From the NCBI RefSeq assembly GCF_021298855.1, contig NZ_JAJTHI010000020.1, positions 62,001 to 126,000 of the forward strand: a stretch of 64,000 bases of DNA. The letters run 5' to 3'. A program made the position numbers and the translations under genes. Below the pieces are notes generated by a model. That model was not told the origin of the DNA, made no database searches, and saw nothing but the letters and a program-made list of their open reading frames with translations. Shown here in pieces: positions 1 through 64,000 of the stretch; positions within the stretch are counted from its first letter, which is position 1; each line of letters starts with the position of its first letter. This DNA is from Gemmatimonas sp. GTDB lineage: Bacteria; Gemmatimonadota; Gemmatimonadetes; Gemmatimonadales; Gemmatimonadaceae.

Positions 1-91
1 TGGCCTTTCCGCGAGCGCGCCGCCCCTTCGCGGGGAGCAACGGTTCCTGCGTTGGTCCATCCCAGAACTCATCGTCGCGGAGCGTGCTCAT
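1..91 (-). CDS. 5' end of a gene, possibly nusB (cut by window edge)
   Basis: An ATG at 89-91 overlaps the ribH stop in an ATGA arrangement and opens a frame that runs off the window with no stop. The first 31 residues are visible (start MSTLRDDEFWDGP, then a basic stretch near GRRALAER). In many bacteria ribH is followed by nusB, the transcription antitermination factor, whose N-terminus begins with a similar basic helix. The assignment therefore rests on position and a weak N-terminal resemblance; the first 20 or so residues would be an extension relative to typical NusB. Translational coupling to ribH is likely from the overlap. Confidence 0.45.
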   Translation of the reverse strand, partial: MSTLRDDEFWDGPTQEPLLPAKGRRARGKA

Positions 92-582
92 GCGTCCTCC
101 TCACCGAACGACTCGTCGGGGAACGCCCGGTCGAACAGGTCGAGCACTTCGAGTGCGGCCAGCGCCGCATCTTCCCCCTTGTTGCCATGGGCGCCACCGG
201 CCCGGGCCTCGGCCTGTGCCATGGTGTCGGTGGTGAGCAGTCCGAGGGTGACCGGCACCTCGAAGTCGCGAGATGCGTCCATGAGGCCGCGCGACGCTTC
301 CCCCGCCACGAAGTCGAAGTGCGGGGTGTCGCCGCGCACCACGGCGCCAACGACCACGGCCGCATCGTACTTTCCGGTGGCGAGTGCGCGCCGTACGGCC
401 GTGGGCAGCTCCCACGCCCCCGGCACCCAGAGCACGTCGATATCGTCGAAGGCGACGCCACGTGCGGCAAGAGTGCTCACGGCCCCCTCGGCAAGGGGTA
501 CCGTGATGCTTTCGTTGAAGCGACTGGCAACGACCACGATGCGCCGTCCTTCGCCGCGCGGCTCTCCGGTGAATTCAGCCAC
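88..582 (-). CDS. ribH: 6,7-dimethyl-8-ribityllumazine synthase
   Basis: Lumazine synthase condenses 5-amino-6-ribitylaminouracil with 3,4-dihydroxy-2-butanone 4-phosphate, the penultimate step of riboflavin synthesis, as a cytoplasmic 60-mer or decamer. The core is complete: VVASRFNESIT near residue 18, VWVPGAWELP near 55, a VVVGAVVRGDTPHFDFV segment near 80 carrying the catalytic His, and LGLLTTDTMAQA near 120. I chose the GTG at 582, giving 164 residues, because it lies 7 nt after the ribBA stop and matches the usual family length. An in-frame GTG at 651 would add 23 residues and overlap ribBA by about 60 nt. It is the last rib gene of the operon. Confidence 0.93.
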   Translation of the reverse strand: MAEFTGEPRGEGRRIVVVASRFNESITVPLAEGAVSTLAARGVAFDDIDVLWVPGAWELPTAVRRALATGKYDAAVVVGAVVRGDTPHFDFVAGEASRGLMDASRDFEVPVTLGLLTTDTMAQAEARAGGAHGNKGEDAALAALEVLDLFDRAFPDESFGEEDA

Positions 583-589
583 GGTGATC

Positions 590-1834
590 TCAGACGGCGA
601 AGAGGTGTCCAAGCTTGGTTCGCTTGGTTTCAAGATAGGAAGCGTTCTCACTCGTGGACGGGGCCTCGATGCGCACCCGGTCCTTCAGCACGAGGCCATA
701 GCCATCGAGCCCGACGAGCTTGCGCGGATTGTTGGTGAGGATGCGGATGGAGCGCACGCCAAGATCCAGCAGGATCTGTGCGCCAATGCCGTAGTTGCGC
801 AGGTCGGGCGCGAAGCCGAGGCGCTCGTTGGCCTCGACCGTATCGGCGCCGGTGTCCTGCAACTCGTACGCCTTGAGCTTGTTGAGCAAGCCAATGCCTC
901 GGCCTTCCTGGTCGAGATACACGATGACCCCGCGCCCTTCGGTCTGGATCATCTGCATGGCTGTTTCCAGCTGCCAGCCGCAATCGCAGCGCCGCGAGTG
1001 GAACACGTCGCCGGTGAGGCACTTGCTGTGCATGCGCACGAGGATGTCCTCCCCGTGGGTGACGTCACCGTAGGCAATGGCGATGTGCTCCCGGTTGTCG
1101 ACGTCGTTGCGATAGCCCACGATGCGCCAATCCCCGTAGTCGGTGGGGAGACGGGCATCGGCCATGCGATGCACGAGCCGTTCGTGGCGGAGCCGATACG
1201 CCACCAGCTGGGCGATGGTGATGAACGTGAGGCCGTGCTCCCTGGCGTACACCTCGAGCTGCGGGCGACGCGCGGTGGTGCCGTCCTTGTTCAGGATCTC
1301 GCAAATGACGCCAGCGGGACGCAGCCCGGCCAGCCGGGCGATATCCACGGCGGCCTCGGTGTGCCCCACGCGCTGCAGCACACCGCCGTTGCGCGCACGC
1401 AGCGGATGAATGTGTCCCGGCACGCGCAGGTCGGCACGGGTGGCACTGGGGTCCACCGCCACCCGGATGGTGGTTGCCCGGTCACTGGCGCTGATGCCGG
1501 TGCTCACGCCGTACTTCGCCGCGGCGTCGATGCTGACGGTGAAGGCGGTGCTCATGGCCTCGGTGTTGTGATCCACCTGCATCTCGAGGCCAAGGCGGTC
1601 GGCCCACTCATTGGTCATGGCGAGACAGATCATGCCCTTGGCTTCGAGCATGAAGTTCACCATCTCCGGCGTGACCAGCTGGGCCGCGCAGACGAGATCT
1701 CCCTCGTTTTCGCGATCCTCGTCGTCGGCCACGACCACGAACTTGCCGGCAGCAATGTCGGCCAGGGCCTGTTCGACCGTCCCGAACACCGGCTCGGCGT
1801 GGTCGGTGTTCGCTGTTTCCGTATCCTGCATCAT
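590..1834 (-). CDS. ribBA: bifunctional DHBP synthase / GTP cyclohydrolase II
   Basis: This 414-residue fusion makes both riboflavin precursors: the N-terminal domain (about 1-205) converts ribulose 5-phosphate to dihydroxybutanone phosphate, and the C-terminal domain (about 210-400) opens GTP. Seen directly: the acidic DDEDRENEGDL motif at residues 37-47, HIHPLRAR at 141-148 and GHTEAAVD near 158 of the DHBP synthase. The GTP cyclohydrolase II zinc ligands are C272, C283 and C285, followed by DQEGRGIGL and the TNNPRK motif. The ATG at 1834 overlaps the ribE stop (ATGA), which decides the start over an upstream in-frame ATG at 1891. Both active sites look intact, so no degenerate half is suspected. 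Confidence 0.96.
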   Translation of the reverse strand: MMQDTETANTDHAEPVFGTVEQALADIAAGKFVVVADDEDRENEGDLVCAAQLVTPEMVNFMLEAKGMICLAMTNEWADRLGLEMQVDHNTEAMSTAFTVSIDAAAKYGVSTGISASDRATTIRVAVDPSATRADLRVPGHIHPLRARNGGVLQRVGHTEAAVDIARLAGLRPAGVICEILNKDGTTARRPQLEVYAREHGLTFITIAQLVAYRLRHERLVHRMADARLPTDYGDWRIVGYRNDVDNREHIAIAYGDVTHGEDILVRMHSKCLTGDVFHSRRCDCGWQLETAMQMIQTEGRGVIVYLDQEGRGIGLLNKLKAYELQDTGADTVEANERLGFAPDLRNYGIGAQILLDLGVRSIRILTNNPRKLVGLDGYGLVLKDRVRIEAPSTSENASYLETKRTKLGHLFAV

Positions 1835-2484
1835 GACTGCAACTCCGTGAGAGCGGTCGCCAGCGTGTGGGCACCAGGGGAGCGCAGCCACGGCGACAAC
1901 AGACGTTCGACGTGCTTGGCCAGCACATCGGCTTCCACATGCGCCGCCATGCCCGGCACCAGCGTGCCGAGGGTGGTGTGGCGGCGCGTGTATTCGATAA
2001 TGGACAGCTGCACCCCGGTGGGGAGCAGTTCGTTCACGGTGAGGCTCACGCCGTTCACCGTCACTGACCCCTTGTCGACCATGAGCCGCTGCATGGACGG
2101 GGGCAATTCCAGATCGACGAGCCAGGCATCGCCGGCGTCCCGGGTGGCGAGCACCCGCCCGAGCCCGTCGACGTGGCCGAGCACCAGGTGCCCGCCCAGC
2201 CGATCGCCGAGCGCCATGGCGCGCTCGAGGTTGACGCGGTCACCGGCACACCAGCCGCCAATGGTGGTGCGGTCGATGGTCGTGACCACCGCGGCAACGG
2301 TGAACCAGCCGTGTCCGGGCGATGTGACCCCATGCTCGCGGACGGTGAGACAGGCGCCGTTCACGGCGATACTCTCGCCGTCGGTGAGGTCGGTGTAGCG
2401 GCTTGCGATGCGCAATTCGCGCCCGGCCGGCGTATCGGCGACGTGCTCAATGAGCCCCACGTCGTCCACGAGCCCCGTGAACAT
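1831..2484 (-). CDS. ribE: riboflavin synthase alpha subunit
   Basis: Riboflavin synthase dismutates two molecules of dimethyl-ribityllumazine to riboflavin. The 217-residue protein begins with the hallmark MFTGLVDDVG and shows the duplicated lumazine-binding barrel: first copy about 1-95 with SIAVNGACLTV near 39, second about 96-200 with GSVTVNGVSLTVNE near 137. Length and the internal repeat match the family (usually 200-220 residues). It begins 7 nt after ribD and its stop overlaps the ribBA start, so it is the second gene of the rib block. Confidence 0.95.
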   Translation of the reverse strand: MFTGLVDDVGLIEHVADTPAGRELRIASRYTDLTDGESIAVNGACLTVREHGVTSPGHGWFTVAAVVTTIDRTTIGGWCAGDRVNLERAMALGDRLGGHLVLGHVDGLGRVLATRDAGDAWLVDLELPPSMQRLMVDKGSVTVNGVSLTVNELLPTGVQLSIIEYTRRHTTLGTLVPGMAAHVEADVLAKHVERLLSPWLRSPGAHTLATALTELQS

Positions 2485-2491
2485 CCTGTCC

Positions 2492-3592
2492 TCAGTCTCC
2501 GGAAACAGCGTAACGGGTCATCAGGTCGGCGCCGTACACACGGCGCTCGAGCACGGTGAGGCGCGGGGCCTCGTTGGCCTCGCGCCCTGGCAGTGCGGCG
2601 AAGGCCGGCATGGCCCCCGCCCCCAGAATGACCGGAGCCTGAAAGATAATCAGGTGATGGACGAGACCGGCGGCCAACAGGGCAGAAGCGAGGGTGGCGC
2701 CCCCCTCCACGAAAAGGTGCGAGATACCGTTGGGCTTTCGCAGACGGCACAGGGCGGCGGTGAGATTCGTGGCGTCATGCAGGATCACGCCGGCGGCCTC
2801 CAGGGCGCGTAGCCGGTCCAACGGGGCGGCGCCCGGGGCCGTGATGGCGTACACCGGTACCTCCCGGGCCGTGCGCACGAGGCGGCTGTCGAGAGGCAGT
2901 CGGGCAGTTCGATCGAATACCACCCGAGCGGGCATGACCCGCGGTGCCGGCCCGACGCGCACGGTCAGATCGGGATCGTCAGCGACCGCCGTGCCAATGC
3001 CCACCGCCACGGCGTCGGCCTCGGCGCGCAGAGCGTGCACCGCGGCCTGGCTTTCCGGCCCGGTGAGCCAGGCCCGCTTGCGGGAAGGGCCCGCGATGGC
3101 GCCATCGACGGACACCGCCAGCTTGAGGGTCACGAAGGGCAGCGGGCCTCCGCGCGCCACATGCAGGAACGGGGCGTTCTGCACCCGTGCGTCGGCCTCG
3201 CACACTCCCGATTCGACACGGACGCCGTCGGCGGCGAGACGCTCGAGCCCACCGGCCGCCGCGGCATTGGGGTCGCGGGTGGCGCAGACCACGCGGGCCA
3301 CACCGGCGGCGAGCAGCGCCTCCGTGCAGGGACCCGTCTTGCCATGGTGGTTGCACGGCTCGAGGGTCACGTAGGCCGTCGCGCCGCGGGCCCGTACGCC
3401 GGCGGCGGCCAGCGCGTGCACTTCAGCGTGCGGCCCGCCGTACTCCTGATGCCACCCCTCACCCACGATCTCGCCGTCCTGCACGAGCACGCAGCCCACC
3501 TTGGGATTGGGCCACACTTGCCCCGCTCCGCGCTGGGCGAGTTCGAGGGCCCGACGCATGAAGCGCACGTCGTCGGGTATGGCTCCCGGCAC
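2492..3592 (-). CDS. ribD: riboflavin-specific deaminase/reductase
   Basis: RibD deaminates and then reduces the pyrimidine intermediate in riboflavin synthesis. The N-terminal cytidine-deaminase-like domain (about 5-150) carries zinc ligands H55 (in PHAEVHAL), C80 and C89 (PCNHHGKTGPC). The C-terminal reductase domain (about 155-360) has SVDGAIAGPS and the FVEGGATLAS motif near the end. Likely start is the GTG at 3592 (366 residues); a GTG at 3568 and an ATG at 3559 are alternatives. The longer reading frame to 3775 only overlaps the upstream outer-membrane gene. With the chosen start the 5' end still overlaps no gene and follows the upstream stop at 3624 by about 30 nt. Confidence 0.93.
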   Translation of the reverse strand: MPGAIPDDVRFMRRALELAQRGAGQVWPNPKVGCVLVQDGEIVGEGWHQEYGGPHAEVHALAAAGVRARGATAYVTLEPCNHHGKTGPCTEALLAAGVARVVCATRDPNAAAAGGLERLAADGVRVESGVCEADARVQNAPFLHVARGGPLPFVTLKLAVSVDGAIAGPSRKRAWLTGPESQAAVHALRAEADAVAVGIGTAVADDPDLTVRVGPAPRVMPARVVFDRTARLPLDSRLVRTAREVPVYAITAPGAAPLDRLRALEAAGVILHDATNLTAALCRLRKPNGISHLFVEGGATLASALLAAGLVHHLIIFQAPVILGAGAMPAFAALPGREANEAPRLTVLERRVYGADLMTRYAVSGD

Positions 3593-3623
3593 GTGCGCTT
3601 TCTGGCCGGCGGCCGGCCCGATA

Positions 3624-4643
3624 TCAGAACCGGACCGTGAGCCCAAGCGACCCGAAACGATAGCCTTCGTTGGCGGCGCGGCCGCCGAAGGTGTTGGTAG
3701 TCGGATCGGCGTTGCCGGCACCGGACCAGCCAAATTCGGCCACCAGCCGCGCCAGCCCGAGCCCCAGCGACACATTCGCGAAGGCGCTGTTGCGCGTGAC
3801 CGCGTTGCGCAGCCCGAAAAGGGAGACCAACGCGCGTGTTTGCTGATTGAGCACCGTTTCGTTCACCACCGCCTCCACGCCCGCGGTGTTTTCGATCTGG
3901 TCACGCCCCACACCGGCGGCAAATCCGAAGATCGCCACGCGTTTGCTGGCGACCACCCGCAGGCTGTTCGACGTTGCCGCGAGATTGCGCACGCTGATGG
4001 AGTCGTTGCCCGCCGTGTATCCCAACGCGGTGGTGGGCAACCGGCGTCGCATGTAGCTGACGCTCACCCCCGGCACGAGCCACGACTCCTGCAGGGCGCC
4101 AACGCGTATGCCATACGACAAGGCCACGCTGGACGTCTGCGGGGCCACCGAGAAGCCGTTCTCGGTCACGTCGGGCAGATAGGTGGCGCCGAGCAGCACG
4201 TCCACCCCGCCAATGTTGGTGAGACCGGCGGGGAGGCCGGCGAAGAGACCAATCGCCGCATCGACCGAAGGTACCGGCACCGGTACCCGACTCGCCCCGA
4301 GGTTGGAACGTGCCGCCCCTGTGAGGCGGATGGGCACCGCGTTGGCCGGCACGCGACCATCGACGGCCGTGACGCGCAGGGAAAGCGCGCGCTTCCCCCA
4401 TCCACCAAGGGTGCCGCCCTCCCCAAGCACGGGGTTGCCGCCGGACAACGCCACCCCGACCTGCGGCATGACGAAGGCGAAGATGTCGCGCGCCTTGACG
4501 CACGCGTCCTCCCCGCTGAATCCGCCGATATTGGCTGTGGCGCAGGTACCGGCGGTGGTCTGCGCCCCGAGTTCACGCACGCCTGCGGGCGTTGCCGACA
4601 CCAGCACCAGCGCGGCCACCGCAGCCCTGCGCGCGCCCCGCAT
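3624..4643 (-). CDS. predicted outer-membrane beta-barrel protein
   Basis: A 339-residue protein with an N-terminal signal sequence (basic start MRGARRAA, hydrophobic core, cleavage near GAQT at about 28). Alternating small and aromatic residues follow, and the last strand ends SLGLTVRF with a C-terminal Phe, the usual mark of a BAM-assembled outer-membrane barrel. A Cys pair (about 34 and 47) lies just after the signal peptide. No enzymatic motif is seen and I do not recognise the family. The ATG at 4643 overlaps the purM stop (TGATG), so it is cotranslated with purM and sits between purine and riboflavin genes, an odd place for an envelope protein. Confidence 0.72.
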   Translation of the reverse strand: MRGARRAAVAALVLVSATPAGVRELGAQTTAGTCATANIGGFSGEDACVKARDIFAFVMPQVGVALSGGNPVLGEGGTLGGWGKRALSLRVTAVDGRVPANAVPIRLTGAARSNLGASRVPVPVPSVDAAIGLFAGLPAGLTNIGGVDVLLGATYLPDVTENGFSVAPQTSSVALSYGIRVGALQESWLVPGVSVSYMRRRLPTTALGYTAGNDSISVRNLAATSNSLRVVASKRVAIFGFAAGVGRDQIENTAGVEAVVNETVLNQQTRALVSLFGLRNAVTRNSAFANVSLGLGLARLVAEFGWSGAGNADPTTNTFGGRAANEGYRFGSLGLTVRF

Positions 4644-5698
4644 CAGGTGACCTGCCCATCGAGCCGTACGCGGCCGGTGCCGGGCACGACGGCACCCAGT
4701 TCCCAGGCCGCCATGCCACACGCCGCGGCACGCGACGTAATGTGCGACACGTTGTCGGCGGCGGTGATGACGACCATGCCCACCCCCATGTTGAAGGCCC
4801 GGAACATCTCGAGCGAGGCCACCTGCCCCGCCTCTGCGAGTACCCGGAACTCGCTGGGGACGGTCCACGTGGACGTATCCACGTCGGCATCGAGTGTTTC
4901 GGGGAGGGCCCGGTTGAGATTGCCCGGCAGGCCACCACCGGTGATGTGCGCCATGGCGTGGATGTGCCCGAGCACGGGCCGGAGGCACTGCAGGTACGAG
5001 CGGTGCACCTTGAGCATCACGTCGGCGACCGTGGCGCCGTTCGCGTCGGGGAAGACGTCGTGCACGCCCAGCTGCAGGCGCTCGCTGATGATGCGACGCG
5101 CCAGCGAATAGCCGTTGGTGTGCAGCCCGTTGCCGCCGAGCGCCACCAGCACATCGCCCTGCTGCACGCGGGCGCTCCCCAGCACCGCCTCCTCTTCCAC
5201 GATGCCGGTAATGAAGCCGGCCAGGTCGTAATCGGGGGGCGTGTACACCCCGGGCATCTCGGCCGTCTCCCCGCCGATGAGCGCACAGGCGTTCTCGCGG
5301 CACCCCGCGGCAACGCCAGCCACGACCCCTTCCACCACGGGCGGCTCGAGCTTGCCGAAGGCCACGTAGTCGAGGAAGTAGAGCGGCACCGCCCCCTGCA
5401 CGAGAATGTCGTTGGTGCAATGGTTCACCAGACAGTGCCCAATGGTATCGTGGCGACCGGCTTCGATGGCGATCTTGATCTTGGTGCCCACGCCATCGGC
5501 GCTGGCCACGAGCAGCGGCGCCTTGTACCCCTCGGGCACCCGGAACATGCCACCGAAGCCGCCAAACGCGCCGCGCGCCCCGGCGGTCATGGTGCTCTGC
5601 ACCAGGGTGGCCAGGCGATGCTTGGCATCGTCCGCGGCCTCGATGTCGACGCCGGCACTGCGGTAGTCGAGCGGCATATGCCTCGGTGCCTGGCTCAT
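4643..5698 (-). CDS. purM: phosphoribosylformylglycinamidine cyclo-ligase (AIR synthetase)
   Basis: PurM closes the imidazole ring in the fifth step of purine synthesis, using ATP. The 351-residue protein has the family order: LDYRSAGVDIEAADD near 10, GFGGMFRVPEGYK near 47, ASADGVGTKIKIA near 65, HCTNDILVQGA near 93, GGETAEMPGVY near 148, and GGGLPGNLNRALP near 255. Length is typical. The start ATG overlaps the stop of the PfkB kinase (ATGA) and the stop overlaps the next gene, so the three are one translational unit. Confidence 0.95.
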   Translation of the reverse strand: MSQAPRHMPLDYRSAGVDIEAADDAKHRLATLVQSTMTAGARGAFGGFGGMFRVPEGYKAPLLVASADGVGTKIKIAIEAGRHDTIGHCLVNHCTNDILVQGAVPLYFLDYVAFGKLEPPVVEGVVAGVAAGCRENACALIGGETAEMPGVYTPPDYDLAGFITGIVEEEAVLGSARVQQGDVLVALGGNGLHTNGYSLARRIISERLQLGVHDVFPDANGATVADVMLKVHRSYLQCLRPVLGHIHAMAHITGGGLPGNLNRALPETLDADVDTSTWTVPSEFRVLAEAGQVASLEMFRAFNMGVGMVVITAADNVSHITSRAAACGMAAWELGAVVPGTGRVRLDGQVT

Positions 5699-6639
5699 GC
5701 GCCAAGCTCCGTGTCGAAGGCCACCAGCTGACGGAACTCCTGCACGCGCGCGTCGATGTCGGCGCGCGTGATCTCGAGCAGGCGCGCATTCGAGAACTTC
5801 TCGACGGCGAAGGACCCCATGGCGGAGCCCACCACGACAGCGCGCCGCATGTTCTGGTCGCTCAGGTCTCCGGTGGCGGCGAGATAGCCGATGAAGCCTC
5901 CGGCAAACGAGTCGCCGGCGCCCGTGGGATCGAACACGCTCTCCAGCGGGTACGCGGGCGCGAAGAAGATGCTCTCACGCGTGAACATGAAGGCCCCGTG
6001 CTCGCCCTTTTTGATGAGCACGTGCGTGGGGCCCTTGTCCATGATCCAGCGCGCGGCCTGCACGAGATTGGTGTGCTCCGTGAGCTGGCGCGCCTCGGCG
6101 TCGTTGAGGGTGATGAGATCCACGTGGCCAAGCAGCTCCACGAGCTCGGGGCGGCGGGATTCGATCCAGAAGTTCATGGTGTCGCAGGCCACCAGGCGCG
6201 GCTTCTCCACCTGCTCGAGCACCTGCAACTGCAGGCGCGGATCGATGTTGGCGAGGAAGACGAACGGCGAGCGCTTGAACTGATCGGGGATCTTGGGGCG
6301 GAAGTGCGAGAACACCCCCAGATGCGTTTCCAGCGTTTCGGCCGCATTGAGATCGTGCCGATACCGGCCCCGCCAGCGGAAGCTGGTACCGGCGGCCTTC
6401 TCGAGACCCGCGAGATCCACGCCACGCGCGGCCAGCGGGTCGAGCTTGGCCACGGGGTAGTCGTCACCCACGACCCCCACGAGCTGCACCGGCGTGAAGT
6501 GCGACGCCGACGACGAGAAGTACGTGCCGGACCCACCAAGCACCTCGTCCGCCTTGCCGAACGGGGTCTCGACCGAATCGAGGGCCACCGACCCCACCAC
6601 GAGTACGGGGTTCTTGATGCTGGTTGCAGCCACGCTCAC
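5695..6639 (-). CDS. PfkB-family carbohydrate/nucleoside kinase
   Basis: A 314-residue cytoplasmic kinase of the ribokinase/PfkB superfamily, which phosphorylates sugars or nucleosides with ATP. Seen: an N-terminal GSVALDSVETPFG, the GGSGTYFSSSASHF substrate loop near 35, and the C-terminal signature DPTGAGDSFAGGFIGYLA near 245 with the catalytic Asp. The lid region is short. Substrate cannot be read from sequence; placement between argS and purM suggests a nucleoside or ribose-type substrate but this is inference. The start is a GTG at 6639 overlapping the argS stop (GTGA). Confidence 0.85.
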   Translation of the reverse strand: MSVAATSIKNPVLVVGSVALDSVETPFGKADEVLGGSGTYFSSSASHFTPVQLVGVVGDDYPVAKLDPLAARGVDLAGLEKAAGTSFRWRGRYRHDLNAAETLETHLGVFSHFRPKIPDQFKRSPFVFLANIDPRLQLQVLEQVEKPRLVACDTMNFWIESRRPELVELLGHVDLITLNDAEARQLTEHTNLVQAARWIMDKGPTHVLIKKGEHGAFMFTRESIFFAPAYPLESVFDPTGAGDSFAGGFIGYLAATGDLSDQNMRRAVVVGSAMGSFAVEKFSNARLLEITRADIDARVQEFRQLVAFDTELGA

Positions 6640-8288
6640 ATGCGCTCCGGCGCCGACAGTCCGAGAATGCGCAGCCCGGCGGCAATGCCGAGCTGCGAGG
6701 CGCGCGCCAGCACGAGCCGCGCGTTGGTGATGGCCTCGGGCTCACCGAGGACATGATGCTTGTGGTACCAGGTGTGCGCGGCGCGTGCCGTTTCGAGCAG
6801 CCACCCGGCAATGCGGTGCGGTTCGAGGTTGTCTGCCGCGCCCTTCACCATGGCGGGAAAATCGAGCAGCTGCTTCACGAGCTCCTGCTCGGCCGGCTCC
6901 TTGAGCACGCCCAGATCCACACCATCGCCGGTGACGGTCGCGGCCTGGATTTCGCCCACGCGGAAGATGCCGCACATGCGGGCGTGCGCCATCTGGATGT
7001 AGTACACCGGGTTCTCTTCCGACTGGCTGCGCGCGAGGTCCACGTCGAACACGAGCTGGGAGTCGCCCTTGCGCATGAGGTAGAAGTAGCGCACGGCATC
7101 GCGTCCCACCTCGTCGATGAGATCGCGCACGGTGACGTACGACCCGGCGCGCTTGGAGATCTTCACCTCCTCGCCGCCCTTCATGACCGTCACCATCTGG
7201 TGCAGCACGTAGTCGGGGTATCCCTGCGGAATGCCAATGCCCAGCGCCTGCAGCCCGGCGCGTACCCGGGTGGTGGTGCTGTGATGGTCGGCCCCCTGCA
7301 CATTGATGGCGCGGGTGTACCCACGCTCCCACTTGGTCACATGGTACGCCACGTCGGGGACGAAGTACGTGTAATCGCCCCCCTTGGCCGCGCTCTTCTT
7401 CATCACGCGGTCCTTGTCGTCCCCGAAGGTGGTGGTGCGCAGGAACAGCGCGCCGTCTTCCTCGAACGTGTGGCCGCTGGCCTTGAGCGCCTCGACGGTC
7501 TGCTCCACGCGCCCGTCGGTGTAGAGCGAACTTTCGAGGTAGTACGTGTCGAACTTCACGCCGAACGCCTGCAGGTCGAGGTCCTGCTCGTGACGCAGCG
7601 CCGCCACCGCGAACTGCCGCAGCGCATCGAGGTCGTTGCCGTCACGGTCGTCGGGGTGCTGCTGCACGTAGCGCTCGGCGATCTCGGCGATGTACGCGCC
7701 GTGATACCCGCCCTCGGGAATCGCGAGCGGGTGTCCGGCGAGCTCCCGTACGCGGGCCTGCGTGCTCTTCGCCAGATTGGCGATCTGCGCGCCGGCATCG
7801 TTGTAGTAGAACTCGCGATCGACCTTCCAGCCCGTCCACTCGAGCAGCGTGCTGATGGCGTCGCCGAGAGCGGCCTGCCGGCCGTGGCCCACGTGGAGCG
7901 GCCCGGTGGGATTGGCCGACACGAATTCCACGCACACCCGCCGCTGGTGGCCGATGTCGAGGCGGCCCCACTGCTCCGGCGCCGCCAGGATCTGCAGGAG
8001 CCCGCGCGCCTGATAGCCGGGATCGAGACGGCTGTTGATGAACCCCGGGCCGGCAATCTCCGCCGACACGATGCCCACACGTGGCCGATCGAGCGCCGCG
8101 ATGAGGGCCTCGGCAATGTCGCGCGGCTTCTTGCCGAGCGGCTTGGCCAGGGTCATGGCCAAGGTGGTGGCCCAGTCGCCGAACGCCGGATCACGCGGCC
8201 GCTCGAGGATGGGGGAAACGTCGTCGGGCGCACCGAGAGTGCGCGCCGCGCGCGCGAGTTCGGCGCGCAGGGCGTCGGCGTGGGTCAC
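6636..8288 (-). CDS. argS: arginyl-tRNA synthetase
   Basis: Class I aminoacyl-tRNA synthetase charging tRNA-Arg. The N-terminal additional domain occupies about 1-110; the HIGH motif is seen as HVGH at 132-135 within SANPTGPLHVGHGR; the second signature appears as KISKRAG; the C-terminal DALR-type anticodon-binding domain ends near ILGLSAPERM. I place the start at GTG 8288 (550 residues). The alternative in-frame GTG at 8318 lies inside the terminator hairpin of the preceding gene, which argues against it. The stop overlaps the next gene's GTG. Confidence 0.94.
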   Translation of the reverse strand: MTHADALRAELARAARTLGAPDDVSPILERPRDPAFGDWATTLAMTLAKPLGKKPRDIAEALIAALDRPRVGIVSAEIAGPGFINSRLDPGYQARGLLQILAAPEQWGRLDIGHQRRVCVEFVSANPTGPLHVGHGRQAALGDAISTLLEWTGWKVDREFYYNDAGAQIANLAKSTQARVRELAGHPLAIPEGGYHGAYIAEIAERYVQQHPDDRDGNDLDALRQFAVAALRHEQDLDLQAFGVKFDTYYLESSLYTDGRVEQTVEALKASGHTFEEDGALFLRTTTFGDDKDRVMKKSAAKGGDYTYFVPDVAYHVTKWERGYTRAINVQGADHHSTTTRVRAGLQALGIGIPQGYPDYVLHQMVTVMKGGEEVKISKRAGSYVTVRDLIDEVGRDAVRYFYLMRKGDSQLVFDVDLARSQSEENPVYYIQMAHARMCGIFRVGEIQAATVTGDGVDLGVLKEPAEQELVKQLLDFPAMVKGAADNLEPHRIAGWLLETARAAHTWYHKHHVLGEPEAITNARLVLARASQLGIAAGLRILGLSAPERM

Positions 8289-8305
8289 GTGGTGGTCAGA
8301 AGGAG

Positions 8306-8353
8306 AAAAACGGCACACGGCCGCCGTGCACGGTCCGGTGCACGACCGCCGTG
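8306..8353 (-). terminator. intrinsic terminator after the FmdB-like gene
   Basis: Arms 8316-8331 and 8338-8353 pair over 16 positions with two mismatches around a 6-nt loop. In the minus-strand transcript the stem is followed by a short spacer and a run of five U (8306-8310). It starts one base after the stop codon at 8355 and ends 17 nt before the argS GTG, so argS needs read-through or a promoter within the hairpin region. Confidence 0.75.
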
Positions 8354-8354
8354 A

Positions 8355-8654
8355 TCAGTCGGCCTTGGGCGCCGAGGGGGCCGAGGGCGCCGCCGGCTTG
8401 GCGTCGCTCTTGGACTCGCTCTTGGTGTCGCTCTTGGTCTCACTGGACGACGCGGGACGCTGATCCTTCTTGCCGTCCTTGCCGTAGTCGGTGATGTAGA
8501 ACCCGGATCCCTTGAACAGCAGCCCGGCACCACCCGAGATGATGCGCGTGGCCACGCTGCCGTCCTCGAGGGTGACGGCATCAGGGACTTCGCTGATCTT
8601 GTAGATCCGCTCGATGACGGAACCGTCGGGCGCGCGAAATTCGTAAGTTGGCAT
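8355..8654 (-). CDS. FmdB-family-like small protein lacking the zinc-ribbon cysteines
   Basis: A 99-residue protein starting MPTYEFRAPDGSVIE and containing FKGSGFYITDYGK near residues 48-60. Those two landmarks are the fixed ends of the FmdB regulatory zinc-ribbon family, which normally reads MPTYEYRC..C in the first 12 residues with a second CxxC later. Here there is no cysteine at all. After residue 60 comes a Lys/Ser/Asp-rich, then Ala/Pro-rich low-complexity tail. Function is unknown; it cannot bind zinc in the usual way. It has its own plausible promoter (8690-8718) and terminator, so it is monocistronic. Confidence 0.7.
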   Translation of the reverse strand: MPTYEFRAPDGSVIERIYKISEVPDAVTLEDGSVATRIISGGAGLLFKGSGFYITDYGKDGKKDQRPASSSETKSDTKSESKSDAKPAAPSAPSAPKAD

Positions 8655-8689
8655 GGCTACGAAAGTTGGCTGAGGTCAAACAGCCTCTA

Positions 8690-8718
8690 AAGGTAGCCAG
8701 TTCGGGGAACGGGTTCAA
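8690..8718 (-). promoter_or_regulatory. sigma70-like promoter of the FmdB-like gene
   Basis: On the minus strand a -35-like TTGAAC (8713-8718) and a -10-like TACCTT (8690-8695) are separated by 17 bp. Initiation would fall near 8683, giving a leader of about 30 nt. The match is moderate and rests on sequence alone. Confidence 0.35.
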
Positions 8719-8730
8719 CGGCTGGCGGCG

Positions 8731-10212
8731 TCAGGATACGAGCAGTGTGGAGGCCCCGGGTGTGTAGGTAACCGTGAGGCGGGTGAGGTTGCTCGTACGC
8801 TGGGGCGACGACGGGAGATTGTTGCCCGCGCTGTCGAACAGCGCCCCGTGGTTGGGGCACCGGAAACTGGCGCCGTTGACCACGTTGATGCGTGTTCCGG
8901 CATGCGGACAGATCATCGAGAAGGCCGAGAAGCTGGTGGCACTCGTGCGGACGACGGCCACGGGCGTGGTGTTGAGAGTGCCCACGCTCCCCGCCACCCC
9001 GCCCACATTGGCCAGCGCCGGCCATGCGCTCAGGGTGACCACCAGCCCGAGCGGGGTGATGGTGAGGCTGACAGTCAGGGTGCGTGACGACACACCAGTC
9101 GCGGAAATGGTCACCTGGGCCGTGTACGTGCCGGCAGCGAGGCCGGTGGCCGTGCCACGCAACGTGACCACGGCCGGGGTCGTCGTGGCACTCAGCGCCA
9201 CGGTCAGCCAGCCAGTGGCACTACCCGGACCGTACGCGATCTGGGCGCTGAGTCCGGTGAGGGCGCCCCCCCCGGCCGTACTGACCTGGACGACCTGCAG
9301 ATCGCTTTGGCTGCCCACTGGCAGGGAGAGCGCGACCGTGGCGGCCGACAGCACCAGACTGGCCGGGCTTCCCGCGCTCTGAACCACCAGCACCACGGCC
9401 ACCGATCGCGCACCGCTACTGTTCCCCGGGGCATTCAGCGTGACGCTGGCGCTGTAGGTGCCTGCGGGCAGGGTGCCTCGGCGCGCGGACAGCGTGAGGG
9501 TGGCGGGCGCAGTCGCAGCCGAGAGCTGTACGGTGAGCCAGCCGGTGGGCTGGTTGGCGGCATAGGCGACATCGGCCGTGAGCGAGGTCAGGACGCCCCC
9601 GCCGGTGTTGCTGATGGTCACCGTCTGCGCGGCGGGATCGGCCGCAGCCGTGGTGGTGGTCGTGAACGCGAGCGAGGCGGCGCTGACCGTGAGCGCCGGA
9701 GGCAGCGGAGCCCCTCCCACCAGGAGAGTGCCGTCGGCGTTGAGCCGGACGCCCACGGCGGCGAGGTCGGCCGTGCCCTGGCCGGATAGCCACACGCCGT
9801 CCGCGTCGAACACCGCCCCGTGGTTGGGACAGCGGAAGCCGCCCGGTTCGACGGTCACGATGGTGCCGCGGTGCGGACAGCTCAGGGACCAGGCGCGATA
9901 CTGCGCGGTCGCCCTCCGCTCCACCAGCACGGGTGCCGAGAGGCCCCGCTGCACCACCGTGCGTCCGCCCACCGTCTGGAGGGCCGTGACCTGCCGCGGG
10001 TCGACGATGAACGGCTCGTCCGGGAACGGGGGAATCGTTTCCGGTCCGCCAATCACACCGTCGCCGCACGCCGTGACCAGGGCGCCCAGCGACAGGACCG
10101 AGGCTGACGCCAGGAACTGCCGACGGTCGACCCTGCCGCAGCCGGCGCAGCCACCGACCGGGGAATCCGACGTGTCCAACAGAAGCGATGCGCGGTCGTG
10201 CGGCAGCGTCAT
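8731..10212 (-). CDS. Tat-exported lipoprotein with two Rieske domains separated by Ig-like repeats
   Basis: A 493-residue protein. Residues 30-31 are a twin-arginine pair (DRRQFL) followed by a hydrophobic core and lipobox LVTAC with acceptor C49, indicating Tat export and lipid anchoring. Rieske domain 1 has C112-x-H114 and C128-x-x-H131 (CPHRG, CPNHG). Rieske domain 2 near the C-terminus has C435-x-H437 and C452-x-x-H455. Between them lie two Ser/Thr/Ala-rich repeats of about 100 residues (175-278, 283-387), each with a GWLTV strand, resembling BACON or other Ig-like folds. Rieske proteins carry a 2Fe-2S cluster and move electrons, so this may be a two-centre periplasmic electron carrier; partner unknown. 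Start ATG 10212; an ATG at 10272 would lengthen the n-region. Confidence 0.82.
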   Translation of the reverse strand: MTLPHDRASLLLDTSDSPVGGCAGCGRVDRRQFLASASVLSLGALVTACGDGVIGGPETIPPFPDEPFIVDPRQVTALQTVGGRTVVQRGLSAPVLVERRATAQYRAWSLSCPHRGTIVTVEPGGFRCPNHGAVFDADGVWLSGQGTADLAAVGVRLNADGTLLVGGAPLPPALTVSAASLAFTTTTTAAADPAAQTVTISNTGGGVLTSLTADVAYAANQPTGWLTVQLSAATAPATLTLSARRGTLPAGTYSASVTLNAPGNSSGARSVAVVLVVQSAGSPASLVLSAATVALSLPVGSQSDLQVVQVSTAGGGALTGLSAQIAYGPGSATGWLTVALSATTTPAVVTLRGTATGLAAGTYTAQVTISATGVSSRTLTVSLTITPLGLVVTLSAWPALANVGGVAGSVGTLNTTPVAVVRTSATSFSAFSMICPHAGTRINVVNGASFRCPNHGALFDSAGNNLPSSPQRTSNLTRLTVTYTPGASTLLVS

Positions 10213-10539
10213 GGGAGCACCGGGTTGAATCGTGGCGGCAAAGCGGTGACGGGGGTGGAATGATGTCCCCATCTCCTCCCGACGCCTACGGCGGCACACC
10301 GCGGAACGTGCCCCACCTTGGCGAGGGGCCCCCGATCGTGCGCGCCACGGCTCGCGTGGTGACGCGTGGCCCGCTCGATCCGGTCGGATGGGGCAAGATA
10401 CCACCAGGGCGTGTGGCCGGCTTGCCGCACCCAGGGCATCCCACGGTGCCGGCGTGGGGGTCGGGTTGCGGGTCGCGCGGACGCCACGGTCATGCGCTGC
10501 GGTTTCCGGCGGGCCCTGCCCCGGCGCCCCCGTCCGCCC
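10213..10539. other. intergenic stretch between the CHRD and Rieske genes
   Basis: About 327 bases with no convincing gene. A GGGAGGAG run (10273-10280 on the minus strand) immediately abuts an ATG at 10272 that is in frame with the Rieske gene, so it could belong to an extended start, although the spacing is too short for a normal ribosome site. I see no clear promoter or strong terminator; short frames here look like shadows. Confidence 0.4.
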
Positions 10540-11853
10540 TCAGGCGGGCGGCGGTCCGAGTTGCCCGCGAATCTCGCCCGCGGGGAACTGCGACGAGTGC
10601 ACGTTCACGTAGCCCTGACCGTTGCGGAGCAACGACGACAGGGAGTCGAGGGAGATGGGCGGCTGACCGCCCACCCCGCGAATGTCCGCCGCCGTGAATG
10701 ATCCCGTCAGGACACCACTCGTGCCGGTCAGCGGCGTCCGCATGAGGTCAACCAGAATGCCCGCGTTGTTGTTGGGGCCGGCGGGTCCGTGGATGTGCAT
10801 GCCGGTCGGGTTGCTGGCGATACCCTGGTAGGTCACCACGTAGTTCATGCTCGCACCGCTCCGCGTGAAGACCGCGGCCCCATTGGCGGAGCTGCTCACC
10901 GGGTTCGGGCGCTCATTGGCGCCGTTCATCTGCGTGAAGAGCGCGCTGGCGATCACATTGACCGTGCCCGTCATTCCGGCGTGCAAGGTGCAGGCGTACG
11001 GATACGTCCCGAGTGTTTCGAACACGCGCTGCGCCGATGTGCCCGAGGTCACGCCGATATTGCCCGGGGCGCCGGTCGCCTGGAAGATCACGTTGTGGCT
11101 GATGCCGCCGAACGTCCACGTGACGGTGCCCCCCTGCGCCACATTGATGGTGGGCGGCGTGAACAGGTTGGCATCCGTGGCCTGCACCGTCGCGGCAGAT
11201 GCCGCAGCCACCGGTGCCGTGACGGTCACGTTGGTCGCGGCGGTTGCCGTGACCCCATCGCGCGTGAGTGACGTGGAGATCACCGCCGCCCCGGGTGCCA
11301 CGGCGGTGAGCGACCCGCTCGCGTCCACCAGCACCTTCGTGCGATCACTCGTGGAGAACGTGGCGCCCGTCGTACCGGCCATGGGATTCCCGCGACCATC
11401 ACGCGCCGTGACCGTGAGGGGACTCGTGGCCCCGATCGCCATGCTGGCAGCGCCGACCGTGGCGGTGACGCGTGCAAACCGTTGGGCCACGTCGATCGCC
11501 ACCGTGCCGCGGGCGCTGCCGCTGGTCGCGGTGATGGTGGCGCTGCCGTTACCGGTCGCCGTGACCGTGGCCGTCGTGCCGCTGCCGGCCACGGTCGCGA
11601 CGCTCGCATCACTGGTGGTCCACGCGACCGTCGCCCCCGCGATGCTCGCGCCCTTCGTGTCGGCCACAGCGGCGGTGAGCCCGCGCGTGTCTCCCACGCT
11701 CACCATGGGGCCGCTGGAGGCGGCGGTAACGCTCACGGTTGCCAGCACGGGCGCCGACGTGGTGGTTCCCTCACCGCCGCCGCCGCACGCCGCGGCGAGG
11801 CCGGTGAGGACGACGGCGCACGAGCGCGCGGCCTGCGAAACTGGTGACGGCAT
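10540..11853 (-). CDS. lipoprotein with two Big2-type domains, a cupredoxin domain and a CHRD domain
   Basis: A 437-residue lipoprotein: signal peptide with lipobox LAAAC (acceptor C23), then two bacterial Ig-like group 2 type domains (about 35-122 and 126-212; WTTSDASVATV motif). A plastocyanin-like domain (about 220-302) has candidate blue-copper ligands H253, C288, H291 and M294 (ISHNV, YACTLHAGM). A CHRD domain (about 303-435) carries GMHIHGPAG and YVNVHSSQFPAGEIRGQL. CHRD is named after chordin; bacterial members are mostly uncharacterised. The architecture suggests a surface or periplasmic copper protein held on an Ig-like stalk. GGAGAGG about 7 nt before the ATG is a good ribosome site. 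Confidence 0.85.
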   Translation of the reverse strand: MPSPVSQAARSCAVVLTGLAAACGGGGEGTTTSAPVLATVSVTAASSGPMVSVGDTRGLTAAVADTKGASIAGATVAWTTSDASVATVAGSGTTATVTATGNGSATITATSGSARGTVAIDVAQRFARVTATVGAASMAIGATSPLTVTARDGRGNPMAGTTGATFSTSDRTKVLVDASGSLTAVAPGAAVISTSLTRDGVTATAATNVTVTAPVAAASAATVQATDANLFTPPTINVAQGGTVTWTFGGISHNVIFQATGAPGNIGVTSGTSAQRVFETLGTYPYACTLHAGMTGTVNVIASALFTQMNGANERPNPVSSSANGAAVFTRSGASMNYVVTYQGIASNPTGMHIHGPAGPNNNAGILVDLMRTPLTGTSGVLTGSFTAADIRGVGGQPPISLDSLSSLLRNGQGYVNVHSSQFPAGEIRGQLGPPPA

Positions 11854-11881
11854 CCCGACCTCTCCGGTTGAGTGGAAGCGT

Positions 11882-11896
11882 GACGCATCATGCGTC
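11882..11896. promoter_or_regulatory. perfect 15-bp palindrome upstream of the CHRD lipoprotein gene
   Basis: GACGCAT-C-ATGCGTC, two 7-base arms around one base, sits about 30 bp before the start codon at 11853, within the 95-bp gap after the pseudokinase gene. It could be an operator or a small RNA hairpin. No regulator can be assigned. Confidence 0.3.
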
Positions 11897-11948
11897 GAGC
11901 CGGCGTACAGACCGGATGACCGGGCGGACTATTCCCGATCAGCGGCGA

Positions 11949-14129
11949 TCACCGGATGACGGCCGAGAGGCGCCCGACCCGTACCCAGGCCTCGAGCGCC
12001 TCGAGCGCCGTCCCGAACCGCCGCTCGGGATCGGGGTGCATCATGCGCTCCACGAGCGCCAGCAACTCGGCGTGCCTCGGCGACGCCCCCGGGCGTCGCG
12101 GGACCGGGGGCGGCGCCGCGTGCCCGTGCTGGTGGACGGGCGTATCGACGCTGACGCCGTCGGCGAACCCCGACGACGACGGCGAACCCGCCAGCTTGCT
12201 GCCCAGCAGCTCGAGGGGAGACTGCGACGCGAAGGGCGTGTGTCCGGTGAGGCATTCGAACAGCACCACCCCGGTCGCGTAGAGGTCCGACGCGGGGCCG
12301 GGCGCTCCGCCGATGAGCAGCTCGGGCGCCATGTACTCCGGGGCGCCCGTGCGGGCACCGCCAATGGCCCGGTGCGGCGCGTCGGCGGTGTCCGCCCGGT
12401 GCACCCGTCGAGCGCCGTATCCCGCACCCGTAATGTCAAGCTTCACGACGCCGGCGCGTGACACCAGCACCCGGCGCGACGTGATGCCGCCGTGCGTCAC
12501 CGGGGCCGCGTGCAACGCGGCCAGGCCGCGCAACAGCTGTCGGGCAAGAGCCGCGACATTCGCAGCCTCCAGCGCGCCGTGCCGAGCCAGCAATTGCCCC
12601 AGCGAGACGCCGTCCACGAACTCGAGACTGACGAAACGGGTCCCCTCCGCCTCGCCGATGTCGACAACGCGAACGACATGCCGATGCGCCACCCGCGGAA
12701 ACCCGCGCGCCTCCGCCACGTCGGCGCCCCCCGAGCCGTCGCTGCGGTCGTGCGCGTCGAACCCGCCGGAGCGCAGGAGACGCAGCGCCACGACGTCCCC
12801 ACGCGCGATGTCCCGGGCGCGAAAGAGGACGCCCGCCTCTCCGCGCCCGAGTTCCTCGTCGAGCCGATACCGCTGCGCAACGTGCATCCCCGGTCGCCAC
12901 ATGGTGCCGCGCGTTGCCGCGTGGCGAAAGGCCAGCGTGCGCGCCCCCGTCGTAGGGCGGAGCGGCATGTCGGTGCCGCCCACCGGAAGCGCGGCAAGCA
13001 TCGTGCGCAGCACGTCCTGATCATTGGCTTCGATGACGAGGGCGTCGATGGCAGCCGACAGGGCCTCCACCTCGGCAGAGGCATACGGCGCTCTCAGGCG
13101 TTCCGGCTCGGCCATGCCGTCCGAGGCGCCGCCCTGCTCCACCACGTGCCGCACCTGCGCCGTCATCGCCGACACGGGATGGGCCACCGCGCGCGACGTG
13201 AGCCACGCCGCACCGAACGCCCCCAGCAGCCCGATCACGGCCGCCAGGAGCAGCGATTCCCGAACCGGTCCCAGGCTCGCGAGGGCCTCTTCGGTCGCCT
13301 GCAGCACCACGTACCCGCCAACGGGAGTTCCGCCGGCCGTGGCGAGGATGCTGCGATGCAGCATCCAGGTCTGCCGGGCGTGCACCACCTCCTGGTGGGC
13401 GCGCGTGCCCGCGGCCGGGGCGGCGGAGACCGCGCGCACCACGGCGCCGCGAAGCGCCGTGTCGCCAGCCAGACTGGTGGCAGCCACGCGCGCGCGCCCC
13501 TCGCCGTCGAGCACGAAGAACATCAGCGCCTGATTGGTGGCGAGCGCAATGTCGGCCGCCGTCAGGCTGTCGAGCACCCGGGTCGCGACCAGTACGCCAA
13601 AGGGCCGACCTCCCGGAGCAGCAATGGGAACGGCCGTGGCCTGAAAGAGCAACGAGTCCCCCGACCCGCCGAAGCCGGTGGTGATCTGCCCGCGGAGTGC
13701 CGCCGATACGAGGGGAACGCGCGCCATGGGCTCGCCAAACGCCGAGGGCTCGTCCGACTTGGCGATGAGATTGCCGGTGTCGTCGGTAATGAACACCCAC
13801 GACGCCTCGAGCTGCTCGGCGGCTTCGAACGTCTGATCGAGAATGTCATCGCGTCGGCGTTCGGCGACGAGTGTGCGGAAGTACGGGCCCTGCACGAACA
13901 CCCGCGCCCCGCCGCCGAGACTGCGGCCGCGGCCGGCAAGCAGCTGGGCAACCAGATCGGCCGACTGCTCGAGCGACTGGCGCGCCGAGTTCCGCGCGGC
14001 GCGTCGCGCACCCGCGGTGGCCACGCCAAGCACGATCGCGAGCAGGACCACCACCAACCCGGCGGTACCGGTGAACACACGCCACGACAAGCGGTGCCAT
14101 GGCAGGGACACGACACGACGCGCGACCAC
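11949..14129 (-). CDS. membrane sensor (Cache-like, HAMP-like) with C-terminal pseudokinase domain
   Basis: A 726-residue protein. TM1 is about 19-40; an extracytoplasmic region of about 240 residues (41-290) has Cache-like features (SWVFITDDTGNLIAKSDEP near 110-128); TM2 is about 292-312; a HAMP-like linker follows. From about 420 there is a protein-kinase fold with GRGEAGVLFRA (428-438) and the APE motif and SDLYATGVVLFECLTG retained. The catalytic residues are missing: the ATP-anchoring Lys is R450 (VALRLL), the HRD loop reads HGGITSRR (546-553), and the DFG position reads ITG (566-568). It is most likely a signalling pseudokinase. GTG start, 3 nt after the cupredoxin gene. Confidence 0.82.
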   Translation of the reverse strand: MVARRVVSLPWHRLSWRVFTGTAGLVVVLLAIVLGVATAGARRAARNSARQSLEQSADLVAQLLAGRGRSLGGGARVFVQGPYFRTLVAERRRDDILDQTFEAAEQLEASWVFITDDTGNLIAKSDEPSAFGEPMARVPLVSAALRGQITTGFGGSGDSLLFQATAVPIAAPGGRPFGVLVATRVLDSLTAADIALATNQALMFFVLDGEGRARVAATSLAGDTALRGAVVRAVSAAPAAGTRAHQEVVHARQTWMLHRSILATAGGTPVGGYVVLQATEEALASLGPVRESLLLAAVIGLLGAFGAAWLTSRAVAHPVSAMTAQVRHVVEQGGASDGMAEPERLRAPYASAEVEALSAAIDALVIEANDQDVLRTMLAALPVGGTDMPLRPTTGARTLAFRHAATRGTMWRPGMHVAQRYRLDEELGRGEAGVLFRARDIARGDVVALRLLRSGGFDAHDRSDGSGGADVAEARGFPRVAHRHVVRVVDIGEAEGTRFVSLEFVDGVSLGQLLARHGALEAANVAALARQLLRGLAALHAAPVTHGGITSRRVLVSRAGVVKLDITGAGYGARRVHRADTADAPHRAIGGARTGAPEYMAPELLIGGAPGPASDLYATGVVLFECLTGHTPFASQSPLELLGSKLAGSPSSSGFADGVSVDTPVHQHGHAAPPPVPRRPGASPRHAELLALVERMMHPDPERRFGTALEALEAWVRVGRLSAVIR

Positions 14130-14132
14130 GAC

Positions 14133-14840
14133 TCAGTACCGGTCGGCCCGGGTTGCCGTATAGGGCTGACCGAACTTGTTGCCGTGGGCCTTGGCCACGT
14201 ACCCGCGCGCATCGAGGGCCACCGTGAGCACGACGCCGTCGCCGGTGACGCGCACCGTCTCGACATGCTCGGCCGCGCGCTCGTGCCACACGCGCAGCAT
14301 CCACGTACCCGGCGGCACGTCGCCAATCTCGAACGACCCGTTGGCACGGGCACGCGTCACATAGGGCGTGCGAACGGCGACCACGTAATTCACCATGCGC
14401 GCGTGGATGTTGCAGTACACCGCATACACGCCCGGCGCGTTGAAGGTGGCGGACCGCGTCTTGCCGGACCGGTACAGGCCGAGGTCGAAGGCCCCCAGCG
14501 CGGAGTTGGAGAAGACGTTGTGACTGAACGGATCCTGATTGGGATACGCCACGCTGCCGCCGACGCCGATGAGCTGCACGTGCGGCTCGAACTCGCGCCG
14601 TCGCATGCCCACCGTGGCCCTGTCCATCCACGTCGGGCGTTTCGCCGTGGCCGCCTCGCCTTCCAGTGCGACGATCACGTCGGTCAGGTCGGCCGACGGG
14701 GCACCAGCGCGCTCGATGAGCCGCACCTGGCCCCGCACCGAGGCCTGCGCACCCAGCGGCGCGTGGGCGGCGGCACCCGCCCATGCGCCCACGACGACCA
14801 GCGACAGGCGACCTGACCACCGCACGATGACGCGACGCAT
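14133..14840 (-). CDS. secreted cupredoxin-like protein
   Basis: A 235-residue protein with a signal peptide (cleavage near GAQA at about 32), a central cupredoxin-like region with FSHNVFSNS (candidate ligand H107) and VYCNIHARM (C143, H146, M149), then a C-terminal beta-sandwich-like stretch with GSFEIGDVPPGTWMLRVWHE, resembling carboxypeptidase-regulatory domains. Blue-copper proteins carry electrons or sense and buffer copper; relatives are often labelled methylamine utilization proteins without experimental support. Start is the ATG at 14840, which overlaps the stop of the porin-like gene (TGATG). The pseudokinase follows after 3 nt, so the three are tightly coupled. Confidence 0.78.
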   Translation of the reverse strand: MRRVIVRWSGRLSLVVVGAWAGAAAHAPLGAQASVRGQVRLIERAGAPSADLTDVIVALEGEAATAKRPTWMDRATVGMRRREFEPHVQLIGVGGSVAYPNQDPFSHNVFSNSALGAFDLGLYRSGKTRSATFNAPGVYAVYCNIHARMVNYVVAVRTPYVTRARANGSFEIGDVPPGTWMLRVWHERAAEHVETVRVTGDGVVLTVALDARGYVAKAHGNKFGQPYTATRADRY

Positions 14841-16225
14841 CAAAGGTCCACTCCGAAGGCGAGATTCCAATGCTGCGCGCGCCAGAGCCCATCGGCGTAG
14901 CGCGTGCGAAGGCGCCGGTACTCGAGACTCACGAACAGCGGCATGGCCGGGCGCCAGGTGGTGTGCAGGGCGCAGACGCCGTTACGTCGGCGGTCCGCGC
15001 CGGCACCGTGGACCCGATCCGTGCCGCACCCCATTCCGTGCACCAGCGAGGGGTGCCATTGGCCGTTGAGCTGCAGCCATCCGGCCGTGCCGGTGAGCGG
15101 GGGGCCGGTCCCTCCTGCCGGCACCCCCAGGGTCCCGAAGTTCTGACCGATGCCGCCACCGCCGAGCCCGCGCACCAGCGCCCCGCGGTACGCCTCGCCG
15201 CGCACCTCCACCCCGTGGCCGAGAGCGGCGTGCACGTCGGCCGCGATGGCCCAACTCCGCAGCGTGTTTGCTGGCGCGGTGCGCAGCCATGCCGCATGTG
15301 CCCCCACGCCGATTTCCATGCCCGAGGTCCACACGGCCTGGGCAGCGCGCTCGTCGAGGTCGGTGCCGTGCCGCAGGCGGACTCGAGATTGGAGAGCCGG
15401 ACGGCCGCTCGCCTGGCCGAGGTCCGCGCCACCGCTCGTGGCGCCCAGCGGGCGTTCCGACGCGTTGGGTGACAGGACCGCCCCCTGTGCCGCCATGGCC
15501 CACTCACCGCGCGTGGCGAGCGTGCGGGTGACCCGGAGCTGGGGCAACCAGTTCCAGAGATTTCCCGCGGCAGCGAACAGGGGAATTGCCACGCCGGCGG
15601 TACTCACGGGGTTGAGGTCAGCAATGAGCGGGGTCTCCATGCCAAGGAGCACCTCCGTCCGCGGCCACACGAGGAAGACCCGCGCCGTCCGCAACCGAGG
15701 CTCCGGAAAGAGCGGCGGCGACGCATCGAGCGCGCGGGCGAAGAAGTCCAGCTCGAAGTCGGCGAGCAACGTGGCCCCGGCCACGCTGTCCATGCTCGCA
15801 CTGCCCCCGAGTAACGCCTGTCGCATGGACATGCCGAACACCTGCGGCCGCGCGTTGCCGCCACCGGCAGCCCGTGCCGGCGTCGCGAACACCGGGATCT
15901 CGGCGGCGGATACCCCTCCGCGGGTTCCCGAGGCATGGACCACGAGCCGCGCGGACAGATCGAGTTGGAGCCGCGAGCGCAGCCGCACGCCGCTGGCCGC
16001 CTCGGTCGCGACCTGCTGCTGGAGCAGCGTCAGCGCCGAATCGGTCCGTGCCAATCGGGCCGCAAGCGAATCGAGGGTCCGCTGCCACCGGTCGTGGGCG
16101 GTGCTGTCCCGCTGTTGCGCGGACGTCACCGACGGCCACGCCCCGGACAGCGCGAGCACGACCAGCCGCGATATCCAGACGGCCCGGGATGCGGTCGTCA
16201 CCAAGCGGCCGGCGCCGGCGCGCAT
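14840..16225 (-). CDS. porin-like outer-membrane protein with N-terminal coiled coil
   Basis: A 461-residue protein: signal peptide ending near SAQQ (about 36), then a short coiled-coil heptad region (LDSLAARLARTDSALTLLQQQV, about 47-70), as in trimeric porins of the OprP/OprO type. A long region of alternating strands follows, rich in Trp and Arg, ending HWNLAFGVDL. It is likely an outer-membrane channel or surface barrel; the substrate is unknown. The chosen ATG at 16225 gives a clean signal peptide; a GTG at 16315 would add an improbable Pro-rich leader. About 117 bases separate it from the anti-sigma gene upstream. Confidence 0.68.
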   Translation of the reverse strand: MRAGAGRLVTTASRAVWISRLVVLALSGAWPSVTSAQQRDSTAHDRWQRTLDSLAARLARTDSALTLLQQQVATEAASGVRLRSRLQLDLSARLVVHASGTRGGVSAAEIPVFATPARAAGGGNARPQVFGMSMRQALLGGSASMDSVAGATLLADFELDFFARALDASPPLFPEPRLRTARVFLVWPRTEVLLGMETPLIADLNPVSTAGVAIPLFAAAGNLWNWLPQLRVTRTLATRGEWAMAAQGAVLSPNASERPLGATSGGADLGQASGRPALQSRVRLRHGTDLDERAAQAVWTSGMEIGVGAHAAWLRTAPANTLRSWAIAADVHAALGHGVEVRGEAYRGALVRGLGGGGIGQNFGTLGVPAGGTGPPLTGTAGWLQLNGQWHPSLVHGMGCGTDRVHGAGADRRRNGVCALHTTWRPAMPLFVSLEYRRLRTRYADGLWRAQHWNLAFGVDL

Positions 16226-16342
16226 CGTCCCGGCGCGACACGCGCGCGGAGTCGTCGGGGGGGCAAACACGCCACCAATAGGCACGCCGCATGGCCGCTT
16301 GGCAATGCGGGCCACGCGCCGCGGGACGCATGGCCGATGGGC

Positions 16343-17257
16343 TCATGGCTGACGGGACGTCCCCACACGATCGGTGGGCGTCGGTGACCGCTGCCACGCG
16401 CGCAACTGTTCGAAGGTGGCCGGCCCCATGAGCACGGACGCCCCGCCCGGGATGCGCCACGCCACCAAGCGGAGGGAATCGGCCCGTGTGCCCACCACCA
16501 CCCCGTCGAGGTCGCGGAGCACCCCGGGTGCATGGAGAAGGACCCCATCCGGCACCGCGAACTGGACCAGCAGCCGCCCCTCATGGCGATACGCCAGCGC
16601 GCCGACCAGCTCCCCCCACGCGGAGGTGGTCCACACGGCCTCAAGATCGAGGGCGGGGTGCGCGATGGGCACGACGGCCATCCCGAGGGCGCGACGTACG
16701 GCGTCAAGGTCGCGGTCGCGCCCTGGTAGCGGGTCGGTGAGCGCGTGCCAGCGCACCGCCAGCGAGTCGAGGAGCGGAGCCTCGCCGAGTGCCACCGGTG
16801 CCGCCACGCCGCCGGCCGCCGTGTCGGTAGGCAACGCCGGCGTGGGTTCGCGCCGCATCAGGCCCGCCCAGCACAGCAGCAGGAGCCCCCCCGCTGGCGC
16901 GACCCACCGCCAGCGCGCGCCGAGCCAGGCGGCCACCGACCAGACCGGTGGCGCGACCGCCGATGCAGGGACAGGGGCGTTGGCGATGGACTGCCTGATG
17001 CGCGTGTGCAACGCCGCTGACGCGACGGGTCCACCCATCTGCCCAAGACTTGCCGCCAGCTGCCGCTGCAGCGCAACCTCGCGGGCACAACGGCGGCACA
17101 CGGCCAGATGCGCCTCCACCTGCGCCGCCGTTTCCGGGGGCAGTTCGCCGTCCAGGAAGGCGGCCAGCAGCGTCGCCAGCACGTCGTGCTGCTCGGCCAC
17201 ACGGTGCGGTTCGTACGGCACCCGGTTGGGTGCCGCCCCCTGCGCATGCTCGCTCAT
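16343..17257 (-). CDS. transmembrane anti-sigma factor with zinc-finger domain
   Basis: A 304-residue protein. The N-terminal anti-sigma zinc finger has the H-x3-C-x2-C pattern at H50, C54 and C57, preceded by a helical segment LLAAFLDGELPPE. One TM helix (about 117-133) separates it from a C-terminal extracytoplasmic domain of about 170 residues with no motif that I recognise. Such proteins hold an ECF sigma factor inactive until an envelope signal arrives. The ATG at 17257 overlaps the sigma gene's stop (ATGA), so stoichiometric production is expected. The outer domain is where a copper or redox signal could be read, but that is inference. Confidence 0.88.
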   Translation of the reverse strand: MSEHAQGAAPNRVPYEPHRVAEQHDVLATLLAAFLDGELPPETAAQVEAHLAVCRRCAREVALQRQLAASLGQMGGPVASAALHTRIRQSIANAPVPASAVAPPVWSVAAWLGARWRWVAPAGGLLLLCWAGLMRREPTPALPTDTAAGGVAAPVALGEAPLLDSLAVRWHALTDPLPGRDRDLDAVRRALGMAVVPIAHPALDLEAVWTTSAWGELVGALAYRHEGRLLVQFAVPDGVLLHAPGVLRDLDGVVVGTRADSLRLVAWRIPGGASVLMGPATFEQLRAWQRSPTPTDRVGTSRQP

Positions 17258-17862
17258 GATGACCTCGGCATGCGGCGGCTGCCGCGAGCCGCCTGCGCCC
17301 CCAACGCCCACTCGCGACCGCGTTCGGCAATCACCGCCGCGAGCAAACGTCGGCCGCGGGACATCCGACTCATGATGGTGCCGATCGGGGCACCCACCGT
17401 GTCGGCAATCTCGGCGTAGGTGAAGCCTTCGATGTCGTGCAACTCGACGGCGATGGCGAAGTCGTCCGGGATGGCCCCAAGGGCCGCCCGCAGCACCTCG
17501 CGATCGAGGCGCGTGATCAGCTCGTCGAACACGGACTCGCCGCTGCTGGCCACCAGCGACTCGTGGACATCGTCGAGTCGCGAGATGGGCAACAGGCGGG
17601 CACGGCGGGTCTGGCGCTCGGCCGATTCACTCAGCACCGAACGCAGGATGCGATAGAGCCAGGCGCGCACACTGCCGGGATCCCGCAATTCGTCGAACGC
17701 GGCCCACGCCTTCACGCAGGTGTCCTGCACCGCGTCCTCGGCATCCACCAGCGTGGCAGTGCGACGCGCCGCAAAGCCCAACAAACGGTCGAGGTGCGGG
17801 AGGACGAGGGCCTCGTACGCCCGCTGGCGGTCGTCGATCGTGACGTGGAGTGGCGTGGGCAT
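17254..17862 (-). CDS. ECF-family RNA polymerase sigma factor
   Basis: A 202-residue sigma factor. Region 2 (about 15-80) shows DAEDAVQDTCVKAWAAF and DPGSVRAWLYRILRSVL; region 4 (about 120-180) shows IPDDFAIAVELHDIEGFTYAEIADTVGAPIGTIMSRMSRGRRLL, a classical helix-turn-helix binding the -35 element. Regions 1.1 and 3 are absent, as expected of ECF sigmas. The ATG at 17862 gives normal length; upstream in-frame codons would run into the divergent aminopeptidase gene. It heads the block sigma, anti-sigma, porin-like, cupredoxin, pseudokinase. Confidence 0.92.
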   Translation of the reverse strand: MPTPLHVTIDDRQRAYEALVLPHLDRLLGFAARRTATLVDAEDAVQDTCVKAWAAFDELRDPGSVRAWLYRILRSVLSESAERQTRRARLLPISRLDDVHESLVASSGESVFDELITRLDREVLRAALGAIPDDFAIAVELHDIEGFTYAEIADTVGAPIGTIMSRMSRGRRLLAAVIAERGREWALGAQAARGSRRMPRSS

Positions 17863-17962
17863 GCCGTGGGAGAGGGACCGAGGGGCAAAAGTATTCCTGG
17901 CGTCCTCCCGTGGCGAGGATACGCGCTTTACACCGGCCGACCGGGGGCCGCAGTTTGGGCCC
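17863..17962. promoter_or_regulatory. divergent promoter region, sigma factor versus M1 aminopeptidase
   Basis: 100 bases between two divergent starts. On the minus strand GGAATAC (17891-17897) resembles an ECF -35 element, and its complement GTATTCC could act as part of a plus-strand promoter. No downstream -10 of convincing quality is visible for either, so autoregulation is only a possibility. Confidence 0.3.
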
Positions 17963-20608
17963 ATGACCGTCATCCTGCGCTTCCTCGCCGCCGCCCTCGC
18001 CGGGGCCCTGCTCGCCCCTGCAGTTCGCGCCCAGTCCCACCCCGGCGGTGCCCTCACCGGCCCGGGCGTATCGGTCAGGTTGGCCGAACAGCGCCGTGCG
18101 CTGCTTCGCGATGTCCGCTACGATCTCCGGTTGACGGTCAGCGATGGGGACACGGCGTCCGGCCGGGTCACGGTCCACTTCACGACGCGTCGGCGAGGGG
18201 CGGTCATCCTCGATTTCCGCGGCCTGAGCCTCGGCGACGCCCAGGTGAACGGCGCCGTCTGGCGCGACGCGCCCCTGGCATGGAACCGGCACCATCTCAC
18301 GGTACCCGCGTCGCTGGTGCGGCTGGGACGCAACACGGTGGCACTTTCTTTTTCCACCCCCGTCGCCAGTGCCGGTGCGGCCATCATCCGCACGCGCGAT
18401 GCGTCGGACAGCAGCACCTATCTGTACACGCTGCTCGTGCCCTCCGACGCGCACCTGCTCTTCCCCAGCTTCGACCAGCCCGACCTCAAGGCACGGCTCA
18501 CCCTGCAGCTCACCACGCCGGCGGCGTGGACGGCGCTGGCCAATGGCGCGCTGGTGCGCCGGGACCGTGGGGCCACGGGCGTGACCCATGTCTTTGCCCC
18601 CACGCAGCCGCTGAGCACGTACCTCATGGCGTTTGCCGCCGGCCCCTGGCAGCGCTTCACCCGAACCGAGGTCATTGCGCCGGGGGCCGCAGCAGTGCCG
18701 ACGTCGCTGTACGTGCGTCGCTCACGGGCGGCCGAGGCGGAAGCGGACACCCTGCTGGCCATGAATGCGCGTGCGCTGCGTTGGCTGGGACAGTACTTCG
18801 GGGTGCCCTATGCCTTCGACAAGTACGACGCCCTGCTGGCCCCGGCGTTTCCGTTCGGCGGCATGGAGCATCCCGGGGCCGTGTTCTACAACGAGGAGAG
18901 CTTCATCTACCGGGAGCGTCCCACCACGTCGCAGCTGTTGGGGCGGCAGGCCACGACGTTTCACGAAGTGGCCCACCAGTGGTTCGGCGACTACGTGACG
19001 ATGCGCTGGTTCGATGACCTCTGGCTCAAGGAGGGGTTTGCCACGTTCATGGCCGCGCGCATGCAGGCCGACCTGGAACCGACGTCGAACGCGTGGAAGA
19101 CGTTCTACCTGCGCAACAAGCCGACCGCGTACGGCACCGACGCCACGGCGGGGACGACGCCGGTGTGGCAGGCGCTGGGCAACCTGGATCAGGCCAAGAG
19201 CAACTACGGGCCCATCGTGTACAACAAGGCGCCGGCGGTGCTGCGGCAGCTCGAGTACCTGGTGGGCGAACGGGCCTTTCAGCGCGGCGTGCAGCAGTTC
19301 CTGCGCCGCCACGCCTACGGGAATGCGACGTGGCCGGCGTTGCTGCAGGCCATTGGCGGCGCCGCCGGGCGTGACCTGGGTGAGTGGGGGCGGCAGTGGA
19401 TGCTGCGTCCCGGCATGCCGGTCATCACGCAGCAGCTCGAGGTGCGCGGCGGCCGGATCACGCGCTTGCGGCTGGTGCAGCGCGCAGCGCAACCGGCGCT
19501 GAGTGGTCCCGGTGGCTGGCCACTCAAGGTGCAGGTTCGCCTGCATTACGCCGATGCGCCGGCGGTGCACCTGCCGGTGGAGTTGCGCGGCGCGAGCACC
19601 GAGGTGACGGCGGCGATCGGGCGCCCGGCCCCGGCGTTCGTGTTCGCGAATGAGGGCGATTACGGGTACGCCATCGTGCTCCCCGACAGCGCGAGCGTGA
19701 CGTGGATGGAACAGCATATCGCGGACGTGTCCGACGATTTCCTGCGCGCCATGCTGTGGGGGGCGTTGTGGGACCTCGTGCGGGAAGGCGAGCTCTCCCC
19801 GGAGCGTTTTGCGCGCCTGGCCATGCGGGCCCTGCCGGGGGAACGCGACGAACAGCTCGCGGGGTCGCTCGTGGGACGTCTTGTCACCAGTGTGACGCGG
19901 TATGCGGCGCCCTCGCTCCGGGCCTCGCTCCAGCCGGCGGTGGAGCGGCAGCTGCTGGCGGGGGCGCTCGACACCGGCCGCAGCTATGGCACGCGCAAGA
20001 GTCATCTGGATGCCTTTATCGGCATGGCGCAGCGGGACGGTGCGCTGCAGCAGCTGCGCCAGTGGTTGGCGAGCGACAGCGCGGCGGGGCTGGTGCTGCG
20101 CGCCCCGACGCGATGGGCCATGGTGACGCGATTGGTCGCGAGTGGCAGCCCGGACGCCGATTCGCTGCTCGCGGCGGAACGGGGGCGCGATGGCACCACC
20201 GAAGGGCAGCGGCTGGCGTTCGTGGCGGGCGCCGCGGCCCCGGACAGCGCGACCAAGCAGCAGTACTTCGACCGCTGGTTCCGGGACGGGTCGCTGAACG
20301 AGGAGTGGGTGACCTCGAGCCTGCGCGCCTTTCACGAGGGGGAGCAGCAGCGGCTCACCCGGCGCTACCTGGTGCCGGCGCTGGATACGCTGCGGTGGAT
20401 CCAGGGGAATCGCCGCATCTTTTTTTTGGGAAGCTGGCTCGCGTCCACTCTGGGCGGGCAGAGCGAGCGGGAGGCGCTGGCGATCGTGGACGGCTGGCTG
20501 GCGCGGGCCCCCGGGCTGCCGACCGACCTGCGCCAGAAGGTGCTGCAGGCGCGTGACGAGCTGGAGCGTACGGTGCGCATCCGCGGGCGGTACGGCGACG
20601 CGGGGTAA
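17963..20608 (+). CDS. secreted M1-family zinc aminopeptidase
   Basis: An 881-residue metallopeptidase removing N-terminal residues from peptides. Signal peptide 1-24 (cleavage after VRAQ). The exopeptidase motif appears as GGMEHPG near 300; the zinc site is HEVAHQW with H334, E335, H338 and E357 (HExxH-x18-E). The C-terminal half is a helical ERAP1-like domain. The signal peptide places it in the periplasm or outside, unlike cytoplasmic PepN. I chose the ATG at 17963 because it begins the signal peptide; the frame continues upstream over the sigma gene. It precedes the SusC/SusD pair, so it may supply peptides for uptake (inference). Confidence 0.93.
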   Translation: MTVILRFLAAALAGALLAPAVRAQSHPGGALTGPGVSVRLAEQRRALLRDVRYDLRLTVSDGDTASGRVTVHFTTRRRGAVILDFRGLSLGDAQVNGAVWRDAPLAWNRHHLTVPASLVRLGRNTVALSFSTPVASAGAAIIRTRDASDSSTYLYTLLVPSDAHLLFPSFDQPDLKARLTLQLTTPAAWTALANGALVRRDRGATGVTHVFAPTQPLSTYLMAFAAGPWQRFTRTEVIAPGAAAVPTSLYVRRSRAAEAEADTLLAMNARALRWLGQYFGVPYAFDKYDALLAPAFPFGGMEHPGAVFYNEESFIYRERPTTSQLLGRQATTFHEVAHQWFGDYVTMRWFDDLWLKEGFATFMAARMQADLEPTSNAWKTFYLRNKPTAYGTDATAGTTPVWQALGNLDQAKSNYGPIVYNKAPAVLRQLEYLVGERAFQRGVQQFLRRHAYGNATWPALLQAIGGAAGRDLGEWGRQWMLRPGMPVITQQLEVRGGRITRLRLVQRAAQPALSGPGGWPLKVQVRLHYADAPAVHLPVELRGASTEVTAAIGRPAPAFVFANEGDYGYAIVLPDSASVTWMEQHIADVSDDFLRAMLWGALWDLVREGELSPERFARLAMRALPGERDEQLAGSLVGRLVTSVTRYAAPSLRASLQPAVERQLLAGALDTGRSYGTRKSHLDAFIGMAQRDGALQQLRQWLASDSAAGLVLRAPTRWAMVTRLVASGSPDADSLLAAERGRDGTTEGQRLAFVAGAAAPDSATKQQYFDRWFRDGSLNEEWVTSSLRAFHEGEQQRLTRRYLVPALDTLRWIQGNRRIFFLGSWLASTLGGQSEREALAIVDGWLARAPGLPTDLRQKVLQARDELERTVRIRGRYGDAG

Positions 20609-20875
20609 CGGGGCACCGCTGACGGCCCGAAAAGTCGGATAACCTGGTCGTATCCGGAGGTGGCCGTTGGTTGTGAAACGGCTCCGTCACATCTGGCGGG
20701 ATTCGTTTTGGGCGGTAGCTTCGCGATGTCCCATTCCCCAACCGTCCAATCACCCCGCGATGCCTTTCGTCTGCCGCAGGTCCGTGATCGCTGGTCACGA
20801 CATTCCCCGAGCCGTCCGTCCGTGTCTGGTCGGACGTTCGCGTTCCGTCCGATTCCCCTCCATCGGAGGCCGTTC
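20609..20875 (+). other. intergenic leader of the SusC/SusD operon
   Basis: 267 bases between the aminopeptidase stop and the SusC-like start. It contains a 6-bp inverted repeat CGGATA/TATCCG (20636-20656), too weak for a confident terminator. It ends with GGAGG at 20865-20869, six bases before the ATG, a strong ribosome site that decides the SusC start. No clear -35/-10 pair is visible. Confidence 0.45.
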
Positions 20876-23800
20876 ATGAGCAGGTTGCAGAGACTCCTGG
20901 CGGCGGTGGCACTCGTTGCCGCCGTGCCCTTCAGCGCCCACGCGCAAACCCGTGACGTGACCGGCAAGGTCACCATGACGGGGACCGGTACCCCCCTGCC
21001 CGATATCACGGTTGGCATCGTCGGCCAACAGGTGGGTGTGCGCACGAACGAACGCGGCGAATACCGGATTCGTGTGGCGCAGGGTGAGGTCAGCCTGCTG
21101 GCGCGTGGCCTCGGCTACAAGCGTCAGACCATTCGTCTGGCTGCCAACGAGAATACGGCAAACTTCACGCTCGAGAAGGACGTCCTCCAACTGGAAGGTG
21201 TGACGGTCACGGGTGCGGCCACCACGACCGATCGGCGCGTGGCGGCCACGGCGGTGGCCACGGTGAACGCGGCCGAACTGAACCGGGTGCCCGCCCGCTC
21301 GCTTGAAGGCAACCTGGCCGGCAAGGTGGCCGGCGCCCGCATCTCCGACAACAGCGGCGCGCCGGGTGGTGGTGCGCAGATCCAGATCCGCGGCGCCACG
21401 TCGGTGCTCGGGCAGGGTGACCCGCTGTACGTGGTGGACGGTGTGATCATCTCGAACGCCGGCATTTCGTCGGGCGCCTCGGCGATCACGCGCGCGGGTG
21501 GCACGACGGGGTCGAATCAGGACCAGGTGGTGAACCGTCTGGCCGATCTCAATCCGAACGACATCGAGAACATCGAAGTGCTGAAGTCGGCGGCGGCGAC
21601 GGCCATTTATGGCTCGCGCGCCACGAACGGCGTGGTGGTGATCACCACCAAGAAGGGTGCCTCCGGGCAGACCCGCTGGAACGTGACCCAGCGTGTGGGT
21701 ACGCAGCAGCTGATGCGCTCCCTCGGCCATCGTCAGTATGCGACGCTCAACGATGTGCTGCCGTGGGTGGACGGCCCGGTGGGCGCAGCCGCGGCGCGCG
21801 AAGTGTGCACGCCGAACTGCACCAACTACGACTGGCAGGGTGAGCTGTACGGCCGTACCGATCCGTCGTACGAAACGCTGCTGTCGGCCTCGGGCGGCGC
21901 GGGGAACACGCGTTACTTCGCGTCGCTGAACGATCGTCAGGAGTCGGGCATCATGATCAACACCGGCGCGCGCCGCACCGGTGGTCGCATCAACCTCGAC
22001 CAGACGATCAACAGCAAGCTGACCGCCAGCATGGGGCTCGACGTCACGCGCAACTTCCTGCAGCGCGGCATCGGCAACAACAACAACGCGGGCGTGAGCC
22101 CCACGTACACGTTCGGCTACACGCCGGCGATCGTGGACCTCAATCGCCGCCTCGAGAACGGCCGCTACCCGATCATGCCGTTCGACGGTGGTGGGGCGGG
22201 CACGGCGAACCCGTTCGAGGTGCTGCGGGCGATCCAGAGTGACGAAACGGTCTTCCGTCAGGCGGGCAACCTGCGCCTCAACTACTCGGCGCTCTCGACG
22301 GCCCGTCACAGTGTGCAGATCACGTCGCTCATGGGCTTCGACCGCTTCCAGCAGGAAGGCGTGCAATACTCGCCGAACTTCCTGCAGTTCGAGCCGGCCG
22401 ACGGTTTCCTCGGCACGGCCGGCCAGAACAACGTGTCCAGCCTCCAGACCAACTCGGGGCTCAACGCCGTGTGGACGTGGACGCCGGGGTCGAGCTGGCT
22501 GACGTCGCTCACGACCTCGGTGGGTGGTACGTACGAGCGCCAGAAGCAGGAAGTCTACCGCATTCGCGGCCGCGGCCTGCTGCCCACGCGCCGCACGGCG
22601 GCGGGCGCGCAGGACATCGCGACGGAAGACACGCGCACGGAGTTCCGCGACCAGTCGTACTACATCAACGAACAGGCGCTCTTCTTCGACGAAAAGCTGG
22701 CGCTCAATGCCGGCTTCCGCGCCGACCGTTCCAGCGCGAACGGCGACCGGGAGCGGTACTACATTTTCCCGAAGTACTCCGGTTCATACCGGTTCGTGAA
22801 TCCGATCACCGACAAGATCGACGAGATCAAGCTGCGCGGCGCCTGGGGTCAGTCGGGGAACCGCCCCCGCTACGGCGATCGTGACCTGCTGTATGCCGAC
22901 GGTGGCCTCATTGGCGGGCAGGGCTCGCTGGTGTCGGCGGGTCTGATCGGCAACACGGCCATCCGTCCGGAAGTGATGAACGAGCTGGAGTTCGGTTTCG
23001 ACGCTTCGTTCCTCAAGTCGCGCCTGGCCTTCGAGTTCACGCGCTACCAGCGCAAGATCACCGACCTGCTGCTCACCTTCCCGCTCGCGCCGTCGTCGGG
23101 CCTCGGGAACCAGATCATCAACGGCGGCCAGCTGTCCGTGCTCGGCAACGAAGCGGTGGTGTCACTCATTCCGATCCGCAAGGGCAAGTTCGAGTGGGCG
23201 AGCCGCATCATCTACAACGCCAACGTGCAGTACACGAACGACATTCCAGTGCCGGCCTTCCCGGTGCCGGGTTCGTTCGGCGCGGCCTACGGCCGCAACC
23301 GCATCACGGCGAACACCCGCTCCACGTACATCTGGTCGAACGCGCCGCTCCGCCTCAACCCCACGACGGGGGCGCGGACCGTGGCCGACACGATCACGTA
23401 CGACAGCAATCCGATCCACATCACCACGTTCAACAACGACTTCACGTTCGGCCGCTTCACGGTGTCAGCGCTGCTCGACTGGCGTGCCGGCGGTGCGGTG
23501 TCGAACATGACGAACAACTTGTGGGACGAAGGCGGCAACTCCCGTGACTTCGACGCCCCGGCCCCGGCCCGCATCATCGAGGCCACGGCCAACCAGCCCG
23601 GGTCGGCCGATTGCGGGACGCGCACGCTTGGTGCCTGCCGGGCCTTCACGTTCAACGGCGGCGATACGCGGCCGTACATGCAGAACGGGTCGTACGTGAA
23701 GCTTCGCGAAATCACGCTCAATTACGACGCGCCGGAGTCGTGGGCCAAGAAGGTGCCGGGTGCCCGCTCGCTGCGCTTCAACGTGAGCGGCCGCAACCTC

Positions 23801-23935
23801 ATGATGTGGACCGACTACTGGGGCTTCGACCCCGAGTTCAACAACTTCGGCAACGTGAACTTCAACCGGTTCATCGACCTGGCGCCGTTCCCGCCCAGCC
23901 GGCAGTTCTTCCTCAGCGTCGATCTGGGGTTCTAA
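20876..23935 (+). CDS. SusC/RagA-type TonB-dependent outer-membrane transporter
   Basis: A 1019-residue transporter. Signal peptide 1-23 (SAHAQ); carboxypeptidase-like regulatory domain about 24-105 (VTGKVTMTGTGTPLPDITVGI); plug domain about 110-240 with LEGNLAGKVAGARI, IQIRGATSVLGQGDPLYVVDGV, the SusC-specific IEVLKSAAATAIYGSRATNGVVVITTKKG; then the barrel to a terminal FFLSVDLGF ending in Phe. Together with SusD it forms a TonB-powered uptake unit for oligomeric substrates such as glycans or peptides. No glycosidase is nearby, so substrate is unknown; the upstream secreted aminopeptidase hints at peptides. Confidence 0.93.
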   Translation: MSRLQRLLAAVALVAAVPFSAHAQTRDVTGKVTMTGTGTPLPDITVGIVGQQVGVRTNERGEYRIRVAQGEVSLLARGLGYKRQTIRLAANENTANFTLEKDVLQLEGVTVTGAATTTDRRVAATAVATVNAAELNRVPARSLEGNLAGKVAGARISDNSGAPGGGAQIQIRGATSVLGQGDPLYVVDGVIISNAGISSGASAITRAGGTTGSNQDQVVNRLADLNPNDIENIEVLKSAAATAIYGSRATNGVVVITTKKGASGQTRWNVTQRVGTQQLMRSLGHRQYATLNDVLPWVDGPVGAAAAREVCTPNCTNYDWQGELYGRTDPSYETLLSASGGAGNTRYFASLNDRQESGIMINTGARRTGGRINLDQTINSKLTASMGLDVTRNFLQRGIGNNNNAGVSPTYTFGYTPAIVDLNRRLENGRYPIMPFDGGGAGTANPFEVLRAIQSDETVFRQAGNLRLNYSALSTARHSVQITSLMGFDRFQQEGVQYSPNFLQFEPADGFLGTAGQNNVSSLQTNSGLNAVWTWTPGSSWLTSLTTSVGGTYERQKQEVYRIRGRGLLPTRRTAAGAQDIATEDTRTEFRDQSYYINEQALFFDEKLALNAGFRADRSSANGDRERYYIFPKYSGSYRFVNPITDKIDEIKLRGAWGQSGNRPRYGDRDLLYADGGLIGGQGSLVSAGLIGNTAIRPEVMNELEFGFDASFLKSRLAFEFTRYQRKITDLLLTFPLAPSSGLGNQIINGGQLSVLGNEAVVSLIPIRKGKFEWASRIIYNANVQYTNDIPVPAFPVPGSFGAAYGRNRITANTRSTYIWSNAPLRLNPTTGARTVADTITYDSNPIHITTFNNDFTFGRFTVSALLDWRAGGAVSNMTNNLWDEGGNSRDFDAPAPARIIEATANQPGSADCGTRTLGACRAFTFNGGDTRPYMQNGSYVKLREITLNYDAPESWAKKVPGARSLRFNVSGRNLMMWTDYWGFDPEFNNFGNVNFNRFIDLAPFPPSRQFFLSVDLGF

Positions 23936-23938
23936 GCC

Positions 23939-25399
23939 ATGTCGACTTCATTCACCAAGAGCGCATCGCGCATGAGCACCACTTCCCTGCGCGCCGTGGG
24001 CGCGCTGTCGCTGGCTTCCCTCACGCTGACCGCGTGCAGCCGGGACACGCTGGAAATCACGAACCCGAATACCCCGTCCATCGCTGGTGCCAGCGCCGAC
24101 CCGCAGGCGCTGCAGTTGCTGGCCACCGGCCTGCTGCGGCAGAACCGCAACAGCCGCGGCGGGTTCATCACCGAGACGGGGCGCTTCGGACGCGAGGCGT
24201 ACGTGTACACGCCGCAGGAAGGGCGCAACACGTCGGCCTACCTCATCGGCATCTCGGGGCAGAACCGCCTCGACCCGGCCGGCTTCGCGGTAGGGAGCTG
24301 GGGCGGCCCCTACGGCAACCTGCGTGACATCTTCAACTTCAAGAACACGGTCACGGCCTCCACGCTGTCTGAGACCGAGAAGCGCGCCGCGTTGGGCTTT
24401 GCCCGGACCATGGAGGCGATGGAACTGCTCACGGTCATCTCTACCCGTGACACCATCGGCGCCGTGGTACAGATCAACGCAGACGCTGCGGTGCTGGCGC
24501 CGTTCGTCTCGCGTGATTCCACGTACCGCTACATCCTGAACACGTTCGACGCCGCGGTGACCGACCTCACGGCGGGTGGGAACGCCTTCCCGTTCGCCCT
24601 GCACTCGGGCTACGCGGGCTTCAACACGCCGGCCACGTTCGTGCGTTTCAACCGGGCCATGGCTGCTCGCGCGGCCGCGTACCACGCCACCTCGGGCGGC
24701 GGCACGGCAGCGTGGACGCGCGCTCGACAGGCGCTCGATGCGTCGTTCATCAACATCACGGCCAACAACGCGGCCGCGTACAACGTGGGGGTCTCTCTCC
24801 CCTACTCCGCCGCGCCGGACGTGACCAACCCGCTTGCGGCGGCAACGAACACGGACTTGTACGCGCACATGTCCATCGATGCCGACGCGCCGCTCAAGCC
24901 CGACGGCACGAAGGACAACCGTTTCCTGGCCAAGATCGGTCCGCGTCCGCCGCGCGGTGCCCCGGCAGGACTGGGCATTTCGTCGTCGCTCGGCTTCCAG
25001 ATCTATCCCGCGATCAACAGCTCGATTCCGATCATCCGCAACGAGGAGCTCATTCTCCTGCGGGCCGAAATCCTGCTGGCGACTGGTGACAAGGCGGGGG
25101 CGATCGCGATGATCAACAACATCCGCGTGAACTCGGGCGGCCTGGCGCCGACGACGCTGACGGCGAGCTCGCCGGATGCCGACATCATCACCGAGATCCT
25201 CGTGCAGAAGCGCTACTCGCTGCTGCTCGAGGGGCACCGCTGGATCGACATGCGCCGGTACGGGCGTCTGGACCAGCTGCCGCGTGACATTACGACCGGC
25301 GTAAACGCGCACTTCGTGGCGCGTGTGCAGCCGCTGCCGCAGGCCGAGTGCCTGCAGCGTATTGGTCAGACGGGTCCGCTCGCTGGCCCCGGGTGCTGA
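23939..25399 (+). CDS. SusD/RagB-family substrate-binding lipoprotein
   Basis: A 486-residue surface lipoprotein; lipobox LTLTAC (acceptor about C33), then helical TPR-like SusD fold. Diagnostic parts: ITNPNTPSIAGASADPQALQLLATGLLRQNRNS near the start, LILLRAEILLATGDKAGAIAMINNIRV near 365-391, and the C-terminal KRYSLLLEGHRWIDMRRYGRL motif near 420-440. It caps the SusC barrel and captures substrate. It starts 3 bases after the SusC stop. An internal ATG (residue 12) could be the true start, shortening the n-region. Confidence 0.92.
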   Translation: MSTSFTKSASRMSTTSLRAVGALSLASLTLTACSRDTLEITNPNTPSIAGASADPQALQLLATGLLRQNRNSRGGFITETGRFGREAYVYTPQEGRNTSAYLIGISGQNRLDPAGFAVGSWGGPYGNLRDIFNFKNTVTASTLSETEKRAALGFARTMEAMELLTVISTRDTIGAVVQINADAAVLAPFVSRDSTYRYILNTFDAAVTDLTAGGNAFPFALHSGYAGFNTPATFVRFNRAMAARAAAYHATSGGGTAAWTRARQALDASFINITANNAAAYNVGVSLPYSAAPDVTNPLAAATNTDLYAHMSIDADAPLKPDGTKDNRFLAKIGPRPPRGAPAGLGISSSLGFQIYPAINSSIPIIRNEELILLRAEILLATGDKAGAIAMINNIRVNSGGLAPTTLTASSPDADIITEILVQKRYSLLLEGHRWIDMRRYGRLDQLPRDITTGVNAHFVARVQPLPQAECLQRIGQTGPLAGPGC

Positions 25400-25424
25400 C
25401 CATCGCCCGCCGCTGGTGAACAAG

Positions 25425-25461
25425 ACAACGGCCCCGCACACCATGTGTGCGGGGCCGTTGT
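25425..25461 (+). terminator. hairpin terminator after the SusC/SusD operon
   Basis: Perfect 16-bp stem (25425-25440 with 25446-25461) around a 5-base loop, 25 bases beyond the SusD stop. The stem is very GC-rich; no long U-run follows, so it may work with limited U-tract or also serve the opposing transcript. The rest of 25400-25582 holds no gene. Confidence 0.7.
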
Positions 25462-25582
25462 GCGTTGCGCGGTTCGCGTAATGCGGCGCGGCGGGGAACG
25501 GCACCACGGACATCACCAGCGGGATCGCAGAGCGCACGCGCCTGTGCCTACCAGCAGCCTCCCCGATAGCCCCCGATGGCGG

Positions 25583-26461
25583 TCAGTACCCGTCGCGCGT
25601 CCACACGGCCACAACGCCACAGCGACGGTCAACGCCGCTGAACTGCGGGGGCACGGTGGCAGCGCCGGCATACACCTCGATTCCGGCGATCTGCTTGGGT
25701 GGCGGGAGCAGATCGAGATTGAAGTACCGCGGCAAGATGATGCCGTCGAGCAGCACCTGCATGGGGCAGTACTGCTGCTGCTGGTTGCCATCGAACCCAC
25801 CGCCTTCGCGGCGTGAGTACACCTGGGTGCCTCCGAAGGCCTGCGTGGTGTTCACCGACACTTCCACCCCCCGCATGTAGCGGAGGAAGTCGGACGTTTG
25901 CAGCGAAGCGCGGCGCTCGATTTCGGCCTGCGTGATGAACTGCCCCTGCGCCTGCTGTCGTCGACGGTCGAAGTCGACCATGCGCATGGTCAGTCGCTCG
26001 CCGCGTACGCGCACCGTGTCGAGCATGCGATTCGAGCGGGTAAGCGTATATGCGAGGCGCAGCGTGTCGTTCGACGGCACGTCGATGACGCCGGAGGTAG
26101 GCGCGTACCCGATGCGACGCACGACCAGCAGGTACTGGCCGGGTGTGACCTGCACCATGCGGAAACGGCCGTTGGCACCGGTCACGACCCGCGCGCCGGT
26201 CCCGACGATCGTCACATCGGCCGCGTTGAGGGGCACCAGCAACGTGTCCGTCACCGTGCCGTCGATGACGCCGAGCTGGGCGACAGGACCGGCCGCATTG
26301 CGATCGGCCGCCTCACGACGGGCGCGGTCGAGTACGGTCTGCTTTTCCTGAGCGGTGAGCGGGGCTGCAAGGCTCACCGCGCACAGGACGGCAGCCAGTG
26401 CCAGCGGACGGACACGCGCGGCACGGCGCGCCGGAATCGGCGAGGGGAAAGCGGTCAGCAT
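25583..26461 (-). CDS. TonB receptor plug-only protein with carboxypeptidase-like regulatory domain
   Basis: A 292-residue secreted protein: signal peptide (cleavage near LTAQ, about 38), carboxypeptidase-like regulatory domain about 65-140 (GVIDGTVTDTLLVPLNAADV), then a plug-like domain about 150-290 (LRYMRGVEVSVN, VLLDGIILPRYFNLDLLPPPKQIAGIEVYAGAATVPPQF, CGVVAVWTRDGY). This mirrors the first third of a SusC-type receptor but stops where the barrel should begin; the stop is clean, and no barrel frame continues downstream. Two Cys may form a disulfide. It could be a stand-alone periplasmic or surface protein. I see no sign of recent decay. Confidence 0.75.
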   Translation of the reverse strand: MLTAFPSPIPARRAARVRPLALAAVLCAVSLAAPLTAQEKQTVLDRARREAADRNAAGPVAQLGVIDGTVTDTLLVPLNAADVTIVGTGARVVTGANGRFRMVQVTPGQYLLVVRRIGYAPTSGVIDVPSNDTLRLAYTLTRSNRMLDTVRVRGERLTMRMVDFDRRRQQAQGQFITQAEIERRASLQTSDFLRYMRGVEVSVNTTQAFGGTQVYSRREGGGFDGNQQQQYCPMQVLLDGIILPRYFNLDLLPPPKQIAGIEVYAGAATVPPQFSGVDRRCGVVAVWTRDGY

Positions 26462-26525
26462 ACCGGAAAACTACTGGCGCTCCCCGTCGAGGGGGATGGC
26501 GCAGCCACGACGGAACAGCGCCAGG

Positions 26526-27002
26526 TCAGCGCTTGGTCAGATCCCCGCAGGCCACGATGACTCCCATGGCGGCGGCAGCGTCGTGAATGTTCACGTAGTA
26601 CGACGCGCTGTCGGCCAGGGGAACGGGAATGGTCGCCGTCCCGCTGGCCTGCCCTTTGGCATCCACCGCGAGCGGCGTGTAGGCCCGCCCCCCTCCCACC
26701 ACGCCTCCCGATTGCCGGCAACTGCCGGTGTGCACGTGCCACGGCCGCGTGGCCCCGGGAGTGTCGCCGTCGAGCGTCACCGTGACCAGCGTGCCGGTTC
26801 CGTCGGCGGTGGGCTTGGCCGTGGCGGCGCCGGTGACCTTGCGCCCCTCACGCCCCGTGAGGCGAGCCGCCCACTCCGTGCGGGTGCGCTCCCACCGGTC
26901 GGCCCGTCGCGCGGACCCGCGCGATACCGTGGCGGCCTCGAGCATGGACGAGGTGGCCACAGCCACGAGTGCCAGGGTGCCGGCGGCGGAGAGTACGCGC
27001 AT
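26526..27002 (-). CDS. secreted Cu/Zn-SOD-like or CHRD-like protein
   Basis: A 158-residue protein with a signal peptide (about 1-23). The body has HVHTGSCRQSGGVVGG near 88-103 and YYVNIHDAAAAMGVIVACGDL near 135-155. The HxH-x2-SC and ACG elements recall copper/zinc superoxide dismutase, while YVNIH recalls CHRD. Several SOD metal ligands are absent, so dismutase activity is doubtful. It is more likely a small beta-barrel protein of the SOD/CHRD-like kind. It lies 32 bases after the membrane protein at 27035. Confidence 0.55.
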   Translation of the reverse strand: MRVLSAAGTLALVAVATSSMLEAATVSRGSARRADRWERTRTEWAARLTGREGRKVTGAATAKPTADGTGTLVTVTLDGDTPGATRPWHVHTGSCRQSGGVVGGGRAYTPLAVDAKGQASGTATIPVPLADSASYYVNIHDAAAAMGVIVACGDLTKR

Positions 27003-27034
27003 GAGGGGCTCGCGAAGTGTGAAACGTGAAACAG

Positions 27035-27433
27035 TCAGGGACGACGGCGGGTCCAGTGCGGCTGCGTAGACGACGGCGGTGCCCGGCGCGGCTTGGGCGG
27101 CGGGAGGGGACGCCCCCGGCCCGTATAGTTGGTGGAGCGCGCGTCGAGCACGAAAATGAGCGCCACGGCAAACAGCGCCACGGCAAAGCCCAGCACCAGC
27201 AAGCGGGTACGGAATTGCCGATCGTCGATGTACAGCGAGCCCACCAGCAGGGGCATGGCCACCAGAAACAGGCGGATCATGCGCCGATCGAAATCACTGG
27301 GGACGATCTTGGTGCCACGGGGCGCCAGCTTGAGCCGGTATTCGGCCTCCGCCGCGAGCGCAAAGAAGCCGTCTTCGAGGCGGCGAAACCACACCAGCGG
27401 GTTGAGGGAGCGTCGCACCGGACGAGACGTCAT
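27035..27433 (-). CDS. small membrane protein, function unknown
   Basis: 132 residues with two predicted membrane helices (about 52-66 and 77-95), a basic amphipathic N-terminus containing RRLEDGFFALAAEAEYRLKLAPRG, and a Pro/Arg-rich cytoplasmic-like tail. No family is recognised. The frame is clean, with an ATG at 27433, 69 bases after tyrA. Coding support comes from hydrophobicity pattern and operon position. Confidence 0.55.
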   Translation of the reverse strand: MTSRPVRRSLNPLVWFRRLEDGFFALAAEAEYRLKLAPRGTKIVPSDFDRRMIRLFLVAMPLLVGSLYIDDRQFRTRLLVLGFAVALFAVALIFVLDARSTNYTGRGRPLPPPKPRRAPPSSTQPHWTRRRP

Positions 27434-27502
27434 GACAGGTGAACGACGATCCGGCCTTGCCGGATCCCGCCGCGTTGCGGGGCGTGCACGGTGCCGGACT
27501 CG

Positions 27503-28687
27503 TCAGCTGCGCTCGACAATGCGATCGATGAGGAAGCTCGACTGGACCAGCGCCTCGGCGGTGAAATCGCCGAAGAAGGCGCGGACCTCACCGAATAGCT
27601 GGCTGAAGCGTTCCTGGTCGCCCCCGGCGAGCACCTCGGCAAGCTCGGCCACGGCCCGGCCGTAGGCGGCGGTGATCCCGGTAGTGGCCGGGTTCCGCAT
27701 TTCGATGGGACCGTACAACGCGGGATCCTGCGCGAAGTGCCGCGCCGCCACGTACAGCTCGAGCAGATAGGCCGGTGAGGTGAACGGCAGCGTTTCGCTG
27801 AGCGGCAGCCCGAGTCGGGCCAGCGTGAGCCCCTGGACCTGGGTCTGGAAGTGGGTCAGCACCTGCACCACCGACATGATGCGGTCGTGGTGCTCGGCGG
27901 TGGTTTCCGTAATCACCAGGCCCCGGGCGGCGAGCATGGAGGCGAGCCAATCGGCCCAGGCGTCGCCGCGGCCGCGACAGAGCACGACGCGCTGCCCCTG
28001 CAGCGTGTGCACGTTGGGACCGAACATGGGGTGCGTGCCCACCACGCTCGCCGCGGTGCTCTCCAGCATGGCCTGCATGGGCGCCGCCTTGATGCTGGTC
28101 ACATCCATGAGCAGCCCCGTGGCCGGGACGTGCGGTCCCACCGCCCGCACCACGGCCTCGGTCTGGTCAATGGGGACGCTGATCACGGTCACCTCGGCGG
28201 CCGCCGCGGCTTCCTCGGCCCGCAGTACCGTATCCCGGTCAACGACCAGCGGCTGGTGACCGAGATCGCCAAAGAGGCGCACCAGCACCCGTCCGATCTT
28301 GCCGTGCCCCCCGATGACCGCCACCGTGCGCGGGGCCGCCCCCGACGGCACCTCGGCGCGCAGTGCCGCCTGCTGATCACGGCTGGAACGCAGGAGCACA
28401 CGAAAGATCGACTCGATCTCACCGGGCGGGAGCCCCAACTCCACCGCCCGATCGTGCCGATCCTGCAGCACCTCCTGCTCCCGCAGCGGATCCCGAATGC
28501 GAATACCGTGCTGCCGCTTCCAGGCCGCCACTTCTCCCACGAGCGCCATGCGTCGGGCGAGGATCTGGAGCAGGTCGCGATCGAGCGCGTCGATCATGGC
28601 CCGCACCACGGCCAACGGGCGCGGCGGCGCCGCGTCGCCCTGCGCGGCGCCGTGGCGCTCCCCGCCGGTTTCGCCGTGGTGTGACAC
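27503..28687 (-). CDS. tyrA: chorismate mutase / prephenate dehydrogenase (T-protein type)
   Basis: A 394-residue fusion that converts chorismate to prephenate and then oxidises it toward tyrosine. The AroQ-type chorismate mutase helix bundle (about 25-110) shows MIDALDRDLLQILARRMALVGEVAAWK; the NAD-binding dehydrogenase follows with VAVIGGHGKIGRVLVRLFGDLGH near 118 (GxGxxG as GGHGKIG) and VGTHPMFGP near 205 with the catalytic His. The order matches enteric TyrA. I chose GTG at 28687, which begins after the mutase stop (28690) with almost no gap; an in-frame start at 28720 would overlap it. Start is uncertain by about 11 codons. Confidence 0.9.
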   Translation of the reverse strand: MSHHGETGGERHGAAQGDAAPPRPLAVVRAMIDALDRDLLQILARRMALVGEVAAWKRQHGIRIRDPLREQEVLQDRHDRAVELGLPPGEIESIFRVLLRSSRDQQAALRAEVPSGAAPRTVAVIGGHGKIGRVLVRLFGDLGHQPLVVDRDTVLRAEEAAAAAEVTVISVPIDQTEAVVRAVGPHVPATGLLMDVTSIKAAPMQAMLESTAASVVGTHPMFGPNVHTLQGQRVVLCRGRGDAWADWLASMLAARGLVITETTAEHHDRIMSVVQVLTHFQTQVQGLTLARLGLPLSETLPFTSPAYLLELYVAARHFAQDPALYGPIEMRNPATTGITAAYGRAVAELAEVLAGGDQERFSQLFGEVRAFFGDFTAEALVQSSFLIDRIVERS

Positions 28688-28689
28688 GG

Positions 28690-30288
<1,599 letters not shown>

Positions 30289-30300
30289 CTCCCCAATCTA

Positions 30301-31380
<1,080 letters not shown>

Positions 31381-31549
31381 GGTAGGATCCCCGGAGGGTG
31401 AACGCGAATCGCCGACTGAGCCCCAGTCCGGCTTGTGCGCTGAGCGGAAAGCTGGCGCACCCGGGCAAGCTCGTGCAAGAGCAGCGCCGCGGTTTTCGGA
31501 AGGACGGATGCGGTGAAACGGATGTAACAGGCGCGACCCGTCCCGCGGG
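31381..31549 (-). other. gap between comEC and fbp
   Basis: 169 bases with no coding frame that I support and no strong hairpin. It should contain the fbp promoter, but no clear -35/-10 pair stands out. Confidence 0.35.
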
Positions 31550-33904
31550 TCATGGCACCCGATCTTCCTGGGGTATCTGCCACTGCTCGCCGCCCGCCAT
31601 GACTTGCAGCGTGCGTCCATCGGTCTGCACGATCACGGTGCCATCGGTATCGGTGCGGAACACGGGAACGCCGCGAGCCATGAGCGCGGCCAGCGTCTCG
31701 GGCGAGGGATGTCCGTAGCGGTTTCCCGCCCCCACCGAGGCGATGGCCAGACGTGGTGTGGCCGCATCGAGGAGCGTGGCGGTCGAGCTCGTCCGGCTGC
31801 CGTGATGCCCCAACTTGAGGACATCGACATCGAGCGCACCGACGCCCTGTTGCGCCACCAGCCACGCCTCTTCCTCTGCCTCGGCGTCGCCGGTCAACAA
31901 CAGACGATGACGTCCGTAATCCACGCGCAGCACGACCGATGTTTCGTTGGCATCCCGCTGTGACGCGGTCCACGAGGAGTCGGGAGCCAGCACAGTCAGC
32001 TGCACACCATCCAGCCTGAAGGTGCGCCCCGGTCGTACACGCTCCCACGGCGTCTTCGTTTCCCGCAGGGCGTCGAGCGCCTCGCGGTACCCTGGGCTGG
32101 GGAGCACGAAGGCCGGCTCCCACCAGCGCGCCGGACGCAGCGCCCGCACCACACTTGCCGCGCCCCCGGCGTGATCGTCGTGCGGGTGAGTGAGCACGAA
32201 CAGCGCCACCTGTCCGCCACGCCGTCGCACATACGGCACCACGACGCGGCGCCCCGCATCGCCGCCCTGCCAGCGCCGGCCGGCATCCACGAGAATCCAG
32301 CGTCCGCGTGGCGTACGCAGCGCCAGGGCATCCCCCTGCCCGACGTCCAGCACATGCAGCTCCAGGTGCCCGTTTCCCGGCACCATGGCCGATTGCCAGA
32401 GGGTGGCGGTGAGCACGGCGGCCGCTCCCACCACCCAACGGCCGCGCCGACGGTCGGCCGTACTGCGTACGAGCAGCGCCACCGCCGTGCCGGTCCCCAG
32501 GGCGGTAGCGAAGGTGGGGGCTACGCCAAGAACGGCACCGGGCACCGCGGCCGCACCCTGGGCCACGTGATCGAGCAGTGCCATGAGTGGCTGCGTGGCG
32601 TCTGCAAGCCACTGGTGCGGGCCCGCGGGCAGCAGCAGTGCGGCGAGCAGGGCGAGAAACAGCGCGGGCTGGAGCACGCCAATCAACGGCGCCGCCACGA
32701 CATTGGACAACGGCGCCACCAGGCTGACGCGACCGAAGGTCCAGGCCACGAGCGGCGCCATGACCAGCGTGGCGATGAGGCCAGTGGAGATCTCGCCGAG
32801 GAGCCAGCCGGCGGCCCCCCGTTGCCGATGCCACCAGCGCAGCATCCTCGCCAGGTGGGCGGTTGTTGGCAGCGGGTGATGGTCCCGTTTCCAGCGTCGG
32901 TGCAGCGACCGGGCCGCCACCAGCGCCGCCATGCCGCCCACACTGAGTTGCCAGCCGAGATCGTGCACGATGGCGGGCTCGATGGTGGGGACCACCGCCC
33001 CGAGGGCGAGTGCCGTCCATTCGTGCACCGGGCGCTGCCAGCGCCGACTGAGCATCGTGACCATGAGCATGATGGCGCTGCGCACCGCGGGCGCCGGGAA
33101 TCCAAGGAGTGCCACGTAGGCCACCACCACGCACACACACGCCGGTTCGAGCCAGCGACGGGTGAGGCGCAGGGCGCCGCCAAACGTGAGCAATGCCGTG
33201 GCGATGATCGCGACATGCATGCCGCTGACCGACAGCAGGTGCACAAGACCGGCATCGGCGTAGCGATCGCGCACCTCAGGGTCGATGCTGCGCTGATCGG
33301 CAATGAGCAGCGCGCGCACGAGCGGCGCACGCCCGCGAAAGGCGCCGTCGATGACCGTCCCCACATGGGCGCGCCACGCCACGAGTGGATGGCGCGGGCC
33401 GTACGCGGCTCCAACCCGGGCGCGCTCGAGTCGCAGGACCGTGCCCGTTGGCAGCGGAGAGGCCCACACCGGCACGCGCATGCCCGGCCGGGGCGTCGGC
33501 GCAACGGTGCGTGCGCTGTCCTGCGGTGCGAGGTGGACCGCCACCGGCACGTGGCAACGTGGCCAGCGTGCGCGCTCCGACGCCTGCCCGCGCAGCTGCG
33601 CCGGGCGACGGCCTCGTGGTGGCACATGATCCGCCACGTGCACCCATGCCGCGCCACCGTCGGCCAGCTGCTGCTGCAGCCGGCGGGCACAGAGCCGGTT
33701 CTCGCGCGCGTCTCCCCACGAGGCCAGCATCCCGGCCACCACGAGCAGCGGCTCCACCCGACCACGGCGCCAGACTACGACGCCGGCCGCCAGGAGCAGC
33801 GCGGGCGGCAGCGGCGTGTGCCACCACGCCCCCGCCATGAGCCCCGCCAGCCACCACGCAACCGCATGAATGAGCAACGGCATGGCACAACCTGTGTGCG
33901 CCAT
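31550..33904 (-). CDS. comEC: ComEC/Rec2-family DNA-uptake membrane channel
   Basis: A 784-residue polytopic membrane protein. The N-terminal part has hydrophobic helices and an OB-like periplasmic domain. The competence domain (about 200-500) includes [41 protein letters not shown]. The C-terminal metallo-beta-lactamase domain (about 530-784) has [35 protein letters not shown] (zinc ligands) and [11 protein letters not shown]. ComEC carries single-stranded DNA into the cytoplasm during transformation, and the MBL domain may degrade the second strand. All three parts are present, so competence is possible. ATG 33904; ATG 33883 is an alternative. Confidence 0.9.
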
Positions 33905-33979
33905 GCCGCCGTGGCATTACCGTTTTTGCGGCCGACCCATCATGACCACGCGGCCGGCCCCGCCCGCCGCGATACGCCG

Positions 33980-35371
33980 TTACGCGCCCATCATGGGCAA
34001 CGGGGCGCGTTCGCGCCGCTCGGTCACCGGCGTGCCGGTAAACGTGGCGCCAGTGGTGCCGGTAAGGGTCACCGTGAGGTACTCGCCGATGCGGGCCGCA
34101 TCGGCGGGCACCATGACCGTCTTGAAATCACGCGAGCGGCCCTGCAGCAGTTCGCCGTCGCGCGCCACCTTCTCGATGAGCAGCTCCATAGTCTCGCCGA
34201 GTCGCCCGAGATTGTTCTCGCGCGAGATGCCGCGCACCGTACGCACGAGGCGGTCGAAGCGGGTGGCCACCACATCGTCGGGGATCGTCCATTCGGGCGG
34301 CATGCGCGTGGCCGGCGTGCCCTCACGAGCGGAAAACTTGAACATGAAGGCGTCGTCGAAGCGCACCTCGCGGCACAGCGACAGCGTATCCTCGAACTCC
34401 TCGTCGGTTTCGCCCGGGAACCCCACGATGATGTCGGTCGTGAGGGCGAGCCCCGGAATGGCGGCGCGCATGCGGGCAACGCACTCGAGGTAGTCCTCAC
34501 GGGAGTAGCGTCGCAGCATGCGCTTGAGCATGCTCGTGCTGCCGCTCTGCATGGGCAGATGCACATGCTCGCAAACGGTGGGCGTGGTGGCCATCGCCTC
34601 GATGACCCGGTCGCTGAAATCGTTGGGATGCGGGCTCGTGTAGCGCACGCGACGGATGCCGTCGACGGTACCCACCGCGCGCAGCAGGTCGGCGAAGTCG
34701 TGCGCGCCGTCGTGGTACGAATTGACGGTCTGCCCCAAGAGCACCACTTCGGAGAGCCCCTGCTCCACCACCTGCTGCACCTCGCGCACCACGTCGGCGA
34801 GTTTGCGACTGCGCTCGGGGCCCCGCGTGAACGGCACGATGCAGTAGGTGCAGCGATAGTCGCAGCCACGCTGCACCGGAATCCACGCTTTCACCCCTTC
34901 GAAGCGCCGCGCCACCACGTCCTCGTAGTGCTCCTCGAGGTCGAAATCGGTGGCGGTGAACTTCTCGCCGCGACGCGCCCCGTCGAGCAACGCCGGGAGC
35001 GCCCGGTAGCCATCGGGACCCACGACGAGCGAGACGTGCCTGGCCTGGTCGAGCACGCGGGCGCCGAGGCGCTGCGCCATGCAGCCGGTCACCCCGACAA
35101 TGGTGTCGGGCTTCATGAAGCGGCGCAGTTCGCCGAGGCGGCCAATGACGCGCGTTTCGGCATTCTCGCGAATGGCGCAGGTGTTCACGAGGATGACGTC
35201 AGCCCCGTCGGGCGCATCGACCGGCGCGTACCCATGCGCCACCAACTTGCCGTACATGAGTTCGGAGTCGGCCACGTTCATCTGGCAGCCGTACGTCTCG
35301 ATGTACACGGTGGGTTTGGGCGTTGCCGTGACGACGTCCGGCAGCTCGGGAAGCGAACGCAGCGCACTCAT
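33980..35371 (-). CDS. miaB: tRNA-2-methylthio-N6-dimethylallyladenosine synthase
   Basis: Radical-SAM methylthiotransferase that modifies A37 of tRNAs reading UNN codons. The 463-residue protein has the N-terminal UPF0004 domain with TYGCQMNVADSE, VNTCAIRENAE and TGCMAQR (three Cys for the auxiliary 4Fe-4S cluster), the radical-SAM motif RGCDYRCTYCIVPFTRGPERSR, and a C-terminal TRAM-like domain. The ATG at 35371 starts 2 bases after the upstream gene's stop; the longer frame adds an Arg-rich leader that overlaps that gene. It is the last of the alr-deoB-cdd-lipoprotein-barrel-miaB run. Confidence 0.94.
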   Translation of the reverse strand: MSALRSLPELPDVVTATPKPTVYIETYGCQMNVADSELMYGKLVAHGYAPVDAPDGADVILVNTCAIRENAETRVIGRLGELRRFMKPDTIVGVTGCMAQRLGARVLDQARHVSLVVGPDGYRALPALLDGARRGEKFTATDFDLEEHYEDVVARRFEGVKAWIPVQRGCDYRCTYCIVPFTRGPERSRKLADVVREVQQVVEQGLSEVVLLGQTVNSYHDGAHDFADLLRAVGTVDGIRRVRYTSPHPNDFSDRVIEAMATTPTVCEHVHLPMQSGSTSMLKRMLRRYSREDYLECVARMRAAIPGLALTTDIIVGFPGETDEEFEDTLSLCREVRFDDAFMFKFSAREGTPATRMPPEWTIPDDVVATRFDRLVRTVRGISRENNLGRLGETMELLIEKVARDGELLQGRSRDFKTVMVPADAARIGEYLTVTLTGTTGATFTGTPVTERRERAPLPMMGA

Positions 35372-35373
35372 GG

Positions 35374-36549
35374 TCAGGGGCGCACCTGAATGCCGACGCC
35401 GAGGAGCCACGCCGACTCGCGGGCCGCGGACCCGGCGAGCGAGCGGGTGGCACGTTGGAGGGAGAAGTCGATGGCCGCCGCGTCGCGCGCGACGGGGAAG
35501 CCGAGACCGCCGCTGAGGCGGATCTCACGCACCGGCGAGGAGGTCGTGCTGAAGGGCAAATCGGTGCGGGCGTATCCGGCGCGCAGCAGCAGCGGCACGC
35601 CGCGCAGGCGCGGACCCGCCACCTCGGCCCCGCCAAACAGGTTGAGCGCGTCATGGGCGCGCGTGCGCGCCGATGCCATGGACTGCATGTCCGACCAGTT
35701 CACCTGTTCGAACCCCACGGCAAACGACGACCCGGGAATGCCGTCGTAGCGCAGCGTCCCCCCCAGGCGGGCCGGCACGTTGCCCGCGGCGCGGGTGGTG
35801 TCGCGGATGCGGGCCTCGAAGCGATTGCCCGCCCGGTAACTGGCGGCCGCGGCCAGCCCCTTGAACAGGCGAACCTCGCCACCGATGGACACGGCTGTCC
35901 CGATGTACGTGACGCGCGACGAGTCGAGGGTGCTGCCGAAGCGCAACGTGTCGGCGAAGGTGCGTTCGCGCACGCCGGTGTTCTCCCCGGTGAAGATGTG
36001 CCCGCCAAGCCCCACGCGCGCCCAGTTGCCGATCTGCCACCCCACCGCACCGCGGATGTCACCGATGGCGCCGCGCATGGTGAGCTGTTCGTTGGTGGGG
36101 AGCGAGGCGCCGTCCACGTCGGCCGTGCCCGTGGTGGTGGTGGTGTACGACCGATCGAGGAAGCCGCGGGCACTGAAGCCGACGGCCACGCCACGGCGCG
36201 CGGGGAAGATGACCGCGAGCAGCGGAATCCGCTGCGACGATGTGCGCTCGGTGACGCCGCCCACCGTCAGCCGGCGGTATTCGGGCTCGGTCTGCGCACT
36301 GAGCACGGTGCGCGCAATGCCACCGAGGGCCGCCGGGTTGATGGGCGACAACGGGTCGATGTCGCCGAAGGCACCGGCCGTACCGGATGCGCGGATGCTC
36401 ATGCCGTTTACCGGGTAGCCGAACCCCAGCGCGCCCAGAGAGCCCTGCGCACCCGCGAGGCCCGGCATCGCGAGACTGGCCACGAGGAGCAACGTGGCCG
36501 CCGCGCCGGCGCGGGGGCGGTGGTTCGTCAGCAGCATTGCGCGATTCAT
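35374..36549 (-). CDS. outer-membrane barrel protein, PorV/FadL-like
   Basis: A 391-residue protein: signal peptide (cleavage after AGAQG, about 35), then GALGFGYPVNGMSIRASGTAGAFGDIDPLSPINPAALGG, the layout seen in PorV, PorQ and FadL-related barrels, where an N-terminal segment with Asn-Pro-Ala precedes the strands. Beta-strand periodicity continues to the terminal LLGVGIQVRP. PorV-like proteins shuttle type IX cargo; FadL-like ones move hydrophobic molecules. Neither role can be assigned. The ATG overlaps the stop of the lipoprotein gene (ATGA), so the two likely act together in the outer membrane. Confidence 0.72.
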   Translation of the reverse strand: MNRAMLLTNHRPRAGAAATLLLVASLAMPGLAGAQGSLGALGFGYPVNGMSIRASGTAGAFGDIDPLSPINPAALGGIARTVLSAQTEPEYRRLTVGGVTERTSSQRIPLLAVIFPARRGVAVGFSARGFLDRSYTTTTTGTADVDGASLPTNEQLTMRGAIGDIRGAVGWQIGNWARVGLGGHIFTGENTGVRERTFADTLRFGSTLDSSRVTYIGTAVSIGGEVRLFKGLAAAASYRAGNRFEARIRDTTRAAGNVPARLGGTLRYDGIPGSSFAVGFEQVNWSDMQSMASARTRAHDALNLFGGAEVAGPRLRGVPLLLRAGYARTDLPFSTTSSPVREIRLSGGLGFPVARDAAAIDFSLQRATRSLAGSAARESAWLLGVGIQVRP

Positions 36550-37838
36550 GGCAGGACGAACTCCGACTTCGGCAGGTAGGTAATGCGCAGCTTGGGGCGG
36601 AGCGCGGGGGCCGCGGTGCGGCTGAAGAAGCGCAGTTCCGCGGGCTGCGCCCCCTCGAGGGCGATGCGCAGCGCCAGTCCGCGAGGTACGGTGGGCGCCT
36701 GCAACCGCCACGAGCGCGCCAGCCCCAGGACGTTGAGTGAGCGCACCCCGCTGTCGCCCGGCACGAAGCGTGTGGTGTCGACCCCCAGCAGCGTCCCTTC
36801 GGCGGTCAGGTCGAGAATGCGCCGCAGGTCCGACACATCGGCGGTGGCGGTGGGCACGAGCGGGAACACCGCCACGGAATCGCGCACGTTGCCGAAACGG
36901 CTGCGCTGCTGGGTGAGCAGCAGGTCGGCGCGCACGATGGTGCTGGAGTCGGAGATGCGGCGCGGCACGTTGAAGCGCATGTACGTGCGATACGCCGGAT
37001 AGCCGCCCACGACGAGCGTGTTGGGGCCGGGCGGAGGCGAGCCGATGTCGGTGAGCGCGTACAGACTGTACGCGAGATTCACCTCATTCTCGGCCCCTGA
37101 CAGCGTGGTCTGTGTGGTCAGGGTGATGGGCCGGTAGGTGGTATCCGACGCCGGATCGAACTGCAGCGTGGGCGCCCCGAAGCCGAGCGTGAAGGCACGC
37201 AGGCGCAACTGCCCGGAGCTGCCGGTGAGACGCAGGCCGACCCGCACGCGCGACTTTGCGGCGATTCTGGCCTGCATGAAGGTGCGGCTGAGCGGCACCC
37301 GAATGGTGTCGCCGGTGCTCGACGGCGTGAGCGTGAGCGTGCCGATACGACGGTCGGGGCGGAAGAGCGAACGCAGCACCGCCGGCACGGTGTCGCTGGC
37401 CGTGGTGTCGACATCGTACGCTTCGAGGGTGACCGGGTTGCCCCCCCGCCGACCGGTGCTGTCGAGCGGCAACTTGAGGAAGACCGAGTCGACCGTGGTG
37501 ATGGAGTCGAGTGTGCCGGTGCCGTTGGGGAGGAACGACGTCGTGAGCACATCGAAGCGCAGGATGGCGCGCGTGACCAGCGTATCGGGTCGATTGGCGA
37601 GCAACAGGTTGTTGGACAAGCCCAGTGCGGGATAGCCCGCCAGCGACGAGTCGATCTCCAGCGCTTCGAATGTGGTGTCGCGGAAGCGCTCGGACTCTTC
37701 CGGGCACAGCGACGGACAGCCGGCGCCCCCGTCGAGGTTTTCGGTGCAGGCCGCGGCGGCAACCGAAGTCGCGCAGAGCGCCAGCACCAGCAACGGAGCG
37801 CGCATGCGCGCCCAGGACCAACGACCGCCTTCAGACAT
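36546..37838 (-). CDS. outer-membrane lipoprotein of unknown function
   Basis: A 430-residue lipoprotein: lipobox VAAAAC about residue 31, four Cys close to the N-terminus (CTENLDGGAGCPSLC), then two similar regions with strands such as RTYMRFNVPRRI and TRAILRFDVLTTSF, which look like duplicated beta-sandwich modules. No enzymatic motif is visible. It overlaps cdd by 8 bases and is translationally coupled to the PorV/FadL-like gene. ATG at 37838 is chosen; ATG 37805 would give a shorter signal peptide. Confidence 0.68.
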   Translation of the reverse strand: MSEGGRWSWARMRAPLLVLALCATSVAAAACTENLDGGAGCPSLCPEESERFRDTTFEALEIDSSLAGYPALGLSNNLLLANRPDTLVTRAILRFDVLTTSFLPNGTGTLDSITTVDSVFLKLPLDSTGRRGGNPVTLEAYDVDTTASDTVPAVLRSLFRPDRRIGTLTLTPSSTGDTIRVPLSRTFMQARIAAKSRVRVGLRLTGSSGQLRLRAFTLGFGAPTLQFDPASDTTYRPITLTTQTTLSGAENEVNLAYSLYALTDIGSPPPGPNTLVVGGYPAYRTYMRFNVPRRISDSSTIVRADLLLTQQRSRFGNVRDSVAVFPLVPTATADVSDLRRILDLTAEGTLLGVDTTRFVPGDSGVRSLNVLGLARSWRLQAPTVPRGLALRIALEGAQPAELRFFSRTAAPALRPKLRITYLPKSEFVLP

Positions 37839-38244
37839 TCTCGAGTGATGCAGGCGTGAACGGTGCCGGCAACAGCTCGGCCAGCGACCAGCGAGCCGCG
37901 CGCCCATCGGGCGTCACGGCGTAGACTTCCAGCGCGGGGGCGAATTCCACCAGCGCCTGACGACAGATCCCGCACGGTGGGGTAGGATCGTGCTGATTGG
38001 AGGTGATGACCACCCGCACGAACCCACGCGCCCCCGCGGCAATGGCCGTGCCCAACGCCACCCGTTCGGCACAGGTGCCTGCCGGGTACGAGGCATTCTC
38101 CACGTTGCAGCCGCCGAAGATGCGGCCGTCGGCGGCTTCCAGTGCGGCGCCCACGGGGAACTGCGAGTACGGCGCCCACGCATTGGCACGCGCCGCATCC
38201 GCCACGGCGCGCAGCCGCTCGAACTCGGGGGGCAGCGTACTCAC
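37831..38244 (-). CDS. cdd: cytidine deaminase
   Basis: Cytidine deaminase of the small homotetrameric type converts cytidine and deoxycytidine to the uracil forms in pyrimidine salvage. The 137-residue protein has GGCNVENASYPAGTCAERVAL with zinc ligand C58 and catalytic E60, and PPCGICRQAL with C91 and C94. GTG at 38244 overlaps the deoB stop (GTGA) and gives the usual family length. With deoB it forms a nucleoside salvage pair. Confidence 0.93.
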   Translation of the reverse strand: MSTLPPEFERLRAVADAARANAWAPYSQFPVGAALEAADGRIFGGCNVENASYPAGTCAERVALGTAIAAGARGFVRVVITSNQHDPTPPCGICRQALVEFAPALEVYAVTPDGRAARWSLAELLPAPFTPASLENV

Positions 38245-39452
38245 GTGAACACGAGCTGGCGGAGGAACGAGGTCCCGCGGCCGCGCCACGATTGCCCGAA
38301 CCAGTCGGCCACCGTGGCCCCGAGATCGGCGAACGTGTCCCGCGTTCCCAGCGGGCCTCCACGCACGCGCGCCCCCGCCACCAGCAACGGCACGCACTCG
38401 CGCGCGTGGTCCGTGGATGGCGTGGTGGGGTCGTTGCCGTGGTCAGCCGTGATGAACAGCAGGTCGTCCTCCCGCAGGGACGCAAGCAGTGACGGGAGTG
38501 CCCGATCGAACGCCTCGAGCGCTCCCTGAAAACCGCGAACATCGTTCCGATGCCCGAAGAGCTGGTCGAAATCTACCAAGTTGGCGAAGCAGAACCCACG
38601 CGGCGCGGTATCGAGCCACCGGCGAATGGCCTCGAGCCCCTCCGCATTGTCGGTCGTATGCTGCGACCGGATGGCTCGCCCGGCGAACAGGTCGTCCACC
38701 TTGCCCACCCCCGTCCGGGGCACCCCCGCGGCCTCGAGCACGTCGAGCAGGGTCACCCCGGGCGGCTGAATGGAATAGTCCCGCCGGTTCGCGGTCCGCT
38801 GCCACGCCCCTGGTGCTCCTACGAACGGGCGCGCAATGACCCGCGACACATCGTGTGGCGCCACCAGTTGCCGCCGGGCGACCTCGCAGGCCCGGTACAA
38901 CTCGTCCAGCGGGATCCACTGCTCATGTGCCGCAATTTGGAAAACAGAGTCGGCGCTGGTGTACACGATCCACGCCCCGCTTTGCTGCTGCTTCTCGGCG
39001 AATTGCGCGATGACGGCCGTCCCGCTGGCCACGCAGTTGGCGACGACCGGTCGGCCGGTGGCAGCCACGAACGCGTCGATCACCGCCGGCGGGAAGCCGT
39101 TGGGGTAGGTGGGAAAGGGGCGCTCGAGATGCAGTCCGGCCAGCTCCCAGTGCCCGGTGGTGGAGTCCTTCCCGGCTGAGCGCGGCACCATGACCCCGTA
39201 CGCGCCCACGGGATGCGCGACCGGCGGCACCCCGGCGATGTCGGCGACACTGCCGAGTCCGAGTCGCTGCAGGTTGGGCAACGTGAGCCCGCCAACGGCG
39301 CGGGCGATGTTGCCGATGGTATTGCTGCCGGTGTCGCCGTAGGCCGCCGTATCCGGAGCCTCGCCGCACCCCACGCCATCGAGCACGAGGAGCAGGGCGC
39401 GGCGCAGCGCCGGGTCGGCGTGCGGCATGTCGGTTGGTGGCGTGGCGGACAT
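38241..39452 (-). CDS. deoB: phosphopentomutase
   Basis: DeoB interconverts ribose (deoxyribose) 1- and 5-phosphate in nucleoside catabolism. The 403-residue protein belongs to the alkaline phosphatase superfamily: LLLVLDGVGCGEAPDTAAYGDTGSNTIGN near 19-47 with metal ligands, VPRSAGKDSTTGHWELAG near 89 with the nucleophile Thr, NLVDFDQLFGHRND near 310 and TADHGNDPTTPSTDHARE near 350. Start ATG 39452; an ATG eight codons later is possible. Stop overlaps cdd. Confidence 0.94.
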   Translation of the reverse strand: MSATPPTDMPHADPALRRALLLVLDGVGCGEAPDTAAYGDTGSNTIGNIARAVGGLTLPNLQRLGLGSVADIAGVPPVAHPVGAYGVMVPRSAGKDSTTGHWELAGLHLERPFPTYPNGFPPAVIDAFVAATGRPVVANCVASGTAVIAQFAEKQQQSGAWIVYTSADSVFQIAAHEQWIPLDELYRACEVARRQLVAPHDVSRVIARPFVGAPGAWQRTANRRDYSIQPPGVTLLDVLEAAGVPRTGVGKVDDLFAGRAIRSQHTTDNAEGLEAIRRWLDTAPRGFCFANLVDFDQLFGHRNDVRGFQGALEAFDRALPSLLASLREDDLLFITADHGNDPTTPSTDHARECVPLLVAGARVRGGPLGTRDTFADLGATVADWFGQSWRGRGTSFLRQLVFT

Positions 39453-39465
39453 GCGACGGGGCGTA

Positions 39466-40611
39466 TCAGGAGGGAAAAGCGACGGGAACGGGCAGCGCAT
39501 CGTGGTACACCGGCGGTACCCGCTGCGAGAGACCGGTGAGCAACTCGTACGGTGACACCCCGCCGGCGTCCGCCACCATGCCCACCGTGAGGAGGTCGGC
39601 CCCGTCGCGGCCAATGAGCGTGGCCACCTGACCGCGTTCGCAGGGGACCCCCGTGACGTCGATCATGACCATGTCCATGGTGACCCGACCGACGACAGCG
39701 CAGCGCGTCCCGTTGATCAGTACCGTGCCGGCGTTGGAAAGATGCCGCCGGTACCCATCGGCGTAGCCGCAGGCCAGCGTGGCAATGCGCCGCAGGCTGG
39801 TGGCGCGCCAGGTGGCCCCGTACGAGACCGACTCCCCCGGATGCACATCCCGCAGGTCGATCACGCGCGCCCGCAGGTGCACCACCGGCCGCAGCCCCAG
39901 CTGCTGATCGAACATCCCGGCGTAGAGGGCAATCCCCGGGCGCGCGAGATGGCCCGGGGATCCCTGCACGCGGCTGGCGATGCCGCCGCTGTTGTCGCTG
40001 TGCCGCAGTACTCCCGGGGACAAGACATTGGCCAAGGTTGCCAGCGACGCGGCGAAGCGCTCGTCCTGTTCGTCGCGCGACGGCAGCGATTCGTCGGCGG
40101 AATGGAAGTGGGTGAAGACGCCCTCGGGAGGGGCAGCCGCCACCGCGTCGCGCAGGGCGGCGACACGGTCCCAGCGGACCCCGGCGCGCGCCATCCCGGT
40201 GTCGATGGACAGGTGATACGGGGCGCTGGTCATGGCGCGCCACACGGCAATGTCCGCGGCGCGGTGCAGCGACGGCGTGACGCCCAGCGCGGCCGCGCGA
40301 GGCAGTTCCGGGGGGAGCAGCGGCTGCAGACAGACGATCCGGCCCAGACAGTCGGCGCTGCGCAACGTCTCGGCTTCGTCGAGGCTGGCAATGCCGACCC
40401 CCCACGGCGCGTCCGCGCGCGGCGGCTGATCCCGGAACGCCACGCCGAGCGCCCGGCACACGGCGGTGGCGCCGATGCCGTAGCTGTCTGCCTTCACCAT
40501 GGCCAGCAGCGGGGCCTTCGCGCGAGCACGCAGGACGGCCGCGTTGTGACGCACGGCGGCGAGGTCCACGTCGAGCCAGGCGCGGGCAGTGGGGTGGGCG
40601 GAGTGCGGCAT
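39466..40611 (-). CDS. alr: alanine racemase
   Basis: PLP-dependent racemase giving D-alanine for peptidoglycan. The 381-residue protein has the PLP lysine in VKADSYGIG near residue 40 (family usually KAxxYGHG; His is Ile here), HFHSADE near 170, NSGGIASRVQGSPGHLARPGIALYG-type loop near 210, and VGRVTMDMVMIDVT near 310 with the Tyr-containing SYGATWRA before it. The second-base Tyr is in YGATW. ATG 40611 is preferred over 40629. Its -10-like TATTCT ends 8 bases before the ATG, so the mRNA may be leaderless or nearly so. Confidence 0.93.
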   Translation of the reverse strand: MPHSAHPTARAWLDVDLAAVRHNAAVLRARAKAPLLAMVKADSYGIGATAVCRALGVAFRDQPPRADAPWGVGIASLDEAETLRSADCLGRIVCLQPLLPPELPRAAALGVTPSLHRAADIAVWRAMTSAPYHLSIDTGMARAGVRWDRVAALRDAVAAAPPEGVFTHFHSADESLPSRDEQDERFAASLATLANVLSPGVLRHSDNSGGIASRVQGSPGHLARPGIALYAGMFDQQLGLRPVVHLRARVIDLRDVHPGESVSYGATWRATSLRRIATLACGYADGYRRHLSNAGTVLINGTRCAVVGRVTMDMVMIDVTGVPCERGQVATLIGRDGADLLTVGMVADAGGVSPYELLTGLSQRVPPVYHDALPVPVAFPS

Positions 40612-40619
40612 AGCCCTTA

Positions 40620-40625
40620 AGAATA
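40620..40625 (-). promoter_or_regulatory. -10-like TATTCT just upstream of alr
   Basis: TATTCT on the minus strand, with eight bases to the alr ATG. No good -35 is seen at 16-18 bp. If used, transcription would begin at or within a base or two of the start codon. The same hexamer appears in the proposed ftsZ promoter. Confidence 0.35.
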
Positions 40626-40664
40626 GCACACATTCCCGTCACGCCCCATCTCGCCCGCGCATCC

Positions 40665-41486
40665 ATGTCCGCTGACGCCACACCCTTCGCTCCCGAGCCC
40701 GAGCTGCCGCCGGTGCCTGCGCCGCGCACGATGGACGACGCCCTCGCCCTCATGCGCGACCTGCGTGCCCGCTGCGAGTGGGATGCGGCGCAGACGCACC
40801 AGTCGCTGCGCCCCTACCTCATCGAAGAGGCGCACGAGGTGGACGACGCCATTGCCGGCGGTGAGGATGCCGTGCTGCGCGACGAACTGGGCGACCTCTT
40901 CCTGCAGGTGCTCTTCCACAGTGTGGTGGCCGAGGAGCGGGGCGCCTTCGGCATGGCCGACGTGGCCGGTGCGCTCGTCGCCAAGATGCACGCGCGGCAT
41001 CCGCACCTGTACGGCGACGGCATCCGGCGCTCGTGGGAACGCATGAAGGCCGCGAAAACCCGGCGCAGCTCACTCGAGGAGGGGTTGCCCGCCGGGCTGC
41101 CGTCGCTGCATCGCGCCCACCGTTTGCAGAACCGGGCTGCCGGCGTGGGCTTCGACTGGGATGACGCTCTGGGGCCGCTCGCCAAGGTTCGCGAAGAGGT
41201 GGAGGAGGTCGCGGCGCTGATCGACCCGGCCACGGGGGCGGTGCGCGATCAGGACGCCTTGGAGGCCGAACTGGGCGACCTGCTGTTCGCGGTGGTGAAT
41301 CTGTGCCGCAAGACCGGAGTGCACGCCGCGCTGGGGCTGGATCGAACCAATGCCAAGTTCGTGCGGCGGTACGCGACGATGGAACGCCTGGCGGCGGCAG
41401 ACGGCCGGCGGCTCAGCGATCTGTCACTGGAGGAGCAGGACCGGTACTGGGACGCGGTAAAGCGGGAGGAGCGGGGGGAGTCATAG
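40665..41486 (+). CDS. mazG: nucleoside triphosphate pyrophosphohydrolase
   Basis: MazG hydrolyses NTPs and dNTPs to monophosphate and PPi, cleaning damaged nucleotides and adjusting stress pools. The 273-residue protein has the duplicated MazG fold: first copy with EWDAAQTHQSLRPYLIEEAHEVDDAI and DELGDLFLQVLFHSVVAEE near 40-85, second with KVREEVEEVAALID and LEAELGDLLFAVVNLCRKTG near 175-215; both EExxE/ExxD metal motifs look intact. ATG 40665 is divergent to alr with 53 bases between the starts. Confidence 0.93.
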   Translation: MSADATPFAPEPELPPVPAPRTMDDALALMRDLRARCEWDAAQTHQSLRPYLIEEAHEVDDAIAGGEDAVLRDELGDLFLQVLFHSVVAEERGAFGMADVAGALVAKMHARHPHLYGDGIRRSWERMKAAKTRRSSLEEGLPAGLPSLHRAHRLQNRAAGVGFDWDDALGPLAKVREEVEEVAALIDPATGAVRDQDALEAELGDLLFAVVNLCRKTGVHAALGLDRTNAKFVRRYATMERLAAADGRRLSDLSLEEQDRYWDAVKREERGES

Positions 41487-41520
41487 TCGCCACCCGCGAC
41501 CCGGAACGCGAAACCCGAAA

Positions 41521-41580
41521 CCCGAAACCCGAAACTCCCCCGGACATCGCGTGACGGCCGGGGGAGTTTCGAGTTTCGGG
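41521..41580. terminator. long hairpin between convergent mazG and asnS
   Basis: Arms 41521-41543 and 41558-41580 pair over 23 positions with a single mismatch around a 14-base loop. The left flank carries tandem copies of AAACCCG (about 41510-41535), partly inside the stem. There is no long T-run on either side, so termination would be bidirectional and largely stem-driven. It lies between two genes that read toward each other, which fits that role. Confidence 0.7.
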
Positions 41581-41600
41581 TACCGAGTGGCGTGTGTGGC

Positions 41601-42902
41601 TTACGGCTTGATCCGCCCCATCAGCCGCGGGAACGGGATCACCTCACGGATATGCTCGATGCCGCAGATCCACGCGATCGTGCGCTCCAGTCCCAGCCCG
41701 AAGCCCGAGTGGGTGAAGGTGCCGTACTTGCGCAGGTCGAGATACCAACCGTAGGCCTCCACGGGCAGCCCCTCGTGCGTGAGGCGCGCGAGGATCTTGT
41801 CGTAGTCGTCTTCGCGCTGTGAGCCGCCGATGATTTCGCCGCGACCTTCGGGGGCGAGCAGGTCGGCGCAGCGCACCGTGCGCGGATCGGCCGGGTTCTC
41901 CTTCATGTAGAACGCCTTGGCTTCCTTCGGGTAGTTCACCACGAAGACGGGGCGCTGGTACTCGTCCACGATCATCGCTTCGTCGGGGGCGCCCAGGTCG
42001 TCGCCCCAGGTGATGTCGGCCCCCTTGGACTGGGCCAGCTTCACCGCGTCGCCGTAATCGAGGCGTACGAACCGCTGCGACACGCAATCGAGCTTGCTGG
42101 TGTCACGCTCGAGGACCTTGAGTTCTTCCTGCCGCCGCTCGAGCACCCGCTCCACGAGATAGCGCACGAAGTCTTCCTGCAGGTCCATGTTGTCGTCCTG
42201 GTCGTACCACGCCATCTCCGGTTCGATCATCCAGAACTCGGTGAGGTGTCGGCGCGTCTTGCTCTTCTCGGCGCGGAAGGTGGGGCCGAAGGTATAGATG
42301 CGGCCGAGCGCCGCGGCGAGCGCCTCGCCATACAGCTGCCCCGTCTGGGCGAGGTAGGCCGTGCCCTCGTCGAAGTACTCGGTGCTGAAGAGCCCGGCCC
42401 GTTCGCCGATGGCCGCCGTGAGGATGGGCGTATCGCAGCGAATGAAATCGCGCGCGTAGAAGAAGTCGTGCACCGCCTGTTCGAGCTCGTGCCGGACCCG
42501 CATGATGGCCACCTGGCGCTGACTGCGCAGCCAGAAGGTGCGGTTGTCGAGCAGGAAGTCGATGCCGTGCTCCTTGGGCTGAATGGGGTAATCGAGCGGG
42601 CTGGTGCCGATGATTCCCAGCTCCTTCACACCCATCTCGAACCCGCCGGGCGCCCGCGCATCGGCGCGCACGTCGCCGGTGAGGAGCACGCTGCACTCCT
42701 GCGTGAGCTGCCCGAACTGCTCCCAGGCCGCCTCACTGACCTCGGCCTTCACCACCACTGCCTGCATGACCCCGGTGCCATCGCGCACGACGGCGAAGCC
42801 CAGCTTCCCCTTGGAGCGCAGATGGGTGACCCAGGCGCGCACGGTGACCGTGGCGCCGACATGGTGCGACAGATCGGCAATGCGGGTGGTAGACGTGTTC
42901 AC
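41601..42902 (-). CDS. asnS: asparaginyl-tRNA synthetase
   Basis: Class IIb synthetase charging tRNA-Asn. The N-terminal OB-fold anticodon-binding domain (about 10-110) has VRAWVTHLRSKGKLGFAVVRDGTG; class II motif 2 shows FGPTFRAEKSKTRRHLTEFWMIEPEMA near 215-241; motif 3 shows FGLGLERTIAWICG near the C-terminus. The 433-residue length is normal. GTG 42902 aligns with short N-termini of the family; an in-frame GTG at 42965 adds 21 residues. The presence of AsnRS implies direct Asn charging. Confidence 0.94.
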   Translation of the reverse strand: MNTSTTRIADLSHHVGATVTVRAWVTHLRSKGKLGFAVVRDGTGVMQAVVVKAEVSEAAWEQFGQLTQECSVLLTGDVRADARAPGGFEMGVKELGIIGTSPLDYPIQPKEHGIDFLLDNRTFWLRSQRQVAIMRVRHELEQAVHDFFYARDFIRCDTPILTAAIGERAGLFSTEYFDEGTAYLAQTGQLYGEALAAALGRIYTFGPTFRAEKSKTRRHLTEFWMIEPEMAWYDQDDNMDLQEDFVRYLVERVLERRQEELKVLERDTSKLDCVSQRFVRLDYGDAVKLAQSKGADITWGDDLGAPDEAMIVDEYQRPVFVVNYPKEAKAFYMKENPADPRTVRCADLLAPEGRGEIIGGSQREDDYDKILARLTHEGLPVEAYGWYLDLRKYGTFTHSGFGLGLERTIAWICGIEHIREVIPFPRLMGRIKP

Positions 42903-42967
42903 GGAGACGGCGGATGACGGTTGAACGAGAGAATGCGCGGCGGCTGCGCCGCGTGAAGTATGCACCG

Positions 42968-45094
42968 CTACCCCACCCGGAAGTAGTCGAGGGCGCGGGC
43001 ATACCCCACGGTGAGCTGGTGGCGAAGCGCCACATGGGCGGGGGCCTCGAGTTCCGGATCATCACGCAGCAGACGGTCGGCCACCAGCCTCGCCGTTTCG
43101 TTGAGGGCTTCATCCCGCAGCAGATCGGCCACGCGGAATGCCGGCAATCCGTGCTGCTTGGCCCCGAAGAGATCACCCATGCCGCGCAGCTTGAGGTCGG
43201 CGCGGGCAATCTCGAAACCGTCCTCGGTGGCGGCAAACAGACTCAGGCGCTCCGCGGCCTCGGTGCCCACGTCACCCAGCAGGACGCAGTACGACTGCTC
43301 GGCCCCGCGCCCCACCCGTCCCCGCAGCTGATGCAGCTGCGACAACCCGAACCGCTCGGGGTGTTCGATGATCATGACCGTCGCGTTCCCCACGTCGATC
43401 CCCACCTCGATCACGGTGGTTGCCACGAGCACGTCGAGCTCGCCGTCGCGAAAGCGGCGCATGATGAGGTCGCGCGCATCGGCGGCCAGGCGTCCGTGCA
43501 GCAGCGCGACCCGCCGTGTGCGGAAGGCGCCCGCCACGAGGGTGTCGTACATGACGGTCGCCGCCTTGAGATCGATCTTCTCACTCGTTTCGATCAGGGG
43601 ATACACCACGTAGACCTGCCGCCCCGCATCGAGCTGGCTGTTGGCGAACTCGAACACCTTGGCGCGGCCGGTCTCCGGCCGCACCACCGTCGTGACCGGG
43701 TGCCGCCCCGGGGGCCGTTCGTCGAGCACGCTCACGTCGAGGTCACCGTACAGCGTCAGTGCCAGCGACCGTGGAATGGGCGTGGCGCTCATGAGCAGCA
43801 CATCGGGGGCGTCGCCCTTGGCGCCGAGGACGGCGCGTTGCTCCACCCCGAACCGGTGCTGTTCGTCGATGATCACGAGCCCGAGGTTGGCAAAGGTCAC
43901 GTCGTCCTGCAGCAGCGCGTGCGTGCCGATGGCGAGCACCGGCTCGTGGCTGGCCAGTCGCGTGAGCGCCGCGCGCCTCTCGCGCGCGCCCTGTCGGCCC
44001 GTCAGCAGCACCGGGGCAATGCCAAGGGGCGCCAGCAGTCGCTCGATGCTCCGAGCGTGCTGCTCCGCCAGCAGTTCCGTGGGAGCCATGAGCGCCACCT
44101 GGGCACCATTCTCCATGGCCAGCAGCGCGCTGAAGAGCGCCACCACGGTTTTCCCGGCTCCCACGTCGCCCTGCAGCAGGCGATGCATGCGACGCGGGCT
44201 CTCCATGTCGTGCACGATTTCGCGAATGGCGCGCACCTGCGCCTGCGTGAGGGTATACGGAAGCGCCTCCCGCAGCTTGGTGGTGAGGTCCCGGCGATTT
44301 TCGAATGCCCGACCGCTGCGCGCGGCCCGGGCCACCTGGTTGGCCTTGCGATGCAGCAACTGCACGCAGAGCAGCTCCTCGTAGGCCAGCCGGGCACGAC
44401 CACGCACGGCCTCGGCCACGCTCGTAGGCCGGTGTACCATGCGCAGCGCCTGAGGCAGCGACGGGACCTGTGCCGCGTCGAGGATCCAGGCCGGCAGCGG
44501 CTCGGTGACGAGCGGCAGGAGCGCGTCGAGATGCTGCTGCACCATGGCGCGCAGCAATCGCACCGACAGCCCTTCGGTGCTGGGATACACCGCCAGCACC
44601 CGCCCCTCGCCGGTCCCTTCCTCCTCGGGACCGAGATTGACGAACTCCCGCGGTTGCAGGCGACGGCCGTGGAAGAACCGCACCGGGCCGGTGCACAGCA
44701 GCCAGTCGTTCGTGTTGATGGTGCGATCGAGAAAGGGCTGCCCCGGCCAGGCGATCTCCAGCATTCCCGTGGCATCCTGCACCACGGCCTGAAACACGCG
44801 CAGCCCCTTGCGCGTGGGGAGCACACCCTTCGCAATGACCTTGCCCAGTACGGTGACGTCCGCCCCCACCTCGGCCTGCGCGATAGGGGTGACGGTGGTG
44901 GCGTCTTCGTACCGGTGCGGCACATGGCGCAGCAGGTCGCCGGCCGTGATGATGCCGATGCGCGCCAGACTGGCGGCGCGCGCCGGTCCGACCCCTTTGA
45001 GGTAGGTGACCGGGGTGTCGAGCGTCAGGCGTGGTGCCGGACGCGCGGGCGGGCGTCGCCGACGCGCCTCCGCATCCGGGTCACCGCGTGACAT
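42968..45094 (-). CDS. recG: ATP-dependent DNA helicase RecG
   Basis: RecG remodels stalled forks and branch-migrates Holliday junctions. The 708-residue protein has the N-terminal wedge OB domain (about 60-190; LKGVGPARAASLARIGI before it) and two RecA-like domains: Walker A GDVGAGKTVVAL near 310, Walker B as IIDEQHRFGVEQR near 410, MSATPIPRSLALT, and motif VI LHQLRGRVGRG near 600. The C-terminal wedge-like segment is complete. ATG 45094 overlaps the ftsY stop (TGATG); a GTG one codon upstream is also in frame. Confidence 0.95.
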   Translation of the reverse strand: MSRGDPDAEARRRRPPARPAPRLTLDTPVTYLKGVGPARAASLARIGIITAGDLLRHVPHRYEDATTVTPIAQAEVGADVTVLGKVIAKGVLPTRKGLRVFQAVVQDATGMLEIAWPGQPFLDRTINTNDWLLCTGPVRFFHGRRLQPREFVNLGPEEEGTGEGRVLAVYPSTEGLSVRLLRAMVQQHLDALLPLVTEPLPAWILDAAQVPSLPQALRMVHRPTSVAEAVRGRARLAYEELLCVQLLHRKANQVARAARSGRAFENRRDLTTKLREALPYTLTQAQVRAIREIVHDMESPRRMHRLLQGDVGAGKTVVALFSALLAMENGAQVALMAPTELLAEQHARSIERLLAPLGIAPVLLTGRQGARERRAALTRLASHEPVLAIGTHALLQDDVTFANLGLVIIDEQHRFGVEQRAVLGAKGDAPDVLLMSATPIPRSLALTLYGDLDVSVLDERPPGRHPVTTVVRPETGRAKVFEFANSQLDAGRQVYVVYPLIETSEKIDLKAATVMYDTLVAGAFRTRRVALLHGRLAADARDLIMRRFRDGELDVLVATTVIEVGIDVGNATVMIIEHPERFGLSQLHQLRGRVGRGAEQSYCVLLGDVGTEAAERLSLFAATEDGFEIARADLKLRGMGDLFGAKQHGLPAFRVADLLRDEALNETARLVADRLLRDDPELEAPAHVALRHQLTVGYARALDYFRVG

Positions 45095-46023
45095 CACGAC
45101 TCGACGAGCTCCCGCGCGTACTCGCCGGCATCGAAGGGCTCGAGATCGCCGATCTGCTCGCCCAGCCCGACGTACTTGATGGGCACGTTGAGCGCCTCGT
45201 GCACGGCCACGACGATGCCGCCCTTGGCCGTCCCATCGAGCTTGGTGACGACCACGCCAGTGACCGGCACCGCCGCCGAGAAGGTGCGCGCCTGCGACAG
45301 CGCGTTCTGACCGATGGTGCCATCGAGCACGAGCAGGATCTCGTGCGGCGCGTCGGGGAGCCGTTTGCCGATCACCCGGTGAATCTTGCGCAGCTCCGTC
45401 ATCAGGTCGTCACTCGTGTGCAGGCGCCCTGCCGTATCCACGATGATCAGGTCCACACCGCGGGTGATGCCGGCATCCACGGCGTCGTAGGCGACACTCG
45501 CCGGGTCGCTCCCCGGCGCGCCTCCCACGAAGTCCACCCCCGAGCGCTCGGCCCAGACGCGCAACTGGTCGATGGCGCCCGCGCGAAACGTATCGGCAGC
45601 CCCGAGCAACACCCGCTTTCCCTGCGCACGGAAGGCCGCCGAGAGCTTGCCGATGAAGGTGGTCTTGCCGGCCCCGTTCACCCCGATCACCAGCAGCACG
45701 GTGGGGCCGCCGGGGTTGAGACAGAGGGCCGGGTCGCTGTTTCCCTTGCGGAGCGCCGCTTCCACGCCGTCGGCCAGCGCCCGTCGGAACTCCTGCTCGG
45801 TCTTGACCTCGCCCCGCTTGTGGCGCCGTTCGACCTCGGCCACGAGCGCCAGCGACGTGGGGATACCGAAGTCACTCTCGATGAGCAGCGTTTCAAGCTG
45901 CTCGAGCGAGCCTTCGTCCACCCCCCGGAAGAGCACGGACATGTCGGTGGTGACGACATCCTTGAAGCGCTGCCACAACGAGCGCTTGGGCACATCGTCC
46001 TTACGGCGGAACAGTCGGGCCAT
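45094..46023 (-). CDS. ftsY: signal recognition particle receptor FtsY
   Basis: FtsY is the SRP receptor GTPase that delivers ribosomes making membrane proteins to the Sec translocon. The 309-residue protein has only a short N-terminal A region (MARLFRRKDD, amphipathic and basic), then the N domain and the G domain with GVNGAGKTTFIGKL (P-loop, about 115), AADTFRAGAIDQL, VDTAGR, TKLDGTAKGG and GLGEQIGDLEPFDAGEY. The lack of a long acidic A domain is common outside enterics. ATG 46023. Confidence 0.95.
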   Translation of the reverse strand: MARLFRRKDDVPKRSLWQRFKDVVTTDMSVLFRGVDEGSLEQLETLLIESDFGIPTSLALVAEVERRHKRGEVKTEQEFRRALADGVEAALRKGNSDPALCLNPGGPTVLLVIGVNGAGKTTFIGKLSAAFRAQGKRVLLGAADTFRAGAIDQLRVWAERSGVDFVGGAPGSDPASVAYDAVDAGITRGVDLIIVDTAGRLHTSDDLMTELRKIHRVIGKRLPDAPHEILLVLDGTIGQNALSQARTFSAAVPVTGVVVTKLDGTAKGGIVVAVHEALNVPIKYVGLGEQIGDLEPFDAGEYARELVES

Positions 46024-46066
46024 CAGCTTCTATGCCTTCGTCGGTGTGTAAGTCGAAAGCCGGGAG

Positions 46067-47950
46067 TCAGCGCTGACCGGACGACCGGCGCGCAATCCAC
46101 TCGGCACACAACAGGAGCAACGCCAGCACGAACGGCCAGCCGGCGTCGGCAAGCCGCGGCGTATCGGCCCCGGCCGCACCGGCGGTGAGCGGCCCGGCGG
46201 CCACGGCGGGAGCCTTGGGCAGCCACTCCCGTGCCGCGTTCACAATCAGCACGCTGCGCCCGCCCGCAGTTTCCACGTCGTACACCGCCGCCGGCAACGG
46301 GGGCGTGGCCGTTTCGGTTCGGGCACCGAAGCGCAACACGAGCGAGTCCGGCGCGGCGGGGAGGGGTGACACGCCGCGGGCGGTCAGCCGCACGACCACC
46401 ACGGAATCGGCGCCGCCACGGCGCCACGATACGGGATCGCCGGCGCGGGTTGCCCCGGGCACCGGCCGCGCCGCCCGGATATCGCCGCGTCCCGCCGAGG
46501 CCCAATCGAAGATGGCCCCCCAGAGTGCCGTGAAGGCCTCGCGGCTGCGGCCACCGCGCAGTGCCCACCCGGCGTACCCCGAGCCGGAAACGACCACCGT
46601 GCGCCGGCCACCGGCCGACCGTGTGGCGATGGCCGGTTGCGCCTCACCTCGCTTGCTGAGGCGCATCGTGAGCACCGTGTCGTCTCCGCGCGCCGCCCCC
46701 GCGAGCGTCACCGGCGGAAGGGAGTCGAAGGGCAAGGCCGCCAACGCGGCCATGAGCGGAGAGGCCGGGGCCGCCGCCGCATACCACTCGGGGGTGCGTG
46801 TGAGTTCCCCGGCGCGCGCGACCTGAGTGGGGGGCGCGGGGAGCCACAGCACGCGTGAGGCCGTGGCGGCACCTGCGACGGGGCGCCAGGCGGTATCGCC
46901 GTGCACGATCAGCATCCCGGCGGTGGCTGCGCGCGCCTTGACCTCCGCCTCGGTAATGGGCGCCAGCGACCCCTCGACACGCCACACGTTGGGGGCCAAC
47001 CGCAAATAGGCGCGGGTGGGTACGTCGAGTGCGCCGCGCAGCACGGTGAGCGCTTCGCGCACATCGATGTCGGGGGCCGTGGACACGAAGACGGCCGACG
47101 GCCGGTCGCCCACGTCCATGGCCACGGCGAGCGTGTCGTTACGCCCTTCCGCGTCACCCGGCGACTCGACGATTGCCTGCACGACGGCCACGCGATCGCC
47201 GCGTGCAACGACCAGCGGGACGGTCAGGCGCGTGCCGGCAAACGGAGCCAACGGCGGGACCGGGGATGACGCGGCCTCGCTGCCGTCGATGCGCAATCGC
47301 AATACCCCCTCGGCCGTGGCCACGCCGCCCGCGACCACCGTGACGGCCGCCGAGACGGTATCGCCACCCGTTGCCGAGTATGGTACGACGAGCTCTGCCA
47401 CGGCCACATCGCGTCGCGGCGGCGTGGTGAGCCGTACCACCCGCGACCCCGGCGGAGCTTCGCGGAGAGCGTCGGCATCGTCGACTTCGCCATCGGTCAC
47501 CAGGACGAGACTGCGCCCGAGCGACGCCGCCCGATCGACGGCCGGTCGCACGCGGGACGCGCCGTCACGCGGGGTCGTGGCGGCGACGTCGTCGAGGGTT
47601 GCGTCGCGGAGGGAGTCGCCCACCAGCACGAGGGCGGCGTCGGCCGGCTGGGCGCGCCGCGCGCTGTCGGCCACGCCCTGGCGCCATCCCTGCACGAAGG
47701 TGCTTTCGTCACCCACCGCACGTCGCCACGACGCGGACACGTCGAGGGCCACGAGCGGTGCCCGGGGTACGGCCCGCCCCATGGGGGCACCAACGAGCAG
47801 CGCCGCCACCAGCGCCACGGCCGCGGCGCGCAACGCGGCCAGCCCCCAGTGGCGCGCCGTACCGTGCGTGCTGCCGGCGCGAAGCGGCAGCCCGTACGCG
47901 AGCCAGGCCGCCAGCAGGCCAAGCGCAATGGCTACGACCCAGCGAATCAC
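46067..47950 (-). CDS. VWA-type membrane protein of the Bat/aerotolerance kind
   Basis: A 627-residue protein: TM helices at about 3-20 and 38-58, then a von Willebrand factor A-like domain with a MIDAS DxSxS motif seen as DVSAS near 74. A long periplasmic region of strands follows, then a C-terminal TM helix (about 603-621). Similar architectures occur in BatA/BatB-like and glutamine-amidotransferase-like membrane proteins of unknown role. It lies between the LytM peptidase and ftsY; no direct function can be assigned. 43 bases separate it from ftsY. Confidence 0.68.
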   Translation of the reverse strand: MIRWVVAIALGLLAAWLAYGLPLRAGSTHGTARHWGLAALRAAAVALVAALLVGAPMGRAVPRAPLVALDVSASWRRAVGDESTFVQGWRQGVADSARRAQPADAALVLVGDSLRDATLDDVAATTPRDGASRVRPAVDRAASLGRSLVLVTDGEVDDADALREAPPGSRVVRLTTPPRRDVAVAELVVPYSATGGDTVSAAVTVVAGGVATAEGVLRLRIDGSEAASSPVPPLAPFAGTRLTVPLVVARGDRVAVVQAIVESPGDAEGRNDTLAVAMDVGDRPSAVFVSTAPDIDVREALTVLRGALDVPTRAYLRLAPNVWRVEGSLAPITEAEVKARAATAGMLIVHGDTAWRPVAGAATASRVLWLPAPPTQVARAGELTRTPEWYAAAAPASPLMAALAALPFDSLPPVTLAGAARGDDTVLTMRLSKRGEAQPAIATRSAGGRRTVVVSGSGYAGWALRGGRSREAFTALWGAIFDWASAGRGDIRAARPVPGATRAGDPVSWRRGGADSVVVVRLTARGVSPLPAAPDSLVLRFGARTETATPPLPAAVYDVETAGGRSVLIVNAAREWLPKAPAVAAGPLTAGAAGADTPRLADAGWPFVLALLLLCAEWIARRSSGQR

Positions 47951-48002
47951 AAAACGAAGCTCATGGGGGAGTCAGGCGGGGCATGCGGCGAAGAATGGGC
48001 AC

Positions 48003-48032
48003 GGGGCAGAAGAATCGCGATTCCTCTGCCCC
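48003..48032 (-). terminator. hairpin downstream of the LytM-type peptidase gene
   Basis: Arms 48003-48016 and 48019-48032 pair over 14 bases with one mismatch and a 2-base centre. An outer pair (GCATGCGG near 47981 with CCGCATGC near 48031) offers an alternative structure. Weak U-content follows on the minus strand. Nothing else is seen in 47951-48107. Confidence 0.5.
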
Positions 48033-48107
48033 GCATGCTGGCTCGGTCGTTCGGCGGCGCCGACGTGGTGCACGAGATACGCCGTGCCCCGTCGTTGTGC
48101 TCGGTGG

Positions 48108-49379
48108 TCAGTCGCCGTCGGGGCGCGTGGACATGGGACGCGCGGCCAGCCGCGGCGTTGGATTCTCCAGCTCGGCGAAAAGTCGCGCCTTGAGCTGCTC
48201 GAAGGCGCGCCGCTGTGCTGGCTTGAGCGGCTCGCCGCTCTGATTCTTGAGCGCGACACGCGGGTCGCGATGCACCCCATTGACCAGGACCTCGAAATGG
48301 AGATGCGGCGCGGTGGAGAGACCGGTGCTCCCCACCTGCCCGATGGTCTGGGAGATGCTGACCGACTGTCCGGCACGCACGTTGATGGCCCGCAGGTGAC
48401 CGTACCGGGTAACGAACCCGTTGGTGTGCCGGATTTCGATGGTCTTGCCGTAGCCCCCCTTCCAGCCGGCGAATGCCACGCGGCCGTTGCCGAGCGCGCG
48501 CACGGGAGTTCCGGCGGCGGCGGCGTAGTCCATGCCCTGGTGTCGACGGAGCGTGCCAAGAATGGGATGACGCCGCAGGCCGAAGACGCTGGAGATGCGG
48601 CGGAAGGCCAACGGCGCGCGCAGGAACGCGGCGCGCATCGCCTTTCCGTCCCCGTCGAAATAGGCCGGGCGGTTTCCCTGCGTGAAGCGCATGGTTTCCA
48701 CCGGTTTGCCGTCGACGGTAATGCGGGCCGCAATGATGTCTCCCGGCCGAACGAGCCCGTTCTCAGCGGTTTGTCGCTCGACGAGCACGCGGACGGAGTC
48801 GTTCTTCTGCAGGTCGCGGCTGAGATCGACGCGGTACTCGAGGATATCGGCCAAGGCGTAGGCCAACTCGGTGCGCTGGCGTTCCGGAAACGCCTGAGCG
48901 CCGTCGGCCAAGGCGCCGGTGAGCGTGGAGGTGACCACCCCACCTACCACGACGGTATCGGTCGTCCATTGGAGCGTTTCCTCGCGCTCCACCCAGGGCT
49001 GTCCGAAGAGCCGTGTGAAGCGGACGGCGCGATCGACGGCCAGCTGCAGGACCACCTCGGACGCCCCTGAATCGGGATCGACCTTGGTGGTGATCGTGGT
49101 GCCGGCGCGGACCTTGCGCGGGTCGAGTGCCGAGGCCACGCTGAGCGCCTCGGCCGCTTCCTGGGGGGCGAGACCGGCACGCTCGAGGGCCACGGTGAGC
49201 GGTTCACCGCGCCGAATGGTGTCGACCTTGAGCCGCCAGCGGGCGGCAACGGAAACACGAGGCCCCGCCGCCAGAACACTGGCCGCGGGGCGCTCCTGAA
49301 CTGGACGTCCCAGCGCGATGACAGCCGCTCCGATGCCCAGGCAACCGGCGGCGACGAGCAGCGTTCGCGTGGTGGTCAA
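48108..49379 (-). CDS. M23-family LytM-type peptidase (envelope)
   Basis: A 423-residue protein with an N-terminal membrane helix (about 5-24), an OapA/LysM-like region (about 55-140, [15 protein letters not shown]), and a C-terminal M23 domain with zinc ligands in [14 protein letters not shown] near 300 and [10 protein letters not shown] near 375. M23 peptidases cut cross-bridges or, when degenerate, activate amidases; here the H...D and HxH ligands look intact. The start is unusual: a TTG at 49377-49379 overlapping the ftsZ stop (TTGA), with no ATG or GTG near. Its position after ftsZ suggests a role in septal wall cleavage. Confidence 0.86.
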
Positions 49380-50623
49380 TCCATCTGTCTCCGAATGAAC
49401 GTCGGGATTTCCATATCGTCGAGATCTGCACTCGGCGATGCGGACGCAGGCGGGACCCGCGGTGGGCGAGGGACAGCCCCTTCCCACGCAGGACGCGCGG
49501 GGGGCACCGAAGGTCTCACCGGCGACCGGGTCCCGGAGGGGAACGGCAGAACGGAGGGAGCCTTGGCGGCAACGGGCTGCACCTCGGAATGTGCAGCGGC
49601 AGGCTGGCGAGCGGAAGGGCTGAACGCACTGCCCGCCGTGGCGGCCGGCTGGGTCCCCTGCAGGTACCGGTCAAAACCGGTCGCGATGACCGTGACCCGG
49701 ATCTCCCCCATCATGGCGGGCTCATGCACGGCGCCGAAGATGATTTCGGCATCATCGCCCACCGCATCGTGCACGATGTCGTTGATCTGGTGCACTTCGC
49801 CGAGGGTGAGGTCTTCGCCGCCGGTGATGTTGACGAGGACGCCCGTGGCGCCGGAGATGGAGACGTTGTCGAGCAGTGGCGAGGCAATGGCCTGCTGGGC
49901 CGCCTCGACCGCACGGTTCTCGCCGCGACCAATGCCGGTCCCCATGAGCGCCGACCCGCCGTTCTGCATGACGGTGCGGACGTCGGCGAAGTCGACATTC
50001 ACCATGCCCGTTTCGCTGATGAGCACCGAGATGCCCTGCGTGGCGTGCAGCAGCACTTCGTCGGCCTTCTTGAGCGCCTCGTGGAAGGGGATGCCCTTGC
50101 CCACGACGGCAAGCAGGCGCTCGTTGGGCACGATGATCATCGTGTCCACGTGCTTGCGCATTTCGGCGATCCCCTCTTCGGCCTGCCGCATGCGCTTGCG
50201 CCCTTCGAAGAGGAAGGGTCGGGTGACGATGCCGACGGTGAGCGCCCCGGCCTCACGGGCCAGCTGGCAGACCACCGGCGCCGCACCGGTGCCGGTACCG
50301 CCGCCCATGCCGCAGGTGATGAACACCAGGTCGGCGTTGCCGAGGACGCGCTTGCAGTCTTCGCGGTTTTCTTCGATGGCCTGCCGACCGATCTCCGGCC
50401 GCGCGCCCGCGCCCAGACCGCGCGTGAGCTTCTTGCCGATCTGAATCTTGACGTCGGCCTTGGAGTTCGTGAGCGCCTGCGCGTCGGTGTTGACCGAGAT
50501 GAACTCGACACCCTCGAGGTGCTCCTCGATCATGCGGTTCACGGCGTTGCCGCCACCGCCTCCGACACCCACCACCTTCATGCGGGCGTTCTGGGAAGCG
50601 CTCTCTTCGAACTCGAAGGTCAT
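49376..50623 (-). CDS. ftsZ: cell division GTPase FtsZ
   Basis: FtsZ polymerises at midcell and organises the divisome. The 415-residue protein has the tubulin signature [11 protein letters not shown] near 105, NTDAQAL near 45, T7-loop region with NVDFADV near 208, a Pro/Ala/Ser-rich linker of about 85 residues, and the C-terminal conserved peptide [14 protein letters not shown] that binds FtsA and other tethers. ATG 50623 follows GGAG by about 9 bases; an ATG 15 bases upstream is in frame. It has its own long upstream region with promoter and DnaA box. Confidence 0.97.
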
Positions 50624-50800
50624 GCGGGGGAGCTCCATACGGGGCTTGGCGGGCACGGGGTGGAGGTCGGGAACGAGCCGGCGGTGGGGAGCCGGGCGTT
50701 CGTCGGGTCGGGTGCGGCGAGCTCCACCGGCTTCGGTGGACCGCGCTTCCGACCCGTGTGCAAATGTGGACGAAGCGATTGGAGGTGCGACAACTCCCCT

Positions 50801-50828
50801 AGAATACACGTTCGATTCTGCCGCGCAA
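50801..50828 (-). promoter_or_regulatory. candidate ftsZ promoter
   Basis: On the minus strand, -35-like TTGCGC (50823-50828) and -10-like TATTCT (50801-50806) are 16 bp apart. Transcription would begin near 50793, leaving about 170 bases of leader before the ATG. Confidence 0.45.
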
Positions 50829-50895
50829 GCACTGGATTTTGTTGAAGTTGGCGCTTTTTGATCGCCCCCGTGCGTGTCACAAATCGGGCCGGCCT

Positions 50896-50904
50896 TTATC
50901 CACA
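50896..50904 (+). promoter_or_regulatory. consensus DnaA box
   Basis: TTATCCACA, the exact high-affinity DnaA box, about 70 bp upstream of the proposed ftsZ -35. It is a single 9-mer, so chance is possible, though such an AT-rich word is rarer than average in GC-rich DNA. DnaA is known to control ftsZ in Caulobacter. Confidence 0.4.
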
Positions 50905-51027
50905 ACCACCAATACCAAGACGGTTCGTGACCTTTCGCCGAGGCCTCGCCGTGTGGGCTTCGCAGGCGCGTGATATCGCCGCTCTGGAATGGGCGAACAG
51001 CCAGAGGTGCGCCCCCCGGAACCGCAA

Positions 51028-51079
51028 AACCCGAACGCGCCCCCCGAACCTGTCCAGTTCCGGGGTCTGCGTTCGGGTT
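51028..51079 (-). terminator. hairpin terminator after the M14 peptidase gene
   Basis: Perfect 11-bp outer arms (51028-51038 with 51069-51079) and an imperfect inner CCCC..GAAC / GTTC..GGGG extension. It follows the stop at 51102 by about 20 bases; a short T-run (51026-51029 complement) follows on the minus strand. It shares the AACCCGAA sequence with the hairpin at 41521. Confidence 0.6.
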
Positions 51080-51101
51080 CCGAGTGACGGCGTCCCGAGA
51101 C

Positions 51102-53969
51102 TCAGGGCTTCGGCGACTCGATCACGTCGTTCCAGTTGATCAGGCTGTTGAACACCATGTTGAACTCGCCGTGGTTCTGCCACCGGTAGATCGGGTTGTT
51201 CGCGAACAGGATGACACGCCCCCGCCCCTTCACGGCCTGCGGGATATCCACGGCGAACGGGCGGTTCCGTAACGAGTCGGCTCCGGTCATGAGCCCGGAC
51301 AGGACCGCCTTGTCGCCGCCGACGTAGCGCGCCAGCACGTTCCCCTCGTCGGCAATGCCCACCGTGAACGGCGTTCCGCCCACGTACTTCACCGGAATGG
51401 TGGTCGTGCCGAACCCGTAGAACGCCGGATGTCCGGGGCGCGATATGGCGGCCTCCACCAGCGGGCGCTGCGCCGTCAGCCCCGGTACCGGACGCTTGTC
51501 CACGGTGCGCGCCCACCCGAACTCGATGGGCAGCCGCGCGCTCTCGCCGATGGCGATGAGCGTGCCGCCCGCCTCGAGGAACGCCGCGATAGCGTCGACG
51601 CCCGCCTGACCGAAGCCGCCGGTGATGTCGTCCGTTTCGCCATACATGCCGAGGAACGGGTACGTGGGATCCTTCTTGTACGGCACCGGACGCGTCGCGG
51701 GTCCCTGCATCACGGTGTTCTTCGACAGGTTCTGCTCGGCCACGAGCATCACGTCGTAGTCGCGGCGCAGATTGCCCTGACGCACCCGCTCCTTGTAGAT
51801 GAGATCGAAGGGCACCTTGAACTCATCGAAGGTGAGCCGGTACCAGCCCAGGTTCTGCGTGCCACTCCACTGCGAGTAGATCGCCACGCGCGGCACATCG
51901 GCATCGTGCGTACGCACCGTTGGCGCCTGCGACAGATACGCGGCCGTGAGCCCGAGGGAGTCGACCAGCGCGCGCACCTTGCTGGCGTGCTTGGCATCGA
52001 TGAGGAACGAGCCCGCGGGATAGGTCGTGTCGCCGGCGGCGAACGACGCCTCGGCCACCTTCATGGGAATGCGGCGCAGGAGGTACCGGAACGTGACCAT
52101 GTGGTTGCTGCCGAGGTGCGCCACGGCAATGGTGTTGCCCCCGCTGCCGGAAAGGGTGCCCTTCGGGATGACCTTGTCGACGTTCGCGACCGGCGCGCTG
52201 AGGATGCCGGTGTCGGCCACCGCCACCACGTCCACGCCCATGGCGAAGCCCATGCTCCAGCCGCTGTCGTCGTAGGTGCTCAGTCGCGCGTCGGGGTAGT
52301 CCTGCCGCTCCAGCAGGTTCTTGGCAAGGCGCCCATACGGCTGGTCGCGCTTGATGATGTACGAACCGGCGGGATAGGTGGTATTCCCCACCTTCACCGG
52401 CGCGGTGGCTTGACCGACCTCGATGCGCTGCACGCGCAGCAGATTCACCATCTCGGCCACGCGCGTCATGTCGCGCTGCTTCGGAATGAGGAACGCGTGC
52501 GGTGCGCGCGCGCGGCCATCCGCAATGCTGTTGCGTGTCTTGGTGTAGAAGTTCTCGAGCACCGTTTGCGGGAACATGCTCGCGAGCTGCAGCGCGGAGA
52601 TCACCCCCGTCTGCATGTAGTTGGCATTCGAGCGGCGCGTGAAGGTGGCCACGTCATTGAAGCCGATGGGAATGCCGCGATACCACTCGCGCTCCTGTCC
52701 GCCGCCACGACCGGTGGGTACCGGGCCCGTTCCGCGCCCCCCACCACCCGCCGCCGCCGCCGGTGTGTCCCCACGACGCGCGGCCGCCATGGCCGCACTG
52801 TCGAGGTCACGCCCCGACTGCGTCTCGTACATCTTCATGAGCCCATTGTGGTTGTATGCCACGGAGCCGAGATATCCGGGCGACCAGCCGTCCATGAAGG
52901 CATGGGTATACACGCCGGGCATGCCCCACTTCGTCATCTGCGCGAGCTCCCAGTTGCCGAACCATGGCAGCTCCGCGAAGAGAATGGGATCGAGATTGGG
53001 GTTCTGCGGCGGGCCACCCGTGTAGGTGTACAGCAGCGGCAACGACTCGTGCAGGTCGTGCATGATCGGCGGGAAGGCCGTGAAGTACCAATCCACGATC
53101 GCGCGCATCTGCACCAGCTTGATGTTGATGTCGCGATTGTTGTCGTGGTACACATACTTGCCCCAATACGGAAGCGGGCCACCGAAGGCAGCCGGCGCTC
53201 CGGTGGCGGGGCGCCGCGCGGAATCACCGGGCGCGGCCGCACCGGCCGCCGGCACCGATGCGACAGGCCGTGCCATGGACTGGTTGCGCAGGAACCAGTC
53301 CACGTTGCGATCGCGCCCGTCGGCATCGGCCGCCGGCGTGATCGACACGTACAGCTGTTCGCGAATCTGATTGATGACGGGCGAGCTTTCGGCCGTCAGC
53401 CGATACGCCAACTCCATGAGTGTTTCCGACGGGCCCGTCTCGCCCGAATGCAGACCACCCATGAGGTGATAGTGCGGCTTGGTCTGCGCCAGCAGCGTCT
53501 TCACCTGCGCGTCGGTCATGCCGCGCGGATCGGCGATGCGCGCGAGGTTCTTCCGGTTCTCGGCGAGCTGCCGCATGTTCGCGTCACTCGAGATCCAGAC
53601 CACCACCAGCTCGCGTCCTTCGTCGGAGCGGCCGATGGTTTCGACCTTCACGCGCGGTGAGGCCTTCTCGAGGGCGCGGTAGTAGGCGAGCTGCTTCTCG
53701 TAGTGGGTGAGGATGCGCGGGGCACCCACGTGGTAGCCGAGTACGTCGCGCGGCGTGGGAATGCCCGGCGCCAGCGGGAGGTGGTCGACAAGGGGGCTCG
53801 AATGCCGCGGATTGGCGAGCCACTCCCGCAGGCTCTGCTCGTAGGTGGGGTCCTGCTTCTGGTTGGGATCGCGCGTATCGAGGGTTACCTGCTGAGCCTG
53901 GAGCCCGGCAGGGAGCGTCAGCGCCAGCGCGGTGGCGCAGCGGCGAAGCGAAGAGAAAAGCGTGGCCAC
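51102..53969 (-). CDS. secreted M14-family zinc carboxypeptidase-like protein
   Basis: A 955-residue secreted protein. Signal peptide about 1-26 (LQAQ); M14 domain about 75-370 with [32 protein letters not shown], the HxxE zinc motif in [16 protein letters not shown] near 170, and [12 protein letters not shown] near 305 supplying a further His. A long C-terminal part (about 500-955) contains a GATase-like segment near 800-860. M14 enzymes release C-terminal residues; some act on peptidoglycan tripeptides, others on proteins. The GTG at 53969 gives the signal peptide. It sits between the Ser/Thr kinase and ftsZ; a wall substrate is possible but unproven. Confidence 0.88.
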
Positions 53970-54047
53970 GATGTCGGTAGGTGAAGGGGAGCGACGGTCA
54001 TCGAAGTTACGCGGACGTACCGGGCGACGTTCGTTCGCGACCGTTGA

Positions 54048-56660
54048 TCAGCGAGGCCGTCCCGTCTGCTGCTGCGCCCACCCGGTGAACACCTGCAGCT
54101 GCGACTCGCCGGTACGATCCTGCAGGACCGCGATTTCGGGCTTGGTGGGATGAACGTCCCACACGTCACCGATCTGGGTGACGGAGTCTCGCTGCACGAT
54201 CGAGGCGCTGGCCCCGTTGAACGCGAGCGTAGCCCGCCACAGCGTGCCCCCGCTGCGGTAATAGAGCCGTTGCCCGTCGCCACCCCACGAGGCGCCGGAT
54301 GCCCCCTGCACCGACACCTGCGTCACGGCACCGCCGGGGGCGAGCGCCTTGATGAAGAGATCGGCGCGCCCATTGCGCTGAGAGCGAAAGGCCACCCACT
54401 GCTCATTCGGCGACACCCGTGCGTCACGCGCGGACTCCCCCTCGGCAATCATCCGCGTTCGCGACGACGTGTCGTTCACCGGCATCGTGAACAACCCGTC
54501 GGGGCGTTCGATGAGCAGGACCGTGCCATTCGCAAGGATGGCCCGTGGTATCCCCAGACCCGCGATCACGCGGCGCGGCGGCGTGCTGCCGTCGACCGGC
54601 GCCAGATACACCCCGCGGGGCATGGTGCCCGTCGCGTTGCTCGTACGATACGCGAGCTGTCTTCCGTCGGGTGACCACACCGCATCGACACCATTGGTCA
54701 CTTTCGTGGGCGCCCCCGATTGCGGATCGATGAGCCACAACTCGTCGGTGAAACTCTGCGACGTCGCGGCATTCAGTTCGGCAACGACGAAGCGACCGTC
54801 GGGCGACCAGCGGACGGACTGGTACTGCTTCCGCTCGGTCTCCACGGGTCGTGCGGTCCCGTCGAACGAGACGAACTGCACGTCCCCACCGACCGATCCT
54901 CGCAACACGGCCAACGTGCCGTTGGCGGCCATGACGGCATTGAGCCCGCCGGCACTCTTGGCGCTGATGCCCCCCATGACGCGCTCGGGCACCCCTGCGA
55001 TTTCCCCGGTCGGGAGCGTGAAGCGCACCTTGTAGATCCAGCCGTCCAAGCGCCCGAAGAACAGATGCCCGTCGTGATACCCCACGACGTTCGACAACTC
55101 GAGATCGATCACCCGTACCGCACCACTGTCGATGGGCATGAGCACGAGCTTGTCGGCTTCGCCGACGTGAATCCGCGAACCGACGGTCCTGCCGTCGGGA
55201 AACGTGAACGGATTCGAGAAGTACGTCGCCTGAGGAACGTCGCGGATGTCGGCGATCACGCGCCCCTTCTGTTCCCCGATGCCGAGGCGCTGGATCGTGG
55301 AGGCGGGGGCAAAGACGAAGTAGTCGCCATGCGCCCACGAGGCCCCGAACAGCGAGCCGGGATAATCCAGCAGCGTCGTGGTCCCTCCGCCCTGGAGCGG
55401 AACGCGAAACACGGCCTTTTGGTCGCTCTCCGTACGCAGGAGCATGACGTTCTTGCCGTCCGGTGTGAACACCGGTCCAAAACCGTTCTCACTGCCAGCG
55501 ATCGGCAGCGCGTCGAGACTGTCGAGATGCCGCACGTATACAACGGGATCACCGGCCTGCCCGATGCGTTCGGTCACCACCATCACCTGCCGCCCATCAC
55601 GGGAGATTCCGAGGTTGAGTCCCACCGTAGAAGTGACCCGGACATCCGGCGGCAAGGCGACGGCGAATCGAACGGCGTCCGCTTCCGCGGACGGCGCGCT
55701 GCGCGCACCACCGAGATAGCCGCCGACAGCGGCGACCAGCACGAGCGCCGACGTCAGCCACAGCGCACGCGTGCGACGCGGCCCCGCCGTGCTGGTGGTG
55801 CCCGCTGCGACAATGGCGGCCGTTCGTGACGCATCCTGCAACGCGTCTGCCAACTCCTTCGTGGTCGCCCACCGATCCGCCGGGAGCTTCTCGAGCGCCT
55901 TGCGGATCGCCGCCTCCACGTGAGGGGGCACATTCCGGCGCGACGCACTGATCGCGCGCGGTTCCTCGGTCATCAGCCGCGCGATGATCGCTTGCGCGGT
56001 GGTGCCCGTGTGCGGCGGCTCGCCGGTGAGGCACCCGTAGAGGATCGCGCCGAGCGCGTACACGTCGCTGCGCGCATCGATCACGCGGTCGCCGGTGGCC
56101 TGCTCGGGGCTCATGTACTGCGGCGTACCGAGAGACAGTCCGGTTTGCGTAACGCGGGTCCCGCCGGCGTTGCTCACGGCCAGCGCAATGCCGAAATCGG
56201 CCACGAGCGGCTGGCCGTCCTGCAGCAGGATGTTTTCCGGCTTGAGATCGCGGTGAATGACACCGTTGCGGTGCGCATAGTCGAGCGCGCTCGCGATCGC
56301 CCCACCGAGCCGCATCGTCTCGCTCACCGACAGCTGCTTGTCCCGATCGAGCCGTGCCCGCAGTGTCTCGCCTTCCACGAACGGCATCACGTAGTACAGC
56401 AGCCCGTCCGCTTCTCCACTGTCGAACAGCGGCAGCAGGTTGGGATGCTGCAGCGTGGCCGTCACGCGTATCTCACTGAGGAACCGCTCGACCCCGAGCA
56501 CCGCGCCAAGTTCGGGACTGAGCACCTTGACGGCCACCTTCCGGTCGTAGCGCACGTCGCGCGCGAGGAACACGGTGGCCATACCGCCGCGGCCCACCTC
56601 GCGCTCGAGCGCGTACGTGGCCGGAAACGACGACTGCAGTTGGTCGAGCAATGAGGTCAT
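54048..56660 (-). CDS. receptor-type Ser/Thr protein kinase with C-terminal beta-propeller
   Basis: An 870-residue protein. A complete eukaryotic-like kinase domain (about 15-275) has GRGGMATVF (P-loop), VAVKVL with the Lys, HRDLKPENILL, DFGIA and the APE-type GTPQYMSPEQ. A TM helix (about 302-320) follows, then about 545 residues of WD40/TolB-like propeller repeats outside the membrane (e.g. FTPDGKNVML, WSPDGRFVV). All catalytic residues are present, so it is active in principle. Start ATG 56660; the longer frame is unlikely. It lies 93 bases after ftsA, inside the division cluster. Confidence 0.9.
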   Translation of the reverse strand: MTSLLDQLQSSFPATYALEREVGRGGMATVFLARDVRYDRKVAVKVLSPELGAVLGVERFLSEIRVTATLQHPNLLPLFDSGEADGLLYYVMPFVEGETLRARLDRDKQLSVSETMRLGGAIASALDYAHRNGVIHRDLKPENILLQDGQPLVADFGIALAVSNAGGTRVTQTGLSLGTPQYMSPEQATGDRVIDARSDVYALGAILYGCLTGEPPHTGTTAQAIIARLMTEEPRAISASRRNVPPHVEAAIRKALEKLPADRWATTKELADALQDASRTAAIVAAGTTSTAGPRRTRALWLTSALVLVAAVGGYLGGARSAPSAEADAVRFAVALPPDVRVTSTVGLNLGISRDGRQVMVVTERIGQAGDPVVYVRHLDSLDALPIAGSENGFGPVFTPDGKNVMLLRTESDQKAVFRVPLQGGGTTTLLDYPGSLFGASWAHGDYFVFAPASTIQRLGIGEQKGRVIADIRDVPQATYFSNPFTFPDGRTVGSRIHVGEADKLVLMPIDSGAVRVIDLELSNVVGYHDGHLFFGRLDGWIYKVRFTLPTGEIAGVPERVMGGISAKSAGGLNAVMAANGTLAVLRGSVGGDVQFVSFDGTARPVETERKQYQSVRWSPDGRFVVAELNAATSQSFTDELWLIDPQSGAPTKVTNGVDAVWSPDGRQLAYRTSNATGTMPRGVYLAPVDGSTPPRRVIAGLGIPRAILANGTVLLIERPDGLFTMPVNDTSSRTRMIAEGESARDARVSPNEQWVAFRSQRNGRADLFIKALAPGGAVTQVSVQGASGASWGGDGQRLYYRSGGTLWRATLAFNGASASIVQRDSVTQIGDVWDVHPTKPEIAVLQDRTGESQLQVFTGWAQQQTGRPR

Positions 56661-56753
56661 GGGGCGCAGGAAGGGGCGACCGACCGACACACTGGACAGC
56701 CTGCATATGCGAACGCCGATCACGGAGTGTGACCGGCGCCCACACCGCTACGA

Positions 56754-58007
56754 TCAGAAGAAGTCCTGCAACCAGGTCTTCACCCGCGTGGCCAGCTTGT
56801 CCACGCCGCCACCACTGAGTGACGGCCGACGGGACACGACGCCACCCAGCGCGGCGCGATGCGCGCCGTAGAGCGCCAGTCCGGTCACGGTGGAAAAGCG
56901 GGGGTCCGCCACATTCTCCACGAGGCCGTCCAGCTTGGCCCCCGGCATCCCCACCCGTACCCCCAGGCCAAAGACATCGGCGGCCAGTTCCGTGATGCCC
57001 TCGAGCGACGATCCGCCTCCCGTGAGCACGATGCCGGCGTTGAGCTTGCCCTGATAGCCCGCCTGCTGCACCTCGCGCACGACCTTGTCGAAGATCTCGT
57101 CCATCCGCTGATGGATGATGTGCGTCATGAGCTCGCGCGAGATGTGCCGCTCGCCGTGCGTACCGGATGGCGGCATGGCGATGACTTGCGCGGGGTCGAT
57201 GAGCGGCTCGTACGCGCAGCCGTACGCCTCCTTGAGCTGCTCGGCGTCGTGCTGCGTGATGCCGAGCCCCTGCACCAGGTCGCTGGTGACATTGTTGCCA
57301 CCGTAGGGGATCGTGCCCAGATGCCGGATCTTGCCCTCGTGGAAGATGGCGAGATCGGTGGTGCCGGCGCCGAGCTCGACGAGCACGACGCCCAGCTCCT
57401 TCTCCTCTTCGGTGAGCACCGCCAACGCACTCGCGAGCGGTTCCAGCACGAGCTCGCGCGACTTGTATCCGGCCCGCTCGATGGCCTTGCGGAGGTTCAT
57501 CGCCGGCGCGCTGCCGATGGTGACGAGATACATCTCGGTCTCGAGGCGCGTGCCGATCATGCCCACGGGATCGCGAATGCCGTCGGCCTTGTCCACCCGG
57601 TATTCCTGCGGAATGGCGTGCAGCAGCTCGCGGTCCTGCGGAATGGCCATGGCGCGCGCCACCTCGTTCACGCGGTCCACATCGGCGCGCGTGATTTCGT
57701 CGCCGCTGATGGCGACCACGCCCGTGGAGCACATGGCGCGCACGTGCTCTCCGGCAATGCCCACGTAGAGTCCGTCGGGCTGCACGCCCGCCACCCGTGA
57801 CGCCTCTTCGACGGCGGCGCGGATGCTGCGGGTGGCCTCCTCGATATCACTGACCACTCCGCGGCGCAGCCCCATCGTGCGGGTGCTCCCCACTCCCAGC
57901 ACCTTGAGCCGCGGCGCACGCGGCAGGTCGCCATGCACCGCCGCCACAATGGCGGTGGTGTGGGCGGTGCCAATATCGAGGGCGGCAACGATGGCTTCGG
58001 ACGTCAT
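56754..58007 (-). CDS. ftsA: cell division protein FtsA
   Basis: FtsA is the actin-like ATPase that ties FtsZ to the membrane and recruits later divisome proteins. The 417-residue protein has the phosphate-1 loop DIGTAHTTAIVAAV at the start, the adenosine loop VELGAGTTDLAIFHEG near 200, the connecting GGNNVTSDL and GGGSSLEGI near 335, and a C-terminal amphipathic helix DKLATRVKTWLQDFF that would insert in the membrane. The ATG overlaps the ftsQ stop (ATGA). ftsZ is not adjacent: two other genes intervene. Confidence 0.95.
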   Translation of the reverse strand: MTSEAIVAALDIGTAHTTAIVAAVHGDLPRAPRLKVLGVGSTRTMGLRRGVVSDIEEATRSIRAAVEEASRVAGVQPDGLYVGIAGEHVRAMCSTGVVAISGDEITRADVDRVNEVARAMAIPQDRELLHAIPQEYRVDKADGIRDPVGMIGTRLETEMYLVTIGSAPAMNLRKAIERAGYKSRELVLEPLASALAVLTEEEKELGVVLVELGAGTTDLAIFHEGKIRHLGTIPYGGNNVTSDLVQGLGITQHDAEQLKEAYGCAYEPLIDPAQVIAMPPSGTHGERHISRELMTHIIHQRMDEIFDKVVREVQQAGYQGKLNAGIVLTGGGSSLEGITELAADVFGLGVRVGMPGAKLDGLVENVADPRFSTVTGLALYGAHRAALGGVVSRRPSLSGGGVDKLATRVKTWLQDFF

Positions 58008-58768
58008 GGCTGTCTTGCGATCACCTGGTTACGGAAGCGCAGGTCAAGCTCCACGGCGCGCAGGCGGTTGCGCGCGAGGTCGGCTTCCACCGGTAATATG
58101 TCCTTGAACCGGTCCACGGTCACCTCGGGGGTGGTCCGTACCGTCACCTCACCGAGCTTGACCCGGAATTCGTCGGGCGCTCCCCGCGTCTTGACCCGCT
58201 CGGCACGCTCCACCCGGCCATACAGCGCCGGTTCGGTGGCCCGGAGCCCGTCGAGCAGGTGCATGAGCGCACTGTCCGCGGTGGCCGAGAGCGGGACGTC
58301 CATGGGTACCCGGGCGGGGTCGATGGGGAGCCGATGGCCGGCGCCGTCGACGGGGTCGAGGCGTCCGTCCTTGCGCCGGACCAGTGCCACGGGCTCCCGC
58401 TCCACCACCTGCACGAGGATCGTGCCGGGCAGTTGACGCTCCACCTGCGCACTCGCCACCAACGGATGGGCTTCGAGCCGCTCGGCCAGCGGCGCGAGTT
58501 CCTGCCACACCGATTGCAGGGTGTCCACCTTGAGCAGCGCCAGCGCCTCGCCGCGCGGGGTGTAGCGCATCCCCTCGAACACCACGCGACGCACGTGGAA
58601 GAAGTCGAGACGGGCGAGCGCGCGCGGCCCCCACCACGGGCTGGCCAGGGTGGCTCCCACGGCGCAGACGATGAGGGTGACGCGTGCGAGCCGTTGCCAG
58701 CGCGGCGGTTCGCCGGCACCGGAGCGGTTCGGGGCACTCACACCCGTGTCCAGGATGCCAGCCGCCAT
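58004..58768 (-). CDS. ftsQ: cell division protein FtsQ
   Basis: FtsQ is a bitopic divisome scaffold. The 254-residue protein has a cytoplasmic N-terminus (Pro/Arg-rich), one TM helix (about 30-48), a POTRA domain (about 53-125, FFHVRRVVFEGMRYTPRGEAL) and a FtsQ beta domain with VQVVEREPVALVRR. The low sequence conservation is usual; identity rests on architecture and the position between murC and ftsA. It starts 2 bases after murC. Confidence 0.9.
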   Translation of the reverse strand: MAAGILDTGVSAPNRSGAGEPPRWQRLARVTLIVCAVGATLASPWWGPRALARLDFFHVRRVVFEGMRYTPRGEALALLKVDTLQSVWQELAPLAERLEAHPLVASAQVERQLPGTILVQVVEREPVALVRRKDGRLDPVDGAGHRLPIDPARVPMDVPLSATADSALMHLLDGLRATEPALYGRVERAERVKTRGAPDEFRVKLGEVTVRTTPEVTVDRFKDILPVEADLARNRLRAVELDLRFRNQVIARQP

Positions 58769-58770
58769 GG

Positions 58771-60219
58771 TCAGTGGTGCGACGCCGTGGCGCGCAATCG
58801 TTCGAGTAGTTCGGGGCCAGTCCGGGTGATGTCGCCGGCCCCCATGGTGAGCACGACGTCTCCCTCACCGGCGAGGGCGTAAGCGTGTGCGGCGGCCTCC
58901 TGGCGCGGACCGCTCCAGCGCAGCACCCCCGACGTCATGCGCCCGCCGATCAGCGCCGAGGTGACCCCCGGTTCCGGGGTCTCGCGGGCACCGTAGATGT
59001 CGCACAACAGCACGGCATCGGCGGCGCTCAGTGCCGCCGCGAACTCCGCCTGGAGGTCTCGCGTGCGCGAATAGAGATGCGGTTGAAAGACGACGACGAG
59101 GCGGCGCGCCGGAAAGGCGTGGCGCGCGGCCGCGATGGTGGCCGCCACTTCCGTGGGATGGTGCGCATAGTCGTCGACGACGTCGATGCCACGCTCGCGT
59201 CCGAGGCGCTGGAAACGGCGTTCGACCCCGCGAAACGCGGCGAGCCCCGGTGCCATGTCGCCAACCGTCGCCCCCAGCGACAACCCGGCGCCGATGGCCG
59301 CCAACGCGTTGCGGACATTGTGCAGCCCGGGCACGGCGAGTCGCACCGGCCCAAGTGCTTCCCCATCGAAGTGCACGACAAAGCGGGCGCCAGTGCCATC
59401 GAGCACGAGGTCGTGCGCCACGAGGCGCGCATCGCCCGCCTGCGGGGCCGGTGCGGTGCCAGGCAGCGTGGCCGAATACGCGATGACGTCGCGACTGGTG
59501 GCCACCCGCAACGCCATCGCGCCCGCATCGTCGGCGCAGCGCACCAGCGCGCGCGCGGGCGTGAGAAACATCTCGAAGGCGCGGGTGATGTCGTCGAGAT
59601 CGCGATAGATGTCGAGATGATCGGCCTCGACATTGAGCACGACGGCCACGTCCGGATGGAGGGCCAGGAACGAGCGATCGTACTCGTCGGCTTCCACCAC
59701 GTAGGTGGAGCCACCCAGCCGGAGATTGCCTCCCCAGAGTCCCACCCGGCCGCCGACCACGCCAGTGGGATCACGACCGGCGCTCGCCAGTGCCTCGGTG
59801 GTCATGACCGTGGTGGTCGTCTTGCCGTGCGTACCGGCAATTCCCACCAGCGTCCCATCGCTGACCGCATCGGCCAGCGCTTCCGCTCGCCGCACCACGG
59901 CCAGACCGGCGGCCCGGGCGGCCTGCATTTCGGGGTGCGCCGCCGGAATGGCCGACGAGTACACGATGGCGCGCGCGGCGGCCACCATGTGCACATCATG
60001 CGGCGCCACGGTGATTCCGTAGCGCGCGAGATCGGGGGCGCCGGCCGGGTTGGCATCGGTGCCCTGCACCGGTACGCCGCGGCGTGCGAGCAGTTCGGCC
60101 AGGGCGCTCATGCCCGCGCCGGCGATGCCGATGAAGTGCACCGGCCGCGGATCGGCCGCATCGAGCAGCAGCGCGCGCGTGGGTGCGTGGTGTCGCGAGT
60201 CGGGGGGCGGGGAGGACAT
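58771..60219 (-). CDS. murC: UDP-N-acetylmuramate--L-alanine ligase
   Basis: MurC adds L-Ala to UDP-MurNAc, the first peptide step of peptidoglycan synthesis. The 482-residue protein has PVHFIGIAGAGMSALAELLARRG near 25 (Rossmann glycine loop), the ATP motif GIAGTHGKTTTTVMTTEAL near 120, VEADEYDRSFL near 176, and VDDYAHHPTEVAATIAA near 355. ATG 60219 is chosen over the longer frame, which would overlap murG. No murB or ddl follows it, unlike the E. coli dcw order. Confidence 0.94.
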   Translation of the reverse strand: MSSPPPDSRHHAPTRALLLDAADPRPVHFIGIAGAGMSALAELLARRGVPVQGTDANPAGAPDLARYGITVAPHDVHMVAAARAIVYSSAIPAAHPEMQAARAAGLAVVRRAEALADAVSDGTLVGIAGTHGKTTTTVMTTEALASAGRDPTGVVGGRVGLWGGNLRLGGSTYVVEADEYDRSFLALHPDVAVVLNVEADHLDIYRDLDDITRAFEMFLTPARALVRCADDAGAMALRVATSRDVIAYSATLPGTAPAPQAGDARLVAHDLVLDGTGARFVVHFDGEALGPVRLAVPGLHNVRNALAAIGAGLSLGATVGDMAPGLAAFRGVERRFQRLGRERGIDVVDDYAHHPTEVAATIAAARHAFPARRLVVVFQPHLYSRTRDLQAEFAAALSAADAVLLCDIYGARETPEPGVTSALIGGRMTSGVLRWSGPRQEAAAHAYALAGEGDVVLTMGAGDITRTGPELLERLRATASHH

Positions 60220-60283
60220 GCGGGAAATATGGCGGACTCGCCCGACGGCGCGTACTGCAGTCGAGCCGGTACCCGCTCGCCGA

Positions 60284-61393
60284 CTAGGCGGTGCGGCCGA
60301 GGAGACGCAGCAGGTCGCGCGCGATGGCGTTGGCAGCATCGGGGCGCGCGCGCCGCGCCGCCGCGCGCTGCATGGCGTGCATCCGCACCGGGTCGTCGCG
60401 CAGTTCGCACACGGCGCGATCAAGCTGCTCCGCCGTCAGTTCCGATTGGGGCAGGTGAATGGCTGCGCCCGCTTCCGCCGTGGCGCGCGCATTGTGCGTC
60501 TGGTGATCCTGTGCCGCCGTGGGAAGTGGAACGAGTACTGGTGGAATGCCCCACGCGCACAGCTCCGCAATGGACATGGCACCGGCCCGCGAGACCGCCA
60601 TGTCGGCTGCGGCATACGCCTCCGCGATGGGTGCCAGATACGGGCGAACGCGTACCAGCGGCCCTTCGTACTCTGCATATGCCGCCGCCTGCTGCCTGCC
60701 CGTGGCCCAAATGAGTCCGAGGCCGGTCGGGAGCCCGCGCCGTACCCACGCCGCCACCGTTTCGTTGATTGCGCGCGCACCCTGGCTGCCCCCCACCACC
60801 AGCACCACGAATGCGGCCTCCTGCAGCCCCCACGCGCGCCGTGCCTCCGCCTGCGCCAGGCGTGGCACCGGCGGTGGTTCGATGGGGCAGCCAAAGGCGT
60901 GGATGGTCGCGCCGGCAGCGGGCGAAAGGCGGGCGGCGGCTTCGGGAAAGCCGAGATAGAGGGCACGGGCGCCGCCGGCAAAGGCGCGCGTGGTGAGGCC
61001 AGGATGACTGTCGGGCTCGTGGAGCACGGTGGGCACACCGTGGCCGCGTCCCCAGGCAAGTGCCACTCCCGCCGCGTAGCCGCCCGTCCCCACGATCGCG
61101 GCCGGCCGCTGCTCGCGCGCCAGTGCACCGAGCCCACGCCACGCCGAAACCGCGCCGGCGAGCGTCCGCCAATTCTGCCACGGCCGCTGCCGGTAGAGCG
61201 GGTGCAGATCGAGCAACGTGTACGGGAACCCCGCCGTGGGCAACACGTCGCGCTCGACCCCGCGCTGAGCGCCGATGAAGTGCGGGTGCACCGCGGGGTC
61301 GAGTCGCACGAGGGCCCGGGCAATGGCCAGACCGGGATAGAGATGGCCGCCGGTGCCGCCGCCGGCGAACAGTACACGGGTGCTCACGGGCAT
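60284..61393 (-). CDS. murG: UDP-N-acetylglucosamine--N-acetylmuramyl-undecaprenol GlcNAc transferase
   Basis: MurG makes lipid II by transferring GlcNAc to lipid I on the inner face of the membrane. The 369-residue GT28 enzyme begins with VLFAGGGTGGHLYPGLAIA (the N-terminal G-loop), has GGYAAGVALAWG near 100, GGSQGARAINETV near 195 and SRAGAMSIAELCAWGIPPVLVPLPTAAQDHQTHNA near 275-310. ATG 61393 lies 19 bases after the ftsW stop; a GTG two codons later is possible. Confidence 0.95.
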   Translation of the reverse strand: MPVSTRVLFAGGGTGGHLYPGLAIARALVRLDPAVHPHFIGAQRGVERDVLPTAGFPYTLLDLHPLYRQRPWQNWRTLAGAVSAWRGLGALAREQRPAAIVGTGGYAAGVALAWGRGHGVPTVLHEPDSHPGLTTRAFAGGARALYLGFPEAAARLSPAAGATIHAFGCPIEPPPVPRLAQAEARRAWGLQEAAFVVLVVGGSQGARAINETVAAWVRRGLPTGLGLIWATGRQQAAAYAEYEGPLVRVRPYLAPIAEAYAAADMAVSRAGAMSIAELCAWGIPPVLVPLPTAAQDHQTHNARATAEAGAAIHLPQSELTAEQLDRAVCELRDDPVRMHAMQRAAARRARPDAANAIARDLLRLLGRTA

Positions 61394-61412
61394 GCACTCA
61401 CGGCAACGCCCC

Positions 61413-62648
61413 TCACGTACGCGGCGCCACCAGCGGATCGGTGGCCGATACGCCGTACACCCGCTCCCGCTCACTGCCGATGTTCACGAGAATGCCGGTC
61501 ATGGCGAGGGTGAGCACGAGATTGGAGCGCCCGTAGCTCACGAACGGCAGCGTGAGGCCGGTGTTGGGCAGCAGGCCGATCACGACGCCGAGATGGATGA
61601 ACGCGGTAAACACGGTGGTGAAGGTGAGCCCCACCGCCACGAGGGTGAGAAACGGAGATCGGGCGTTTCTGGCAATGCGAAAGCCGAACCACCCGTAGAG
61701 GGCGAACAGCACCGTGATGCCCGCCAGGCCCACGAACCCGAATTCCTCGCCCACGACGGATCCGATGAAATCGCTCTGCGCGAGGGGAAGCCATCCCCGC
61801 TGCTGGTTGCCCTGTCCGAAGCCCACCCCCAGCAGCCCACCGGAGCCAACCGCGACAAAGGACTGGTATTGCTGATCCCCCGTGGGACTCTTGCGTTCGC
61901 TCGACGCCTGCTCCCCTTCCATGAAGCTGCGAATGCGCTCCCGCACGTAGGAGCTCTGCGACAGCTGGAAGGTGACGAGCGCGAGGCCGAGCGCGCCGAA
62001 CATCACGAAATGCGCAATGCGCGCCCCACCCACGAACAGCAGCACGGCGGTGAGCAGGCAGAACATCATGGCCACCGAGTAGTCGGGCTCGAGAATGGCC
62101 AGCACACTGAGGGTGCCGATCACGACGGCGAAGGGCATGAGCCCCTTGCCGACGCGCCGTACGACCTCGCCCTTCTTGGCCAGCAGCATGGGGGTCCACA
62201 CGAGGATCGCAAACTTGGCGAACTCGGAGGGCTGCAGGGATCCGCCGAAGAGATGGCGCCGCGAGCCGTTCACCTTCCCCGTGAACAGCACGGCGATCAT
62301 GAGCAGGATACTGAGCAGCATGAGCGGCCAGGCCAACTGTCGCCATCGTTCGGCATCGATCTTGGCCAGCACGGCAAAGGCCACGATTCCCACGAGCGCG
62401 CCGGTGGCCTGCCGCAGCACGTAATGGTGGCCGGGCTGATCCTTGGCGACGGCCACGAGGGCGCTCGCACTGAAGAGGACCGCCAGTCCCACACTGAGCA
62501 GGATGGCGGTCACGAGCACGAGGGCGCGCCCCTCGAGCGACATGCGCCACCGTTCGCGCGTCCCCGCCAGCGCCGAGGCGCGCGCGGCACTCCCGCCGCC
62601 CCCGCCGACCGCGTCAGCCGGGTCGAATGTCGCGCCGAGGCCGGTCAT
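61413..62648 (-). CDS. ftsW: FtsW-type SEDS peptidoglycan polymerase
   Basis: FtsW is the septal glycan-chain polymerase of the SEDS family, working with a class B PBP. The 411-residue protein has about ten membrane helices, GSRRHLFGGSLQPSEFAKFAI near 140, the large loop FMEGEQASSERKSPTGDQQYQSFVAVGSGGLLGVGFGQGNQQRGWLPLAQSDFIGSVVGEEFGF near 245-305 and SYGRSNLV near 375. A Gly/Ala-rich N-terminal extension of about 35 residues precedes the first helix. ATG overlaps the murD stop. Confidence 0.95.
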   Translation of the reverse strand: MTGLGATFDPADAVGGGGGSAARASALAGTRERWRMSLEGRALVLVTAILLSVGLAVLFSASALVAVAKDQPGHHYVLRQATGALVGIVAFAVLAKIDAERWRQLAWPLMLLSILLMIAVLFTGKVNGSRRHLFGGSLQPSEFAKFAILVWTPMLLAKKGEVVRRVGKGLMPFAVVIGTLSVLAILEPDYSVAMMFCLLTAVLLFVGGARIAHFVMFGALGLALVTFQLSQSSYVRERIRSFMEGEQASSERKSPTGDQQYQSFVAVGSGGLLGVGFGQGNQQRGWLPLAQSDFIGSVVGEEFGFVGLAGITVLFALYGWFGFRIARNARSPFLTLVAVGLTFTTVFTAFIHLGVVIGLLPNTGLTLPFVSYGRSNLVLTLAMTGILVNIGSERERVYGVSATDPLVAPRT

Positions 62649-64000
62649 GCGATGCCCTGCGCCAGTCGTGCGAACTCCTGTCCGCGCTCCTCGTAGTTGC
62701 GGAACATGTCGTAGCTCGAGCAGGCGGGTGACAGCAGGATGACATCACCGGCCTGCGCGGCCCCGCGCGCCACGCGCAGCACCGATTCGAAGTCGGTGCC
62801 GGCGGGCAGCAGGTGCACCGGAACCTGCCCCTCGAGCGGCCCCGCGAGGTCGGCCGCGATCTGCGGCCCGGCCTCGCCGTACGCCACGACGGCGCGCGCG
62901 ATTCGGCGCAGCTCCGGTGCCAGCGTGGTGTAGGGTTCGCCCTTGTGACGACCACCGAGCAACAGCACGGTGGGACGTGTCATGCCGGCCACGGCCACCT
63001 GGGTGGAGGCGACGTTGGTGGCCTTGGAGTCGTTGATCCAGCGGATGCCCGCATAGTCCCCCACGGGTTCCAGCCGGTGCGCGAGCGCCCGGAACTCGCG
63101 GAGCGCACGCGCGAGCGTGGCCCGCGCCGCCGGTGTGCGGTGAGACTCGTCGGCCACCATGACGGCGAGCAGCGCCGCCAGGGCGTTGGCCACGTTGTGA
63201 TCCCCCGCGAGCGCCAGGTCGTCGCGCTTCAGGAGAGGGGCCCCCATGACGTGCAGCTCATTGCGCTCGCGATCGAGCCAGGCATCCACATCGCAGCGCT
63301 GCGTCGAGAAGTGGTACCACTGGCCCGGCACCCCGCGCACGAGCTGGTGCACGTCGGTGTTGTCGGCGGTGGTGACCCAGCGGGATGCCATCGTGGCGTT
63401 GGCGAACAGCCGCTTCTTGTCGGCGTAATACGTGTGCACGCTGTCGTAGCGATCGAGATGATCGGGACTGAGCGTGGTGAGCACGCCAACGTCGGGGAGG
63501 AGGCCGGGCGTATCGTGCAGCTGGAAGCTGGAGATCTCGAGCGCGGCCCACGCTGGCGGATGCTCCCGCTGCGCCAGTTCGGACACGGGCGTGCCGATAT
63601 TGCCGACCTCGGGGGCGTCATGCCCGAGCGCGCGCAGCAGATGCCCCACCATCGCGGTGGTGGTCGTCTTGCCGTTCGTGCCGGTGGTGGCGATGTAGCG
63701 CAGCGCGGGGGTGAGACGCAGCGCCACCTCCACCTCGCTCACGACGGGGATGCCGGCGGCCAGCGCGGTGCGCAGCGGCGGCGCCGACGGGGGTACGCCA
63801 GGGCTCACCACCAGGACGGCGGCGTGCGCCACGCGCTCGAGGTTGTGCTGGCCCACGTCCACACTGGCGCCCTCGCGTTCGAGCAGTGCCGCCGCCTCGC
63901 GCAGCGCCGGGGTGCTCCCCGCATCGGACGCATACACCGACACGCCCGCCTTGCGCAGCAGGCGCGCCACCGCGACCCCGCTGCGGCCAAGACCAATGAT
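62645..64000 (-). CDS. murD: UDP-N-acetylmuramoylalanine--D-glutamate ligase (N-terminus cut)
   Basis: MurD adds D-Glu to UDP-MurNAc-L-Ala. The visible part starts inside the Rossmann loop (IIGLGRSGVAVARLL at the window edge), has ATP motif TTGTNGKTTTTAMVGHLL, EISSFQLHDTPGLLPDVGVLTTLSPDHLDRYDS, and NDSKATNVASTQVA near the C-terminus. The frame is open to base 64000, so only the first ten or so residues are missing. The stop overlaps ftsW (ATGA). Confidence 0.94.
   Translation of the reverse strand: MIGLGRSGVAVARLLRKAGVSVYASDAGSTPALREAAALLEREGASVDVGQHNLERVAHAAVLVVSPGVPPSAPPLRTALAAGIPVVSEVEVALRLTPALRYIATTGTNGKTTTTAMVGHLLRALGHDAPEVGNIGTPVSELAQREHPPAWAALEISSFQLHDTPGLLPDVGVLTTLSPDHLDRYDSVHTYYADKKRLFANATMASRWVTTADNTDVHQLVRGVPGQWYHFSTQRCDVDAWLDRERNELHVMGAPLLKRDDLALAGDHNVANALAALLAVMVADESHRTPAARATLARALREFRALAHRLEPVGDYAGIRWINDSKATNVASTQVAVAGMTRPTVLLLGGRHKGEPYTTLAPELRRIARAVVAYGEAGPQIAADLAGPLEGQVPVHLLPAGTDFESVLRVARGAAQAGDVILLSPACSSYDMFRNYEERGQEFARLAQGIA

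Follow-up and report, generated by a model that had tools for sequence, protein, structure and literature searches.

Do six adjacent genes in a Gemmatimonas genome form a single module for sensing conditions outside the cell, and was this module inherited as a whole? The window, i.e., the whole stretch of 64,000 nucleotides that was analysed, carries on its minus strand a row of genes encoding an ECF sigma factor, an anti-sigma factor, a porin-like protein, a cupredoxin, a kinase-like membrane receptor and a lipoprotein. A sequence-only reading had proposed that these six genes constitute one module, which detects copper or redox state and relays it by protein binding. All six open reading frames described by that reading are present, and their packing is as tight as it claimed: the sigma and anti-sigma frames (17254-17862 and 16343-17257) overlap by ATGA, the end of the porin-like gene and the cupredoxin ATG share TGATG at 14840, and only 3 nt separate the cupredoxin stop from the receptor GTG at 14129. 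The gap between the receptor gene and the lipoprotein gene is 95 nt, and the latter has a promoter motif of its own. Pfam assigns Sigma70_r2 and r4_2, zf-HC2, dCache_3 with Pkinase, Copper-bind (in two proteins), CHRD and Big_2 to the products of the locus. An Rfam search of the window returned no matches, and a search of the region for Sigma-70 promoters and terminators found none. The explanation that we favour, with moderate confidence, is that the locus holds an inherited-together envelope-sensing cassette, composed of a barrel, a cupredoxin and a dCache receptor, which in the clade of the window is coupled to a dedicated ECF sigma factor and its zinc-motif anti-sigma factor.

The sigma factor (17254-17862, minus strand; 202 aa) contains sigma-70 regions 2 and 4 only, with the DAED motif in region 2.2 (LVDAEDAVQ), as is characteristic of ECF group 4 sigma factors. 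Its best NCBIfam match is SigH_actino, with a score under the cut-off of that model. The anti-sigma factor (16343-17257, minus strand) is predicted from a zf-HC2 domain with the HxxxCxxC motif, followed by a single hydrophobic segment and about 170 aa of C-terminal sequence. The zinc motif is kept in 16/16 loci, while the transmembrane segment is clear in most relatives and weak in the window; the idea that it has been lost there was dropped because a short hydrophobic segment is present. RsrA-type redox anti-sigma factors are soluble proteins that combine the HxxxCxxC zinc motif with an N-terminal redox cysteine. The protein of the window is not of this type, since its HLAVCRRC lacks a preceding cysteine and is followed by the hydrophobic segment.

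Several known systems resemble this pair in part. SigH/SigR-type ECF/zinc anti-sigma pairs share with it an autoregulated sigma factor (predicted here), an overlapping anti-sigma gene, HxxxCxxC and a GGAAT -35 element (PMC10012870), the promoter of the Corynebacterium glutamicum SigH being GGAAt-N18-19-GTT (PMC10012870). The cassette differs in its -10 element, which is SSTCT rather than GTT, in an anti-sigma factor that looks membrane-anchored with an outer part, and in a regulon predicted to comprise only the cassette and a single lipoprotein. CorE of Myxococcus xanthus is a copper-dependent ECF sigma factor that senses the metal through its own C-terminal extension (PMC8999054). A copper-linked ECF response would be common to both systems, but the sigma factor of the cassette has a single cysteine, lacks a metal-sensing cysteine-rich C-terminal extension and is paired with an anti-sigma factor.

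The porin-like gene (14840-16225, minus strand) has an open frame beginning at GTG 16315, and its start is probably ATG 16225. Its product matches no Pfam family. It does have a conserved family alignment, and its AlphaFold model (pLDDT 74.8) shows an N-terminal coiled coil and 16 strands that resemble solved porins in the PDB, DcaP being the best match. As modelled, the protein thus has the 16-strand beta barrel of a general porin, and it is predicted to reside in the outer membrane.

The next gene (14133-14840, minus strand; start probably ATG 14840) encodes an exported, amicyanin-like cupredoxin with a C-terminal beta domain. The sequence-only reading had recognised two blue-copper proteins at the locus, and Copper-bind indeed matches both, although the stand-alone cupredoxin, at 20.0 bits, falls just short of the 21.2 cut-off. 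The type-1 copper ligands H107, C143, H146 and M149 are invariant in 29/29 aligned homologues from Gemmatimonadota, Myxococcota and Pseudomonadota, and the AlphaFold model (pLDDT 88.8) matches amicyanin and plastocyanin. With the cupredoxin fold in the model and the H, C, H, M ligand set in the alignment, it is a type-1 cupredoxin that is predicted to bind copper. The family also occurs outside the cassette. The genome of the window encodes a distant second paralogue (L002; G000:C4:12288-12743; 29% identity), beside which no cassette partner was matched in the 3.5 kb seen. A relative with a 7.5-Mb genome (G253) has three cupredoxin copies, only one of which adjoins the sigma gene, and a Myxococcota genome (G061; L095-L101) has eight cupredoxins of the cassette family, including one close to a kinase-TPR gene (L098 2388-4340).

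The second copper protein is the lipoprotein (10540-11853, minus strand), in which Pfam finds Ig-like (Big_2), cupredoxin and CHRD domains. Its copper ligands are kept in the full-length homologues with a readable pattern, one homologue being unread. Beyond it lies a gene for an exported double-Rieske protein (8731-10212, minus strand), with Ig/BACON-like repeats between its two Rieske domains, which stays nearby in many sigma-bearing relatives. Its membership of the sigma regulon was rejected, as no sigma motif stands in front of it.

How these genes are inherited was followed across Gemmatimonadota. Related loci retrieved by tblastn show two layouts: one in which sigma, anti-sigma, porin, cupredoxin and receptor genes share a strand, the lipoprotein gene being usually included, and one without the sigma gene in which the porin gene is divergent from those of the cupredoxin and receptor. 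Among 61 related genomes, the receptor is found in 26 and a sigma orthologue in 13; the latter adjoins the porin gene, just upstream, in 13/13 carriers and is found in none of the core-less genomes (Fisher 1.6e-6), i.e., it occurs solely beside the cassette. Among 298 genomes of the phylum, the cupredoxin (strict matches) is found in 60 and the sigma factor in 16. The cupredoxin accompanies 14 of these 16 sigma genes, 2.9-3.3 kb away on the same strand, and the two exceptions are the weakest sigma matches. By gene order, the conserved core is thus the three genes for porin, cupredoxin and receptor, and the sigma/anti-sigma pair occurs only in a single clade of Gemmatimonadota, in tight linkage with the cassette. 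Most of the phylum carries the core without the pair, and the sigma factor is therefore not essential to core function. The genes flanking sigma-less cassettes are mostly housekeeping genes and give no clue to function. The claim of a six-gene module is accordingly upheld in part. The genes form a heritable unit that, as the earlier reading expected, stays together across relatives within the sigma-bearing clade, with a porin-cupredoxin-receptor operon and a lipoprotein gene tied by sequence to the sigma factor; that all six descend together from an ancestral module was rejected, because most core carriers lack sigma and anti-sigma.

The tie to the sigma factor is a putative promoter motif. 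In aligned sequences upstream of the sigma gene, GGGAATA-N16-CGTCT or near variants are shared, 32-38 nt from the start in most loci. The window contains exactly two GGAATA-N16-SSTCT sites, where 0.03 are expected, and both lie at the right genes: GGAATA-N16-CCTCT (17871-17897, minus strand), 35 nt ahead of the sigma start, and GGAATA-N16-GGTCT (11909-11935, minus strand), 82 nt ahead of the lipoprotein start. Genome-wide, the pattern occurs four times in the genome of the window (G000) and twice in a relative (G015), two sites per genome being in the module locus, and its reverse is nearly absent from both. The motif, which the cassette sigma factor is predicted to recognise, stands at 17/17 operon heads in distinct loci, a count that is partly in-sample, the motif having been derived from the same loci and slightly loosened (GGAATG, spacer 17) for L039, L040 and L076; 0.024 are expected by first-order Markov resampling per upstream region, which makes such tiny expectations rough. 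Only the sites at lipoprotein genes and the relocated sites therefore come near to independent tests. The motif precedes 8/9 downstream lipoprotein genes, and in two loci (L039 and L040), where the lipoprotein gene heads the operon, it is found ahead of that gene and not of the sigma gene; the putative promoter moves with the operon head when the gene order changes. It is present in 0/34 upstream regions of sigma-less cassettes. Within the sigma-bearing clade, as far as sequence can tell, nothing contradicts the supposed dependence of the porin-cupredoxin-pseudokinase unit on the sigma factor. The lipoprotein target seems to have been swapped in some loci, where the motif lies ahead of a 241-aa membrane-like protein (L037 12932, plus strand) or a PEP-CTERM-like secreted protein (L041 12065, minus strand); in L043 it precedes a gene for a shorter CHRD protein. 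A GGAATA-N15 near-match inside the cupredoxin gene of two sigma-less cassettes (L012/L075 and L018/L080 type loci; L052 10585, L055 10603) differs in spacing and is taken as chance.

Outside Gemmatimonadota, the receptor is found with other outputs. In Caballeronia, Comamonas and Novosphingobium, its profile finds GGDEF-EAL proteins through their N-terminal halves (E 2e-39 to 2e-18; BLASTP 5e-9); all of these proteins contain dCache_3 and HAMP and adjoin cupredoxins annotated as 'methylamine utilization protein' or 'carboxypeptidase regulatory-like'. These Burkholderiales and Novosphingobium pairs are like the cassette in having a homologous cupredoxin with the same four ligands and a homologous dCache-HAMP receptor half, and an outer-membrane DUF3034 gene lies alongside in 2/3 loci inspected. 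They are unlike it in their c-di-GMP output, in a truncated haemoglobin gene (2/3 loci), in a DUF3034 protein that cannot be aligned to the porin and in having no ECF sigma factor. Homology between the porin and DUF3034 was rejected (hhalign probability 6%), and because none is detectable, the outer-membrane position may be filled by analogy in Pseudomonadota. The truncated haemoglobin genes inside these cassettes (L060 4486-4926; L062 3267-3830) hint at oxygen or nitric oxide, and not copper alone, as the signal. Six Myxococcota loci were examined, and in each an adenylate/guanylate cyclase domain forms the C-terminal end of the receptor encoded immediately after the cupredoxin; in sigma-less Gemmatimonadota, dCache_3-HAMP is joined to an intact kinase. 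One Myxococcota locus (L142 1470-7590) may represent yet another type of output, with consecutive genes for a MauG-like peroxidase, a cassette-family cupredoxin, a multihaem cytochrome and a HAMP-SpoIIE phosphatase receptor.

The receptor of the window (11949-14129, minus strand) couples a dCache sensor domain (dCache_3, E 1.4e-7, over the cut-off) to a kinase-fold domain; HAMP stays below threshold, yet it is clear in sigma-less relatives. The claim that the kinase fold persists without catalysis agrees with the motif alignment: the Pkinase profile matches (1.3e-27), while VAIK is replaced by VALR, HRD by HGG and DFG by DIT. All three motifs are present in 18/18 sigma-less receptors of the alignment set, and the HRD arginine is lost in 16/16 sigma-linked ones. 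Lysine and aspartate are both gone in the window, L032, L033 and L065, the aspartate in L042 and L043, and the lysine in L073. When the tree is built only from the sensor part, a single change each suffices for the presence of sigma and for the shift from RD to non-RD kinase, both on one branch (100/100 support); catalytic residues must have been lost at least three times, every time on the sigma side. As the root of this tree was not inferred, a gain of sigma in a single clade is the simpler interpretation and not proof. The predicted pseudokinase of the window is a derived state, the product of a late and repeated degeneration of an intact receptor kinase that is confined to the sigma clade.

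Altogether, these observations fit a model in which the sigma factor most likely transcribes the whole cassette and the surface cupredoxin-CHRD lipoprotein from a dedicated promoter, in positive feedback. The dCache domain would be engaged by the cupredoxin, copper-loaded or redox-changed, or by a small molecule that enters through the porin. Its kinase domain being non-catalytic in this lineage, the receptor would then serve as a ligand-switched scaffold acting on the anti-sigma or sigma factor, and the sigma factor, once released, would activate cassette and lipoprotein gene alike. What the sequences show directly is the gene linkage, the promoter motif, the copper ligands, the exchange of outputs, and a kinase domain that lost its catalytic residues while under selection; from there we infer copper or redox state as the signal, relay by protein binding, and contacts of the receptor with the cupredoxin and the anti-sigma factor. 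It is also conceivable, although rather unlikely, that the operon is a supply line and no sensor: sigma and anti-sigma would themselves sense envelope or metal stress and induce the porin, copper electron carriers and a receptor that reports elsewhere and does not feed the sigma factor. Cupredoxins are classical electron carriers, the anti-sigma factor possesses an outer part and a zinc motif of its own, the Rieske gene remains nearby, and a positive-feedback operon needs no sensor of its own inside it. However, the core persists where sigma is absent and is never without a receptor, the cupredoxin directly precedes a signalling receptor in other phyla, and the kinase change maps to the branch of the sigma factor.

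The evidence on the kinase domain bears on a second alternative, in which the receptor still phosphorylates the anti-sigma or sigma factor, either as an atypical active enzyme or via another kinase. Lysine and catalytic aspartate are retained in 9/16 sigma-linked receptors, and the membrane Hanks-type kinases PknS and PknT, encoded with the ECF sigma factors EcfK and EcfP in an arrangement like that of the cassette, phosphorylate ECF sigma factors (PMC13147305, PMC8999054). We nevertheless give this alternative little credence for the window, where, as in its three nearest relatives, the VAIK lysine and HRD aspartate are replaced and DFG is altered. Unlike the PknS/EcfK and PknT/EcfP pairs, the cassette has a kinase without catalytic residues, a sigma factor with DAED and an anti-sigma factor. 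The sigma factor is likewise distinct from the phosphorylation-activated ECF43 group, in which DAED is replaced, no anti-sigma factor is present and the neighbouring kinase is active (PMC8999054). Most sigma-linked receptors retain an apparently intact non-RD kinase, which suggests that the original link ran through phosphorylation of a partner and was replaced in the lineage of the window. That the kinase domain there is a functionless, decaying pseudogene, sigma and anti-sigma alone running the cassette, is hardly probable, for although the kinase part of this clade evolves more rapidly than its sensor part (intact kinases show the opposite), the kinase frame stays open over about 310 codons at a dN/dS of 0.31-0.39 (dS 0.5-1.4), the full-length domain is kept in four loci of the clade and the kinase profile still matches. 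The corresponding dN/dS is 0.05-0.16 in intact kinases and 0.33 for L042/L043, the pair in which the aspartate is gone; selection on the domain is thus relaxed yet still purifying, unlike that on a pseudogene.

Returning to the sensing cassette, its single parts are of known kinds, while their combination and the exchange of outputs appear undescribed, an open-access literature search having found no account of the cassette. Other bacteria wire the same set to different internal signals, and the set therefore looks like a plug-in sensor for outside conditions. In this broader proposal, which we put forward only tentatively, barrel, cupredoxin and dCache-HAMP receptor would form a detachable copper/redox input unit found across phyla, with c-di-GMP turnover, cyclic nucleotide synthesis, protein phosphorylation or an ECF sigma factor as output; gain of the sigma factor would have removed the need for phosphorylation, and the kinase would have decayed repeatedly to a binding pseudokinase. 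If this is right, one copper-protein input unit wired to at least four output chemistries would amount to a natural experiment in output exchange, and a function would be suggested for the 'methylamine utilization protein' encoded beside EAL genes and for DUF3034. The two 27-bp putative promoter sites open the regulatory half to direct testing, and the family would offer a bacterial case of receptor kinases turning pseudokinase in step with their linkage to a transcription factor.
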